64,000 nt of DNA, from NCBI RefSeq assembly GCF_937859915.1, contig NZ_CALMAW010000062.1:1-64000 (forward strand), read 5' to 3'. This document shows positions 1-64,000 of the stretch, one piece after another. Positions within the stretch are counted from its first letter, which is position 1, and every line of letters starts with the position of its first letter. The position numbers were made by a program, and so were the translations under genes. This stretch comes from an uncultured Sphingomonas sp. (lineage in GTDB: Bacteria > Pseudomonadota > Alphaproteobacteria > Sphingomonadales > Sphingomonadaceae). Below the pieces are notes generated by a model. The model was not told the origin of the DNA and searched no databases. It saw only the letters and a program-made list of their open reading frames with translations.

Positions 1-64
1 TGGCAACGACAAGTGATAGGCGCGCTGCCGCCTTAGCCGGGGTGTCCGGCGCAGCACCCGTCAA

Positions 65-595
65 ATGTCGAAGGAAACCACAATGAACGTGCTTCTGGCC
101 GATCATGCCCATCGCGTGATCAAGATCCCCGCGACCTCGATCAGGTCGATCATCGGCGTCGAGCATGCCGATCTTCCCGGGGATAAGAAGGGCTGCAAGT
201 CGATCCTCCGCTACGATTTCGGCGCCGGCCCGATGTTCGCCTGGCTGCGCACCGCGGCAGAGCAGGTGATGGTCCAGGCGACGAAGTTCGCGCCCGCGCC
301 ATGGGTGCCGCTCACGACGACCGAAGGCGACGACGTCTATCTGCTCGCGCCGTCCATCATTGCGACCCACGGGCTCGACCCTGACGAATGCGCCGGCGCC
401 AACACGCGGGTCGACTTCGACGCGTTCGGCGATGGGCGCGAGATCAAGTTCGCGACGGTCGTCGAGACCGACGACGAGATCGAGGCAGCCAGGGCCGTCG
501 TCGAGGCCAGCCTTGCCGAGGCGCTCCAGCCGAAACCCGCGCAGCTCAACAGCCCTCGTCCCGCACGGCGCGCCCGCAATCACGCCAAGCGCTGA
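65..595 (+). CDS. hypothetical phage protein
   Basis: 176-aa ORF, compact co-directional phage-like gene order; no recognised domain. Confidence 0.6.
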   Translation: MSKETTMNVLLADHAHRVIKIPATSIRSIIGVEHADLPGDKKGCKSILRYDFGAGPMFAWLRTAAEQVMVQATKFAPAPWVPLTTTEGDDVYLLAPSIIATHGLDPDECAGANTRVDFDAFGDGREIKFATVVETDDEIEAARAVVEASLAEALQPKPAQLNSPRPARRARNHAKR

Positions 596-628
596 GCCAC
601 CCGACCACCATCATAAGGATCGAACCCC

Positions 629-928
629 ATGGCCGACGATAGCACCACCACGACCGCCCCGACCGACGCCGAAGTCGCTCAGGCTCAGCAGGTCATCGCA
701 GCCTCGCAGGCAGCCGCGGCGGCGGCGCAGGCGGCCAAGATGAAGCCGATCACCGACTTCGTCGCGTCCGACAGCGCCGCCCAGGTGCGCGCCGCGCTCG
801 AGGCGCTGCTGCCGGCGTTCATCATGGACCAGACCTATGGCGCCTCGATCAACGCTGCTCTGACCGGGCTGCGCAATCTTGGCGTGCCGCTGCCGGCCGC
901 GGCGCCCGCGTCGGCGCCGACCGCCTAA
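629..928 (+). CDS. hypothetical protein, Ala-rich N-terminus
   Basis: 99-aa ORF in the same gene train. Confidence 0.6.
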   Translation: MADDSTTTTAPTDAEVAQAQQVIAASQAAAAAAQAAKMKPITDFVASDSAAQVRAALEALLPAFIMDQTYGASINAALTGLRNLGVPLPAAAPASAPTA

Positions 929-958
929 GCCCCACGCGTCCAGGTCGAGGAGAACCCC

Positions 959-1120
959 GTGGCCAGCCTGACCGACCTTTCCTTGAGCACCACAACCCTT
1001 CCGGCCGGGACGACCGTGGGCGCGGTGCTGGCCGTGATCCAGGGCGTCTCGGCCGCGATCGTGCAGACCTATGTGCCGTCCGAGGACTTCTCGGACTATC
1101 GCAACAGTGAGAACCTCTGA
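959..1120 (+). CDS. small hypothetical phage protein (53 aa, GTG start)
   Basis: Read directly: GTG at 959, VASLTDLSLSTTTLPAGTTVGAVLAVIQGVSAAIVQTYVPSEDFSDYRNSENL, TGA at 1118-1120 overlapping the next ATG; below the ORF-track length cutoff; upstream gaggag. Confidence 0.65.
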   Translation: MASLTDLSLSTTTLPAGTTVGAVLAVIQGVSAAIVQTYVPSEDFSDYRNSENL

Positions 1121-1779
1121 TGGGGGTCAATGTCACCGCCACAGGGGCGGCAGCAGCCTTCGCCCAGCCTCAGCTCGTCAACGGCACGTGGGAGCTCGTC
1201 CAGACGGCCGCGCTGCCGGTCGTTGCCGTAGCGACGGTCTATGCACTGTCCATCACCGAGACGAACGACGGCTATGCCAATAGCCCGCACACGACCGCGC
1301 TGAGCGTCACCATGCTGCCGCCAAGCAATTCTGACGTCAACGCGACGAGGGGTAACGTCAACGTGCCGCCCGAGCGCCTGGTCACGCTGGGGCTTGTGCC
1401 GTCCATCTCGAACGTCACGCCGCTGACGACCGAGAGCGCCTATACGTGGAAGGCGCCGTTCGGCCCGACCGATCGCGTCGGCTATGCGATGGACTGGTCG
1501 GCACTGCTGTTCGAGGACGATCTGATCGAGGACATCCTCGCGATCACGGTATCGCCGCAGGGCGCCGCGCTCGGCGTCTCGATCGACACCACGACGGGTC
1601 GGGGACCGAAGATCGACACCGGCGGGACCATGATCGGGCTGCACTTCCGCGACACCGGCGACACCACGGTCTCGTCGTTCTCCGGCGCCGGCATCAGCGT
1701 CGGCATCTCGGTCCAGATATCTACCATAGCGGGCGACGTTCTCACTCGGACCGCCGCGCTGATCGTGAGGCAGCTATGA
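1120..1779 (+). CDS. hypothetical phage structural-type protein
   Basis: 219-aa ORF translationally coupled to neighbours by ATGA-type overlaps; Thr/Val/Ser-rich beta-type composition. Confidence 0.6.
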   Translation: MGVNVTATGAAAAFAQPQLVNGTWELVQTAALPVVAVATVYALSITETNDGYANSPHTTALSVTMLPPSNSDVNATRGNVNVPPERLVTLGLVPSISNVTPLTTESAYTWKAPFGPTDRVGYAMDWSALLFEDDLIEDILAITVSPQGAALGVSIDTTTGRGPKIDTGGTMIGLHFRDTGDTTVSSFSGAGISVGISVQISTIAGDVLTRTAALIVRQL

Positions 1780-2015
1780 CCGAGATCCGGGACGGCGCGC
1801 GCATCCGCGTCACGATCGACGGCGTCTACGACGGCATCGCGGGCGTGCAAGGCGACCAGCTTTGGTTTCCGAGCACGAACCGCATGCCGCAGCCGAAGAC
1901 GATGACGGCGATCGTCGGCGACACCATCGCTTCGGTCTGGGTGGCCCGCGCGCCCGGTTTCAGCAGCAAGGCGCCGTACCTGGTCGCCACCATCCTCACC
2001 AGCAGCCCCGCCTAA
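1776..2015 (+). CDS. hypothetical protein
   Basis: 79-aa reading MTEIRDGARIRVTIDGVYDG...; ATG overlaps the preceding stop. Confidence 0.55.
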   Translation: MTEIRDGARIRVTIDGVYDGIAGVQGDQLWFPSTNRMPQPKTMTAIVGDTIASVWVARAPGFSSKAPYLVATILTSSPA

Positions 2016-2030
2016 ACCCAGGAGACCTCC

Positions 2031-2639
2031 ATGTTCCGCAAGGCTATCCTCGCCGCAGCGCTGCTGCTGGCGAGCCTTCCGCTCGTCGCCGCCCCGGCTG
2101 CTGCCGCGAACCTCAACATCAAGGACGGCAACAGCACCGCCCAGGTGCTGTGCGCCATCTCGATGTCCGATGGCTCGCTCTCCGAGTGCAACATCCTCAC
2201 CGATACGACGGGCACGAAGATTGACCCGGCGACCAAGCAGTTGCAGCAGTCGACAATCACGACGCTCGGCTCGCCGTTCCAGGCGGGTGGCTCGATCGGG
2301 AACACCTCGTTCGGCATCAGCGGGACGCTGCCGGCCTTCGCCGCGCCGCCCACGGTTAACTTTGGCACGCTGAATGGCGCCGCGACGGACGCGACCCTTC
2401 AGTTGATCAAGACGAATACCAAACCGGCGACCAGCTTCGGCGCCGTAACCGTCGGCACAGCCTTCACCCCCGGCATCGGTCTCGCCGCGATCTGCACGGC
2501 AGCAGGCAACATCGTGCTGAACGGATCGGACGGATCCGCAATCACGGTCCCCGTGAACATCGGGTTCAACCAGTTCGGCTTCGGCGTCGCGAAGGTCGCG
2601 AGCCAGACGGCGACCTGCACCTTCACCAACCTTCTCTAA
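2031..2639 (+). CDS. hypothetical exported protein
   Basis: N-terminal signal peptide-like MFRKAILAAALLLASLPLVAAPAAAA; RBS aggag upstream. Confidence 0.65.
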   Translation: MFRKAILAAALLLASLPLVAAPAAAANLNIKDGNSTAQVLCAISMSDGSLSECNILTDTTGTKIDPATKQLQQSTITTLGSPFQAGGSIGNTSFGISGTLPAFAAPPTVNFGTLNGAATDATLQLIKTNTKPATSFGAVTVGTAFTPGIGLAAICTAAGNIVLNGSDGSAITVPVNIGFNQFGFGVAKVASQTATCTFTNLL

Positions 2640-2663
2640 GCCTTCAGATCAAGGATCACCCCC

Positions 2664-5492
2664 ATGGTGAACACCGTCCTCGCGCCAGCGCCACAGGCTG
2701 CCGCAACGTCCAGCTTCACGCCAACGCCGGCTGCGCTGCGCACGTCACTCGACGAGACAGTGCAGATGGGCGCCGTCGCGATGACGCCGTTTGCCGCGAT
2801 CCAGGCGCTGCCCGGCACTGCGATCTATGTCGATCCGACCGAGACCTATCAGCAGATGTTCGGCGCTGGCGCGGCTCTGACCGAGAGCACCTGCTATGTG
2901 CTCGCCAACTTCTGCACACCAGCGCAGCGCAAGGCGCTTCTGACGATGGCGTTCGGGACGGATGGCTTCTCGACCTGTCGCATCCAAATGGGGACGTCCG
3001 ATTTCACATGGCGTGGCACGTCGGGCTACTACACATATTCCGACGCCGACGATGGTACCGACGCAACGCTTCCGAATTTCACGATCGCAAAGGATATGGA
3101 ATACATCATTCCAGTCTTGCGCGAGGCGCTGGCGATCAATCCACGCCTCAAGTTTATCTTCTGCCCGTGGTCCCCACCCGCGTTTCTGAAGACAATAAAT
3201 TCACTGCTAGGGTCGGTCAACGGCGTCCTCAACACCTTCAATGGCACGCCAGCAAATTACGCCATCTATGCCACCTATTTCGTCAAGGCACTGACGGCTT
3301 ACCGCGCAGCTGGCATCCCTGTGTGGGCCGTGACGATGCAGAACGAGGGAAACTACGGACCCTCGACCTATCCGGGCTGCGTCTGGACGGGCGTGCAGAT
3401 GGCCGCGTTCGCCGACATACTCGGGCCAGCGCTAGCAGGCGCCGGCTTTGGTCATGTCAAAATCCTTACCGGCGATATGAATTGGTCGAACGCGACGGGC
3501 TACACCGGCGCAAGCGGGGACCTCGTAACGAACGTATGGGCCGACGCTACCGCGGCGGGCTATGTCACAGGTGCTGGCTATCACGGGTATTCCACGGCCG
3601 GAGCGCACGAATTTGAGCTGTCGCGCGCGAAGAATAACCTCAACAAGGAAATCCACTTCACGGAGATGTGCTCGGTAGGAAGCTTGAGCAATAAGCAAAT
3701 CCTCCAGCAGCATCTCGCCAATGCGATCATTGGATCAATCCGCTGCGGCGCTAACAGCGTCACGTTCTGGAACCTGTTTCTTGAGCCCCTCAGCAACGGC
3801 CTGTATCAGCCTTTCGCACCCGCCTATGCGATCGTGGCGCCTTGCGCGACGGTTTCAACGGACGGCAATGCGACGGTCGTTAAGCGCCCCGAATATATGG
3901 CACTCGCCCACCTCACCAACGTAATGAGACCGGGCGCGCGCCGCTGTAAGAGCACGTCGTTCGGTGTCGGCGAGAGCGATCTTGTCGTCCAGAATGTGGC
4001 TTTCACGAATCCCGACGGCACGACTGGCATTCTGCTCTTCAACAATGCGACGACCGCGCAGTCTGTGTCGATCGTGGAAGGCCCGTCCGGTTTTGTATCG
4101 TTCCTGACGCTTGCGGCGGGTGACATCGTGTCGGTGAATTACGCCGCGCCGAAGAGCGTCGCCGCTACCGGTACTCTTACTGCACCTGGGCCTGTCACCG
4201 GCTTGACAGCCACGTCGGCGAATGGCGTCAATACGTTGTCGTGGACCGCGCCATCCGCGCCGGATGCTAGCGGTCTCGGTGGATATCAGGTCCGCCGCAG
4301 CACGACCTCTGGCGCAGAGGTCATCACCAACGGCGCAGCGCTTGCGGGGGATACGTCGTTCGTCGATTTGGATACGGTCGTCGGCACGACATACTTCTAT
4401 CAGGTGTTCCCGCTTAGTGCCGGCGGATTTGCTACAACGAGCCCAGAAACCTCCGTTTTGACGGCCGCGAGCAAGCCCGGCGCCCCCACAATCACAGTGG
4501 CGAGCGGCAACGCACAGAATATCATCTCGCTCTCCAAATCACCGAACACGAATGGTGCCGCCATTTCGGGATATAATATATTCCGGTCCACCACGGCTGG
4601 TGGAGAAGGGACGACGCCATACGCCTCGAACCAGTCGCTGCCCTACACGGACACGGCTGCCGCCAACGGCACGGCTTATTACTACACGGCGGCGGCGATT
4701 AACTCGGTCGGCGCGGGCGCGCAGAGTGCCGAGGTATCAGCAACCCCCGGCGCTTCTCCGGTGCACTATATGAGCGTGTCCGGTAGCAACTCGAACGCCT
4801 ATGCTAATGGCAGCACGGCAAACCGCGGCACGGACAGCTTTATCGATGCAACGGTTTGGAGCGCCCTAACGGCATATCAAGGCGCGACTAGCGGCAAGAA
4901 TATGCCGCTAGTTCATACTTGGTCCTCCGGCACCGCGGGGGCGTCCAATGCGTCATGGAACTTCTGCATGGGGCCAACCAATCTGCCCACGTTGCTGTTT
5001 TTTACAGCGGCGGGCGTTTACGGCTCGGCCGTAGGCTCCGCTGCGCTCAGCACAGTTTTCACTCCGGGCGCTGCAAACGGTATTTATCTTCGTGCGGCTC
5101 TCAATCTTGGTACGACGGCGGTAACATCGGCAATCATGGTCGGCGGTTCGACCGTTAACGGGGCTAACTCAGGCGGCACGGCATTTTCGGTGCCAGCGGG
5201 CTCGGCGGCGTTCTTCTACTCGACGGACGGAATCACGTGGACGCAGCTGGGCAGCACCGTCACTGGCCTCCCGACGACCGGCCTCAACCAAAAGGGCGGC
5301 GCACCCGTCGTCGGGCACAATGGCAACTCGGACACGCCGCCAACCGGCAAGTTCTTCAAGGCGATCGTCCGCAATTCGACAGCGATCCTGTGGAACCCGG
5401 ACTTTACTATCCAGGCTTCGGCTATCGCATCGTTCGCCGATACCGCGCCGACGCCGAACACCTGGAATATCAACAACTCGACGGAGGTATAA
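2664..5492 (+). CDS. GH30-like glycoside hydrolase with two fibronectin type III-like repeats and a C-terminal beta-rich domain
   Basis: Motifs VTMQNEGNYGPSTYPGC (acid/base region) and IHFTEMCSVG (nucleophile region) resemble GH30; two FN3-type repeats around residues 505-700; no clear signal peptide. Confidence 0.75.
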   Translation: MVNTVLAPAPQAAATSSFTPTPAALRTSLDETVQMGAVAMTPFAAIQALPGTAIYVDPTETYQQMFGAGAALTESTCYVLANFCTPAQRKALLTMAFGTDGFSTCRIQMGTSDFTWRGTSGYYTYSDADDGTDATLPNFTIAKDMEYIIPVLREALAINPRLKFIFCPWSPPAFLKTINSLLGSVNGVLNTFNGTPANYAIYATYFVKALTAYRAAGIPVWAVTMQNEGNYGPSTYPGCVWTGVQMAAFADILGPALAGAGFGHVKILTGDMNWSNATGYTGASGDLVTNVWADATAAGYVTGAGYHGYSTAGAHEFELSRAKNNLNKEIHFTEMCSVGSLSNKQILQQHLANAIIGSIRCGANSVTFWNLFLEPLSNGLYQPFAPAYAIVAPCATVSTDGNATVVKRPEYMALAHLTNVMRPGARRCKSTSFGVGESDLVVQNVAFTNPDGTTGILLFNNATTAQSVSIVEGPSGFVSFLTLAAGDIVSVNYAAPKSVAATGTLTAPGPVTGLTATSANGVNTLSWTAPSAPDASGLGGYQVRRSTTSGAEVITNGAALAGDTSFVDLDTVVGTTYFYQVFPLSAGGFATTSPETSVLTAASKPGAPTITVASGNAQNIISLSKSPNTNGAAISGYNIFRSTTAGGEGTTPYASNQSLPYTDTAAANGTAYYYTAAAINSVGAGAQSAEVSATPGASPVHYMSVSGSNSNAYANGSTANRGTDSFIDATVWSALTAYQGATSGKNMPLVHTWSSGTAGASNASWNFCMGPTNLPTLLFFTAAGVYGSAVGSAALSTVFTPGAANGIYLRAALNLGTTAVTSAIMVGGSTVNGANSGGTAFSVPAGSAAFFYSTDGITWTQLGSTVTGLPTTGLNQKGGAPVVGHNGNSDTPPTGKFFKAIVRNSTAILWNPDFTIQASAIASFADTAPTPNTWNINNSTEV

Positions 5493-5495
5493 GCC

Positions 5496-6764
5496 ATGAT
5501 CCGCACCCTCATCGCCGCAGCCCTAGCGCTGCTCACCACTCCCGCTATCGCCGCGACGGTCCCGATCGCACCTGGCACGCTCAACGTCCAACAGGGCGAC
5601 ATCCTCGTCGCCAGCAAGCCACTGACGAACGCTATCACGGCGGCGCGCACAATGGTTCAGCCAGCCGCGTCTTACTGGATTGACCGGATGACCGGGCAGA
5701 AGTTCTATCTGTCGGGCGGCGCCACGACGCTCGGCGTGCTTGGCCCGGCGACGAGCGGCTATGTCGCAAACGGCTTCCACTATCAGGTGATGGATGGCCA
5801 AGCCGCGACAGTAGTCGCCCCTGTCGCTCCTGTGGCACCGATTACCCCTGTCGTCCCGCCAGGCTCGGCCGGTCCGCTCTACGGCATCAACGTGAGCGGC
5901 GGCGAGTTCGGCGGTGCATCTGCCATCGCGGGCGCCCTGATCCCCGTTCCGGCCGACCTCGCCGCCTATCATGCGGTCGGCTACAACCTGTTTCGCATCC
6001 CGTTCAAGGCGGGCCAGCTTGATACCGCCCTGCCCAAGCTGGTCGCGCTCGCGAATTGGTGCGTGACGAACAGCGTCCCGTGCATGTTCGATCGCCACGA
6101 ATATAGCTGGCCAGCCGTCGCCGATCAGGTAGCGTTCGCGGTCAAGTTCGACAGCCTCATGCCCAAGAGCGCGTTCGTCCAGCTCGACCTGATGAATGAG
6201 CCGGGTGGCTTCACTGCCTCCAATGCCTGGGATCAATGGGCAACCGACGAGCAGGCCATCGTGACCGGCATTCGCAAGGCGGGCGTCACGCGGCGCCTAT
6301 GGGTCGAATGGTACAGCTACAGCGCCGCCTTCCGCTTCGACAAAGGCAAGCGCGCTCCGGCCGCCTGCGATAGCGCCGCCTGCGCGATGGCAAAGCTCCC
6401 CGGTGGCACCATCATTGATCCGCTGCACCTGACGGGTCTCGAAGGTCACCGCTACTTCGACAGCAATAGCTCGGGCACGCACAATAGCTGTGCCACGTTC
6501 ACCAACATCATGGCCTTCGCACAGCAGGCAATCCCGTTCGGCATGCCGGTGATGATCGGCGAGACCGGCCTGGGCAACAGCACGACCGGCATGTCGCCGA
6601 CTTGCACTGCGCTCGCGCCTCAGGTGATGGCCGAGATCAAGGCTGCACCGAACCTCTATGGGGTGACCTGGTGGGGTGGTGGCCTGCATTGGTCCACAAG
6701 CTACCTGTTCCGAACGCTGCCCGATGCCACCTCGCCCTATATCCAGATGACAACGGGGAAGTGA
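5496..6764 (+). CDS. GH5-type glycoside hydrolase (cellulase-like), exported
   Basis: Signal peptide MIRTLIAAALALLTTPAIAA; FRIPFK, LDLMNEPGG and PVMIGETGLG match GH5 catalytic blocks; Pro/Val linker VAPVAPVAPITPVVPP. Confidence 0.8.
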   Translation: MIRTLIAAALALLTTPAIAATVPIAPGTLNVQQGDILVASKPLTNAITAARTMVQPAASYWIDRMTGQKFYLSGGATTLGVLGPATSGYVANGFHYQVMDGQAATVVAPVAPVAPITPVVPPGSAGPLYGINVSGGEFGGASAIAGALIPVPADLAAYHAVGYNLFRIPFKAGQLDTALPKLVALANWCVTNSVPCMFDRHEYSWPAVADQVAFAVKFDSLMPKSAFVQLDLMNEPGGFTASNAWDQWATDEQAIVTGIRKAGVTRRLWVEWYSYSAAFRFDKGKRAPAACDSAACAMAKLPGGTIIDPLHLTGLEGHRYFDSNSSGTHNSCATFTNIMAFAQQAIPFGMPVMIGETGLGNSTTGMSPTCTALAPQVMAEIKAAPNLYGVTWWGGGLHWSTSYLFRTLPDATSPYIQMTTGK

Positions 6765-7057
6765 TGCGGACAGCGACCCTAAGCGACCAGCGCTTGGTCG
6801 CCTCGATCCTCGCCCCCGGCGTCCACCTAGTCCGCTTCTTCCCGGACGCAGGCCGACACTACGATCGCATGATCGTCGTCACCGAACGGAACGGCGGGCG
6901 CGAGCTTCACCTGTCCGGGTGGATCGGCAAGCCGCTCGACCGGTCGGAATGGCTGGCGGCCCGCGACGCGCTCTTCCCGGCAGCGGAGGTTGTCGTCTTC
7001 GAGCGCCTGCGGGCGGACGGCGTCTTCTCGCATCGGCGGTTGCCGCTGCGGCGATAG
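6764..7057 (+). CDS. hypothetical protein
   Basis: MRTATLSDQRLVASILAPG...; ATG overlaps the TGA of the GH5 gene. Confidence 0.55.
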   Translation: MRTATLSDQRLVASILAPGVHLVRFFPDAGRHYDRMIVVTERNGGRELHLSGWIGKPLDRSEWLAARDALFPAAEVVVFERLRADGVFSHRRLPLRR

Positions 7058-7133
7058 CCGGCGCGCCTACCGCGGGGAGCGGGAACGAAGGCGCGCCGGC
7101 CGAGCGGGAATGCTCGCATAGTTAACGGCTGTT

Positions 7134-7451
7134 GTGGCCGACCCTTTAGTCACGGAGCGAGGTGCCTTGATGGACACCACTACCCTATTCCGGGCGGTCA
7201 GCTTGGCGATGTGCGTCGTCGTCTGCGGCGCGCTTTCACCGGCGACATGGCGCGTCGTCGCCAGGCGGCAGCGCTCGCTCGATCCGATTTGGTTCTCGGT
7301 CTTCTTCCTGTTCCTGAACCGGATCGCATTCCTGTTCCAGGGGATGACCGGCATCGGGTGGATGCTCGACTGGTGCTACGTCTCAGCGATCATCGCGACC
7401 GGGATCTTCTCCATCAACGCATGGGGGTACATTCGTCATGAGCGTCCCTGA
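7134..7451 (+). CDS. small membrane protein, possible holin-type
   Basis: 105 aa with several hydrophobic segments, located in the lysis-like region; true start may be internal. Confidence 0.5.
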   Translation: MADPLVTERGALMDTTTLFRAVSLAMCVVVCGALSPATWRVVARRQRSLDPIWFSVFFLFLNRIAFLFQGMTGIGWMLDWCYVSAIIATGIFSINAWGYIRHERP

Positions 7452-7926
7452 TGCCGTGTCCAATGTGAAGATCGTGGCCCAGTCTGGCCTGTTCGGCACG
7501 GGCATTACGCTCGGCAACGCGCTGATCGGCATCTTGAACCTGATCTGTGGCGGCGCCCTGGTCGCCTTCATCCGCACGCGTCCGAAGATAATGGAGATCG
7601 GCAACCTGCGCCGGAAGGACGAGTTCGACCTGATGAGTGAGCGGATCGCTAAGCTGGAGGGGAATATCGAGACGGAGCGCGCCGGACGTGAGGCTGAGCG
7701 GGTTCGACACGAAGCCGAGGTCGCCATCCTGCGGCACAGCGTCGCCAACTCCAACACATGTCTCGACGCCATCCTGTTGCTGCTCGAGGCGGCTCCGGAG
7801 AAAGCGGCCGAGCACGCGGCCAAGATCCGGAAGATGCGCGAAGATATGCGCGACCGCGAGGAGCGCGAGAAGTCCAGCTTCGCCGCAGCCAAGATCGCGG
7901 CGACCGCCATCCCGCTGAAGGATTGA
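7438..7926 (+). CDS. membrane-anchored coiled-coil protein (possible spanin-like or lysis-module protein)
   Basis: N-terminal hydrophobic stretch followed by a charged heptad-rich region; overlaps the previous gene. Confidence 0.5.
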   Translation: MSVPDAVSNVKIVAQSGLFGTGITLGNALIGILNLICGGALVAFIRTRPKIMEIGNLRRKDEFDLMSERIAKLEGNIETERAGREAERVRHEAEVAILRHSVANSNTCLDAILLLLEAAPEKAAEHAAKIRKMREDMRDREEREKSSFAAAKIAATAIPLKD

Positions 7927-7929
7927 GAC

Positions 7930-8460
7930 GAGCCCCGCCGCCGCAAGAGGTGCAAACGGCGGAACTCTGAGGCCAGGCAAGTTGGGGTTGCCTGCCCCTG
8001 CGCGCTCAACGGACGGCGAACCGAAGATGTTGCGAGCCCCGCCGCGGGTTTCCGCCGCGACGAGGCTCTAAGGTCGGACGAGTTGCGGCCCAGACCGACC
8101 CTGCGCGCGCCATAGCGATCTCATTACGAAGATGCGAGCCCCGCCGCGCAAGAGGTCGCCGCGGGGCTCTAAGACCGCCCTCATCAGGAAGGAAGCCGAC
8201 GGCCCTTTCGCGCTAACCACCGAAATCGAAAGATAGGTCCATGCAGGAGCATCCTCGCGCTCGCCTAGCTCGGCTGTTCGGCCTGGCGCTTGCCTATGAT
8301 CGCCGACGTATTGAGCGAGTCCAATTCCTCGCGCCTGGCACACTGCCGACGCTGCCAGGTCCTTGGACGATCTACCGCTTCTAGAAACGAGCCCCGCCGG
8401 CCGGGTGAGGCAGCGGGACTCTAAGGCCGCGAAACACCCGCAGCGGTCAGGCGGCCCTGC
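7930..8460 (+). repeat. tandem array of four two-hairpin elements (P1 GAGCCCCGCCGC..CTC, conserved TAA/TGA joint, P2 variable, then CCCTGCGCG)
   Basis: Copies start at 7930, 8034, 8136 and 8389. P1 spans 7930-7967, 8034-8068, 8136-8169, 8389-8421. P2 pairs: CAGGCAA/TTGCCTG, GGTCGG/CCGACC, GACCG/CGGCC (one mismatch), GGCCGC/GCGGCC. Confidence 0.8.
8241..8384 (+). CDS. small hypothetical protein (47 aa)
   Basis: MQEHPRARLARLFGLALAYDRRRIERVQFLAPGTLPTLPGPWTIYRF; preceded by atcgaaagataggtccATG, matching the leader of the 8494 gene (atcgaaggataggtccATG); absent from ORF track. Confidence 0.6.
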   Translation: MQEHPRARLARLFGLALAYDRRRIERVQFLAPGTLPTLPGPWTIYRF

Positions 8461-8493
8461 GAGCTTCAACACCCACCATCGAAGGATAGGTCC

Positions 8494-9012
8494 ATGACCC
8501 CACTCGCCTGGGGGCGCAGAGTCGCGCCCGATTTCCGAGCTCGCGTGCGCGCGATCGCTGATGGTCTCAGCACCGACCCGAATTATCTGATGGCGTGCAT
8601 GGCGTTCGAGAGCGCCGGCACCTTCCGGCCGGACGTGAAGAACGGTGCGGGCTCAGGCGCGGTCGGGCTGATCCAGTTCATGCCCCAGACCGCAGGTCAG
8701 CTTCACACCACGACGGGCAAGCTGGCCCTGATGACGGCGGTCGACCAGCTGGACTTCGTCGACCTCTACTTCCGCCCCTGGCGCGGACGGATGCACAACC
8801 TCGGCGACGTCTACATGCCGATCCTGTGGCCCGACGCGGTCGGCAAGCCGGACAGCTACGTGATGTTCAGCGAGGGCGATGCGCACCCGGCGCGCTACCT
8901 CCAGAACCGTGGCCTCGATGCCGACCATAGCGGGCGGATCACGCGCGGTGAGGTCTGCGCGGCGGTCGCGGCGAAGCTGGCAGCGGGAATGTTGCCGGCG
9001 AATGCGGCATGA
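8494..9012 (+). CDS. putative phage endolysin / transglycosylase-like muramidase with EF-hand loop
   Basis: AFESAGTFRPDVKNGAGSGAVGLIQFMPQTA resembles the SLT/GH23 catalytic region; C-terminal DADHSGRITRGE matches the EF-hand loop. Confidence 0.75.
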   Translation: MTPLAWGRRVAPDFRARVRAIADGLSTDPNYLMACMAFESAGTFRPDVKNGAGSGAVGLIQFMPQTAGQLHTTTGKLALMTAVDQLDFVDLYFRPWRGRMHNLGDVYMPILWPDAVGKPDSYVMFSEGDAHPARYLQNRGLDADHSGRITRGEVCAAVAAKLAAGMLPANAA

Positions 9013-9275
9013 ACAGGGACGCCTACGCAGGGCTGAAGCCCGGTGACTTGATCCGGCATAAGCATAGCTCGGAAGCACTGATAGTTCACGCGAACTTCGG
9101 TTCGCATGTGGTCGCGGTCCGAACGGAACACGTGTCGAACCCCTCGGAATGGGACCGAGTTTCGCCGGGCGGGTCAGTTTTACCTGATGAGCCTTTCGCG
9201 CGGGAGCAGTGCCCGCACGGCAACCGCGACGAGTGCACGGCGTGCGAACCGCTGGCACGGCTCCGTCATCGCTGA
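9009..9275 (+). CDS. hypothetical protein
   Basis: 88-aa ORF overlapping the endolysin stop. Confidence 0.5.
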   Translation: MNRDAYAGLKPGDLIRHKHSSEALIVHANFGSHVVAVRTEHVSNPSEWDRVSPGGSVLPDEPFAREQCPHGNRDECTACEPLARLRHR

Positions 9276-9284
9276 GGACGAACC

Positions 9285-9542
9285 ATGGAAACTGATGACC
9301 ATAGCCTCATCGCCTTCGTAGCGGTGCTGATCTCGATCGTCGTGCTGACAGGCATCGGCGCCGCGCTCTGCGCGCTGGCCCGGCCATACGAAGCCCTGGG
9401 CGTGGGGGCGGCCGTCAGCGGCCTCATCGGCGTGCTGGGCACCTTTCGCCCCACGAAGCCAGGAACCGCCATCGCATCAGCGGAGACGGTCAACACAGGT
9501 TCGCCCGCTCCGGGCCAACAGTCCACCACCCAAGGAGAATGA
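9285..9542 (+). CDS. small membrane protein (holin-like)
   Basis: Two hydrophobic segments near the N-terminus, polar tail, adjacent to the endolysin. Confidence 0.5.
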   Translation: METDDHSLIAFVAVLISIVVLTGIGAALCALARPYEALGVGAAVSGLIGVLGTFRPTKPGTAIASAETVNTGSPAPGQQSTTQGE

Positions 9543-9543
9543 C

Positions 9544-9996
9544 ATGTCCCTGATCAAAAACTTCCACATCGTCTTCGCGAACGACGCGCAGAAGGCGGTC
9601 ATCAAGGCGGCGCTGGCTGATGCCGGCCACGTCGTCGAGGTAGCGGCGAAGTCGGCCGCAGACGATCTCGTCCTGGCGCTGAAGGCCAGCCCGGTCGGCA
9701 CCTTCATTGCTTCCGAGATCGCCACGCTCAAGGATTCGTCGCTTACCGGCGTCGAGAAGATGGAGCAGGTTGTCACCAACGCGATCCCGACGGCGATCAC
9801 GCTTTTCGCCGCCGGCGGCGTGACCGCGACGGCCGAGCAGGTCGAGGACGCTGTCCGCGGCGCGGCGCAGCTCGTCTACAATCAGACGATGTCGACGACG
9901 GTACCGGCGCTCGCGGCCGATGCCACGAAGATCGTCGAGGCGCTGACCGATCAGCCGGCAGCCGTCGCCGCCGCGCCGATCGCGCAAGCGGCCTGA
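9544..9996 (+). CDS. hypothetical phage protein
   Basis: 150-aa ORF with aaggaga RBS. Confidence 0.55.
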   Translation: MSLIKNFHIVFANDAQKAVIKAALADAGHVVEVAAKSAADDLVLALKASPVGTFIASEIATLKDSSLTGVEKMEQVVTNAIPTAITLFAAGGVTATAEQVEDAVRGAAQLVYNQTMSTTVPALAADATKIVEALTDQPAAVAAAPIAQAA

Positions 9997-10000
9997 TCCG

Positions 10001-10345
10001 ATGCGCAGCGCGAAGGTTCAGTCCGTCGACTGGCTCGGCCAGATGCCAGACCAGGATGCCGGCGCTGAACCCGTGCTGCGCGTTGAGACGACCCTACCTG
10101 CGGGCGAGCAGAACGCGTTCTATATGGACGTGGTCGACCCTCGCCCGCAGGCTGGCGACCCGATCTCGTTCGACATCGCGGAGGGCTTTCTTGGCTCACA
10201 CCACGAGGTCGAATGGGACGGACGGCGCATTCGCCAGCGCGGATATTCGTTCGACTGGATGCCGCCGCTGGTGGAGATCCCGACGACAGAGTTCGCGCTG
10301 GTCCGCGCGCCGGATACGTCTCCGCTTGGGAAGCTGGGGCTATAG
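10001..10345 (+). CDS. hypothetical phage protein
   Basis: 114-aa ORF in the same gene train. Confidence 0.5.
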   Translation: MRSAKVQSVDWLGQMPDQDAGAEPVLRVETTLPAGEQNAFYMDVVDPRPQAGDPISFDIAEGFLGSHHEVEWDGRRIRQRGYSFDWMPPLVEIPTTEFALVRAPDTSPLGKLGL

Positions 10346-10369
10346 CGGGGTCTCACTCCCGCTGCGAAG

Positions 10370-11149
10370 TTACAACATCGGTTTTTGGCGGTTGCGGCGG
10401 TCAGCCTCAATAGCTTGCTTGATAGCCATTGCCCCGATCGAGCTGGCATCTGCACACTGAATGTTGCCTTGTCTCGCCTCTTCCTCAATCCGCTCAGCAG
10501 ACAGCGCCTCGGCCGCCATTATATAGGCCAACTCATCGATCGACATATGATCACGGAGATTGGTTTTTGGCGGAAGACCGCGTTGTGCTCGGAGCTGATA
10601 AGACTTGCCTCCGAGGAGCGCTTGATAAACCGCCTCAGTGCAGTTCATGTACCCCTTCTCCGCGACACCGTGAGTCTTAAGCGTTAGGGTGTAGCTATTG
10701 CGGTTCGACCTAGTCATCGCCCGCATGCCCGCCCAGCGGTTAGCTTCTGGTGAGGCCCGCTCTAGGATCTCATCGGCTAAAGTTGGGTCGGCCGCCTTGT
10801 ATCGGAGGAACACCTCCTTCACTTCGATCGCAAGCTTTGGATTTAGATATTCCGCGTAATCAAGCGCCAGACGGACATCTGCGTATGTGCCGCCGCCCGA
10901 TCCGATCCGAGTCTTCAGCACGCGAACGATGTCGGCCTTCGTGTAATTACGGGATTTTCCCGTAATTAGCTCAAGCACCCGCTCTATGCGCTTCAGCGTG
11001 GTCGGAAGACGGACCCAGTCGCCGGGCCGCTGATTTTTGGTGAACCCTGCGGCGGTCCAAATGTCATTTAGCCGGATTAGGCCATCGCCGTCCTGGCCCA
11101 CAGCCTGCCCCCGGATGATCAGATCGCTTGGTTTCGAATGTTCAGACAT
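10370..11149 (-). CDS. KilA-N domain / phage antirepressor-like protein
   Basis: GLIRLNDIWTAAGFTKNQRPGDWVRL ... GGTYADVRLALDYAEYLNPKLAIEVKEVFLRY is characteristic of KilA-N proteins. Confidence 0.85.
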   Translation of the reverse strand: MSEHSKPSDLIIRGQAVGQDGDGLIRLNDIWTAAGFTKNQRPGDWVRLPTTLKRIERVLELITGKSRNYTKADIVRVLKTRIGSGGGTYADVRLALDYAEYLNPKLAIEVKEVFLRYKAADPTLADEILERASPEANRWAGMRAMTRSNRNSYTLTLKTHGVAEKGYMNCTEAVYQALLGGKSYQLRAQRGLPPKTNLRDHMSIDELAYIMAAEALSAERIEEEARQGNIQCADASSIGAMAIKQAIEADRRNRQKPML

Positions 11150-11241
11150 AAAGATCTCCTTATGTCCGAAGGGGCGTTGACGGATCTGGCAGATTGTCGT
11201 AGCCAGCCCTTAGCAAGTGTCTTGTCCCCCCGGACGAGTTG

Positions 11242-11273
11242 AGCCCCATCCAGTGTCAGAACTGGGTGGGGTT
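11242..11273. repeat. strong inverted repeat (agccccatccagt-gtcaga-actgggtggggtt)
   Basis: About 12-bp stem with one G-U type position, upstream of the antirepressor-like gene. Confidence 0.6.
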
Positions 11274-11311
11274 CGCCACGTTAAGCGGATATGCACCCTG
11301 AGTCGAGTCGA

Positions 11312-11329
11312 TCACGGAACGTTCCGTGA
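11312..11329. promoter_or_regulatory. 18-bp perfect palindrome TCACGGAACGTTCCGTGA, candidate operator
   Basis: Exact dyad symmetry in the intergenic region upstream of the antirepressor-like gene. Confidence 0.55.
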
Positions 11330-11405
11330 CTACGGGCTGTGCCGTTTACCGAACCTCCGTATCTAAACGACCCGTGGTCGCCGGTTGAAAGCTAGGGATC
11401 GAGTG

Positions 11406-11522
11406 ATGCGCTCCGGCTACCTCCGCGATGGCACGCCCTACGATAAGGGGCATACGCGCTGGTCGTGGTCGTATTGGTTCATGGATACGGTGCGGCGTCG
11501 GCACGTTCCGAAAGCCGAGTAG
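11406..11522 (+). CDS. small hypothetical protein (38 aa)
   Basis: MRSGYLRDGTPYDKGHTRWSWSYWFMDTVRRRHVPKAE; directly followed by a terminator-like hairpin. Confidence 0.4.
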   Translation: MRSGYLRDGTPYDKGHTRWSWSYWFMDTVRRRHVPKAE

Positions 11523-11565
11523 CCCCGCCAGGTGCGCATCGCAGAGAGGCGCGGCGGGGCTTTAT
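11521..11565 (+). terminator. terminator-like hairpin AGCCCCGCC..GGCGGGGCTTTA
   Basis: 9-bp GC-rich stem followed by a short T run, after the 38-aa ORF. Confidence 0.5.
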
Positions 11566-11710
11566 CGACACCCGGCGATCAACCCGGGCGGCCTAGCAAG
11601 CTAGGTCTTCAAGTGCTGCGATGAGGAAATCCCTGATCGCGAGTGCCGGCCGACCTCGCGCAACACCGCAGCCCGATCTTCATACCACATCCCGCGCCGG
11701 GGTGGAATCG

Positions 11711-11851
11711 TCAGAAGTCGACGTTCCGCTTCTCAAGCTCGGCGGCCAGCGCATCGGTGCGCGGCGCGCTCTGATCGCAGTCCTCGACGCACTCCCACTC
11801 CCGCACAAGCTCTTGGTCGGTCATCGTCGAGGGATCGGGTAGCGTGCTCAT
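11711..11851 (-). CDS. small hypothetical protein (46 aa)
   Basis: MSTLPDPSTMTDQELVREWECVEDCDQSAPRTDALAAELEKRNVDF read from the complement; more protein-like than the overlapping + ORF 11621-11842. Confidence 0.55.
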   Translation of the reverse strand: MSTLPDPSTMTDQELVREWECVEDCDQSAPRTDALAAELEKRNVDF

Positions 11852-11912
11852 GGTGCGACGCTACTCGTTTTCACCGCGGCAGCAAGCGCGACCGGATCGA
11901 GCCGCGCGATCT

Positions 11913-12149
11913 TCAGTTCGTGCGCGATGCCGTCAACGCGGCGCCAAGGTTCTGATGCGCGCCGATCAGTCGGTTTGGCTCGGCCACTGCATCGAACTCC
12001 AGGTACTCCCATAGATACAGAAGCCGCCAGCGTTCTGCCTTGCCTCTCAGCGCACGCAGCGCGGCCACGACATCGGGGCCAGTCTGCGGTCCATGGGCAA
12101 TACCCTCGGCTGCGATCTCCAGCACACGGAAGGCTTGGGTGGGCAGCAT
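11913..12149 (-). CDS. hypothetical protein
   Basis: 78-aa ORF MLPTQAFRVLEIAAEG...; normal composition. Confidence 0.4.
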   Translation of the reverse strand: MLPTQAFRVLEIAAEGIAHGPQTGPDVVAALRALRGKAERWRLLYLWEYLEFDAVAEPNRLIGAHQNLGAALTASRTN

Positions 12150-12419
12150 GCTGGCAGCTTAGCACACCCACACGTCGGTGCATGCTCCAGAGGTAGACTG
12201 CGACGATCCCCCATCCGACAACTCTAAACAATGTGGGGGTCGAATTGGGGGCCAATTCAAATCAGGTCAGGCCAAAAATCCTGGATTTCCGCCATCTACA
12301 AGTCCCATGTCGACGGACACCCCGCCCGCCATGCCTTAACGGAGCGTTAGCCCGGCGCGTGCTATCGTGCGGGATCGGACCGCGACCGGAACAACGGAAA
12401 TCGCGGCCAGGGAGTAGCG

Positions 12420-12737
12420 ATGCAGACGCATACCGATCATATTTCGGCTCGCGAGCGGCGCGGCGACGAACGCCATATCGTCCGGCTCGATGCCACGGTA
12501 CGCGCCTATCGCATGCCGACGCTCGCCGCGGCGCTGGTCGATCTCTCCGCCGGCGGCGCGATGCTCGAGGCCGATGCGCGGGCGTTCGGCAATGGCGACG
12601 AGATCGTGCTCACCACCGGCCCGGTCGAGATCGTCGCGACGATCGCCTGGCTCAACGACAGGTTCTTCGGCCTCGCCTTCCACCGGCGCCTCGATGCGTA
12701 TGAGCTCGGGCTGCTCCGCAAGTCCGGCCACGCCTAA
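12420..12737 (+). CDS. PilZ domain protein
   Basis: ERRGDERHIVRLDATVRAYRMPTLAAALVDLSAGGAML resembles the PilZ RxxxR / D-S-GG motif. Confidence 0.85.
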   Translation: MQTHTDHISARERRGDERHIVRLDATVRAYRMPTLAAALVDLSAGGAMLEADARAFGNGDEIVLTTGPVEIVATIAWLNDRFFGLAFHRRLDAYELGLLRKSGHA

Positions 12738-12803
12738 CGTCTTGCAGGGGTTGCCAAGACGCGCGGAAAGGCCTTTGCCTCGGGCAAACAAACCGAGGAT
12801 GTC

Positions 12804-13994
12804 ATGGCCGAACCTACCGTCACCCCGCTCGACTGGGCGGATCCGTTCGATCTCTCGAGCCAGCTGACCGACGAAGAGCGGCTCGTCCGCGACACCGCGC
12901 ACGGCTACGCGCAGGATCGGCTGCTGCCGCGCGTCACGTCAGCCTATCTCGACGAGCGCTTCGACCGAGAGATCATGACCGAAATGGGCGCGCTCGGGCT
13001 GCTCGGCGCGACGATCCCGCCCGAATATGGCGGCGCCGGTCTCGGCTATGTCGCCTACGGGCTGATCGCGCGCGAGGTCGAGCGCGTCGACTCGGGCTAC
13101 CGCTCGGCGATGAGCGTGCAGTCGAGCCTCGTGATGCACCCGATCTACGCCTATGGGTCCGAGGCGCAGCGCCACAAATATCTCCCCAAGCTGGCGAGCG
13201 GCGAATGGGTCGGCTGCTTCGGGCTGACCGAACCAGACGCCGGCTCGGATCCGGCCGGCATGCGCACCAAGGCGACCAAGATCGACGGGGGCTACAAGCT
13301 CGACGGCGCCAAGATGTGGATCACCAACTCGCCGATCGCCGATCTGGCCGTGGTGTGGGCGAAATCCGACGCGCATGACGGCGCGATCCGCGGCTTCGTC
13401 GTCGAGCGCGGCATGACGGGTTTCTCGACGCCGAAGATCGAAGGCAAGCTGTCGCTGCGCGCCTCGATCACCGGCGAGATCGTGCTCGACGGCGTCGAGG
13501 TCGGGGAGGATGCGCTTCTGCCCAACGTCTCCGGGCTCAAGGGGCCGTTCGGCTGCCTCAACCGCGCGCGCTACGGGATCGGCTGGGGCGTGATGGGTGC
13601 GGCCGAAGCATGCCTCCATGCCTCGCGCAGCTATACGCTCGATCGCAAGCAGTTCGGCGTGCCGCTCGCCTCCAAGCAATTGGTGCAACTCAAGCTCGCC
13701 GACATGCTGACCGAGATCGGACTTGGTTTGCAGGCCTCGCTCCGGATCGGGCGTCAGATGGAGGACGGCATTCTCCAGCCCGACCTGATCTCGCTCGCCA
13801 AGCGCAACAATTGCGGCAAGGCGCTCGCGATCGCCCGCGTCGCACGCGACATGCACGGCGGCAACGGCATCTCGGCCGAATTCCACGTCATCCGACACGC
13901 CGCCAACCTCGAGACGGTCAACACCTATGAGGGCACGCACGACATCCACGGCCTGATCCTGGGCCGTGCGATCACGGGGCTGTCGGCCTTCTAG
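12804..13994 (+). CDS. gcdH: acyl-CoA dehydrogenase, glutaryl-CoA dehydrogenase type
   Basis: [41 protein letters not shown]. Confidence 0.9.
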
Positions 13995-14194
13995 GGCCGC
14001 GTCCGTTGCGTCACCCGGGGTCCCGCGTCTTGCTGCGCCGCGCGGCACGCGAGACCCCGGATCCGATCCGCGGGGACGACGGTCGCCTCGATCCGGAATA
14101 TGTCCGAACGACAGCGCGCCGCACCGCGATGAACGCGGGCGGCGCGACGATCTTAGCAGCGGCGATCGGCGGGCAAACCCGCCGATGCTCAATC

Positions 14195-14428
14195 TTACTT
14201 CTTGGCGAGGCTGCCGAAGCTGCCGAAACGCTTGTTGAAGCGCGCGACCTGGCCGCCCGCGTCGAGCATGTTACCGCGGCCGCCGGTCCACGCCGGGTGC
14301 GACAGCGGATCGATGTCGAGCAACAGCACATCGCCCTCCTTGCCCCACGTCGAGTGCGTCTCGTAAGTGGTGCCATCGGTCATCTGGACCGTGATCTTGT
14401 GGTAGTCGGGGTGGGTATTCTTCTTCAC
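14195..14428 (-). CDS. rpmE: 50S ribosomal protein L31
   Basis: (V)[52 protein letters not shown] start at 14428, trimmed from the longer ORF. Confidence 0.92.
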
Positions 14429-14493
14429 CAGGCAAACTCCGTGAGCAGGCTGGTTACCGACCAGCCTCGCAAGCCGGCTCCGATAGTCCAACC

Positions 14494-15057
14494 ATGCCCG
14501 TGGCGCAAGCCGTGAGGGTATTGGGCACGATCCTCGCCGGCGGGCAGGCACGACGGTTCGGCAGCGACAAGGCGCTGGCGATGATCGACGGGTCCGCGAT
14601 GCTCGATCATGTCGCCGACCGGCTGCGCCCGCAATGCGACGCGCTGATGGTCGCGGGGCGCGACTGGCCGGGGCTGGAGCGGATCGGCGATCGTCCCGCG
14701 CCGGGACTCGGCCCGCTTGGCGGGCTGGCCGGCGCACTGGCCTTCGCGCAGGCATATGGATTCGACGCAGTGCTGACCGCCGGCTGCGACCTACCCGGCC
14801 TTCCGCGCGACCTGCGCGCGAAACTCGGCGCGCCGAACGCGATCCTGCGGGGTCAGCCGACGATCGGTCTGTGGGATGGCAGGCTCGCCGAGCCGCTGCT
14901 GCATTGGCTGCAGACCGCCGCAGACCATTCGATCCGTGCCTGGGGCATCGCGGCGGAGGCCCGCTGGGTCTCCGCCGACGACTCGATCGCCAACGTCAAT
15001 ACGCCGGACGAGCTCGCCGCGTTCAGGCCGCCGGCGGATCCGCGATCATCGCGGTGA
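14494..15057 (+). CDS. mobA: molybdenum cofactor guanylyltransferase
   Basis: [19 protein letters not shown] nucleotidyltransferase motif, [15 protein letters not shown]. Confidence 0.88.
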
Positions 15058-15505
15058 AGCTGACCTCGGTGGCAAGCTTGCCATTGACGGATGCGCGGCC
15101 CGCGAACTTGCTGACCTTGCCGCGCATCTGCACGACCTCGACCTCGAGCACGAGCAAGACGCCGGGCTCGACGGGCACGCGGAACTTGGCGTTCTCGATG
15201 CCCATGAAATAGACGAGCTTGCCCGACGCCGCAGCGCCCAGGCTCTCGATCGCGAGCACGCCGGCTGCCTGCGCCAGCGCCTCGATCACAAGCACGCCGG
15301 GCATGATCGGGCGGCCGGGGAAATGACCCTGGAAGAAACCCTCGTTGATCGTCACCGCCTTGATCGCGCGGATCGACTTGTTGGGGACGATCTCCTCGAC
15401 GCGGTCGACGAGCAGCATCGGGTAGCGATGCGGCAGCGCCGCCATCACCCGCCGGATATCCAGCGGGCCGATGACGGCGCCTTCGGTAGCGGTGTCTCCG
15501 CTCAC
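15023..15505 (-). CDS. fabZ: 3-hydroxyacyl-ACP dehydratase
   Basis: [42 protein letters not shown]. Confidence 0.95.
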
Positions 15506-16110
15506 CGGCCCTGCGTGGGCTTCGAGCTGGTCGACGGCGCGGACGGAGCGGCGGCCTGCGGCGGCGTGATGCTCGGCGTCGTGAACGACGAGTCGAGACG
15601 CTGGACCAGCGTGCTGGTGATGTCGTTGGCCGGATCCGACGCGAGCGCCGAGTCCTTGGCGATCACCGCGGTTGCCTTACGCTCGGCGCGGATCTGCTCG
15701 GCGACCGGGCGCGCGTGATCGATGATCTGCGAGCGGACGAAGCCGGCGAGCTGGTTGACCGCCTGCTCGACTTCCTGGACCGCGTCCTGCGCCGCCTGCA
15801 CGCGATCGCGCGCCTGCAGGAAGGCCGGGGTCGGCTGCGGCTGGGTGCCGGGCTTGGTTGCCGCCTTGAGCGTGTTGACGGCCGCGTTGTAGGCCGTGAT
15901 CGCAGTGTTCAGCTCGGCCTGACGCTGCTGAAGCACTGGATTGTACTTGGCGCTGAGCTGGCTGCTGCCGCTCTTGCCGGCAGCCGAGTTCTGGAACATC
16001 TGGTCAACGTCGACGGTGAGCACGGCGGCGTCCGCGGCCATGGCGGGGACGGCGACGAGCGAAACGGCGGCGGTCGCGGCGAACAGCGCCGATTTGAACA
16101 TGTTGGTCAT
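15502..16110 (-). CDS. OmpH/Skp family periplasmic chaperone
   Basis: Signal peptide, coiled-coil OmpH-type sequence between bamA and fabZ. Confidence 0.85.
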
Positions 16111-18872
16111 CAGAACTGAGTTCCTACGTTGAAGGAGAAGAGCTTGGTTTCATCGCCCTTCTGCTTGACCAGCGCTTTCGCGATGTCAATCCGCAGCGGG
16201 CCGAAGGGCGAATTCCACGAGACGCCGACACCGACAGAGATACGCGGTTTCCAGCTGCCGCCGTAATAGACCTCCTGGAAGGGCGCAATCGTCGAGGCGT
16301 AGAGCGTGGATCCGGAGGGGCAGACCGTCGTTCCCTTCGGCAGCGAGTTCAGCGCCGTGCTCGACGTGCCGTCGGTGGCGGTCGTTGTCGTCTGGCACTG
16401 GGTCAGGCCGCCGGTCGCGAGGATCGGGCGGGTCAGGCCCGCCGCGCCGGGCGCGGTCTCGTCCGCGGGCAGCAGCGGCGGCTGCTTGACCCCGAACACC
16501 GAGCCCATGTCCATGAAGATCGACGGCTTGAAGCCGGCCTCCTTGGCACCGGCGCCCAGCGGCACCTGGACCTCGATATGGCCGAGATAATCCGCGCGGC
16601 CGCCGAGCGCATCGTCCTGCAGACGGCCGTCCTTGGTCAGGTTGAGCGTCGTATTGTCGGAATTATAGCCGTAGCGGACGACGCGCGGGCCGATGCCGCG
16701 GATGTCGAAGCCGCGCAGCTGCGGTTCGCCGAGATAGAAGCGGTCGGTCAGGCGGATACGGTCGATCTCGTCGCCGACATCGTCGTAGCGCTGCTTGCCG
16801 TAAGGCAGAATATAGCCCGCCTCGGCGTGGAGGTTGAGCACGAAGCCATGGCCGAGATCATGATATTTGTCGTCCGACACGGTCGTGCGCAGATATTTGA
16901 CGCTGCCGCCCAGACCCGCAAAGTCCTGGCCGAAGACGAAGCGATTGCCCTTCGACGGCGTGATGCGGTTGTTGAGATTGTCGTAGACGATGCTGTAGCC
17001 GACCGACGACGTCGTGCGATTGCCGACCGCGTCGCAGAGATAGCGGCCTGCCACGATCGGATCGCAGGCAAGGATGCCCTGCGGGTTGTCGGTGCTGTAA
17101 TAGGTGTCCTTGTCGAGCGACACCTTGTCCTGGCTGAGACCATAGCGCGTCGCCAGCGACCAATATTCGGTCAACGGGATGCCGAAGCGCATCTGGAAGC
17201 CGGTCGTGGTCTGGTTGTAGGTCGTGTTGCGGTCGTTGGTCGAGGTGATGTCGTACGAGCGATAGTCGCGGCGGAAGATGTCGAACCCGAAGGCGACATT
17301 CTTGTCGAACAGATAGGGTTCGGTGAAGCCGGTGCTGACCGACTTCGAATAGAGCGACCAGTCGGCGCTGGCCCGGACGGTCTGGCCCTTGCCGCGGAAA
17401 TTATTCTGTTCGATCGACAGGTTGACGATGAACTTCTCGAGGCTCGAATAGCCCGCCGAGACCTGCAGCTGGCCGGTCGATTTTTCCTGGACGTTGGCCT
17501 CGAGAATGACCTTGTCGGGCGACGAACCCGGCTTCTGGTCGATCTCCAGCTTATCCTGGAAATAGCCGAGCGAGCGGATGCGATCGCGCGAGCGCTTGAC
17601 CTGGAAGCCGTTGAACGCGTCGCCTTCCGCCAAGCGGAACTCGCGGCGGACGACCTTGTCCTGGGTCAGCGTGTTGCCATTGATGTCGACGCGCTCGACA
17701 TAGACGCGCGGCGTCTGATTGACCTTGAAGGTCACGCCCATCGTCAGCTTGGCGGGATCGCGGTGAAAATCGGGATCGATGTTGGCGAACGCGTAGCCGA
17801 GCAGCCCGGCGGTCTCGGTCATCGCGTCGACCGTATCCTCGACGACCTTGGCATTGTACCAGTCGCCGGGCTTGACCTTGATCAGCGTGCTCAGCGTCGC
17901 GGGCTTGAGGTCGCGAATATCGCTCTCGACCTTGATGTCGGCGAATTTGTAGCGTTTGCCCTCCTCCACCACATAAGTGATGATGAAGTCCTTCTTGTCG
18001 GGCGTCAGCTCGGCGACCGCGGAGACGACGCGGAAATCCGCATAGCCCTGCGTCAGATAGTATTGGCGCAGCTTCTGCTGGTCATAGGCCAGACGATCGG
18101 GATCGTAACTGGTGCCCGATGACAGGAAGTGGGTGAGCGTCGCTTCCTTGGTGGCCATCTGGCCCTTGAGCTCGCCATCCGAAAAATGGTCGTTGCCGAT
18201 GATGTTGATCCGGCGGACCTTGGACTTGTCGCCCTCGTGGATCTCGAACACGACGTCGACGCGGTTCTGGTCGAGCAGCACCATCTGCGGATCGACGGTC
18301 GCGGCATAGCGGCCCTGGCGGCGGTACAGCTCGATGATCCGGCCGACATCGGCACGCACCTTCGAACGCGTGAAGATTTCGCGCGCCGCCAGCTTGATCT
18401 CGGGCATGATCTTGTCGTTCTTGAGGCGCTTATTGCCCTCGAGCACGATCCGGTTGACGACCGGGTTCTCGCGGACCGCGATGACGATGTCGCCGTTATT
18501 CTCGTCGCGGATCGTGACGTCGGCGAACAGCTCGGTCGCGTACAGCGCCTTGAGCGCGGTGTCGCCGGCCTCGCGGGTGTAGATGTCGCCGGTCTTGAGC
18601 GCCACGTAGGACATCACCGTCTCGGGCTCGAGACGCTGGTTGCCCGTCACCTTGATCGAGCGGATCACCTCCTGCCCGGATGCAGGAGCCGGCGCGCTGC
18701 CGACCTGCGGCGCGGTGTCGACGGGCACGGGCACGCCATGTGGACGATGGCGCGGCGCACGCTGCGCGTCGGCCGGGACTTCATATCCCGTCGCCAGGAT
18801 CGTCCCGATCAGCAGCACGGAGGCTATCCGGCTGTGCTTGCCATCCATTATCACGCTTGTAATCGCCCTCAC
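16110..18872 (-). CDS. bamA: outer membrane protein assembly factor BamA
   Basis: POTRA repeats, GEPQLRGFDIRGIGPR, C-terminal SFNVGTQF. Confidence 0.95.
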   Translation of the reverse strand: MRAITSVIMDGKHSRIASVLLIGTILATGYEVPADAQRAPRHRPHGVPVPVDTAPQVGSAPAPASGQEVIRSIKVTGNQRLEPETVMSYVALKTGDIYTREAGDTALKALYATELFADVTIRDENNGDIVIAVRENPVVNRIVLEGNKRLKNDKIMPEIKLAAREIFTRSKVRADVGRIIELYRRQGRYAATVDPQMVLLDQNRVDVVFEIHEGDKSKVRRINIIGNDHFSDGELKGQMATKEATLTHFLSSGTSYDPDRLAYDQQKLRQYYLTQGYADFRVVSAVAELTPDKKDFIITYVVEEGKRYKFADIKVESDIRDLKPATLSTLIKVKPGDWYNAKVVEDTVDAMTETAGLLGYAFANIDPDFHRDPAKLTMGVTFKVNQTPRVYVERVDINGNTLTQDKVVRREFRLAEGDAFNGFQVKRSRDRIRSLGYFQDKLEIDQKPGSSPDKVILEANVQEKSTGQLQVSAGYSSLEKFIVNLSIEQNNFRGKGQTVRASADWSLYSKSVSTGFTEPYLFDKNVAFGFDIFRRDYRSYDITSTNDRNTTYNQTTTGFQMRFGIPLTEYWSLATRYGLSQDKVSLDKDTYYSTDNPQGILACDPIVAGRYLCDAVGNRTTSSVGYSIVYDNLNNRITPSKGNRFVFGQDFAGLGGSVKYLRTTVSDDKYHDLGHGFVLNLHAEAGYILPYGKQRYDDVGDEIDRIRLTDRFYLGEPQLRGFDIRGIGPRVVRYGYNSDNTTLNLTKDGRLQDDALGGRADYLGHIEVQVPLGAGAKEAGFKPSIFMDMGSVFGVKQPPLLPADETAPGAAGLTRPILATGGLTQCQTTTTATDGTSSTALNSLPKGTTVCPSGSTLYASTIAPFQEVYYGGSWKPRISVGVGVSWNSPFGPLRIDIAKALVKQKGDETKLFSFNVGTQF

Positions 18873-18983
18873 GCTTGCACGGCACGGCTTGCGCCCATGC
18901 CTGCTGCTCCCACTCTACGCCCCTGCCCGATCAGCGCCCAGCGATCAACCCGGCATGCGGCGGCCCGAATGGGTTGGGCGCGG

Positions 18984-20117
18984 TCAGCCGGCGAGACCGG
19001 CGAGACGTTGCCACAGGCCGACCGAGCCCAGATCGTTGAACGTGACGAACAGCATGAGGCCGAACAACAGCGCCAGCCCCGACCGGAAGGCCCATTCCTG
19101 CACCTGCGCCTCGACCGGGCGGCGACGCGCCGCCTCGACCAAGTAGAAGAGCAGATGGCCGCCATCCAGCATCGGGATTGGCAGGAGATTGATGAACCCC
19201 AGATTGATCGATATGCCCGCCATCAGCAGGATGATCGCAAACCACCCCAAGGTCGCCTGCTGGCCCGCGACGCGCGCCACCCCGACGGGACCCGAAAGCT
19301 CCCGGGCCGAGCGGGTGCCGTCGATGATCTGGCTAATCGCGGTGATCGTGTTGCCGACCGACTGCGCCACCAGGCTCGCCGCGCGGTGCGGCACCTCGAG
19401 CAGCGGCACGCGCTGCATCGTGCCGCCGGTCTGCGCGATCCCGAGCTGGCCGATCCGGGTCGTGTTGCCGAAGCGATCGGTTTCCGCGATCGCGCGGATC
19501 GTCGCGCTGATCGTTATCGGCCGGTCGTGCCGGATCAGCGCGATCGGGACGGTCGCGCCGGGGTGGAGTTGCGTGAAGAAGGCGATGTCCTCGAAGCGGC
19601 GGATCGCGGTGCCGTCCATCCGCACGATGCGATCACCGGGCAGCAGCCCCGCCTGCGCCGCCGCGGAGCGTGGTTGCACGCCTGCGATCACCGGCGGCGT
19701 CATAGGTTCGCCGTAGGCGATCAGGATCGCCGCGATCACGCCGAAGGCGAACAGGAAATTGACCGCAGGCCCCGCGAACACGATCAGGAAGCGCTGCCAG
19801 ACCGGCTTCGCCTGGAAGGTCCGCGCGCGTTCGGCGGCGGGCAGCGACAGCCATTCGGCGGTGGGCTCGCTCGCCGGCCCCATGTCGCCCGCGAATTTGA
19901 CATAGCCGCCAAGCGGCAGCGCCGCGACCTTCCACCGGGTGCCGCGCTTGTCGGTCCAGCCGACCAGTTCGCGGCCGAAGCCGATCGAGAAGGCGTCGGC
20001 CTTCACGCCGAACCAGCGGCCGACGAAATAATGGCCGAGCTCATGGATGAAGATCAGTGGCCCGATCACCAGGAGGAAACACGCTACCGCCCAGAAGAAG
20101 CCACCGATCGCCGTCAT
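18984..20117 (-). CDS. rseP: RIP metalloprotease RseP/EcfE
   Basis: HELGHYFVGRWFGVKADAFSIGFG (HExxH), PDZ region, NLLPIPMLDGGHL. Confidence 0.95.
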   Translation of the reverse strand: MTAIGGFFWAVACFLLVIGPLIFIHELGHYFVGRWFGVKADAFSIGFGRELVGWTDKRGTRWKVAALPLGGYVKFAGDMGPASEPTAEWLSLPAAERARTFQAKPVWQRFLIVFAGPAVNFLFAFGVIAAILIAYGEPMTPPVIAGVQPRSAAAQAGLLPGDRIVRMDGTAIRRFEDIAFFTQLHPGATVPIALIRHDRPITISATIRAIAETDRFGNTTRIGQLGIAQTGGTMQRVPLLEVPHRAASLVAQSVGNTITAISQIIDGTRSARELSGPVGVARVAGQQATLGWFAIILLMAGISINLGFINLLPIPMLDGGHLLFYLVEAARRRPVEAQVQEWAFRSGLALLFGLMLFVTFNDLGSVGLWQRLAGLAG

Positions 20118-21268
20118 GCTGCTCGCCTTCGCATTACCGAAGCGGCCTTGTGACGTGCCTCGGCGTCGATCGCCACGACCTCGGCGAGCGTCGTGGGCGC
20201 AGCTGGCTCATATTGTGCCAGAACCTCGGCGACGACCGATGCAATGTCGAGAAAACCGATCTGCCCGGCTAGGAAGGCGGCGACGGCGCTCTCGTTGGCG
20301 GCGTTAAGGATCGCCGGGCGCGCGCCGCCCGCGGTCAGCGCGGCCTGCGCCAGCGCGAGCGCGGGGAAGCGCTCGAGATCGGGCGCCTCGAAGTCGAGCT
20401 GCGCGATCCGGGCGAGATCGAGCCGCGCGCAGGGCGTCTCCATCCGCTCGGGCCAGGCGAGCGCGTGCGCGATCGGGATGCGCATGTCGGCCGAGCCGAG
20501 CTGCGCCAGCACCGAGCCGTCGATATATTCGACCATCGAATGCACCACCGACTGCGGATGGACGATCACCTCGAGCTTGTCGGCGCCGACCGGGAAGAGA
20601 TGGTGCGCCTCGATCAGTTCGAGCCCCTTGTTCATCATCGTCGCCGAATCGATCGAAATCTTGGCGCCCATCGACCAGTTCGGATGCTTGACCGCCTGCG
20701 CCGGGGTCACGCCGCGCATCGCCTCGCGCGTCCAGGTGCGGAACGGGCCGCCGCTGGCAGTGAGGATGATCCGGCTGACCCGGCCGGGCGCGGGCTCATA
20801 GCATTGGAACACCGCGTTGTGCTCCGAGTCGACCGGGAGCAGCCGCGCGCCGGCATCCTCGGCCGCGCGGATCATGATCGACCCCGCCGAGACCAGCGAT
20901 TCCTTGTTGGCGAGCGCAACCGCCTTGCCGCACGACAACGCAGCCATCACCGGCTCCAGCCCGGCCAGCCCGACGATCGCCGCCATCGTCCAGTCCGCGC
21001 CGCGCCGCGCCGCCTCGACGATGGCAGAGGGCCCGGCGCCGGCCTTGATCGTGCTGCCCGCTAACGCCGCCTTGAGCGCGTCGAACTTGGTCGCGTCGCC
21101 GATCACCGCGACCGCGGCGTTGGTCCGCCGTGCCGCGGCGGCGAGCCCGTCGACGTCGCTGTAGGCGGTCAGCGCCTCGACGCGAAAGCGATCGGGCTCG
21201 CGCTCGACCAGATCGAGAGTCGAGGTGCCGACCGAGCCGGTCGCACCGAGGATGGTTACACTGCGCAT
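20114..21268 (-). CDS. dxr: 1-deoxy-D-xylulose 5-phosphate reductoisomerase
   Basis: VTILGATGSVGTSTLDLV, ALANKESLVSAG, PVDSEHNAVFQ. Confidence 0.96.
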   Translation of the reverse strand: MRSVTILGATGSVGTSTLDLVEREPDRFRVEALTAYSDVDGLAAAARRTNAAVAVIGDATKFDALKAALAGSTIKAGAGPSAIVEAARRGADWTMAAIVGLAGLEPVMAALSCGKAVALANKESLVSAGSIMIRAAEDAGARLLPVDSEHNAVFQCYEPAPGRVSRIILTASGGPFRTWTREAMRGVTPAQAVKHPNWSMGAKISIDSATMMNKGLELIEAHHLFPVGADKLEVIVHPQSVVHSMVEYIDGSVLAQLGSADMRIPIAHALAWPERMETPCARLDLARIAQLDFEAPDLERFPALALAQAALTAGGARPAILNAANESAVAAFLAGQIGFLDIASVVAEVLAQYEPAAPTTLAEVVAIDAEARHKAASVMRRRAA

Positions 21269-21272
21269 ATCT

Positions 21273-22067
21273 CTACACTATCCCAGAAGCGACGATCAGC
21301 GCCACGATGCACAACACGGGGACGGCACCGTCCAGCCGATCCATCACCCCGCCGTGCCCCGGGAGCACCCATCCCGAGTCCTTGACCCCCGCGCGGCGCT
21401 TCATCACGCTTTCGAACAGGTCGCCCATTTGCGCCGTCACCGCGAGCAGCCCCGCGAACGCCGCCAAGCGAAGCGTGACGTGCAGCACCAGCGTCAATGC
21501 GAAGCCGACGATGATCGCGGCAATCATCCCGCCGAGCAGCCCCGCCCACGTCTTGTTGGGGCTCCACACCGGCGCGAGCTTGGGCCCGCCGATGCTGCGG
21601 CCGGCAAAATAGGCACCGATGTCCGTCGTCCAGACCATCGCCAGCGTCCAGAAACTCAGGTCGATCCCGTCATAGCGATCGTGGATGAAGAATAGCGAGA
21701 GCGTCGGCAGCCCGGCATAGAGCATGCCTGCGGCCAGCTTCGGATTGCGCGTGAAGGCGAACACCGCAAGCGTGGCGCCGAGCAGGCCGTACCAGCACGC
21801 CGTGTTTGGAACATTGGCATGCGGCGCGGCAAGAAACAGCGGCAGCAGCAAGCCGAGGAGCGCCAACCACATCTGCCAGCGGGCGGCGCGGATCAGCGAC
21901 GCCCATTCGGCGATCATCGCCAACGTCGCGGCCGACAGCAGCAGCCAGAACGGTTCGCGTCCATAGACGAGGCAGAAGACCGAAATCAGGATCAGTGCGA
22001 TCCCGGTGACACTACGCAGCGCCAGATCGGACTTCTTCTTCGGCGCAGGGACGGTATCGGTAATCAT
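21273..22067 (-). CDS. cdsA: phosphatidate cytidylyltransferase
   Basis: Multi-TM protein with RSIGGPKLAPVWSPNKTWAG and SVMKRRAGVKDSGWVLPGHGGVMDRLDG signature; start trimmed to [12 protein letters not shown]. Confidence 0.93.
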   Translation of the reverse strand: MITDTVPAPKKKSDLALRSVTGIALILISVFCLVYGREPFWLLLSAATLAMIAEWASLIRAARWQMWLALLGLLLPLFLAAPHANVPNTACWYGLLGATLAVFAFTRNPKLAAGMLYAGLPTLSLFFIHDRYDGIDLSFWTLAMVWTTDIGAYFAGRSIGGPKLAPVWSPNKTWAGLLGGMIAAIIVGFALTLVLHVTLRLAAFAGLLAVTAQMGDLFESVMKRRAGVKDSGWVLPGHGGVMDRLDGAVPVLCIVALIVASGIV

Positions 22068-22813
22068 AGTCCGCCATAGCGGCGCTCGCGGCGCCCGAAG
22101 GCCGCGATCGCGTCGGCGAGCTGCGCATGATCGAAATCGGGCCACAGCGTCTCGGTGAAGACGAGTTCGGCATAGGCCGCCTGCCACAGCAGGAAGTTGG
22201 ACAGCCGCTGTTCGCCCGAGGTGCGGATCAGCAGGTCGAGCCGGGGCAGGCCAACGGTATCGAGCCGCGCCTCGAACGCCGCGTCGTCGAGCATGTCGGG
22301 ATCGATCTCGCCGGCACGCGCCTCGCGCATCAGCCGCCGCGTCGCGCGCAGCAGCTCGTCCTGCGCGCCGTAGTTGAGCGCGATCGCCAGCGTCAGCTTG
22401 TCGTTGCCCGCGGTACGCTCGACCGCATTGTCGAGCAGCGTGACCAGATCGGGCTCGAACTTGCGATAGTCGCCGATGATGCGGATGCGCACGCCCTTGC
22501 GCGCCAGCTCGTCGAGCTCGGCGCGGATATAATGGCGCAGCAGCCCCATCAGGTCGGCGATCTCGCTTGCTGGACGGCGCCAATTCTCCGACGAAAAGGC
22601 GTAAAGCGTCAGCGCCTCGAGCCCGAGGTCGCCCGCCGCGCGCACCGTGCGCCGCACCGCCTCGATACCCTGCTTGTGGCCGGCAAAGCGCGGCAACCGA
22701 CGTGCCTTCGCCCATCGCCCGTTGCCGTCCATGATGATCGCGACATGGCGCGGCACCGACAGGTCCGTCCCGCCGCCTGCAGCCGACGCCGCGTTGGCCG
22801 GCGTCGCGTTCAC
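22064..22813 (-). CDS. uppS: undecaprenyl diphosphate synthase
   Basis: [49 protein letters not shown] start at 22813. Confidence 0.95.
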
Positions 22814-23373
22814 TTGCCGAGGATTTCCTTCTCCTTGGCGGCGGTCACCGCGTCGATGTCGGCGATGGTCGCGTCGGTCAGCTTCTGGACCTCGCCCTCG
22901 TGGCGCTTGCGCTCGTCCTCGGAGAGGCCGTTCTTCTTCTCGTCGAGCTTGAGATTGTCCATCCCGTCGCGACGGACGTTGCGCACCGCGATGCGTGCCT
23001 TCTCGGCATATTGGCTGGCCAGCTTGGCGAGCTCCTTCCGACGCTCTTCGGTCAGGTCGGGGATCGGCAGGCGCAGCGTGGTGCCATCGACGATCGGGTT
23101 GAGCCCCAGACCCGCCGAGCGGATCGCCTTGTCGACCGGGCCGACGTTCGTCTTGTCCCACACCTGCACCGAGAGCAGCCGCGGCTCGGGCGCCGACACC
23201 GTCGCCACCTGATTGATCGGCATCTGCGCACCGTAGACGGTGACGGTCACCGGATCGAGCAGCGACGTCGACGCGCGGCCGGTGCGCAGCCCGACCAGAT
23301 CCTGCTTCAGCGATTCGAGCGCACCGGCCATCCGGCGCTCGAGATCGGGCTTGTCGTAGACGGGGCCTGCCAT
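22810..23373 (-). CDS. frr: ribosome recycling factor
   Basis: [34 protein letters not shown]. Confidence 0.96.
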
Positions 23374-23374
23374 G

Positions 23375-24097
23375 TCACTCTCCGTTGCGAACGATCGTCG
23401 CGATGCCTTCGCCGGCGAGGACGAGGGCCAGATTGCCCTGCTCGCGGATGTTGAAGACGACGATCGGGATATTGTTGTCGCGGCACAGCGCGATCGCGCT
23501 GGCGTCCATGATCTTGAGATTCTTGTTCAGCACGGTCGAGAAGTCGATCTCCTCGTAGCGCGTGGCGCCGGGCACCGTCTTGGGATCGGCATCATAGACG
23601 CCGTCGACCGAGGTGCCCTTGAACAGCGCGTCGCACTTCATCTCGGCGGCACGCAGCGCCGCCCCCGAATCGGTGGTGAAATAGGGGCTCCCGACGCCGG
23701 CGGCGAAGATCACGACCCGCCCCTTTTCAAGATGCCGTTCGGCGCGCCTGCGGATGAACGGCTCGCAGACCGAGGCCATCGGAATTGCCGACTGGACGCG
23801 AGTCTCGACACCGAGCAGCTCGAGCGCGTTCTGCACCGCGAGCGCGTTCATCACGGTGGCGAGCATGCCCATATAGTCGCCGGTCGCGCGATCGAAGCCC
23901 TGCGCCTGGCCCGCCACGCCGCGGAAGATGTTGCCGCCGCCGACGACGATGCACAGCTGATAGCCGGCCTCGCGGATCGCGAGGATCTCCTCGGCGACGC
24001 GCTTGACGGTCGCGGGATCGATGCCGAACTGGCCCGAACCCATCAGCACCTCGCCGGACAGTTTGAGCAGGATGCGGTGGAAGGTCGGGCGGGTCAT
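23375..24097 (-). CDS. pyrH: UMP kinase
   Basis: [37 protein letters not shown]. Confidence 0.96.
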
Positions 24098-24221
24098 GCG
24101 AGAAAGGGGTCCGATCGGATCAATGTGCCGCGCACCTTAGGGGCGGGGCCTGTCGCTGCCAAGCATGGTTACGGAGGCGGTAGGCGAAAGCCCGATGCGG
24201 CTTCGCACATTGGGCGCCCCC

Positions 24222-24319
24222 CCCGTTCGCCCTGAGCGCAGTCGAAGGGCCGACCGAGCGCAGTCGAGGTGATTTCCAATGCTGTGCCCGTGCCTCGACT
24301 GCGCTCAGCACGAACGGGG
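24222..24319. repeat. intergenic inverted repeat pair (CGTTCGCCCTGAGCGCAGTCGAAGG type)
   Basis: Arms ccgttcgccctgagcgcagtcga and tcgactgcgctcagcacgaacgg; similar pair at 61132-61206. Confidence 0.75.
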
Positions 24320-24339
24320 TTGGGTGGGCACTCACCCCG

Positions 24340-24400
24340 AAAACAAAACGCCCGCCGTCACGCGCGTCCGTCTCCGGATCACGCGCGCCGGCGGGCGCTC
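24340..24400 (-). terminator. rho-independent terminator of the rpsB-tsf operon
   Basis: On - strand: GCGCCCGCCGGCGCGCGTG..CACGCGCGTGACGGCGGGCG followed by TTTTGTTTTC. Confidence 0.8.
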
Positions 24401-24410
24401 AGGCTATGCG

Positions 24411-25340
24411 TTACGCCTTGACGCCAGCGGCTGCTGCCACCTCAGCGGCGAAGTCGCTGGTCTCGCGCTCAATGCCTTCGCCGAGCTGGAAGCGGACATA
24501 GTCCTTGAGCACGATCGCCGTGCCGGCATCCTTGGCGGCCTTGGCGACGACGTCCTGCACCGGCGTCTTATTGTCCATCACGAAGAGCTGCGACAGCAAC
24601 GCCGCCTCCTTCTTGAACTTGGCCACCGCACCCTCGACCATCTTCTCGATGATGTTCTCGGGCTTGCCGCTCTCCGCCGCCTTTTCGCGCGCGATCGCAC
24701 GCTCGCGCTCGATCGTGTCGGCGTCGAGATGGTCGGCGTGGAGCGCCTGCGGGAAGGAGGCCGCGATGTGCATCGCGATCTGCTTGCCGAGCGGCTCGAG
24801 CACGTCGATGCCGGCATCCGACTCGAGCGCCACGAGAACGCCGATCTTGCCCATGCCGGGCGCGATCTGGTTGTGGACATAGGGCACGACCGCGCCGTTC
24901 GAGACGGTCAGCACGCGAACGCGGCGCAGCGTCTGGTTCTCGCCGATCGTGGCGATGTTGGCGGTGAGCGCGTCGCCGACGGTGCCGCCGCTCGGATAGG
25001 CCGCAGCGCGCAGCGCCTCGACATCGTCGCCGGTCTCAAGCGCGATGCCCGACACGGTCTTCACGAACGCCTGGAACTGGTCGTTCTTGGCGACGAAATC
25101 GGTCTCGGAATTGACCTCGACCGCGGCGCCCTTGGTGCCGGCGACGGCGAGCCCGACCAGGCCTTCGGCCGCGGTGCGGCTCGACTTCTTGGCGGCGGCG
25201 GCGAGGCCCTTGGAGCGCAGCCAGTCGACCGCGGCTTCCATGTCGCCATTGGTTTCGCTGAGCGCCTTCTTGCAGTCCATCATGCCGGCGCCCGAGCGCT
25301 CTCGCAGATCCTTGACAGTGGCTGCGGTGATCTCCGCCAT
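24411..25340 (-). CDS. tsf: elongation factor Ts
   Basis: [47 protein letters not shown]. Confidence 0.96.
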
Positions 25341-25442
25341 CTTATGTCCTTTCAGATGCAGGGAGGGAGGAGCAGCCATAAGCCACCCCTCCCCGTTTGT
25401 TCATGCCGGCCCGTCCGTAAACGCGCCGAATTGTTCAGAAGC

Positions 25443-26195
25443 TCAGGCGAGCGCGGCTTCGACCGGCGGCTCGTCTGATGCACCGAAATCGGCGCCCGAC
25501 TGAACGCGTGCGCCCTGATTGCCCTTGGTCGCGGCCTCGGCGATGAGATCGCAGTAGAGGCGGATCGCGCGGCTGGCGTCGTCGTTCGCCGGGATCGGGA
25601 AGGCGATGCCGTCGGGCGAGACGTTCGAGTCGAGGATCGCCACGACCGGAATGCCGAGCGTGTTGGCTTCCTTGATCGCGAGCTCTTCCTTGTTGGCGTC
25701 GATCACGAACATCACGTCCGGGATGCCGCCCATGTCGCGAATGCCGCCGAGCGACAGCTCGAACTTGTCGCGCTCGCGGGTGAGCTGGAGCACTTCCTTC
25801 TTGGTGAGGCCCGCGGTGTCGCCCGAAAGCTGCTCCTCGAGCGCCTTGAAGCGCTTGATCGAGCCCGAGATCGTCTTCCAGTTGGTGAGCATGCCGCCCA
25901 GCCAGCGATGGTTGACATAATGCTGCCCCGACTGGCGGGCGGCCTCGGCGATCGGCTCCTGCGCCTGGCGCTTGGTGCCGACGAACAGGACCTTGCCGCC
26001 ATGCGCGACGGTCTGCGCGACGAAGTCGAGCGCGCGCGTCATCAGCGGAACGGTCTGCGACAGGTCGATGATGTGGACGCCGTTGCGGTCGCCGAAGATG
26101 TAGGGCTTCATCTTCGGGTTCCAGCGGTGGGTCTGGTGGCCGAAGTGTGCGCCGACGTCGAGCAATTGATGCATGGAAACGGACGGTGCCGCCAT
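25443..26195 (-). CDS. rpsB: 30S ribosomal protein S2
   Basis: [38 protein letters not shown]; start trimmed to [10 protein letters not shown]. Confidence 0.96.
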
Positions 26196-26416
26196 GAGAT
26201 AGTCTCCTTCCGGTTGAGCCTCTGCAGAGCAGTGACCGAATCCGTTGGAACGGAGTCGGCACCGGTATGTGCGCCCTGCATGCGGGATGCGCGGGCCCCT
26301 AGCTCGAAGAGGCCGTAAAGGCAAGCTTGGGATGCAGGCGCGACGTTTCGCGTAAGACTTTGGTCTAATTCCGGCTCAAAAAGGAACAGTTGACACAGAA
26401 CATATGGGGAACGTAT

Positions 26417-26441
26417 GGAACTGTTCAGACGGCAATCCGTT
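26417..26441 (+). promoter_or_regulatory. EcfG-type promoter GGAAC-N16-CGTT
   Basis: ggaac tgttcagacggcaatc cgtt, 45 bp upstream of the 26486 ORF. Confidence 0.6.
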
Positions 26442-26485
26442 CCTGCCCGATGTGGAACGGGTAGAACCGTTTCGGGAGAGTTTTC

Positions 26486-26710
26486 ATGTTGCATGTTCTC
26501 ACGTCGATCGGCTTCGCATTCGTAGCGCTCGTCGCGCTGTCGTTCACCGCGCTGATGCTTTTGGCATCGCGCGACGCGATCATCGGTGCCTTGGGCTTCC
26601 GCCACGCCGACACGTCACGCGCGCCACGCCATCCGGTGCGCATCAGGACGGCAGGTCGCTGGCAGACGGCGTCGACGACGGCGGCGGTGCCGCAGCGCCG
26701 CGCCGCCTGA
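26486..26710 (+). CDS. small membrane protein, unknown function
   Basis: 74 aa with a single N-terminal TM segment; RBS gggaga; EcfG-like promoter upstream. Confidence 0.55.
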   Translation: MLHVLTSIGFAFVALVALSFTALMLLASRDAIIGALGFRHADTSRAPRHPVRIRTAGRWQTASTTAAVPQRRAA

Positions 26711-27464
26711 CCTTCGCATAGGAACGCGCGCCGAACGGCACCGCGATCAGATAGGCCAGTGCGAACAGCGACAAGGTCGGCCATGGCGCGCTGACCAACG
26801 CGCCGCCGATCAGCGCGATCACCGCCAATGCCCCGAAGCGGACGTCGCGGCGCAGGCGGAGTGATCCCCAGCCGAAGGTCGCGACGCTCGACACCATCAG
26901 CACCGCGGTCATCGCGGTCCATGGTGCGACGAAATAGGCCGAGCGGAACAAGGGAATCTGCTGGCCGAACGCCAGCCAGAGATAGAGCGGCAACATCGCC
27001 AGCCCGGCACCCGCGGGCGCCGGGATCCCGGTGAAGAAGCCCGCGGCCTTGCGCGGCTGCTCGGTCGCATCGATCTGCGCGTTGAACCGCGCCAGGCGTA
27101 GCGCACAGCAAACCGCGTGGCTGAGCGCGATCGTCCAGCCGAATTGCGGCATATATTGCAGCGACCAGAGATACATCACGACCGCGGGCGAGACGCCGAA
27201 GGCGATCACGTCGGACAGCGAATCGAGCTCGGCGCCGAAACGGCTCTCGCCCTTGAGCAAGCGCGCGATCCGCCCATCCAGCCCGTCGAGCACGCCGGCG
27301 AGGATGATCGTGCCCACGGCCAACTCCCATTGCTCGGCGATCGCGAAGCGTACCGCGGAGAGGCCGAAGCACAGGGCGAGCGCGGTGACTGCATTGGGGG
27401 CAACGGCACGGAGCGGGATCCCGCGGCGTGGCCGATCACGGAAGCGCGGGTTCAGGCGCGGCAT
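26643..27464 (-). CDS. pssA: CDP-diacylglycerol--serine O-phosphatidyltransferase
   Basis: DGLDGRIARLLKGESRFGAELDSLSD is the CDP-alcohol phosphatidyltransferase motif; adjacent to psd. Confidence 0.93.
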   Translation of the reverse strand: MPRLNPRFRDRPRRGIPLRAVAPNAVTALALCFGLSAVRFAIAEQWELAVGTIILAGVLDGLDGRIARLLKGESRFGAELDSLSDVIAFGVSPAVVMYLWSLQYMPQFGWTIALSHAVCCALRLARFNAQIDATEQPRKAAGFFTGIPAPAGAGLAMLPLYLWLAFGQQIPLFRSAYFVAPWTAMTAVLMVSSVATFGWGSLRLRRDVRFGALAVIALIGGALVSAPWPTLSLFALAYLIAVPFGARSYAKVRRRGAAAPPPSSTPSASDLPS

Positions 27465-27473
27465 GACGCTACC

Positions 27474-27550
27474 GTTCCCCGGCGCAAGCCGGGACCCAGA
27501 GCTTCAAACGCGGCGCCCGCAATTCTGGACCCCGGCTTCCGCCGGGGAAC
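27474..27550. repeat. REP-like inverted repeat pair, family GTTCCCCGGCGNAAGCCGGGNCCCAGA
   Basis: Two imperfectly complementary 27-nt arms between pssA and psd; related pairs near 46405 and 63370. Confidence 0.75.
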
Positions 27551-27566
27551 GAAAAAGGGGCGGCCG

Positions 27567-28301
27567 TCATTGCGCCACGCCGTCGATCCGCTCGTCGCGG
27601 CCGGCGACCGCAAGCACCGTCTCGCCCGCGATCGTGCGCTGACCGAGCAGCACCTGAGAACTGGTGCCGGCGGGCAGATAGACGTCGACCCGGCTGCCGA
27701 AGCGGATCAGCCCAACGCGCTGGCCCGCAGCGATGATGTCGCCCGGCTTGACGAAGGGCACGATCCGCCTGGCGACCAACCCGGCGATTTGCGTGAAGCC
27801 GATCTTCATGCCCTGAGCATCTTCGACGAGGATATGCTGACGCTCATTCTCCTCGCTCGCCTTGTCGAGATCGGCGTTGAGAAACTTGCCCGAGATATAG
27901 ACGACGCGGCTGATCGTGCCGCCGATCGGCGAGCGGTTGATATGGACGTCGAACACCGACATGAAGATCGACACGCGCGTCACCGGCTCGGGCGACAGCG
28001 CACCCTCCCCCACCAGCTCGCGCGGCGGCGGCACCTGGACGATCAGCGTCACTAGCCCGTCGGCGGGCGCCACGATCATGCCCGGCGCGCGCGGCGTCGT
28101 CCGGATCGGATCGCGGAAGAACAGCAGCACCCACGCTGTGATCGCCACGCCCGCCCAACCGAAGGGCTGCGGCAGGAAGATGAAAAAGAGCAGCGTGATC
28201 CCGGCCGCGATCGCGGCGAACTTATAGCCTTCGGGATGGACGGCGGGGAAGCGCCACTTGATCGTGGTGGTGCCAATGTCGGGCTTTTCGAGCGATGTCA
28301 T
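27567..28301 (-). CDS. psd: phosphatidylserine decarboxylase
   Basis: [37 protein letters not shown]. Confidence 0.93.
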
Positions 28302-28430
28302 CGCATCGTCCTAAGCGGTCGGATCCGCGCTGTCACGGTTGATCCGCGCGACGGCCCGGCCTAAGCGGCTCGACATTCGTATCGAACCCTTTGCCGGCGC
28401 CCGGTGCCGGCCCCTTCAGCGGAGCGCTCC

Positions 28431-29654
28431 ATGGCAGCCAAGATCAAGGTGAAGACCCCGGTCGTCGAACTCGACGGCGACGAAATGACCCGGATCATCT
28501 GGCAGTGGATCCGCGAGAAGCTGATCCTCCCCTATCTCGACATCGACCTTAAATATTACGATCTTTCGGTCGAGAAGCGCGACGAGACCGACGACCAGAT
28601 CACGATCGACAGCGCCAAGGCGATCCAGCAATATGGCGTCGGCGTGAAGTGCGCGACGATCACCCCCGACGAGGCGCGCGTCGAGGAGTTCGCCCTCAAG
28701 AAGATGTGGAAGTCGCCCAACGGCACGATCCGCAACATCCTCGGCGGCACGATCTTCCGCGAACCGATCGTGATGCGCAACGTGCCGCGGCTGGTGCCGG
28801 GCTGGACCGACCCGATCGTCGTCGGCCGCCACGCCTTCGGCGACCAATATCGCGCGACCGACTTCAAGGTGCCCGGCCCCGGCAAGCTCAAGATGACCTT
28901 CACCGGCGAAGACGGCAACGTCCTCGAATATGACGTGTTCGACTTCCCGTCGGCCGGCGTCGCAATGGGCATGTACAATCTCGACGATTCGATCCGCGAC
29001 TTCGCGCGCTCGAGCATGATCTACGCGCTCGACCGCAAGTGGCCGCTGTACCTCTCGACCAAGAACACGATCCTCAAGGCCTATGACGGCCGCTTCAAGG
29101 ATCTCTTCCAGGAGGTGTTCGACGCCGAGTTCGCCGACCAGTTCAGGGCCGCGGGCATCGTCTACGAGCATCGCCTGATCGACGACATGGTCGCCTCGGC
29201 GCTCAAGTGGAGCGGCAAGTTCGTCTGGGCCTGCAAGAATTACGACGGCGACGTCCAGTCGGACACGGTCGCCCAAGGGTTCGGCTCGCTCGGGCTGATG
29301 ACCTCGGTGCTGCTCACCCCCGACGGCAAGACCGTCGAGGCCGAAGCCGCACACGGCACCGTCACGCGCCACTACCGGATGCACCAGCAGGGCAAGGCGA
29401 CGTCGACCAATCCGATCGCCTCGATATTCGCCTGGACGCAGGGCCTCATGTTCCGCGGCAAGTTCGACGAGACGCCCGACGTGGTGCGCTTCGCCGAGAC
29501 GCTCGAGAAGGTCTGCGTCGACACCGTCGAGGGCGGGCAGATGACCAAGGATCTCGCGATTCTCGTCGGCCCCGACCAGAGCTGGATGACGACCGAGAAA
29601 TTCTTCGACGCGATCGTCGCCAACCTCGAGACGGCGATGGCCAGCTGGGGCTGA
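28431..29654 (+). CDS. icd: NADP-dependent isocitrate dehydrogenase
   Basis: [52 protein letters not shown]. Confidence 0.96.
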
Positions 29655-29676
29655 TCCTCGCCGGTACGATACGTGC

Positions 29677-29722
29677 GAAGGGGCGCGGGTGGGCGATCGG
29701 CCTGCCCGCGCCCCTTGTTTTC
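29677..29722 (+). terminator. rho-independent terminator after icd
   Basis: aaggggcgcggg..cccgcgcccctt followed by gtttt. Confidence 0.8.
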
Positions 29723-29797
29723 GCGGCGAATTAAGCGGCGGTTCAGCCCCACCCCGGCACCGTCTCCCGACATCCAGAGGGGGGCTCTGATATCGTC

Positions 29798-30232
29798 ATG
29801 CGCCGCGACCGTGCCGCCATTCCGCCGATGGGCCAGGGGCTCGCCGTGATCGTCCTGCTCGCCGCCATCGCGCTGGCGATGCTGGTCGCGGTCGGCGGCT
29901 ATATGGCTGCGCTGCACGTCCAGGCGCACCGGGTCGCGGTCCAGCATATCGACGACCGCGTCGCGCTCGCGCGTCGCCAGATCCGCAAGCTCGAATATGA
30001 GCTCGAATATCGCAGCCGCTTCACGCAGCTCGATCATTGGCGCGAGCCGCTCGGGCTGGGGCCGGTCGGCATCGCCCAGCGCGCTGCCGACCCGCGCGAC
30101 CTTGCCGCAGTTGTCGCACAGCAGCGGGCGACCGTGGCGGCACACCGCGTCGACGCCGCGCCGCTGCGCGCCAGCTACACGCCGGACGCGCGCAAGGACA
30201 TGGACAGCCTGGTCGCGACGATCGCCAAATAG
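29798..30232 (+). CDS. hypothetical protein with N-terminal TM segment
   Basis: 144-aa ORF, hydrophobic segment near residues 15-35. Confidence 0.5.
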   Translation: MRRDRAAIPPMGQGLAVIVLLAAIALAMLVAVGGYMAALHVQAHRVAVQHIDDRVALARRQIRKLEYELEYRSRFTQLDHWREPLGLGPVGIAQRAADPRDLAAVVAQQRATVAAHRVDAAPLRASYTPDARKDMDSLVATIAK

Positions 30233-30476
30233 CTGTCGCGGCACAGTCGACGCCCCCGGCGCGCGGAGCGCATAGGCGCGCACCGGACGCGCGGTCGACC
30301 AGCCTAGGCCTGCCCCCGATGCCCCATTTTATTACGGCGCCGATGTCACATGACCAAATCTTAGGATTGGGGACAGGTCTCCGCCATTGGCCCGCTCGCA
30401 TGCGCACCGCTCCCACCGCCGGGCTGTCGACGCGTCACGCGAAGAGGCATGCGGTAGCGGGGTGGAGTTGCTTATT

Positions 30477-32900
30477 ATGAACGATGGGCGTCGCTATAGC
30501 GCACGTGCGCTGGCCCGCATTTCAACGCGCGGCCGCACCGCCGCCGCCCTTGTGGCGCTGTGTGGTGTCTATGTCGGGCCGGCGCATGCGCAGGCCGCGG
30601 CGCCCGCGTTATCGGCCAAGACCAGTGAAGCCGCCGAAGCCGCCGCCGACGCCGCCGAGGACGCCAAGGACGCCATCGTGGTGACCGGCCAGCCGAAGCG
30701 CGGCGCCGTCGCGACCGAGGTGCCCCCCGAGACGACGCTGAATGCGACCGCGATCCACGCGCTGGGCGCCGCCGATCTCGACGAGGTGTTCACCGATCTC
30801 GCCCCTGAAATCGGCACCGGCGCAGGCGGTGCCAGCGGCAACGGGACGATCCGCTCCGGCCAAGCCCCGATCGTGCTGGTCAACGGCCAGCGGATCTCGG
30901 GCTTCTCGTCGATCAAGGACCTGCCCCCCGAGGCGGTGCGCAGGATCGAGATCTTCCCCGAGAAGGTCGCGCTGCAATATGGCTATGATGCCGGCCAGCG
31001 CGTCGTCAATGTCGTCCTGCGCAGCAACTACAAGGCGCTGACGCTGCTCGGCCGCTACACGCTGGCGCCCGACAATTTCCGCGGCGTCTATCGCGCCAAG
31101 GTCGACCTGCTGCGGATCAACGAGAATTCGAACTGGAATATCGATCTCGACTATCGCCACCAGGATCCGATCTCCGACGACACCACGCTCGTCGCGCCGA
31201 CCGCGAGCACGGGCGTGCCGCAGCACACGCTGGCGACGCAGGACGATCATCTGACGATCACCGGGTCGACGACCCGCAAGATCGGCGCGGTCTCCGCCGC
31301 CCTGACCGGCAGTCTCGATCTCGACGCGCTGCAGAGCCGCCCCGGCCTGTCCGACGAGGATGGCGATCTGCTCGCCGCGGAGGGGCTCTCCGATCTCGTG
31401 GCGGGCCCGCTCAACCGCGTCGACCAGACCGTGGAGGCGCAGACCAACCTGACGCTCAACGGCCGCCTCGATGCTTGGCGCTGGTCGTTCATCGGCAAGC
31501 TCGACGACACCACCCGCGTCACCCGGACGGGCCCCGCCATCGGCAGCAACGGGATGGACATCGTCCTGCTGCCGTCGCCCGGCCTGCTTGGCGACCGCTG
31601 TGGGTCCGTCGGCGACACCGGCTGCGTCTCGACCGACATGCGCACCGCCGGCGGCGATTTCTATCTCAACGGCAATCTGCTGTCGGTGCCGGCCGGTCCG
31701 GTGACCACCGCGCTGCGTACCGGCTTCGCCTTCTCGGGCATCCGCAGCGACTCGCCGAGCGCGCTGGCGGCGACCGACCTGACGCGCAACGAAGGCAATG
31801 TGCAGGGCAATGTCGATGTACCGCTGAGTTCGGATCGCTCGCCGCTCGGCAAGCTGTCGATCGGTGGCAATGGCGAACTCCGCCAGCTCTCCGATTTCGG
31901 CACGCTGACGACCTATGGGGCGACGCTCGACTGGGTGCCGACCAAGCGGGTCGATCTTCTCGCCTCCTTCACGCACTCTCAGCAGGCGCCGACCCTGCTC
32001 CAGCTCGGCGAAGCGTCGCTCGACACGCCCGATCTGCGCGAGTTCGACTTCGTTACCAACAGTACGACGATCGTGCAGCGGATCGCGGGCGGCACCGCCG
32101 ATCTCGATCACCAGACCTCGCAGACCGGGCGCGTCCGCCTCCAGGTCAGCCCGCTGCGCACCGCGGATCTGCAGCTGTCGGCCGAATATACGATCGACAA
32201 GACCCGCAACCCGATCGTCGATCTCAGCGCCGCGACCGCCGCCACCATGGCCGCCTTCCCGGACCGCTTCGAGCGCGACAATGGCTATCTGACCGTGCTC
32301 GACACGAGCCCGGTCAACCTCGCGCGGCGTGATCGCCAGCAGATGCGCTTCGGACTCAATTATTCGACGGCGTTCGGCTCGACGAGTCCGGCGGTGGGCT
32401 CGGTCGCCGCGCCGGCGCGCGACCAATTCCAGATCGCGCTGTACGATACCTGGCGGCTGCGCGACGAGGTCGTGCTCCGCGACGGAATGCCGGCGCTCAA
32501 CCTGCTCGGCCACGACGTCATCAGCGATACCGGCGGCACACCGACCCATCAGGTCGAACTCCAGACCACCGTCTCCACCGCTGCGTGGAGCGCCGACATC
32601 AATGCCGTGTGGCAGACGCCGACGACGGCCTATGCGGGCACGCTCTCGCAGGACAAGCTGACCTTCTCGCAGGGGATAACGCTCAACTTGCGGCTGCAGA
32701 TCAACCTCGCCGACCAACGCTGGCTGACTCACATTTTCCCCGCGCTGCGCGGCAGCCTCAACCTGTCGGCGGACAATCTGCTCGGCGCCCACACGCGCGT
32801 CCATGACTCCGCGGGGGTCGTGCCGGCGGCGTATAGCGAGGACTATATCAATCCGACCGGGCGGACCTTCCGCATCACGCTGCGCAAGCGCTTCCGCTGA
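30477..32900 (+). CDS. TonB-dependent receptor plug-domain outer membrane protein
   Basis: Signal peptide ending AHAQ, IVVTGQ, NGTIRSGQAPIVLVNGQRISGFSSIKDLPPEAVRRIEIFPEKVALQYG; C-terminal FRITLRKRFR; start chosen at MNDGRRYS. Confidence 0.75.
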   Translation: MNDGRRYSARALARISTRGRTAAALVALCGVYVGPAHAQAAAPALSAKTSEAAEAAADAAEDAKDAIVVTGQPKRGAVATEVPPETTLNATAIHALGAADLDEVFTDLAPEIGTGAGGASGNGTIRSGQAPIVLVNGQRISGFSSIKDLPPEAVRRIEIFPEKVALQYGYDAGQRVVNVVLRSNYKALTLLGRYTLAPDNFRGVYRAKVDLLRINENSNWNIDLDYRHQDPISDDTTLVAPTASTGVPQHTLATQDDHLTITGSTTRKIGAVSAALTGSLDLDALQSRPGLSDEDGDLLAAEGLSDLVAGPLNRVDQTVEAQTNLTLNGRLDAWRWSFIGKLDDTTRVTRTGPAIGSNGMDIVLLPSPGLLGDRCGSVGDTGCVSTDMRTAGGDFYLNGNLLSVPAGPVTTALRTGFAFSGIRSDSPSALAATDLTRNEGNVQGNVDVPLSSDRSPLGKLSIGGNGELRQLSDFGTLTTYGATLDWVPTKRVDLLASFTHSQQAPTLLQLGEASLDTPDLREFDFVTNSTTIVQRIAGGTADLDHQTSQTGRVRLQVSPLRTADLQLSAEYTIDKTRNPIVDLSAATAATMAAFPDRFERDNGYLTVLDTSPVNLARRDRQQMRFGLNYSTAFGSTSPAVGSVAAPARDQFQIALYDTWRLRDEVVLRDGMPALNLLGHDVISDTGGTPTHQVELQTTVSTAAWSADINAVWQTPTTAYAGTLSQDKLTFSQGITLNLRLQINLADQRWLTHIFPALRGSLNLSADNLLGAHTRVHDSAGVVPAAYSEDYINPTGRTFRITLRKRFR

Positions 32901-33023
32901 ACGACCGGTCAGCCAAGCCTTTGTGACCGGAACGAATGTTTCGGCGTCGCCGGTACGATGACATTTGCTGGCTACATGTCTCGGCTAGTAGCGAGGCTCC
33001 AAACGACTTCAGGAATATGGCCC

Positions 33024-33551
33024 ATGCGTCTTGTCCTTCTCGTCTCGTCCGTCGCGCTGCTGAGCGCGCAGCCGCTGTTCGCCGCCGACCGGGCGTCGCC
33101 GCCGCAGGACGGTTGGCAGCGTCCGACGCCGGCGCAGATGGCGGCCCACCGTGCCGAGCGGGAAGCCAAGCAATCGGCTGACATCGCGCTGCTGCTTGGT
33201 CTGCGCGCCGACCAGAAGCCCGCGCTCGACAGCTTCCTCGCGACGATGCATCCGCACGGCATGCGCCACGGCCCCGACGGCGGCGCCAAGGGTGGCCACG
33301 GTCCCGACGGCACCCCGCCGCCGCCCGAGAACACGATGGCGATGCTCGACCATATGGACCAGCGCATCGACCAGCGCGATGCCGACGCCAAGCAGCGCAT
33401 CGCGGCGACCAAGCGCTTCTACACCGCACTGACCCCCGACCAGCAGCAGCGCTTCGACGCGATGGCTCATTTGATGCACGGTCATTTTGGGCATGAGGGC
33501 GGCCACGGCGGCCCGGGCGGTGGTCGTCACGGCATGCACGCGAACGGCTGA
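33024..33551 (+). CDS. Spy/CpxP (LTxxQ)-like periplasmic protein
   Basis: Signal peptide MRLVLLVSSVALLSAQPLFA; RFYTALTPDQQQRFDAM; His/Gly-rich C-terminus; ORF may start at 32958. Confidence 0.7.
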   Translation: MRLVLLVSSVALLSAQPLFAADRASPPQDGWQRPTPAQMAAHRAEREAKQSADIALLLGLRADQKPALDSFLATMHPHGMRHGPDGGAKGGHGPDGTPPPPENTMAMLDHMDQRIDQRDADAKQRIAATKRFYTALTPDQQQRFDAMAHLMHGHFGHEGGHGGPGGGRHGMHANG

Positions 33552-33564
33552 TCCCGTCGCGCTC

Positions 33565-33589
33565 GCAACGGCTTCTTCGGTCGGGCGTT
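33565..33589 (+). promoter_or_regulatory. near-consensus EcfG-type promoter GCAAC-N16-CGTT
   Basis: gcaac ggcttcttcggtcggg cgtt upstream of the 33618 gene. Confidence 0.4.
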
Positions 33590-33617
33590 TTGCCACGATC
33601 CGATCAGGAGAGAGGCG

Positions 33618-33914
33618 ATGCCGCGCGGCGACAAGGACAGCTACACCGACAAGCAGAAGCGCAAGGCCGCGCATATCGAGCAGGGCTATGAAGCGCGCGG
33701 CACGCCCAAGCCGGAGGCCGAGAGCCGCGCCTGGGCGACGGTCAACAAGGAGTCGGGCGGCGGCAACAAGTCTGGCTCGGGGCGTGGCCATCCTGACACG
33801 CACAGCGCTTCGTCGCGCGGCGGCAAGGCGCACCGATCCGGGTCGGCGGAGCAGCGTTCCGCCGCCGCGCGCAAAGGCTGGGACACACGGCGGCGGAACA
33901 GCGCCAGCGGATAG
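33618..33914 (+). CDS. small KGG/plasmid-stabilization-like stress protein
   Basis: MPRGDKDSYTDKQKRKAAHIEQGYEARGTPKPEAESRAWATVNKESGGG is typical of this family. Confidence 0.7.
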   Translation: MPRGDKDSYTDKQKRKAAHIEQGYEARGTPKPEAESRAWATVNKESGGGNKSGSGRGHPDTHSASSRGGKAHRSGSAEQRSAAARKGWDTRRRNSASG

Positions 33915-34039
33915 GGACGAGCCTGTCCGCGTGTGCGTTCGCCGGTATCGTGTCGAAGCGCCGGCCTCCTTCGCGGGCTCGGCGAAATAACGGCGCTTCG
34001 ATAGGCCCCGGGCGACTGGACTATGCCTTCGAGATGCGC

Positions 34040-34519
34040 TCAGCCCGCCGTCGTCTCGACCTTGGCGTGGCTGCCGGATTCGCTCTGGCGGATCGTTCCG
34101 CCGAACAGCATCTTGAGCTTGCCCGAGAGCGACACGTCCGCCTCCCATAGTTCGGCGCTGTCGATGTCGAAGCGCAGCAGGGCAAGGTTGGGATCGTCCT
34201 TGCCGCCTGGAAACCAGGCATCGGCCGCGTTCGACCAGAGCTTGTCGATCATCGCGCGATCGTTGTCGACCCGCGCCTCGCCCGACAAGCAGGCGAAATA
34301 GTCGTGCCCCTTCGAGACGAACTGCGCCATCGCGGACCCGCCCTTGGCCAGCCGATTGTCCCGGCCGATGAAGAACCACAGCGTATCGACCTGATCCTTG
34401 TCGAGCTGCGCGGTCAGCGGCTCGCTATGCTCGCCGCCCTCGGTGAGGCCGACCATCACGAACGGGCTCTTCGACATCCGCGTCCAGAGGTCATGCTTCA
34501 ATTGCGTTGCGTCCGCCAT
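34040..34519 (-). CDS. pyridoxamine 5'-phosphate oxidase-like general stress protein
   Basis: PFVMVGLTEGGEHSEPLTAQLDKDQVDTLWFFIGRDNRLA. Confidence 0.8.
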   Translation of the reverse strand: MADATQLKHDLWTRMSKSPFVMVGLTEGGEHSEPLTAQLDKDQVDTLWFFIGRDNRLAKGGSAMAQFVSKGHDYFACLSGEARVDNDRAMIDKLWSNAADAWFPGGKDDPNLALLRFDIDSAELWEADVSLSGKLKMLFGGTIRQSESGSHAKVETTAG

Positions 34520-34652
34520 GCTGTCTCTCCTCTGTCCGCTTAACGCCGACCGCGCGATAAGTCTCCGCGGTGGCGTCGCCGTGCGGCGCCGGCGCTTCTC
34601 CGTCTACAGCACGCGGCGACGGCGCCAGGGTCTCCCCGCGCGCCGTCGGTGG

Positions 34653-35438
34653 TCACTCGCCCGAGCCGGGCTCGGCCATGCCCTTGTGCAAGGCCGCCGT
34701 CACGCCGTGCGGGAGGACATGCGCGGCGGCGGCCTGCAGCTTGTTCTTCCAGCCCGAGACGACGTCGCCGCCACCCTTCATCATCTGCGTCCAGCCGTCC
34801 CTGGCGACCTTGGCGGGGTCATCCTTCTTGGCGGTGCCGACACTCGTGTCGCCCATTCCCGCCCGATCGAAAAATTCGGTCTCGGTTGCACCCGGCATCA
34901 GATTGGTGATCGTGATCGCGTCATGACCCTCATTTTCGAGCTCGGCACGCAGCGCGTCGGCGAAGCTGTCGATGAACGCCTTGGTACCGTTATAGACCGC
35001 CTGGTAGGTGCCGGGGATGAATCCGGCGACCGAGCCGGTGAGCATGACCTTGCCCTCGCCCGTCGCGACCATCTGCTTGACCACGGTCTGGACGAGGTAG
35101 AGCGTGCCGACGATGTTGGTGTCGATGACGTGCCGCCAATCGGCCGGGTTCTGTTCGAGAAAGCCGCGGCCGAGCCCGCGCCCGGCGTTGGCGCACAAGA
35201 TGTCGACCCGCCGGCCGTTGGTCGCGGCGATCAGCGCGTCGACGCCGTCGATCGTCGACAGGTCCGCCTCGATCGAGCGCACCTCGGTGCCATGCTGCTG
35301 GAGGTCGGCGCCGGCCGCGTTAATCAGTGGCTCGTCGGCGACGATCAGCAGGTCATAGCCGTCCTGCGCGGCGAGATGGGCGAGTTCGAAGCCGATGCCG
35401 GTCGAGGCGCCGGTGATGATCGCGAATTTGTCTGCCAT
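34653..35438 (-). CDS. SDR family oxidoreductase
   Basis: FAIITGASTGIGFELAH; NAGRG; YNGTKAFIDSF. Confidence 0.9.
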   Translation of the reverse strand: MADKFAIITGASTGIGFELAHLAAQDGYDLLIVADEPLINAAGADLQQHGTEVRSIEADLSTIDGVDALIAATNGRRVDILCANAGRGLGRGFLEQNPADWRHVIDTNIVGTLYLVQTVVKQMVATGEGKVMLTGSVAGFIPGTYQAVYNGTKAFIDSFADALRAELENEGHDAITITNLMPGATETEFFDRAGMGDTSVGTAKKDDPAKVARDGWTQMMKGGGDVVSGWKNKLQAAAAHVLPHGVTAALHKGMAEPGSGE

Positions 35439-35448
35439 GGTCTCTGTC

Positions 35449-36639
35449 CTATTCCGCTGCCAGCGCCAGGCCGGGCTTGAGCACGACCTTGGTCACTTCA
35501 TTCTGGTTGTCGTGGAACATCTTATAGCCTTCCGGCGCCTGTTCGAGCGGCAGCCGGTGGGAGATTAAGAAGGTCGTATCGATCTTCTCTTCGAGGATCG
35601 CGTTGAGCAGGCCCGGCATATAATGCTGGGTGTGGGTCTGCCCGGTCTTGAGCGTCAGCCCCTTCTCCATGAACGCGCCGAGCGGGAATTTGTCGACGAA
35701 CCCGCCATAGACCGCCGGCATCGAGACGCGGCCGCCCTTGCGACAGGCCAGGATCGCCTGGCGGACCGAATGGATGCGATCGGTGCCGAGGAAGGTCGAC
35801 GCCTTGATCTGGTCGATGACGTTGTCGACGAAGAAGCCGTGCGCCTCGAGCCCGACGCTGTCGATACAGGCATCCGGTCCGATCCCACCGGTCATCTCCA
35901 TCAGCGCCTCATAGGTCGCGCTCTGCTCGAAGTTGATCGTCTCGGCGCCGAATGCCTTGGCCAGTTCGAGCCGGTGCGGGAAATGGTCGATCGCGATCAC
36001 GCGCTGTGCACCCATCAGGAAGGCCGACTGCACGGCGAACAGCCCGACCGGACCGCAACCCCATACCGCCACCGTATCGCCCGGCTCGATCTGCGCGTTC
36101 TCGGCGGCCATCCAGCCGGTCGGCAGAATGTCGGACAGGAACAATACCTTGTCGTCTTCGATCCCGTCAGGAATCACGATCGGGCCGACGTCGCTGAACG
36201 GCACGCGAACATATTCCGCCTGCCCGCCGGCATAACCGCCGGTCATGTGGCTGTAGCCGAACAGACCCGACATCGGCTGGCCGTATAATTCCTGTGCGAT
36301 ATCCTGATTGTCGGCGGGCAAGCCGTTGTCGCAGGCCGAATATTGATGCTTGCCGCAATGATAGCAGCTGCCGCACGCGATCGTGAAGGGCACCACGACA
36401 CGCTGGCCCTTTTTGAGCGTCGACTTGGGGCCGATCTCGACCACTTCGCCCATGAACTCGTGGCCGAGGATGTCGCCCGCCTTCATCGTCGGGATGTAGC
36501 CGTCGTAGAGATGCAGGTCGGAACCGCAGATCGCGGTCGATGTCACCTTGATGATGCAGTCGCGCGGGTTGAGGATCTCGGGATCGTCGACCGTGTCGAC
36601 GCGGACGTCGTGCTTGCCGTGCCAGGTCAGCGCGCGCAT
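35449..36639 (-). CDS. zinc-dependent alcohol dehydrogenase (MDR)
   Basis: [51 protein letters not shown]. Confidence 0.9.
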
Positions 36640-37229
36640 CAGGCCTTCTCCTCTTGCAGCTGCGCTTTGGTGCGCGACGATGTGGCGATCTCGCCGGTTT
36701 CCATGAGTTGCTTGAAGCGGCGCAGGTCACGCCGCGCCTGGATCGCGGGCTCGCGCTGGAAGAGCTTGGCGACGATCTTCCCGATCGTACCGGCCGGCGG
36801 ATCATAGGCGATCGTGGCGACCACGACGGTCCCCCGCGCGCCGGCGTCGCGGAATTCGATGCGACCCGAATCGGCCACGTCGGCGCCCTCCTCCGTCGTC
36901 CACGCGATGACTTCGCCCTCGCGCTCCTCGGTAATCCGCGCATCCCATTCAACGGTGCGCCCGCCGGGCGCCTTGACCACCCAGTGCGAACGCGCGGCAT
37001 CGAGCACGTCGATCCGCTCGACATTTTCCATGAACGTCGGCAGCCGCGCGAAATCACGGAAATAGGCGTAGAGTTCGGCCGGGGGCCGGTTGATCGTGAC
37101 GGCCCGACCGACGACATGATCGCCCTTGGCATCGATCAGGCTTTCGGTCGCCGCCTGTTGCCCGGCGCGATCTTTCGCGGTCGACAGGGGCGCATCGTCG
37201 CGCGCCTCTACAATCTCGGCTTCGCTCAT
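36639..37229 (-). CDS. SRPBCC family (cyclase/dehydrase) protein
   Basis: [35 protein letters not shown]; start set to MSEAEIV at 37229 with RBS aggaggccc because the upstream in-frame ATG (37253) lies against the -10 element. Confidence 0.85.
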
Positions 37230-37256
37230 CAAGGGCCTCCTGTTTTCAGCCACTTG

Positions 37257-37281
37257 AACGAAGGATCATAGGCGCCGTTCC
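37257..37281 (-). promoter_or_regulatory. EcfG-type promoter GGAAC-N16-CGTT
   Basis: - strand: GGAAC ggcgcctatgatcctt CGTT, upstream of the SRPBCC-ADH-SDR gene set. Confidence 0.75.
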
Positions 37282-37493
37282 GAACACGCGAGCGCGATGG
37301 CATCCTTTTGCCAAAATAACCGGCCGCGTCCCAGTCACGCTGCAATCGACGGCGCAACAGTCGTCACACACGACCGGAAAAGCTAATTTACGTTTATGAA
37401 AATCAAGTCCAAGGCCGTGGATATATTCGCTTTTTTGGGCGTTAACCCGCATCAACTACGCGCGGCCGCGCGCGTCTTTCAAAGGGTCCGCCA

Positions 37494-38615
37494 TTGCGCA
37501 TCGCGATCATCGCGCATCTGAAACACGCCATTCGCGAACCGTTTGCGGGCGGACTGGAGACTCACACCCACACCCTGGCTGCCGGCCTGCGCGATCGGGG
37601 CCATCAGGTCACGCTGTTCGCCTCGGCGCATTCCGATCCAGCATTGGGTATCGAGGCGATCTGCGATGAAACGTCGCTGCTCGAAACCGGCGTCGCCGAG
37701 GCCAATGACGTTGCCTTCTTCCGTGAGCATCATGCCTATCTTCGGCTGATGAACGAACTCCGCTATCGCGATTTCGACGTGATCCACAATAATTCGCTGC
37801 ACTATCTTCCGGTCAGCATGGCCGATGCGATCGACACGCCGATGCTGACCACGCTGCACACCCCGCCCTTCTGCTGGCTCGAGAGCGGCGTGCGGCTCTG
37901 CCGACCGGACACAATGCGCTTCGTCGCGGTGTCGGCGGCGACGGCGCGCCTGTGGTCGCACGTCGCCAAGGTGGCCGACGTCATCCCCAATGGGATTGAT
38001 CTGGTCCATTTTCCCTATCAGGCCGTGCCGCATCCGGATCGCTATCTTGTCTGGTACGGACGGATCGTCCCGGAAAAGGGCCTTCATGCTGCGATCGACG
38101 CCGCACGCCTTGCCGGGCTGCCGCTTCGGATCGCCGGCCCGATGTCGGACGCGGACTATTACGCGCGCGAGATCGCGCCACGGCTCGGCGCCGATGCGGT
38201 CCATGTCGGGCATCTCGATCATAGCGCGCTGGCGCGACTGGTCGGCGGCGCGATCGCTGCCTTGTGCACGCCGTGTTGGGAGGAACCCTACGGTCTCGTC
38301 GTCGCCGAGGCGCTCGCCTGCGGCACGCCCGTCGCGGCCTATGCGCGCGGTGGCATTCCCGAGATTTTGACCGACAGCTGCGGCGTGTTGGCGCGGCCCG
38401 ACGATGTCGCGGCGCTCGCGCATGCGGCGATCCAGGCGATCGCGCTCCCGCGCGCCGCCGCGCGCCGCCGCGCCGAGCAGATCTGCGATGCCGATCGGAT
38501 GGTCGACGCCTATGCCGCGCTCTATCGCATGATGGCGGAGACGGTGCGGATCTCGGATCGCCCGATCCGCCACCGTGCCGCGGTCGATCAGGTCGAACTG
38601 CGCGGCGCCGCCTGA
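37494..38615 (+). CDS. glycosyltransferase family 4
   Basis: LAAGLRDRGHQVTLFAS, YGRIVPEKGLHAAIDAA, CWEEPYGLVVAEALACGTPVAAYARGG. Confidence 0.92.
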   Translation: MRIAIIAHLKHAIREPFAGGLETHTHTLAAGLRDRGHQVTLFASAHSDPALGIEAICDETSLLETGVAEANDVAFFREHHAYLRLMNELRYRDFDVIHNNSLHYLPVSMADAIDTPMLTTLHTPPFCWLESGVRLCRPDTMRFVAVSAATARLWSHVAKVADVIPNGIDLVHFPYQAVPHPDRYLVWYGRIVPEKGLHAAIDAARLAGLPLRIAGPMSDADYYAREIAPRLGADAVHVGHLDHSALARLVGGAIAALCTPCWEEPYGLVVAEALACGTPVAAYARGGIPEILTDSCGVLARPDDVAALAHAAIQAIALPRAAARRRAEQICDADRMVDAYAALYRMMAETVRISDRPIRHRAAVDQVELRGAA

Positions 38616-39526
38616 TGCGGCGCTACTGCGTCTGCGTGCCTGCCAGAGACGAAGAGACGCACGTGCCGACGCTGCTCGAGGCGCTCGTGCAGCAGACGTT
38701 GCCGGGCGCCGTGATCGTGTCGCTGTGCGTCAACAACAGCCGCGATCGGACCGCCGCGGTCGCGCGTGACGTCGCGGCACGGCATCGCGGCCGCCTCGAT
38801 CTGCGGATCGACGAGCGCACCTTCGCCGACGATCTCGCGCATGCCGGATCGGCGCGGCGCGCCGCGATGGAAAGCGGCGCCGACGCCCTGGCCGATCCCG
38901 AAGCGGTGCTGATCTCGACCGACGCCGACTGCCGCCCGCCCGTCGACTGGATCGACGCCATTCTGGCGGCGATCGACGACGACAGCATCGTCGGCGGGCG
39001 CATCCGCCTCGACGACGCCGAAGCGGTGCCGGCCGACATTCTCGCGCTGCGGGCGCGATTTGATCGCTATTGGGAAATTGTGCGCGCGATCGAGGACGAG
39101 GTCGATCCGTCGCCCTGGGATCTCCCGCCGCGCCACGGCGATCATACCGGTGCAAGCCTGGCCCTCACCGTCGGCCTCTATCGCCGCGCCGGCGGCGTAC
39201 CGCCGATCGCGACGGGCGAGGATCGGGCGCTGGTCGCGGCGGCGCAGGCGGTCGGTGGCCGGCTGATCCATCCCGCCTCGGTATGGACGCGGACATCGGC
39301 GCGTGCGGACGGCCGCGCGGCAGGCGGCATGGCCGACGACATGGCGCGGCTGCACGCCGGCGTAGCAGCGCGGGCCGAACCGCTGGTCCCCGATTTCGCG
39401 CATTGGCGCCGTCGTGCGCACTGGCGCCGCGACATGCGATCGAGCTCGGCAAGCGCGCTCGGCCTCGCCGAGGCGGCGCTTCCACCGATGCCGCACGACA
39501 TGCCGCTCCCGGGTCTCGACGCATGA
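38615..39526 (+). CDS. glycosyltransferase family 2
   Basis: CVCVPARDEETHVPTLLEALVQQ, ISTDADCRPP; start overlaps the previous stop. Confidence 0.88.
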   Translation: MRRYCVCVPARDEETHVPTLLEALVQQTLPGAVIVSLCVNNSRDRTAAVARDVAARHRGRLDLRIDERTFADDLAHAGSARRAAMESGADALADPEAVLISTDADCRPPVDWIDAILAAIDDDSIVGGRIRLDDAEAVPADILALRARFDRYWEIVRAIEDEVDPSPWDLPPRHGDHTGASLALTVGLYRRAGGVPPIATGEDRALVAAAQAVGGRLIHPASVWTRTSARADGRAAGGMADDMARLHAGVAARAEPLVPDFAHWRRRAHWRRDMRSSSASALGLAEAALPPMPHDMPLPGLDA

Positions 39527-40581
39527 CGGCGCGGCCGATCGGCTATTATGTCCACCATCATGGTGACGGGCATCGCCAGCGCGCGCTGGCGATCGCGGCG
39601 AGAGCGCAGGGACGGATCACCGTGCTGGGCACCGGACTGGCCGGCCGGACCGGCGCTATACCCTGCATCGACCTGCCCGACGATCGCCTCGAGCCGCGTG
39701 AATTCGACGGCCGGGACGCCAGCGCGCGCCGCCCCGACGCGCTGCATTATGCGCCGGTCGATCATGACGGTATCCGCCGCCGCATCGCCCTGATCACCGA
39801 CTGGATCGCCGCCGCGCGTCCCGCGCTGATGGTCGTCGACGTCTCGGCGGAGGTGGCGATGCTCGCCCGGCTTGCCTCCGTGCCGACCGTCTATGTCCGC
39901 CTGTCGGGTCGTCGCGACGACGCGCCGCACCGCGAGGCGTTTCGGGGCGCCACCGCGCTGCTGTCGCCCTTTCATGCGTTGCTCGACGATGATGCCACGC
40001 CTGCCGAACTGCGGACGCGAACGATCTATGCACCCGGGCTCGGCGAGCGACCGGATCCGGCGGTGCCCGAGCCCCATCGCATCCTCGGCGTCGTCGGTCG
40101 CGGCGGTGCCCCGATCGACGTGCGGCGGTGGGCGGCGGCGGCCGCGGCGACTCCGGACTGGAGTTGGACCGTCATCGGCGACGGCCCGATGTCGGCAGAC
40201 GGACCACCCAATCTCCGCTTTGCCGGCTGGGTCGGCGATGCAACCGCGCAGATCGCGCGCGCCGGCGTCGTGGTGGGCGCCGCGGGCGACGGGCTGGTCG
40301 GCACGGTGCTTGCCGCGCGCCGTCCGTTCATCTGTGTGCCCGAGGACCGTCCGTTCGACGAGCAACGCTCAAAGGCGGCACGGCTTGCAGCGCTGGGCGC
40401 GGCCGTGGTCTGCCCGACCTGGCCCGTGGCGGAGCAATGGCCGACCCTGCTCGATCAGGCGCGCGCGATCGATCCGGCGCTGCTCGCCTCGTTCGACGAC
40501 CCGATCGGCGCGGCACGCGCGGCCGCGCGACTCTGTGCGGTGGCGGATGCGGCGGGCACGCAACCAGTGGCATCCGCATGA
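39523..40581 (+). CDS. glycosyltransferase (GT-B, UDP-glucuronosyltransferase/MurG-like)
   Basis: YYVHHHGDGHRQRALAIAA, C-terminal nucleotide-sugar-binding-like FICVPEDRPFDEQRSKAARLAALGAA. Confidence 0.78.
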   Translation: MTARPIGYYVHHHGDGHRQRALAIAARAQGRITVLGTGLAGRTGAIPCIDLPDDRLEPREFDGRDASARRPDALHYAPVDHDGIRRRIALITDWIAAARPALMVVDVSAEVAMLARLASVPTVYVRLSGRRDDAPHREAFRGATALLSPFHALLDDDATPAELRTRTIYAPGLGERPDPAVPEPHRILGVVGRGGAPIDVRRWAAAAAATPDWSWTVIGDGPMSADGPPNLRFAGWVGDATAQIARAGVVVGAAGDGLVGTVLAARRPFICVPEDRPFDEQRSKAARLAALGAAVVCPTWPVAEQWPTLLDQARAIDPALLASFDDPIGAARAAARLCAVADAAGTQPVASA

Positions 40582-40621
40582 TCGCGTCCGACGCCGCATC
40601 AATTGACGCTGGAATGTCACG

Positions 40622-41482
40622 ATGAGCGCTCTTTCCGTACTCACCATCGTCCGCAATCGGCAGACGCATCTCGACCAGCTCGTCGAAGGGCTTCGACGCA
40701 GCGACCGTCGCCCCGACGAACTCGTCATCGTCGACATGAGCGACACGCCGGTGACCGTGGCGGCCGCCGACTTTGCGATCCGTATCGAGCGGCTCGATGG
40801 CAGCGCGCTTCCGCTCGCCGCCGCGCGCAACCGCGCGGCCGCGCTCGCCGCGTTCGACCGGCTGCTGTTCCTCGACGTCGACTGCATTCCGCTCGCCGCC
40901 TGCCTAGGCCGGCTCGGCGAGGCACTGGACCATGAGGACGCGCTGCTCTGCGCCGACATCCGCTATCTCGGTCCCGGCGACGCCGCGCCGGGCTGGACCG
41001 AGCCTACCCTGCTCGCCGACGGCGCGTCGCATCCCGCGCGTATCTTTCCCGCTGAGGGCGTGCGCCGCGAGGACAATCCCGGCCTGTTCTGGTCGCTCGG
41101 CTTCGCCATCCGGCGCGAGACGTTCCAGGCGCTTGGCGGCTTCGACGAGCGCTATGTCGGCTATGGAGCCGAGGATACCGATTTCGGCGTCCGCGCGGCC
41201 GGCGCCGGTCTGCCGCTGCTGTTCGTCGGCGGCGCGATCGCCTGCCACCAGCATCACGACAGCCATGAGCCGCCCGTCCAGCATCTCGCCGACATCGTCC
41301 GCAACGCGCGCCGCTTCTACGCGGTGCACGGCTGGTGGCCGATGCCGGGATGGCTCGAGGCGTTTGCCGACATGGGGCTTATCGACTGGCAGGACGCCAC
41401 GATCGAGATGCTGCGCCTGCCAAGCGAGGCCGAACGGCGCGCGACGCTGGTGCGACCGATTGAGGTCGTTGCGCTGGCATAA
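40622..41482 (+). CDS. glycosyltransferase family 2 / galactosyltransferase-related
   Basis: [52 protein letters not shown]. Confidence 0.88.
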
Positions 41483-41553
41483 TGGAGCGGCGATCCTATC
41501 TGACGGGCGGGGCTGCAGCCATCGCGTCCGATCCTGCACCCCGGGGAACCCGC

Positions 41554-42476
<923 letters not shown>

Positions 42477-42480
<4 letters not shown>

Positions 42481-43250
42481 CCCGAGGTCTCAACGTCCAC
42501 GGCATCTGGGCGATCTACCGCACCGAGATGGCGCGCACCGTCCGCACCGTCTGGCAGAGCATCGCAACGCCGGTGATCACCACGGCGCTCTATTTCATCG
42601 TATTCGGCGGCGCGATCGGGTCGCGCATGCAGCAGGTCGGCGGGGTCGGCTACGGCGCGTTCATCGTGCCCGGGCTGATCATGCTGACCCTGCTCACCCA
42701 AAGCATCTCGAACGCCTCGGTCGGCATCTACTTCCCCAAATTCACCGGCACGATCTTCGAGATCCTGTCCGCGCCCCTGTCCGCGATCGAAGCGGTGATC
42801 GCCTATGTCGGCGCGGCGGCGACCAAGTCTGTCATCATCGGGCTGATCATCCTCGTCACCGCGACCTTCTTCACCGAGGTCCATATCCTGCATCCGCTGT
42901 GGATGGTGGCGTTCCTGCTGTTGACCTCGATCGCGTTCAGCCTGTTCGGTTTCATCATCGGAATCTGGGCGAAGAATTTCGAGCAGCTGGCGATCATTCC
43001 GTCGCTGATCGTGACGCCGCTGACCTTCCTCGGCGGTGCCTTCTACTCGATCGACATGCTCCCGCAGCCGTGGCGGACGGTCAGCCTGTTCAACCCGGTG
43101 GTCTATCTGGTCAGCGGCTTCCGCTGGAGCTTCTATGGGCTCGGCGACGTCGGCGTGGCCGCCAGCCTCGGCTTCACCGCCGGCTTCATGGCGCTGTGCC
43201 TGATCACGCTCTGGTGGATCTTCCGCACCGGCTGGCGGCTCAAGCCGTGA
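42477..43250 (+). CDS. ABC-2 type transporter permease
   Basis: Multi-[43 protein letters not shown]. Confidence 0.93.
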
Positions 43251-44257
43251 CCGCGGCGGATCCGGATGTCGGGACGATAAAGCCCGACGGACCGGTCATC
43301 TTCGCCCGCGCGCTCGACCGGGACGGCGCGACGCATGCCGTGGGGTGGGACGCGGTCCGCGCCTGGAGACCCGCGCAGGAGGGCGACGTTCTCTGGGTTC
43401 ATCTCGATCGCAATGGCGACGGCGTGGGCGACTGGCTCCGCGATGGCCTCGGGTTGTCGGCGGCGACCACCGATGCGATCACGTCCAACCAAAATAGGCC
43501 CCGCGCCTTCCGCGAGGGCAATGCGCTCGCCACCATCCTGCGCGGGATCAACGGCGAGAGCGACGCCGACGACGACGATCTCGTCGCGATCCAGATCTGG
43601 GCCGATGCGAGCCATGTCGTGACGCTGCGCCGTCGCCGCCTGCAGGCCCCGAAGGATGTGCTCGCCGAGATCGAGGCGAGCGACGACAGCGTCACCGCGG
43701 GCGATCTCGTCACGCGGTTGGTCGAGCAGACCGTCGCGCGGATCGGCACAGTCGTGCTCGACATGAACGACCGGATCGATCAGCTCGAACGCGACTGCGA
43801 GGGGCCGCGCACCGAGGACGTGCTCACCGCCATCTCGCAGATCCGCCGCAAATGCCTCTCGCTAAAGCGTCACATGTCGCCCCAGCACGATGCGCTCAAC
43901 CATATCGCGCGCAACGCTCCGGACTGGCTGAGCGAGGACAATCGCGCGGCGATCCGCGAGACGATCGACCAGCTCCACCATTATCTCGAGGATATCGACG
44001 TCACCAAGGAGAGCGTGATCGTGCTGCAGGACGATCTCAACAATCGCGCCGCCGCGCAGACCAACAAGACCTCCTATCTGCTGTCGATCGTCGCCGCGAT
44101 CTTCCTGCCGCTCGGCTTTCTCACCGGTCTGCTGGGCATGAACGTCGGCGGCCTGCCCGGCACGCAGGCGCACGATGCCTTCTGGATCACCTGCGGCGCG
44201 ATGGCGGCGCTGGTCGGCGTCCAGATTTTCGTGTTCCGCAAGCTGCGCTGGCTCTGA
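43247..44257 (+). CDS. CorA/ZntB-like transporter
   Basis: C-terminal [20 protein letters not shown] (GMN motif) and two TMs; GTG start overlapping the permease stop. Confidence 0.9.
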
Positions 44258-44899
44258 CTACCAGCGTGCGATCCGCGGCACGACCAGTCGAGTAGCGAGC
44301 GCCACGCCGCCGCATCCGATCAGATACCAGAGCATGATGTAGAGCGGATCGTCGGACGGGCAGGCGAAGGCGAACACGAACGCGCCCCACGCCCCGCCAC
44401 CGATCCCCACCGCCAGCGCGGTCGCGGCACAGTCGGTTGGCGCGCCGCATCGTGCGAGCCACGCTAGGATCGCGACCGCCGGCAGCGCCAGCAGCACCAT
44501 CTTCGCGACGCACTGCACGCCGTGGTGCCAGTCGACGCGATCAGCGAGGCTCTCGACGATCGGATGGGAGAGCATGAGATAGGCGCCGGTCGCAAGGACG
44601 ACAAATAGCGCGGCCCCGAGCCATTGCAGGCCGCGCCGCGGCGAGCGGTCGGGCGCCAGCGCCGCGATCGCAGTGACGGTGCCGATCGCCGCGAGCAGCG
44701 CGAGGCTGAGCAGCTTCCACCACAGTACGGGCTCCGCCATCGCGAGGTAGAAATCCGGGCGCACCAACCCCGCCGCCAGACACAGCAGCAGCTCGATCCC
44801 GCCGACGAGCGCGAGCAACGCCAGCTCCCGCCGCGGCGCACGGGGCCCCACCGCGCGCAACTCCATCGTCAACCCGGCAATGAGATCGTCAGTCGACAT
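44258..44899 (-). CDS. NrsF-like (DUF1109) anti-sigma factor
   Basis: Six-TM protein MSTDDLIAGLTMELRAVGPRAPRRE coupled to an ECF sigma factor. Confidence 0.8.
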   Translation of the reverse strand: MSTDDLIAGLTMELRAVGPRAPRRELALLALVGGIELLLCLAAGLVRPDFYLAMAEPVLWWKLLSLALLAAIGTVTAIAALAPDRSPRRGLQWLGAALFVVLATGAYLMLSHPIVESLADRVDWHHGVQCVAKMVLLALPAVAILAWLARCGAPTDCAATALAVGIGGGAWGAFVFAFACPSDDPLYIMLWYLIGCGGVALATRLVVPRIARW

Positions 44900-45467
44900 G
44901 CGCCTGCCTCTCCACGATCGCAGCGAGCTTCGCCAGCCCGCGATGAATGTTGACCTTGACCAGCGCGCCCGACTGCCCGGTCCGCTTCGCCGCTTCCTCG
45001 ATGCTGAATCCGTCGATCTTGACCAGGCGGATCACCGCCGACTGTGCGGGCTTCAACTCCGCCATCAGCCGGTCGAGCAGCGTCGCGCTCAGCACCGCGC
45101 TCTCGTGATCGCCGACCGCGATGTCGTCGTCGAGCACATCGGTGCGCGCCCGGCCCATGCTGCGCAACCGATCGATCCACTTGTAGCGCGCGACCGCGTT
45201 GAGCCAGGGCCGGAACGGGCGCGTGCGATCATAGGTATGGCGTTTCTCGTGGATCGCAATCAGCGTATCCTGCACCGCATCGTCGACGAAGGCGGGCGGC
45301 AGGCGGCGGGCGTAGAAGCGTTCGAGCCAGCGGCGCAGGCCGTCGAGCAGGCGGCGATAGGCGATCCCGTCGCCATCCTGCGCGGCGGCCATCAGCCGGC
45401 CCCATTCGTCGTCGGCCGGCAGCCGCGATCCTGTTGTAGGCTCCTGCGCGAGGCTCGTCGTCGACAC
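44889..45467 (-). CDS. ECF RNA polymerase sigma factor
   Basis: VDDAVQDTLIAIHEKRHTYDRTRPFRPWLNAVARYKWIDRLR; sigma4 FSIEEAAKRTGQSGALVKVNIHRGL; GTG start trimmed. Confidence 0.88.
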   Translation of the reverse strand: MSTTSLAQEPTTGSRLPADDEWGRLMAAAQDGDGIAYRRLLDGLRRWLERFYARRLPPAFVDDAVQDTLIAIHEKRHTYDRTRPFRPWLNAVARYKWIDRLRSMGRARTDVLDDDIAVGDHESAVLSATLLDRLMAELKPAQSAVIRLVKIDGFSIEEAAKRTGQSGALVKVNIHRGLAKLAAIVERQAHVD

Positions 45468-45478
45468 AGCGCGGCGCG

Positions 45479-46348
45479 CTAGGCGACCTCGGCCCGCGCC
45501 GCGGCATAATCCTGCGTACCGCGCGTCAGCAGCACGTCCGCGTCGAGCAGGTCGGCCGGGCCGAGATCGGGGAGGTCCGCCAGCCGCGCATAGAGCGGCG
45601 CAAAGTCGGTTTCGACGGTCTGGCGGAGCAGGTCCTCGAAGCTGTCGATGACGAAATAGACCTGCTGATAGTCGTCGATCCGGTAGCGCGTCCGCATCAC
45701 GCGCTCGAGATCGAAGACGATGCGATTGGGGCTGGGATCGTCGAGCGCGAAGCGGCTTTCGCCGAAGCTCGAGACGATGCCCGAGCCGAACAGCCGCAGC
45801 CCCCCGGCCTCGCGTACCAGCCCGAACTCCACCGTATACCAATAGAGCCGCGCCAGCTTGTCGAGCGAGCCGAAGCCGAGCGAGCGCAAGCCGCCGCGCC
45901 CATAGGCCGCCATGTAGTCGGCGAAGACCGGATCGGCGAGCATCGGGACATGGCCGAACACGTCGTGGAAGACGTCAGGCTCCTGCAGATAGTCGAGCTG
46001 ATCCCGCCTGCGGATGAAATTACCCGCGACGAAGCGGCGGTTGGCGAGATGATCGAAGAACACCGCGTCGGGCACCAGGCCCGGCACCGCGACGACCTGC
46101 CAGCCGGTCGCCGCCATCAGCCGTTCGTTAAGCTCGGCATAGTCGGGGATACCGGGCTTGGAGAGCCGCAGCACGTCGAGGCCACGCAGATAGGCCGCGC
46201 ACGCACGGCCGGGAAGCAGCGCGGACTGGCGCGCGAACAGGATGTCCCAGGTCTCATGGTCCTCGGCGGTGTACGCCGCCCAATCCTGCGGGACGGTCCA
46301 GTCGGCCGCAGCGCCGTGCGGGGGATGATCGAATGCGTGGTCAGCCAT
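45479..46348 (-). CDS. phhA: phenylalanine-4-hydroxylase
   Basis: PDVFHDVFGHVPMLADPVFADYM, YWYTVEFGLVREAGGLRLFGSGIVSSFGE. Confidence 0.95.
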   Translation of the reverse strand: MADHAFDHPPHGAAADWTVPQDWAAYTAEDHETWDILFARQSALLPGRACAAYLRGLDVLRLSKPGIPDYAELNERLMAATGWQVVAVPGLVPDAVFFDHLANRRFVAGNFIRRRDQLDYLQEPDVFHDVFGHVPMLADPVFADYMAAYGRGGLRSLGFGSLDKLARLYWYTVEFGLVREAGGLRLFGSGIVSSFGESRFALDDPSPNRIVFDLERVMRTRYRIDDYQQVYFVIDSFEDLLRQTVETDFAPLYARLADLPDLGPADLLDADVLLTRGTQDYAAARAEVA

Positions 46349-46404
46349 ACGCACACGGTAACGTGTGATACGGAATATGCGAGTCGCTTGGCAGCGCTTC
46401 ACGG

Positions 46405-46500
46405 GTTCCCGGCGAAAGCCGGGGCCCAGGCCCGCACGAAGATGCAAGCGCAGCGCACGATAGCAAGGTGGGGCCTGGACCCCCGCCTGCGCCGGGGAAC
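46405..46500. repeat. REP-like inverted repeat pair (same family as 27474-27550)
   Basis: gttcccggcgaaagccggggcccaggc / gcctggacccccgcctgcgccggggaac. Confidence 0.75.
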
Positions 46501-46502
46501 AG

Positions 46503-48599
<2,097 letters not shown>

Positions 48600-49631
48600 T
48601 CAGCCTTGTGGCAAGAGCAGGCTCGAATCGCCATAGCTGTAGAAGCGATAGCCGCCCGCAATCGCATGCGCATAGGCCGCCTGCATCGTCTCGAGCCCCA
48701 TCAGCGCCGAGACCAGCATGAACAGCGTGGATTTGGGCAGGTGGAAGTTGGTGACCAGCCCGTCGATCGCGCGGAAGCGATAGCCGGGGGTGATGAAGAT
48801 CGACGTGTCGCCGTCGAACGGACGGATCACGTCATCCTCGCCGGTCGCGCTTTCGAGCAGGCGCAGCGACGTCGTGCCGACCGCGATCAGCCGACCGCCG
48901 CCGCTACGCACCGCGTTGAGCCGATCGGCGGTTGCGGCATCGATGCGCCCCCATTCGGCGTGCATGCGATGGTCGGCGGTGTCGTCCGCCTTGACCGGCA
49001 GGAAGGTGCCCGCGCCGACGTGGAGCGTCAGCGTCTCGTGGGCGATCCCGGCGGCGGCGAGCGACGTCATCAGCGCCGGGGTGAAATGCAGCGCCGCGGT
49101 GGGGGCGGCGACCGCCCCGGGCCGGTCGGCGAACATCGTCTGATAATCGTCGGCGTCGCGCGCGTCGGTCGGGCGCTTGGCGGCGATATAGGGGGGCAGC
49201 GGCATCCGCCCTGCCCGCTCCAAGAGCAGCTCGACGGGCTCGTCGCCCGCGAAGCCGAGCAGCCAGCTGCCGTCGTCCGCGCGCGCGCTGGCGACCGCGG
49301 TCACCTCCGCGCCGAAATCGATCCTGTCCCCTTCGCGCAGGCGGCGGCCGTTGCGCACGAAGGCGCGCCAGTCACGCGGCCCCTCGCGCTTATGGAGCGT
49401 AGCCCCGATCTTCGCATCGCCGCGCCAGCCTTCCAGCTGGGCAGGGATGACGCGGGTGTCGTTGAAGACGAGGCAGTCGCCGGCGCGCAGCATCGCCGCC
49501 AGCTCCGAGACGACATGGTCCGTCCGCGCCGCACCGTCGACGACGAGCATCTTCGCCGAATCGCGCGGCGATGCAGGGCGCAGTGCGATGGACTCGGCCG
49601 GCAGGTCGAAGTCGAACAGATCGACACGCAT
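48600..49631 (-). CDS. queA: tRNA preQ1(34) S-adenosylmethionine ribosyltransferase-isomerase
   Basis: [59 protein letters not shown]. Confidence 0.96.
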
Positions 49632-49841
49632 GGTTTGAAGCGCCCTCTCGATCGCGCCGGGTGATTTCCACATTGCCGTTGCGAGCGCCGCGAAGCAAAT
49701 CGCCGCCCAAGCGCCGGGCCCGGTTGCTTCGACGTCTCGCGCCTCGCGCTGGCGAAGAAGCGGGTCACGCGCGATCCGCTACCGCCGGTCGGCTAGTGCC
49801 GGGCTACGTCACCCCGGCTCGCTGCCGGATCGGCCGTCCTG

Positions 49842-50579
49842 TCAGCTCTTCGGCGTGCCCGACGGCGGCGGCGTCATCGGGCCCGAGGGCAGCGCGGCGG
49901 GTACCGCGGCGACCGGCGGCAAGGGCGGCGGCGGCGTGTTGGCGGCGGGGTCGCTGGCGACGATCGCGCGCACGATCCGGGTCGGGTTCGCGGGCGGCTC
50001 GCCGCGCTGGATCGCGTCGACATAGGGCATGCCCTGCACAACGCGGCCGAACACCGTATAATGGTTGTCGAGCTTCAGCATCGGCTGGAACATGATATAA
50101 AATTGGCTGTTCGCGCTGTTCTCGGCGGCGGCGCGGGCGGCCGCGACCGCGCCGCGGACGTGCGGCAGGTCGTTGAACTCGGCGGGCAGGTCGGGCAGCG
50201 TCGATCCGCCCTCGCCGGTGCCCTTGGGATCGCCGCCCTGCGCCATGAAGCCGTCGATCACGCGGTGGAACATCAGGCCGTTGTAGAAGCCCTGCGCCGA
50301 CAGCGCTTTGATCCGCTCAACCGTCTTGGGCGCTTTGTCGGGGCGCAGCTGGATCACGACCCGGCCGCCGTCGGACAGATCGAGATCCCAGGTGTTGTCG
50401 GGGGTCAGCGGCGGCGGCAGGAAGGCGTTGACGTCGTTCGCCTGTGCGACCTCGTCGGCCGCCCGCAGCTTGTCCGCCTTGGGGGGCTTCGGCTTGTGCG
50501 TCTTGGCATCGGCGGCACCGACCAGCAGGAGGCCGGCGGAAAGGGTTGCCAGGAGGATATGGGCGGGAACGAACTTCAT
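49842..50579 (-). CDS. cyclophilin-type peptidylprolyl isomerase
   Basis: GFYNGLMFHRVIDGFMAQGGDPKGTGEGG; signal peptide. Confidence 0.94.
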   Translation of the reverse strand: MKFVPAHILLATLSAGLLLVGAADAKTHKPKPPKADKLRAADEVAQANDVNAFLPPPLTPDNTWDLDLSDGGRVVIQLRPDKAPKTVERIKALSAQGFYNGLMFHRVIDGFMAQGGDPKGTGEGGSTLPDLPAEFNDLPHVRGAVAAARAAAENSANSQFYIMFQPMLKLDNHYTVFGRVVQGMPYVDAIQRGEPPANPTRIVRAIVASDPAANTPPPPLPPVAAVPAALPSGPMTPPPSGTPKS

Positions 50580-50654
50580 AGGTCGGCCGGGCTCCGGAAT
50601 GCGGCAGGCGCATGGGCTGATTGTCGCTGCCCTAGCTGAAGCAGCGGCACTTTC

Positions 50655-51182
50655 CTATCGCTGAACGGCGCCATCGCCCTTGACGCCAATCCGCGCGACG
50701 CGCTCACCGACTTCGCGGGCGACGGTGCCCGGCACGAACGCGCTGATGTCGCCGCCATAGAGCGCGATTTCCTTGACCAGCCGCGAGGCGATCGGCTGCA
50801 GCGCGACATCGGCCATCAGAAACACCGTCTCGATGGTACGATCGAGCTGCTGGTTCATCCCCGCCATCTGATATTCATATTCGAAATCGGCGACGGCGCG
50901 CAGCCCGCGCACGATCACCGAGGCCTTTTGCGCGCGCGCAAAATGCATCAGAAGGCTGTCGAAGGCGACGACCTCGATCGCGGCATGGTCGAGCCCCGCC
51001 GTCTCGCGCCGTACCATCGCCAGCCGCTCGTCGAGCGTGAACATCGGCGACTTGGACGGATTGGTCGTCACGCCGATCACGAGACGGTCGACGAGCCCTG
51101 CGGCGCGGCGAATGATGTCCATGTGCCCCAGCGTCACCGGATCGAACGTACCTGGATAGACGCCGATACGGGGTCCGTTCAC
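50655..51182 (-). CDS. coaD: pantetheine-phosphate adenylyltransferase
   Basis: IGVYPGTFDPVTLGHMDIIRRA; GTG start at 51182. Confidence 0.95.
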   Translation of the reverse strand: MNGPRIGVYPGTFDPVTLGHMDIIRRAAGLVDRLVIGVTTNPSKSPMFTLDERLAMVRRETAGLDHAAIEVVAFDSLLMHFARAQKASVIVRGLRAVADFEYEYQMAGMNQQLDRTIETVFLMADVALQPIASRLVKEIALYGGDISAFVPGTVAREVGERVARIGVKGDGAVQR

Positions 51183-51192
51183 AGCCGGTTCC

Positions 51193-52092
51193 TCAATGGT
51201 CGCGTTCGACGATGTAACGGGCGATCTCGCGCAGAAGATCGGCCTCCTGGCCGAAGGCGGCGAGATGCGCGATCGCCTGGTCGACGAGCATCGTCGCCTG
51301 CGCGCGGGCGCGCTCGACGCCGAGCAGCGAAACGAAAGTGGCCTTGCCGGCCTGCGCGTCCTTGCCGGTCGCCTTGCCGACCACCGCGGCGTCGCCTTCG
51401 ACGTCGAGCAGATCGTCGGCGATCTGGAAGGCCAGACCGATGTCACGCGCATAGGCGCGCAGCGAGCGGCGGCCCTCGGGCGGGACATGGCCCAGGATCG
51501 CGCCCGCCTCGAGGCAAAAGGCGATCAGCGCACCGGTCTTGAGCTGCTGCAGCCGCGTCGTCGTCGCGAGATCGAAGCGCGTCTCCTCGGCGGCGAGATC
51601 CATCATCTGCCCGCCAGCCATGCCCGACGGGCCGCTCGCGCGCGCCAGTTCGAAGCCGAGCTCGGCGCGGACGAAGGGATCGGGATGCGTCGCCGGATCG
51701 GCCGCGACCTCGAACGCCAGCGCGTGCAGCGCGTCGCCGGCAAGCACGCCAAGCGCCTCGCCGAACTGCTTGTGCACGGTCGGCTTGCCGCGGCGCATGT
51801 CGTCATCGTCCATGCACGGCAGATCGTCGTGGATCAGGCTGTAGACGTGGATGCACTCGATCGCGAGCCCCGCGCGGATCGCGCTGTCGAAGCTGACGTT
51901 GAACAGCACCGCGCTCGCATAGACCAGCAGCGGCCGCAGCCGCTTGCCGCCGCCGATCGCGGCATGCCGCATCGCCTCGTACAGCACGTCGCGCGGGTCG
52001 CCCGGCAGCGTAAGCGTGCGATCGAATTGCGCGTCGATCTCGACCGCGACGGTCTGCATCGCTTCGGCAAGGGTCAGCGGCGCTCTATTCAT
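51193..52092 (-). CDS. ispA: polyprenyl (farnesyl) diphosphate synthase
   Basis: GGGKRLRPLLVY, LIHDDLPCMDDDDMRRGKPTVHK, FQIADDLLDVEGD. Confidence 0.94.
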   Translation of the reverse strand: MNRAPLTLAEAMQTVAVEIDAQFDRTLTLPGDPRDVLYEAMRHAAIGGGKRLRPLLVYASAVLFNVSFDSAIRAGLAIECIHVYSLIHDDLPCMDDDDMRRGKPTVHKQFGEALGVLAGDALHALAFEVAADPATHPDPFVRAELGFELARASGPSGMAGGQMMDLAAEETRFDLATTTRLQQLKTGALIAFCLEAGAILGHVPPEGRRSLRAYARDIGLAFQIADDLLDVEGDAAVVGKATGKDAQAGKATFVSLLGVERARAQATMLVDQAIAHLAAFGQEADLLREIARYIVERDH

Positions 52093-52099
52093 GACGGGA

Positions 52100-52348
52100 T
52101 CACTCGGCATCGAAGGACCTGAGCGCGGCGGGCGTACCGTCACTACCCAGCTGGATCTGGTCGATACGCGCCTGCGCCGCTTTCAGCCGCGCCTCGCATT
52201 GCGCGCGCAGCTTGTCGCCCTCGCCATAGAGGGCAATCGAGGTCTCGAGCGGCACGTCGCCGCTCTCGAGCTGCTGCACGATCGCCTCGAGCCGCTTCAG
52301 CGCGTCCTCGAAGCTGAGTTCCGCGATGCGGTCGCTAGTGTCTGCCAT
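52100..52348 (-). CDS. xseB: exodeoxyribonuclease VII small subunit
   Basis: [38 protein letters not shown]. Confidence 0.94.
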
Positions 52349-52410
52349 GGCGCCGCTTGTGACGGCGGCCACCGGGTGGGTCAAGCCGCTGCCGGGCTGC
52401 ATTTCGCCGC

Positions 52411-53106
52411 TCAGCGCCGGAACGGGTCGACCACGCCCTCGGGCAGGCTGTAGCTCGGCCGCGGTGCGCTGGGATCGCCCTCGGGCTGCTCGACCGGCGC
52501 GCGCTGCGCGGCGTCCCGCTGCGCGCGCAACTCCTCGATCAGCGCGGCGCGATCGCCGGGCAGGCGATCGTCGACCGGCGCCTCGATGCCCGCCGCCTTG
52601 GCCGCCTTCGCGATCGCCGCGTCGAGCTCGCGCTGCGAGCATAGGCCGAGCGTCACCGGATCCTTGGGGGTGATGTTGGCGATGTTCCAATGCGAGCGGT
52701 CGCGGATCGCGCCGATCGTCGTGCGCGTCGTGCCGATCAGCTTGCCGATCGCGCCGTCCGAGACCTCAGGGTGATTGCGCACGATCCAGGCGATGCCGTC
52801 GGGCTTGTCCTGGCGCTTGGAGACCGGCGTATAGCGCGGGCCCTTGGTGCGACGGACCTGCTCGGGGCCCTTGGCCATCTGCAGCTTGTAGTTCGGATTG
52901 GCCTGACCCTTGTCGATCTCCTCCTGCGCCAGCTCATGCGCACGCACCGGATCGCGGCCGGTCAGCTTGGTCGAGGTCGTGTCGTCGGCGATCGCCTGGA
53001 TCTCGAGGATGTGAAGGCCGCAGAATTCCGCGATCTGCGGGAAGCTGAGCGAGGTGTTGTCGACCAGCCAGGACGCGGTCGCATGGGGCATGAGCGGCTG
53101 GGACAC
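52411..53106 (-). CDS. DUF1013 protein, TrcR-like cell cycle transcriptional regulator
   Basis: [37 protein letters not shown] ... [18 protein letters not shown] is highly characteristic of the alphaproteobacterial family. Confidence 0.85.
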
Positions 53107-53124
53107 GAAAGTTCTCCGACGGAT

Positions 53125-53156
53125 AAAGAAACGGCCGCCCCCAGCGGGAGCGGCCT
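53125..53156 (-). terminator. rho-independent terminator after the GST gene
   Basis: - strand GGCCGCtcccgctgggggCGGCC then GTTTCTTT. Confidence 0.7.
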
Positions 53157-53202
53157 GTGCATGGCATCGAATGTAATGCGCGGCGCGGCGCGGGGCAAGC
53201 GC

Positions 53203-53820
53203 TTAGGCGTCGAAGCCGATATGGCCCGGTTGCGCGGCCACGCGCGCGCACCACGCGGCGACCGCCGGCCAGCGCGCCAGATCGAAGCCGCCCTCGCCGG
53301 CGACATGCGTATAGGCATAGAGCGCGATGTCGGCGAGCGTCAGCCGCTCGCCGACGAAGAAGGCATGGGTTTGCAGATGCGTGTCCATCAGGTCGAGCGC
53401 GGCGTCGCCCGCGGCGCGCTTGCCCGGGATGAGCGCGCGCTGCGCCGCGCTGAGCTGGTCCTCGCCGACGAAGGCGCGCCAGAAGCGCAGCGTCGCGACA
53501 TTGGGCTCGTGACTATATTGTTCGAAGAACATCCAGCGGAACATGTCGGCGCGCTCGAAGCGATCGCTGGGGATCAGCGACGCGCCGTCGGCGAGATAGA
53601 CGCACGCGGCGCCGCTCTCGGGCAGGAAGCGGTCGCCGATCTGGAGCACCGGGATACGGCCGTTGGCGTTGACCCTCGCCAGGAATTCGCGCGTCCGGGT
53701 CTCACCCTTCAGCACGGCATAGCTGCGCCGCTCGATCGGCACGCCGACATGCGCGGCAACCAGCCGGATCTTGTAGCAATTGCCCGAAATCGGGTCTTCG
53801 TGAAGGATCAGCCTGTCCAT
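53203..53820 (-). CDS. glutathione S-transferase family protein
   Basis: MDRLILHEDPISGNCYKIRLVAAHVG; NANGRIPVLQIGDRFLPES. Confidence 0.9.
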   Translation of the reverse strand: MDRLILHEDPISGNCYKIRLVAAHVGVPIERRSYAVLKGETRTREFLARVNANGRIPVLQIGDRFLPESGAACVYLADGASLIPSDRFERADMFRWMFFEQYSHEPNVATLRFWRAFVGEDQLSAAQRALIPGKRAAGDAALDLMDTHLQTHAFFVGERLTLADIALYAYTHVAGEGGFDLARWPAVAAWCARVAAQPGHIGFDA

Positions 53821-53913
53821 GCCCCTCTCCCATCCGTCATGGTACCGCGCCCGCTCGCGGCACGCTCCGGAGCATGCCCGCGAAACCGGTTCACGAACAG
53901 GCGGGCGAAGACA

Positions 53914-54915
53914 TCATGCCATCGTCAGCACGATCTTGCCGACATGGTCGCCGCCGTCCATCCGCGCGTGCGCCTTGGCGGCGTCGGCGAGCGGGAAGGT
54001 CATGTCGATTACCGGCTTGAGCCGCCCCTCGATCACATGCGGCCACACCACCTGCGCGAGTTCGTCCGCGACCAGCGACTTGAAGCCGACGTCGCGGCCG
54101 CGGAGCATCGAGCCGCTCAGGGTCAGCCGCTTCGCCATGATCTGCGCGATATTGATCTCGGCCTTCATCCCGCCCTGCACCGCGATCGAGACGTGGCGGC
54201 CGTCCTCGGCAAGGCAGGCGAGATTGCGCGGCAGATAGTCGCCACCGACCATGTCGAGCACGGCTTGGACCCCCTTGCCGCCGGTAATCGCCATCACCGC
54301 CTCGACGAAATCCTGCGTCTTGTAGTTGATCGCGTGCGCTGCGCCGATCTCGAGCGCGCGCGCGCATTTGTCGTCGGTGCCGCAGGTCACGATCACGGTG
54401 AGGTCGAAGACCTTGCCGAGCGCGATCGCCATCGTCCCGATCCCGCTCGTCCCGCCATGGACGAGCACGGTGTCGCCCTCGACCGCATAGGCGCGCTCGA
54501 ACAGGTTGGACCACACGGTGAACAGCGTCTCGGGGATCGCCGCGGCCTCGACCATCGTCAGCGCAGGGGGCACCGGCAGGCACTGGCCGACGGGCGCCAC
54601 GCAATATTCGGCATAACCGCCGCCCCAGACCAGCGCACAGACCGGCTGGCCGAGCATCGACGCATCCGCCCCCTCGCCCACCGCAGCGACGGTACCGGCA
54701 ATCTCTAGACCAAAGATTGTCGGCGCGCCGGGGGGCATCGGATAGCGGCCGAGGCGCTGCAGGACGTCGGGCCGATTGACCCCGGCGGCGGCCACTTTGA
54801 TCAGCAATTCGCCCGCCGCGGGCGAGGGCACGGGCCGCGTGACCGGCTGGAGGACGTCGGGGCCACCGGGCGCATCGGGATCGATTGCGACCATCGTATC
54901 AGGCAATTGCGCCAC
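53914..54915 (-). CDS. NAD(P)H quinone oxidoreductase (MDR family)
   Basis: AAGVNRPDVLQRLGRYPMPPGAPTIFGLEIAGTV, VLVHGGTSGIGTMAIAL; start trimmed to GTG/ATG near 54915/54894. Confidence 0.9.
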   Translation of the reverse strand: MAQLPDTMVAIDPDAPGGPDVLQPVTRPVPSPAAGELLIKVAAAGVNRPDVLQRLGRYPMPPGAPTIFGLEIAGTVAAVGEGADASMLGQPVCALVWGGGYAEYCVAPVGQCLPVPPALTMVEAAAIPETLFTVWSNLFERAYAVEGDTVLVHGGTSGIGTMAIALGKVFDLTVIVTCGTDDKCARALEIGAAHAINYKTQDFVEAVMAITGGKGVQAVLDMVGGDYLPRNLACLAEDGRHVSIAVQGGMKAEINIAQIMAKRLTLSGSMLRGRDVGFKSLVADELAQVVWPHVIEGRLKPVIDMTFPLADAAKAHARMDGGDHVGKIVLTMA

Positions 54916-54988
54916 ATTTTCCCCCGTTCGCGCCAAACCGCGCGCCGCGTTTATTGACAGACGTCCGGATCGGGTCAACGTTGCATCC

Positions 54989-55186
54989 ATGGACAGCGAG
55001 GAAATCCTGCCGAGACGTGCCGACGACCCCGTCGCCGCGCTCGCACGCCAGGATCTCGATCCCTTCTCGGTGGAAGACCTCGAGGCGCGCATCGCCGCCC
55101 TCGAAGCCGAGATCGTCCGTGTTCGACGAAAGCTTGAAAGCGCCGTTAACCATCGCGCAACCGCGGATGCCCTATTCAGGCGATGA
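54989..55186 (+). CDS. DUF1192 family small protein
   Basis: MDSEEILPRRADDPVAALARQDLDPFSVEDLEARIAALEAEI. Confidence 0.85.
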   Translation: MDSEEILPRRADDPVAALARQDLDPFSVEDLEARIAALEAEIVRVRRKLESAVNHRATADALFRR

Positions 55187-55323
55187 GGACAGCCCGCTCC
55201 CCGAGCGGCGATCGCACGAAGCCCCGCTCCGGGGTGGGCATCCTTGATGAAACGGGTTCGCCTCCCGACATATCCGGGACGGTGGCACGCTTCGTCGGGC
55301 CACCGCCTAGGAGTCGATAGACC

Positions 55324-57633
55324 ATGCCCAGTTTCGCTCGTGACCTCGAAACCACCCTTCACAACGCGCTGGCCGCTGCCAGCACGCGCAAGCATGAATA
55401 CGCCACGCTCGAGCATCTGCTGCTCGCGCTGATCGGCGACGAGCATGCCGCCCAGGTCATGGCGGGCTGCGGCGTCGAGCTGTCCGAGCTTCGCGACGCC
55501 GTCACCCATTATCTCGATACCGAACTCGACGCGCTCAAGACGGACACCGAAACCGATCCGTCGCCCACCTCCGGTTTCCAGCGCGTGATCCAGCGCGCCA
55601 TCCTCCACGTGCAGTCCTCCGGTCGCGAGGAGGTGACGGGCGCCAATGTGCTCGTCGCGCTCTTCTCCGAGCGCGAGAGCTATGCGGTATATTTCCTGCA
55701 GCAGCAGGACATGACGCGCCTCGATGCGGTGAGCTTCATCAGCCACGGCGTCGGCAAGGGCACCCAGCCAACGGAGGCACGTGACGTGAAGGGCGCAGAG
55801 GACGACAAGCCGCAAAAGGCCGAGCCGAAGGCGAAGGGCGACAGCGCGCTCAAGCAGTTCACCGTCAACCTGAACGACAAGGCCAAGGACGGCCGGGTCG
55901 ATCCGCTGATCGGCCGCCATGCCGAGGTGGATCGCACGATCCAGATCCTCTGCCGGCGGTCGAAGAACAACCCGCTCTATGTGGGCGATCCCGGCGTCGG
56001 CAAGACCGCGATCGCCGAGGGTCTGGCGCGCAAGATCATCGAGGGCCAGGTGCCCGAGGTGCTCAAGCCCGCGGTGATCTACTCGCTCGATATGGGCGCG
56101 CTGCTTGCCGGCACGCGCTATCGCGGCGATTTCGAGGAGCGGCTCAAGCAGGTCGTCTCCGAGCTCGAGAAGCTGCCGCACGCGGTGCTGTTCATCGATG
56201 AGATCCACACGGTGATCGGTGCCGGCGCCACCTCGGGCGGCGCGATGGATGCCTCGAACCTGTTGAAGCCCGCTTTGTCGGGCGGACAGATCCGCTGCAT
56301 CGGCTCGACCACCTACAAGGAATTCCGCAACCATTTCGAGAAGGACCGCGCGCTGCTGCGGCGCTTCCAGAAGATCGACGTCAACGAGCCCTCGGTCGAG
56401 GACACGATCAAGATCATCACCGGTCTGCGCCCCAGCTTCGAGGCGCATCACCACCTCAAGTACACGGCGGATGCGATCAAGTCGGCGGTGGAGCTGTCGG
56501 CACGCTACATCAACGACCGCAAACTGCCCGATAAGGCGATCGACGTGATCGACGAAGCCGGCGCGATGCAGATGCTGGTGCCCGAGAACCGCCGCAAGAA
56601 GGTGATCGGCACGCGCGAGGTCGAGGCGGTGATCGCCACGATGGCGCGCATCCCACCCAAGTCGGTGTCGTCCGACGACAAGAAGGTGCTCGAGACGCTC
56701 GAGACCGATCTCAAGCGCGTCGTGTTCGGCCAGGCCAAGGCGATCGAGACGCTCGCCTCGGCGATCAAGCTGTCGCGTGCGGGTCTGCGCGAGCCCGACA
56801 AGCCGATCGGCAACTATCTCTTCTCGGGGCCGACCGGCGTCGGCAAGACCGAGGTCGCGCGCCAGCTCGCTGAGATATTGGGCATCCCGCTCCAGCGTTT
56901 CGACATGTCCGAATATATGGAGCGCCACAGCGTCTCGCGGCTGATCGGCGCGCCCCCGGGCTATGTCGGCTATGATCAGGGTGGCCTGCTCACCGACGCG
57001 GTCGACCAAAATCCGCATTCGGTGCTGCTGCTCGACGAGATCGAGAAGGCGCATCCCGACCTGTTCAACATCCTCCTGCAGGTGATGGACAACGGCAAGC
57101 TCACCGATCATCACGGTAAGACGGTCGATTTCAGGAATACCATCCTGATCATGACGACCAATGCCGGCGCGTCCGACATGGCGCGCGAGTCGGTCGGCTT
57201 CGGCAATCTCTCCCGTGAGGGCGAGGACGAGGAGGCGGTGAAGAAGATGTTCACCCCCGAATTCCGCAATCGTCTCGATGCGATCGTGCCGTTCGGCTAT
57301 CTCCCGCCCGAGGTCGTCTCGCGCGTTGTCGAGAAGTTTATCCTCCAGCTCGAGTTGCAGCTTGCCGATCGCAACGTCCACATCGCGCTCGAGGACGACG
57401 CGCGCGACTGGCTGACCGCCAAGGGCTATGACAAGCTCTATGGTGCCCGCCCGATGGGCCGCCTGATCCAGGAGAAGATCAAGCAGCCGCTCGCCGAGGA
57501 ACTGCTGTTCGGCAAGCTCGTCAACGGCGGCGAGGTCCGCGTGAAACTGAAGGACGACGCGCTCGCCTTCGAGATCACGCCCGGCGCGCCCAAGGCGAGC
57601 AAGGGCCGCAAGACGGTGGCCGCCAAGGCCTAA
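55324..57633 (+). CDS. clpA: ATP-dependent Clp protease ATP-binding subunit ClpA
   Basis: Clp N-domain, two AAA+ modules (GDPGVGKTAIAEGLA; GPTGVGKTEVARQLAE). Confidence 0.96.
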   Translation: MPSFARDLETTLHNALAAASTRKHEYATLEHLLLALIGDEHAAQVMAGCGVELSELRDAVTHYLDTELDALKTDTETDPSPTSGFQRVIQRAILHVQSSGREEVTGANVLVALFSERESYAVYFLQQQDMTRLDAVSFISHGVGKGTQPTEARDVKGAEDDKPQKAEPKAKGDSALKQFTVNLNDKAKDGRVDPLIGRHAEVDRTIQILCRRSKNNPLYVGDPGVGKTAIAEGLARKIIEGQVPEVLKPAVIYSLDMGALLAGTRYRGDFEERLKQVVSELEKLPHAVLFIDEIHTVIGAGATSGGAMDASNLLKPALSGGQIRCIGSTTYKEFRNHFEKDRALLRRFQKIDVNEPSVEDTIKIITGLRPSFEAHHHLKYTADAIKSAVELSARYINDRKLPDKAIDVIDEAGAMQMLVPENRRKKVIGTREVEAVIATMARIPPKSVSSDDKKVLETLETDLKRVVFGQAKAIETLASAIKLSRAGLREPDKPIGNYLFSGPTGVGKTEVARQLAEILGIPLQRFDMSEYMERHSVSRLIGAPPGYVGYDQGGLLTDAVDQNPHSVLLLDEIEKAHPDLFNILLQVMDNGKLTDHHGKTVDFRNTILIMTTNAGASDMARESVGFGNLSREGEDEEAVKKMFTPEFRNRLDAIVPFGYLPPEVVSRVVEKFILQLELQLADRNVHIALEDDARDWLTAKGYDKLYGARPMGRLIQEKIKQPLAEELLFGKLVNGGEVRVKLKDDALAFEITPGAPKASKGRKTVAAKA

Positions 57634-57659
57634 CCGTCGACCGTCCCAAAACCAAAAAC

Positions 57660-57690
57660 GGCCGGGCAGCGATGCCCGGCCCTTTCTATG
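57660..57690 (+). terminator. rho-independent terminator after clpA
   Basis: ggccgggca gcga tgcccggcc then ctttct; A-rich upstream, so possibly bidirectional. Confidence 0.8.
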
Positions 57691-57732
57691 CGGGTGGGCC
57701 GTCCGGGCGCGGAGGCCCGGCCAACCCCGCGA

Positions 57733-58044
57733 TCAGCAGCCGCGACGGTGCCGCGTGTGCGACTTGTCGAGATGGCGACCCAGCAGGGCGCCACCGACGC
57801 CGCCCGCAGCCGTGCCGAGCACGCCTCCACCGACCGCATTGCCGATCAGCGCGCCGCCGACGCCACCTGCGATCGTGCCGACCGCACCATTGCCGCCGCC
57901 GCAGCGATGGCGATAATGGCCGCCGCGACCATGATAATAATGATGATCGTAGGCGAGCGCCGGGGTCACCGGAACCACCGCGGGCGTCGCCGTGATCGCG
58001 AGCAGGGCACCTAGGACGAGCTTGTTCTTCATATCATTCTCCAT
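57733..58044 (-). CDS. glycine-zipper (2TM) surface-type protein
   Basis: Signal peptide MKNKLVLGALLAITATPAVV; GAVGTIAGGVGGALIGNAVGGGVLGTAAGGVGGALLG; start may be 58032. Confidence 0.8.
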   Translation of the reverse strand: MENDMKNKLVLGALLAITATPAVVPVTPALAYDHHYYHGRGGHYRHRCGGGNGAVGTIAGGVGGALIGNAVGGGVLGTAAGGVGGALLGRHLDKSHTRHRRGC

Positions 58045-58221
58045 CGTGACGCAGCCGTAACGCATATGCCATGTTCTGGTTGCCCGATCATGTCGATCGG
58101 CATCGCCGCGGTGAACGGATTTCCGCGGCCCTGTCGCCGCTATGCCGATCGCCGCTGCAACCGGATATGAACGGCCCCGAATCGCTTCCCCTGATCGGGG
58201 GCGCATGCCACATTACCCATC

Positions 58222-59076
58222 GTGGTTAACGGCATTCGGGCGACCGTCCGATCCGTCCGGGTGCAGCGTTCCTTCTCCTCCCGACTGTCAGGGGCTTGCC
58301 CGATGTCCAGGCGCCGACGCCCGCTCCTTCTCGCGCTCGTCGCGATCGGCCTCAGCGCCGGCACCGGCGTCCCGGTCATGATGCATCACCGCGGCTATTG
58401 GGCGACACAGCCTCCGAGCGCCCGCCCCTCGCGCTTCACGCCCGCCGACGCGATGCGGCTGCGCCCCGGCCAATATGCCTGGTCGCCCTATGGCGACGAT
58501 CCGACGCCGCTGCATATCGCGATCGACCTCACCAACCAGCGCGCCTTCGTCTTCCAGGGCCGCGCATTGGTCGGGATCGCGACCGTCTCGACCGGCAAGC
58601 CCGGGCACGGCACCCCGACCGGCACCTACCCGATCCTCGAAAAGGCGGTCTGGCACCGCTCGAACCTCTATTCGAACGCGCCGATGCCCTACATGCAACG
58701 GCTGACCTGGGGCGGCGTCGCGCTCCATGCCGGCTATAATCCGGGGCATCCCGCCTCGCACGGCTGTATCCGCCTGCCCTATGGCTTTGCGCGCATCCTG
58801 TTCCGCGCGACGGAAGTCGGCGGGATGGTGGTGGTGACCCGCGGCGTGCCGATCGCCGCGCCGCCGCTGCCCGTGGAGCAGATGGCGCGGGCGGAGCCGC
58901 CGGTGACAGACATGCCAGCCGCGCCATCCGACGCCGCGATGACGTATGACGTGCCGCGCGACGCTCCGGAGACATTCGACGCGCCGCTCGGGCCACGCCC
59001 ACCGCGGCCGGCCCCGAGCGTCGCGATGATCAGCACCGAGCGCAGCGTCGCGGTGATGTCGTCGACCTTACTTTAG
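58222..59076 (+). CDS. L,D-transpeptidase (YkuD) family protein
   Basis: GKPGHGTPTGTYPILEKAVWHRSNL ... GVALHAGYNPGHPASHGCIRLPYGFA active-site motif; start may be 58303. Confidence 0.9.
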   Translation: MVNGIRATVRSVRVQRSFSSRLSGACPMSRRRRPLLLALVAIGLSAGTGVPVMMHHRGYWATQPPSARPSRFTPADAMRLRPGQYAWSPYGDDPTPLHIAIDLTNQRAFVFQGRALVGIATVSTGKPGHGTPTGTYPILEKAVWHRSNLYSNAPMPYMQRLTWGGVALHAGYNPGHPASHGCIRLPYGFARILFRATEVGGMVVVTRGVPIAAPPLPVEQMARAEPPVTDMPAAPSDAAMTYDVPRDAPETFDAPLGPRPPRPAPSVAMISTERSVAVMSSTLL

Positions 59077-59188
59077 CCCTCTCCCTCCGGGAGAGGGTTG
59101 GGTGAGGGTCTCCAGCCCCCGAGCTGGGACGCGACGGCTGCGCCGCCGCTCCCCCTCACCCCGACCCTCTCCCCGCCGGGGAGAGGGG
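59077..59188. repeat. intergenic inverted repeat pair (CCCTCTCCCNCCGGGAGAGGG type)
   Basis: ccctctccctccgggagagggttgggtgaggg and ccctcaccccgaccctctccccgccggggagaggg. Confidence 0.75.
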
Positions 59189-59194
59189 GCGTTC

Positions 59195-59869
59195 TTACCC
59201 CAGCACGCCCTCGTGCAGCCGGACCACCCGGTCCATCCGCGCCGCCAGCCGCTCGTTGTGGGTCGCGATCACCGCGGCGGTGCCCTCCTCGCGGACCAGC
59301 CGCAGGAACTCGACCAGCACGATGTCGGCGGTCGCCTCGTCGAGATTGCCGGTCGGCTCGTCCGCCAGCACCAGCGCGGGCCGGTTGGCGAGCGCCCGCG
59401 CCACCGCGACGCGCTGCTGCTCGCCGCCCGACAGCTTCGAAGGCCGATGGTCGAGCCGGTGCGACAGCCCCAGCGTGCCGAGCAGCAGGCGCGAGCGCTC
59501 GTCCGCCTCGGCCCGTGTCGCACCGTGGATCATCAGCGGCAGCACGACATTCTCCTGCGCCGAGAAATCGGGCAGCAGATGGTGGAATTGGTAGACGAAG
59601 CCGAGCCGGTCGCGGCGGACCCGCGTGCGCCCGTCATTGTCGAGCTTGGCCGCCTCCTCGCCGGCGATGCGGATCGATCCCTCGAAGCCGCCCTCGAGCA
59701 GCCCGATCGCCTGCAGCATCGTCGACTTGCCCGAACCGCTGGGCCCGAGCAGCGCGACGATCTCGCCGGGCGCGACCGACAGGTTGACGCCGCGCAGGAC
59801 ATGGATGGTGTGCCCGCCCTGCTCGTAGCTGCGCCGCAGATTGGTGACGTGAAGGATCGGCTCATTCAT
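59195..59869 (-). CDS. lolD: lipoprotein-releasing ABC transporter ATP-binding protein LolD
   Basis: [55 protein letters not shown]. Confidence 0.94.
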
Positions 59870-61109
59870 AGCGCAGCACCTGGACGGGATCGGTGCTCGA
59901 CGCCTTGTAGGCGGGATAGAGCGTCGCGAGGAAGGTGAGGATCAGCGTCATCGCGATGATGATCGTGATGTCGAGCGGATCGGTCTTAGACGGGAGTTCG
60001 GTGAGCACCCGCACCGACGGATCCCACAGCTGCGCGCCGGTCATCGCCTGGATCGCGTCGACGACGTCCTGGCGCAGGAACAGGAAGATCGCGCCGAGAA
60101 TCAGGCCGAGCCCGGTGCCGAGCACGCCGATCGTCATCCCCACGGTCATGAAGATGCGCAGCATCGCCGCGCGGCTCGCCCCCATCGTGCGCAGGATCGC
60201 GATGTCGCGCGTCTTGGCGCGGACCAGCATGATCAGCGACGACAGGATGTTGAACGCCGCGATCAGGATGACGATGCCGAGCACCACGAACATGGTGACG
60301 CGCTCGACCTCGAGCGCCTGGAACAGCGAGGCGTTCATCTGCCGCCAGTCGGTGATGGTGCCGTCGCGGATCACTTTCGGCGCGAGCGGCGCGACGATCT
60401 GCGCGACCTTGTCGGGATCGACCGTGCGCAGCTCGACCATCTGGACGGTGTTGCCCAGCAGCAACAGGCTCTGCGCGTCCTCCATCGGCATGACGACATA
60501 GGCCTTGTCGAAGTCATAGATGCCGATCTCGAAGGTCGCCGCCACCCGGTAGCTGACGATGCGCGGCGCGGTCCCGAACGGCGTCGATTCGCCTGCCGGA
60601 TTGAGCACGCTGATCGAATCGCCGACCCCGATGCCGAGCGCCTCGGCGAGCTTGGTGCCGATCACGACATTGCCCGAGCCGGGCGTCACTTCGGCGAGGT
60701 CGCCCGCCTTGACGTCGGGCCCGATGGTCGCGCGCAGATCGGGCAGCGCCATGCCGCGCAGCAGGATCGGTTCGACCCGCCCGCCAACTTGCGAGAAGAG
60801 CGGCTGCTCGATCAGCGGGATCGCCGAGGTGACGCCGGGCGTCTCCTTCGCCAGTCTGGCGATGCGCTGCCAGTCGGGCAGGCCGCGGCCCTCATAGCCC
60901 TGGATGATCGCCTGGCCGTTGAGCCCGATGGTCTTGTCGAACAGCTCGGCGCGGAAGCCGTTCATCACGCTCATCACGACAATCAGTGCGGCGACGCCGA
61001 GCGCGACCGCGCCCAGACTGATCGTCGCGACCAGCAGGATGAACGCCTCGCCGCGGCCCGGCAGCAGATAGCGCCGCGCGATCATCCGCTCGGTGCGGTC
61101 GAGGATCAC
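59862..61109 (-). CDS. lipoprotein-releasing ABC transporter permease (LolC/LolE)
   Basis: [48 protein letters not shown]; FtsX-type C-terminus. Confidence 0.93.
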
Positions 61110-61131
61110 CGGAAGCCGCCGCACATACAAA

Positions 61132-61206
61132 TCCCGTTCGCACTGAGCGAAGTCGAAGTGCAGCCACCGCAAGCGCATAGCCTTCGACTGCGCTCAGGCC
61201 GAACGG
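61132..61206. repeat. intergenic inverted repeat pair, same family as 24222-24319
   Basis: cccgttcgcactgagcgaagtcgaag / ccttcgactgcgctcaggccgaacgg. Confidence 0.75.
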
Positions 61207-61227
61207 AGGTGGGGGCGTATTCAGAGC

Positions 61228-62544
61228 TCAAGAAGCCACCTTCGCGATCGCATCTTCGATCGACAGCTCAATCTTCTCGCCGGTCGGGCGGCGCTTGAGT
61301 TCGACGACGCCCTTGGCGATGCCCTTGGGGCCGACGACGATCTGCCAGGGCAGACCGATCAGGTCCATCGTCGCGAACTTGGCGCCGCCGCGCTCGTCGC
61401 GGTCGTCGTACAGCGTCTCGACGCCCGCGGCCTGCAGCCTGGCGTAGAGATCGTCGGCCGCGGCCGCACAGGTCGCATCGTCGGCGCGCATGTTGATCAG
61501 GCCGACCGCATAGGGCGCGACCGAGTCGGGCCAGATGATCCCGGCCTCGTCATGGCTCGCCTCGATGATCGCGCCGACCAGCCGCGACACGCCGATCCCG
61601 TAGCTGCCCATATGCGGGGTGAGCTTGGTGCCGTCGGGGCCCTGCACCTCGAGCCCCATCGGCTTGGAATATTTCTCGCCGAAGTAGAAGATGTGCCCGA
61701 CCTCGATCCCGCGCGACTGGCGCAGATCGGCGCCGGCTTCCGCCTCGCGCGGCAAGTCGCGCTTCTCGTCGGTCGCGGCATAGTCGGCGACCGCGCCGGA
61801 GACGATCGCCTGCAGCGCCTCGGCATCGTCGAAGTCGACCGCGCCCGGCGCCACCGAGGTTTCCCAATTGCGGTGATAGAAGACATCGCTTTCGCCGGTG
61901 GGGGCGAGCACGATGAACTCGTGGCTGAGATCGCCGCCGATCGGCCCCGTGTCGGCCTGCATCGGGATCGCGCGCAGCCCCATCCGCGCGTAGGTGTTGA
62001 GATAGGAGACGAACATCCGGTTGTAGCTGTGGCGCGCGCCGGCTTCATCGACGTCGAAGCTGTAGGCGTCCTTCATCAGGAATTCGCGGCCCCGCATCAC
62101 GCCGAAGCGCGGGCGGACCTCGTCGCGGAACTTCCACTGGATATGATAGAGGATGCGCGGCAGGTCACGGTAGGAGCGCGCGCTCTCGCGGAAGAGGCTG
62201 GTGATCATCTCCTCATTGGTCGGTCCGTACAGCATGTCGCGGTCGTGGCGATCCTTGATGCGGAGCATCTCGGGACCATAGGCGTCGTAGCGGCCCGATT
62301 CGCGCCACAGATCGGCGGACTGCAGCGTCGGCATCAGCAGCTCGATCGCGCCGGCGCGGTCCTGCTCTTCGCGGACGATCTGCTCGATCTTGCGGAGTAC
62401 GCGCAGGCCGAGCGGCAGCCAGGCGTAGATTCCCGCGGCGGTCTGCCGGACGAGGCCGGCGCGGAGCATCAGCTTGTGGCTGACGATCTGCGCGTCGGTC
62501 GGCGATTCCTTGAGGACGGGCAGGAAGTGGCGGGAGAGACGCAT
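61228..62544 (-). CDS. proS: prolyl-tRNA synthetase (alphaproteobacterial short type)
   Basis: [50 protein letters not shown]. Confidence 0.96.
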
Positions 62545-62955
62545 CGCGACCTTCGCAGTGACGCCCGCACCACGGAATGCAGGGGGCGTCGCCGCTCTAT
62601 TGCGCACGGCTTGCGGTGGCAACCTCGCCCCATGTTGCGGAATCGACACAGAGCGTGTCCTTTCGTTGCAGCCGCTCCACTATGCCAATGACAAGCCCGG
62701 CGTCTTGCCTCTAGGGATGATGCACGAACACAGGCACGGCCATGGTTCGGGGAGGGCGTCTCGGCCCCGTGGTTCCCTTTCTGAGGGGGGATGGAACCGC
62801 GAGCGGGCCGAACGCCGAAACTGGGGGCTGACGAGCGATCGTCACGCGGGATGCCCGGGTCGCAAGATCCGGGCGTTTCGCATTTGGGCCCGCTCACCTG
62901 CACCCATCGAGACCATTGCGCGTTGATCCTGCACCCTTCAATCGGAGCGCAGATC

Positions 62956-63111
62956 ATGGCAAGCCAACCACCTCCCGGCGATCCCGTCACACCGATCGAC
63001 GATCCGGTGCCGACCCCGGTCGATCCGCCGATCGTCACCCCCAGCGATCCCGGCGCGACGCCGAGCCAGCCGCCCGAACCGGGCAGCGATCCTTTCACCG
63101 AAGGTCCCTGA
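62956..63111 (+). CDS. small proline/aspartate-rich protein (51 aa)
   Basis: MASQPPPGDPVTPIDDPVPTPVDPPIVTPSDPGATPSQPPEPGSDPFTEGP. Confidence 0.4.
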   Translation: MASQPPPGDPVTPIDDPVPTPVDPPIVTPSDPGATPSQPPEPGSDPFTEGP

Positions 63112-63152
63112 TCTTCACCAGCGGCTAAGCTTTGGTCGGTAGCATCGCATCC

Positions 63153-63344
63153 ATGCTGCCGATCCGCCACAAAGCGATCTTCAAGAGCCGCTGGATGGCG
63201 CTGCTGTGGGCGGCGGGGATCATCTGGACTGCGGTCGACTTCGCCGGCGGACGGTCGCAAGGCGACGGCAATAGCGCGTCGGGCAATGACGAGATGGCCG
63301 ATGTCGCGGCGGCCGCGAACGCGTTCGACGGGATGGGAAAATAG
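63153..63344 (+). CDS. small membrane protein, unknown function
   Basis: MLPIRHKAIFKSRWMALLWAAGIIWTAVDFAGG; one TM; ORF may start at 63132. Confidence 0.5.
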   Translation: MLPIRHKAIFKSRWMALLWAAGIIWTAVDFAGGRSQGDGNSASGNDEMADVAAAANAFDGMGK

Positions 63345-63369
63345 CGCGGCGGCCTTTTCAGCCGTTTCC

Positions 63370-63529
63370 GTCGTCCCGGCGAAAGCCGGGATCCATAGAC
63401 GGCGGCGCACCGGCTATCGCACGCCGTCATCGCTATGCCGCGTCAGCACACGGCACCGGTCACACATCTGTCGTCCCCGACCCCCGGCGATGCGCCGCAT
63501 CAATGGGTCCCGGCTTTCGCCGGGACGAC
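63370..63529. repeat. REP-like inverted repeat pair (GTCGTCCCGGCGAAAGCCGGGANCCA type)
   Basis: gtcgtcccggcgaaagccgggatcca at 63370 and tgggtcccggctttcgccgggacgac at 63504. Confidence 0.8.
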
Positions 63530-63537
63530 GCGCTGAA

Positions 63538-64000
63538 TCAGACCAGCCGGCTCTGCTTGAGCGCTGCCTCGATGAAGCTCGCGAACAGCGGGTGCGGTTC
63601 GAACGGCTTGCTCTTGAGTTCGGGGTGGAATTGGACGCCGACGAACCAGGGATGGTCGGGCCGCTCGACGATCTCGGGCAGTTCGCCGTCGGGGGACATG
63701 CCCGAGAACACCAGCCCTCCCTTCTCCAGCGCGTCGCGATAGTGGACGTTGACCTCGTAGCGGTGGCGATGCCGCTCCGAGATCGCCTGGCCGCCATAGA
63801 TCGCCGCGACATGGCTGTTGCCGGCGAGCTTGGCATCATAGGCACCGAGCCGCATCGTGCCGCCGAGATCGCCGCCCTCCTCGCGCTTCTGCAGGCCCTC
63901 GGCCGTCATCCACTCGGTGATCAGGCCGACGACGGGCTCGTCGGTCGGGCCGAACTCGGTGGTCGAGGCCGTCTCGATCCCGGCCGTGTTCCGGGCACCC
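63538..64000 (-). CDS. pyrG: CTP synthase, C-terminal part (gene continues beyond window)
   Basis: [53 protein letters not shown]. Confidence 0.95.

Follow-up and report, generated by a model that had tools for sequence, protein, structure and literature searches.

What is encoded by the four tandem two-hairpin units that directly precede a phage lysis gene in the genome of an uncultured Sphingomonas sp., and on which strand does their structure lie? The window, that is, the whole stretch of DNA analysed, comprises 64,000 nt of contig NZ_CALMAW010000062.1 (hereafter C62). The units, of about 80 nt each, start at positions 7930, 8034, 8136 and 8389 and are spaced by 104, 102 and 253 nt, the final gap being widened by a 144-bp ORF, all as given in the original prediction. 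On the minus strand they occupy positions 8387-8467 (copy 4, the first on this strand and the nearest to the lysis gene; R2 score 81.2 bits), 8134-8216 (copy 3; 78.8 bits), 8032-8110 (copy 2; 77.1 bits) and 7928-8009 (copy 1, the last; 76.6 bits, minus strand fold -41.9 kcal/mol).

The array is preceded directly by a plus strand gene for a 162-aa protein (7438-7926) and followed by a plus strand gene encoding an SLT-domain lytic transglycosylase (8494-9012; Pfam SLT, 9.5e-07), a phage lysis gene whose phage homologues carry the annotation lytic transglycosylase. The lysis gene has its ribosome-binding region and start, ATCGAAGGATAGGTCC-ATG, at 8478-8496 on the plus strand; the same sequence recurs after copy 3 (8225-8243), and remnants of it follow two copies of the array in the IMG/VR phage contig L063. 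The 47-aa ORF between copies 3 and 4 (8241-8384, plus strand) may not be a gene, has no Pfam or PHROG match and is absent from C88, the second prophage contig of the host. A coding role of the unit was rejected, as the frame is not constant and this ORF has no known relatives. Elsewhere in the prophage, genes for GH30 (with an fn3-like domain) and GH5 proteins at 2664-6764, in an apparent tail region, possibly encode depolymerase tail proteins, while a KilA-N domain gene on the minus strand (10370-11149) is convergent with the lysis genes and is a possible source of leftward transcription.

On the plus strand each unit comprises a first hairpin running from GAGCCCCGCCG to CTC, a TAAG or TGAG joint, a second stem and then CCCTGCGCGC or a variant. 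Read on the minus strand, the unit consists of a variable 5' hairpin (H2'; AGGGnnnn/nnnnCCUU), one unpaired A, a GC-rich 3' hairpin (H1'; GAGCCCCGC.../...GCGGGGCUCG, also given as GAGCCCCGCCG/CGGCGGGGCUC) and a G. The period of the units is about 103 bp, with two to seven repeats, and the loops are C-rich, with a C/G ratio of 2.47 versus 1.35+-0.26 in shuffled sequences (reached in 0 of 200 shuffles). In copy 1, H1' (7930-7967, minus strand, as for all the hairpins that follow) pairs GAGUUCCGCCG with CGGCGGGGCUC and includes two G.U pairs, and H2' (7971-7998) is formed by GGCAGGCAA.../UUGCCUGGCC. The corresponding arms are GAGCCUCGUCG/CGGCGGGGCUC (8034-8068) and AGGGUCGG/CCGACCUU (8070-8102) in copy 2, and GAGUCCCGCUG/CCGGCGGGGCUC (8389-8421) and AGGGCCGC/GCGGCCUU (8423-8458) in copy 4. 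In copy 3, with H1' at 8136-8169 and H2' at 8171-8206, the A.C mismatch of the second hairpin on the plus strand is a G.U pair on the minus strand. The TAA/TGA joint, previously regarded as a conserved feature, corresponds on the minus strand to the unpaired A together with the base of hairpin 2. A conserved reading frame with its stop codon there is excluded by the distance from GAG to CTC, which varies from 33 to 38 nt.

The second stems have the sequences originally described, namely CAGGCAA/TTGCCTG, GGTCGG/CCGACC, GGCCGC/GCGGCC and, in copy 3, GACCG/CGGCC with one mismatch. The compensatory change claimed between copies was borne out in this stem but not in hairpin 1, where, among the four copies, the 5' arm on the plus strand is invariant and the changes of the 3' arm, mostly G->A, break plus strand pairs. 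The resulting C.A mismatches correspond to G.U pairs on the minus strand, so reversal of the strand explains them. RNAfold predicts one common two-hairpin fold on the minus strand for all four copies, with z-scores of -2.22, -3.00, -1.75 and -1.56 for copies 1-4, versus 0.06, 0.52, -0.85 and -0.07 on the plus strand, no better than shuffles. For the four copies alone, 82% of plus strand positions were paired, and the covariation score, reached by 20 of 500 shuffles, was modest.

A larger set of 16 copies was fitted to the minus strand model (alignment A7). On the minus strand 96.0% of the 298 cells are paired, compared with 87.8% (sd 1.0) in shuffles and 34-53% in slid controls, and 10 pairs carry changes on both sides, compared with 3.7 in shuffles. 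These 16 copies contain 39 G.U cells on the minus strand and 3 of the reverse kind, the count favouring the minus strand by 16:0 in H1' alone and by 26:2 in the copies of L063 and of the host contig C4, which were outside the model building; the binomial tests on wobble cells assume independence, and the cells are not fully independent. In the 5' arm of H1' on the minus strand, C->U accounts for 18 of the 21 changes. Since these pair counts depend on an alignment fitted to the structure, 17 copies were also tested without alignment. The best stem without interruption directly adjoining H1' has a mean length of 7.82 bp on the minus strand and 5.18 bp on the plus strand, with 5.05+-0.33 bp (maximum 6.41) in 2000 shuffles. 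This test agrees with the pair counts, hairpin 2 exceeding the shuffles on the minus strand only, and the summed fold energy has a z-score of -14.5 on the minus and -7.6 on the plus strand. The pattern of base changes among the copies thus indicates that the conserved structure very probably belongs to the minus strand.

The original prediction, which had read the structure on the wrong strand, named a cis-regulatory leader as one possible function. A sense-strand leader was rejected, the plus strand folds of the four copies and the plus strand hairpin 2 of the 17 copies both being at the shuffled level, while pairing is kept on the strand that opposes the lysis gene. Arrays of hairpins can be mistaken for sense leaders when they are read in the orientation of the gene. 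The packaging or processing role suggested at the same time found no support.

The array is real, and the structured element that it repeats is undescribed. Shuffled sequences were rejected in tests on 16-18 copies, and related copies are present in three other contigs, so the view that the array exceeds chance holds. A covariance model built from the four window copies (R1) detected the element elsewhere in the host genome, in contigs C88 and C4. C88 contains two copies between the upstream gene and the SLT transglycosylase gene. A pattern scan of IMG/VR revealed five copies in L063, in the same intergenic spot upstream of the SLT gene; another contig, L064, is a fragment of the L063 sequence. 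Thus, the array precedes the SLT gene in C62, C88 and L063, and the proposed link to the phage lysis module is strengthened by this recurrence next to the lysis gene in other phages. In C4, a longer, degraded array of five strong and two weak copies (L059:2765-5438) lies near recJ and a transposase fragment. A stretch of 430 bp there has 75% identity to C88 13968-14397 and is perhaps a prophage remnant.

Copy number differs between loci (2, 4, 5 and up to 7), and the units appear to recombine, because copy 2 of C88 resembles a hybrid, its hairpin 1 being that of C62 copy 3 and its hairpin 2 and downstream DNA those of C62 copy 4. The one-strand folding, the tandem units, the changing copy number and this hybrid would be consistent with structured single-stranded DNA of the bottom strand, a site for protein binding, recombination or replication, comparable to attC or REP, that folds when the duplex opens. 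A single-stranded DNA role was also raised for the tandem STAXI motifs (PMC2864571). STAXI motifs (Weinberg et al. 2010) are likewise tandem structured repeats, but they are pseudoknots near SSB, integrase or antirestriction genes, whereas the array consists of two-hairpin units by a lysis gene. The attC sites of integrons are also tandem and fold on the bottom strand, but each is a single imperfect hairpin with R boxes, and paired boxes of the RYYYAAC/GTTRRRY type were found around none of the 17 copies, by which integron cassettes were excluded. Moreover, conservation of wobble pairs is typical of RNA, and recombination of repeats needs no special site. A DNA site of this kind is therefore decidedly improbable.

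The direct range of the element is narrow, as no other genome gave a strong match: strong scores were confined to the host both with R1 across 400 genomes of the family and with R3 across 300 genomes of the order, and the next-best match, L151, is an ordinary terminator-like hairpin. A pattern scan of GTDB genome contigs returned two single matches, both unrelated. BLAST of the array against phages yielded a 46-nt chance match only, and with the lysis gene included the transglycosylase alone was matched, in phages and plasmids. No Rfam 15 family matched the window at the gathering threshold, and a relaxed scan gave no meaningful E-value, in agreement with the expectation that the element is undescribed. 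None of the outcomes named beforehand as counting against the prediction (detection of this locus only, lack of covariation, simple terminators or a known Rfam family) occurred.

The sub-threshold Rfam matches in the window are all to sRNAs on the minus strand and mostly at chance level: the ar14 (cuckoo sRNA, RF02344) model reached 15.2 bits at best (E 2.5; gathering 58.8), and sX13 15.1 and 15.0 bits (gathering 50). In L063, CcsR1 (13.2 bits; gathering 65.3) and Atu_C7 (far below its gathering score of 45) were matched weakly on the same strand as the element. The sibling units in tandem, the variable 5' hairpin combined with a terminator-like 3' hairpin, and the C-rich loops would likewise suit an array of trans-acting sRNAs or a sponge. 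Its units would be processed to sRNAs of about 80 nt, with loops that pair with host or phage ribosome-binding sites or hairpins that titrate a host RNA-binding protein, and its place by the lysis gene would be incidental. The ar14, cuckoo and CcsR sRNAs are also alphaproteobacterial multi-hairpin RNAs with C-rich loops, and CcsR copies occur in tandem. However, ar14 forms three hairpins whose stems vary and whose CCUCCUCCC loops are conserved (PMC10746234), while the array unit has two, with a conserved H1' stem and variable loops. The C-rich loops are not conserved: CCUCC occurs once among 18 copies and never inside a hairpin loop, so the CCUCCUCCC loop of ar14 has no counterpart. Since, in addition, the Rfam scores are far below gathering and no promoter was recognised for the individual units, a trans-acting function is considered unlikely. 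CRISPR-like repeats and RNA-based anti-CRISPRs were set apart by anatomy alone (variable loops, 80-nt unit), and type III toxin-antitoxin repeats were discarded, no ToxN-like gene being present among the scanned neighbouring proteins.

The GC-rich hairpin CCCCGC/GCGGGG of H1' is shared with rho-independent terminators, and resembles sphingomonad intrinsic terminators having a U-tract (L151 and L155). An array of minus strand hairpins could therefore stop or slow antisense transcription entering the late operon from the right, where the leftward KilA-N gene is located. Immediately after H1' there is a mild excess of T (0.30-0.34), with 4-5 T in a few copies (C88 copy 2, L063 copy 4). However, with a T fraction of 0.30 in the 8 nt after H1', most copies lack a U-tract (e.g. 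CUCGCAACAUC and CUCGCCCCUGC), and a terminator scan limited to loops of 3-8 nt found none at the array. A terminator or insulator needs neither the covariation of H2' nor its abutment to H1' at one nucleotide, both of which distinguish the array from rho-independent terminators, and the C88 ORFs tested gave no KilA-N match. This explanation appears quite unlikely. An ordinary terminator-like hairpin, AGCCCCGCC/GGCGGGGCTTTA, is located near the right end of the prophage (11520-11563), and the H1-like sequence there scores only 8-15 bits.

The size and anatomy of the unit, about 80 nt with two stem-loops in the predicted minus strand folds, also match HK022 putRNA, an RNA of about 70 nt with two stem-loops (PMC9378689). 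A put-like antiterminator, with its two stem-loops and one-nucleotide joint, would modify RNA polymerase on a leftward transcript. However, HK022 put lies within the transcript that it antiterminates, upstream of its target operon and in sense with it, whereas the array is tandem and antisense to all nearby late genes, the recognised late genes being on the plus and the structure on the minus strand. Downstream of the array, the window showed no recognisable leftward operon, the minus strand ORFs being ones that overlap plus strand genes. Such a function is very improbable.

The explanation tentatively favoured here is that the array encodes an undescribed structured antisense RNA, which would probably regulate the downstream lysis gene. 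The paired minus strand units stand in tandem directly before this gene, on the strand opposite to it; we infer both the transcription of the array and its function. Leftward transcription would start in or beyond the transglycosylase gene, and the resulting RNA would be perfectly complementary to the gene's long 5' leader. Stable hairpins may give the RNA its lifetime, and the exposed C-rich loops may let it engage the sense message quickly; most likely, expression of the lysis gene would be lowered or delayed in the lysogen or in early infection, with the dose tuned by copy number. A weak motif scan of the minus strand to the right of the array detected no recognisable promoter.

Several RNAs are known to be encoded opposite phage genes of lysis or lysogeny, including lambda OOP and aQ and P22 sar. 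A precedent for the favoured explanation is PAK_P4as15, an antisense RNA which has been assigned to the endolysin gene of a phage (PMC12197685). These are single RNAs with known expression, whereas the array consists of tandem covarying two-hairpin units known from sequence. A plain cis-antisense RNA needs neither tandem repeats nor covariation, and G.T pairs could stabilise single-stranded DNA as well. Because simple antisense pairing leaves the tandem repetition and the variable H2' unexplained, the alternatives retain some probability. Few structured RNAs lying antisense to lysis genes of phages have been catalogued, and tandem arrays of such RNAs were not found described in the literature. 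Because counting wobble pairs suffices to tell the strand from the sequence, the antisense proposal is directly testable; if function were shown, lysis control would gain a further level, exerted by RNA, and a regulatory module tunable by copy number.

Diverged relatives were reached in another genus of the family (genome G305) through homologs of the 162-aa upstream gene, relatives of which precede the arrays in both L063 and the G305 prophages. Two G305 prophages contain tandem hairpin pairs on the minus strand, flanked by the upstream-gene relative and a gene for a presumed endolysin (L053 900-1500; L056 1200-1470). The closing pairs differ (GUGCC/GGCAC, GACGC/GCGUC), and in each of the five elements examined folding is better on the strand that opposes the genes. 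Position and anatomy suggest that these pairs are likely homologous to the window array, the R3 score of only 14-25 bits giving no proof. It is possible, although doubtful, that such arrays represent a new, fast-evolving class of tandem two-hairpin antisense RNAs of temperate phages of sphingomonads, identifiable by their shape (two abutting hairpins joined through one nucleotide) and not by sequence, and setting lysis timing or titrating a host factor by copy number.

The lysis gene does not depend on the array, since the same transglycosylase occurs without it in L003, L005 and L141-L143. In the array-less L141, L143 and L004, one CCCCGC hairpin precedes the same lysis gene; these single hairpins fold better on the plus strand and were therefore not regarded as the same element. 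In L167, an IMG/VR phage that likewise has an upstream-gene relative, two strong GC hairpin pairs precede a presumed lysis gene (3740-4040); they are near-perfect by eye, so that their strand is not distinguishable.

Two further similarities were observed between the host contigs. The left ends of C62 (window 1-931) and C88 (L058 1-931) are 94.7% identical and then diverge, which may reflect either a pair of related prophages or the presence of strain variants within the assembly. A palindromic repeat of about 94 bp is located at window 27458-27551 and at about 5984-6089 of L061 (C4 19984-20089); it is common to host contigs in both orientations, with 77-86% identity, and is possibly a dispersed repeat.
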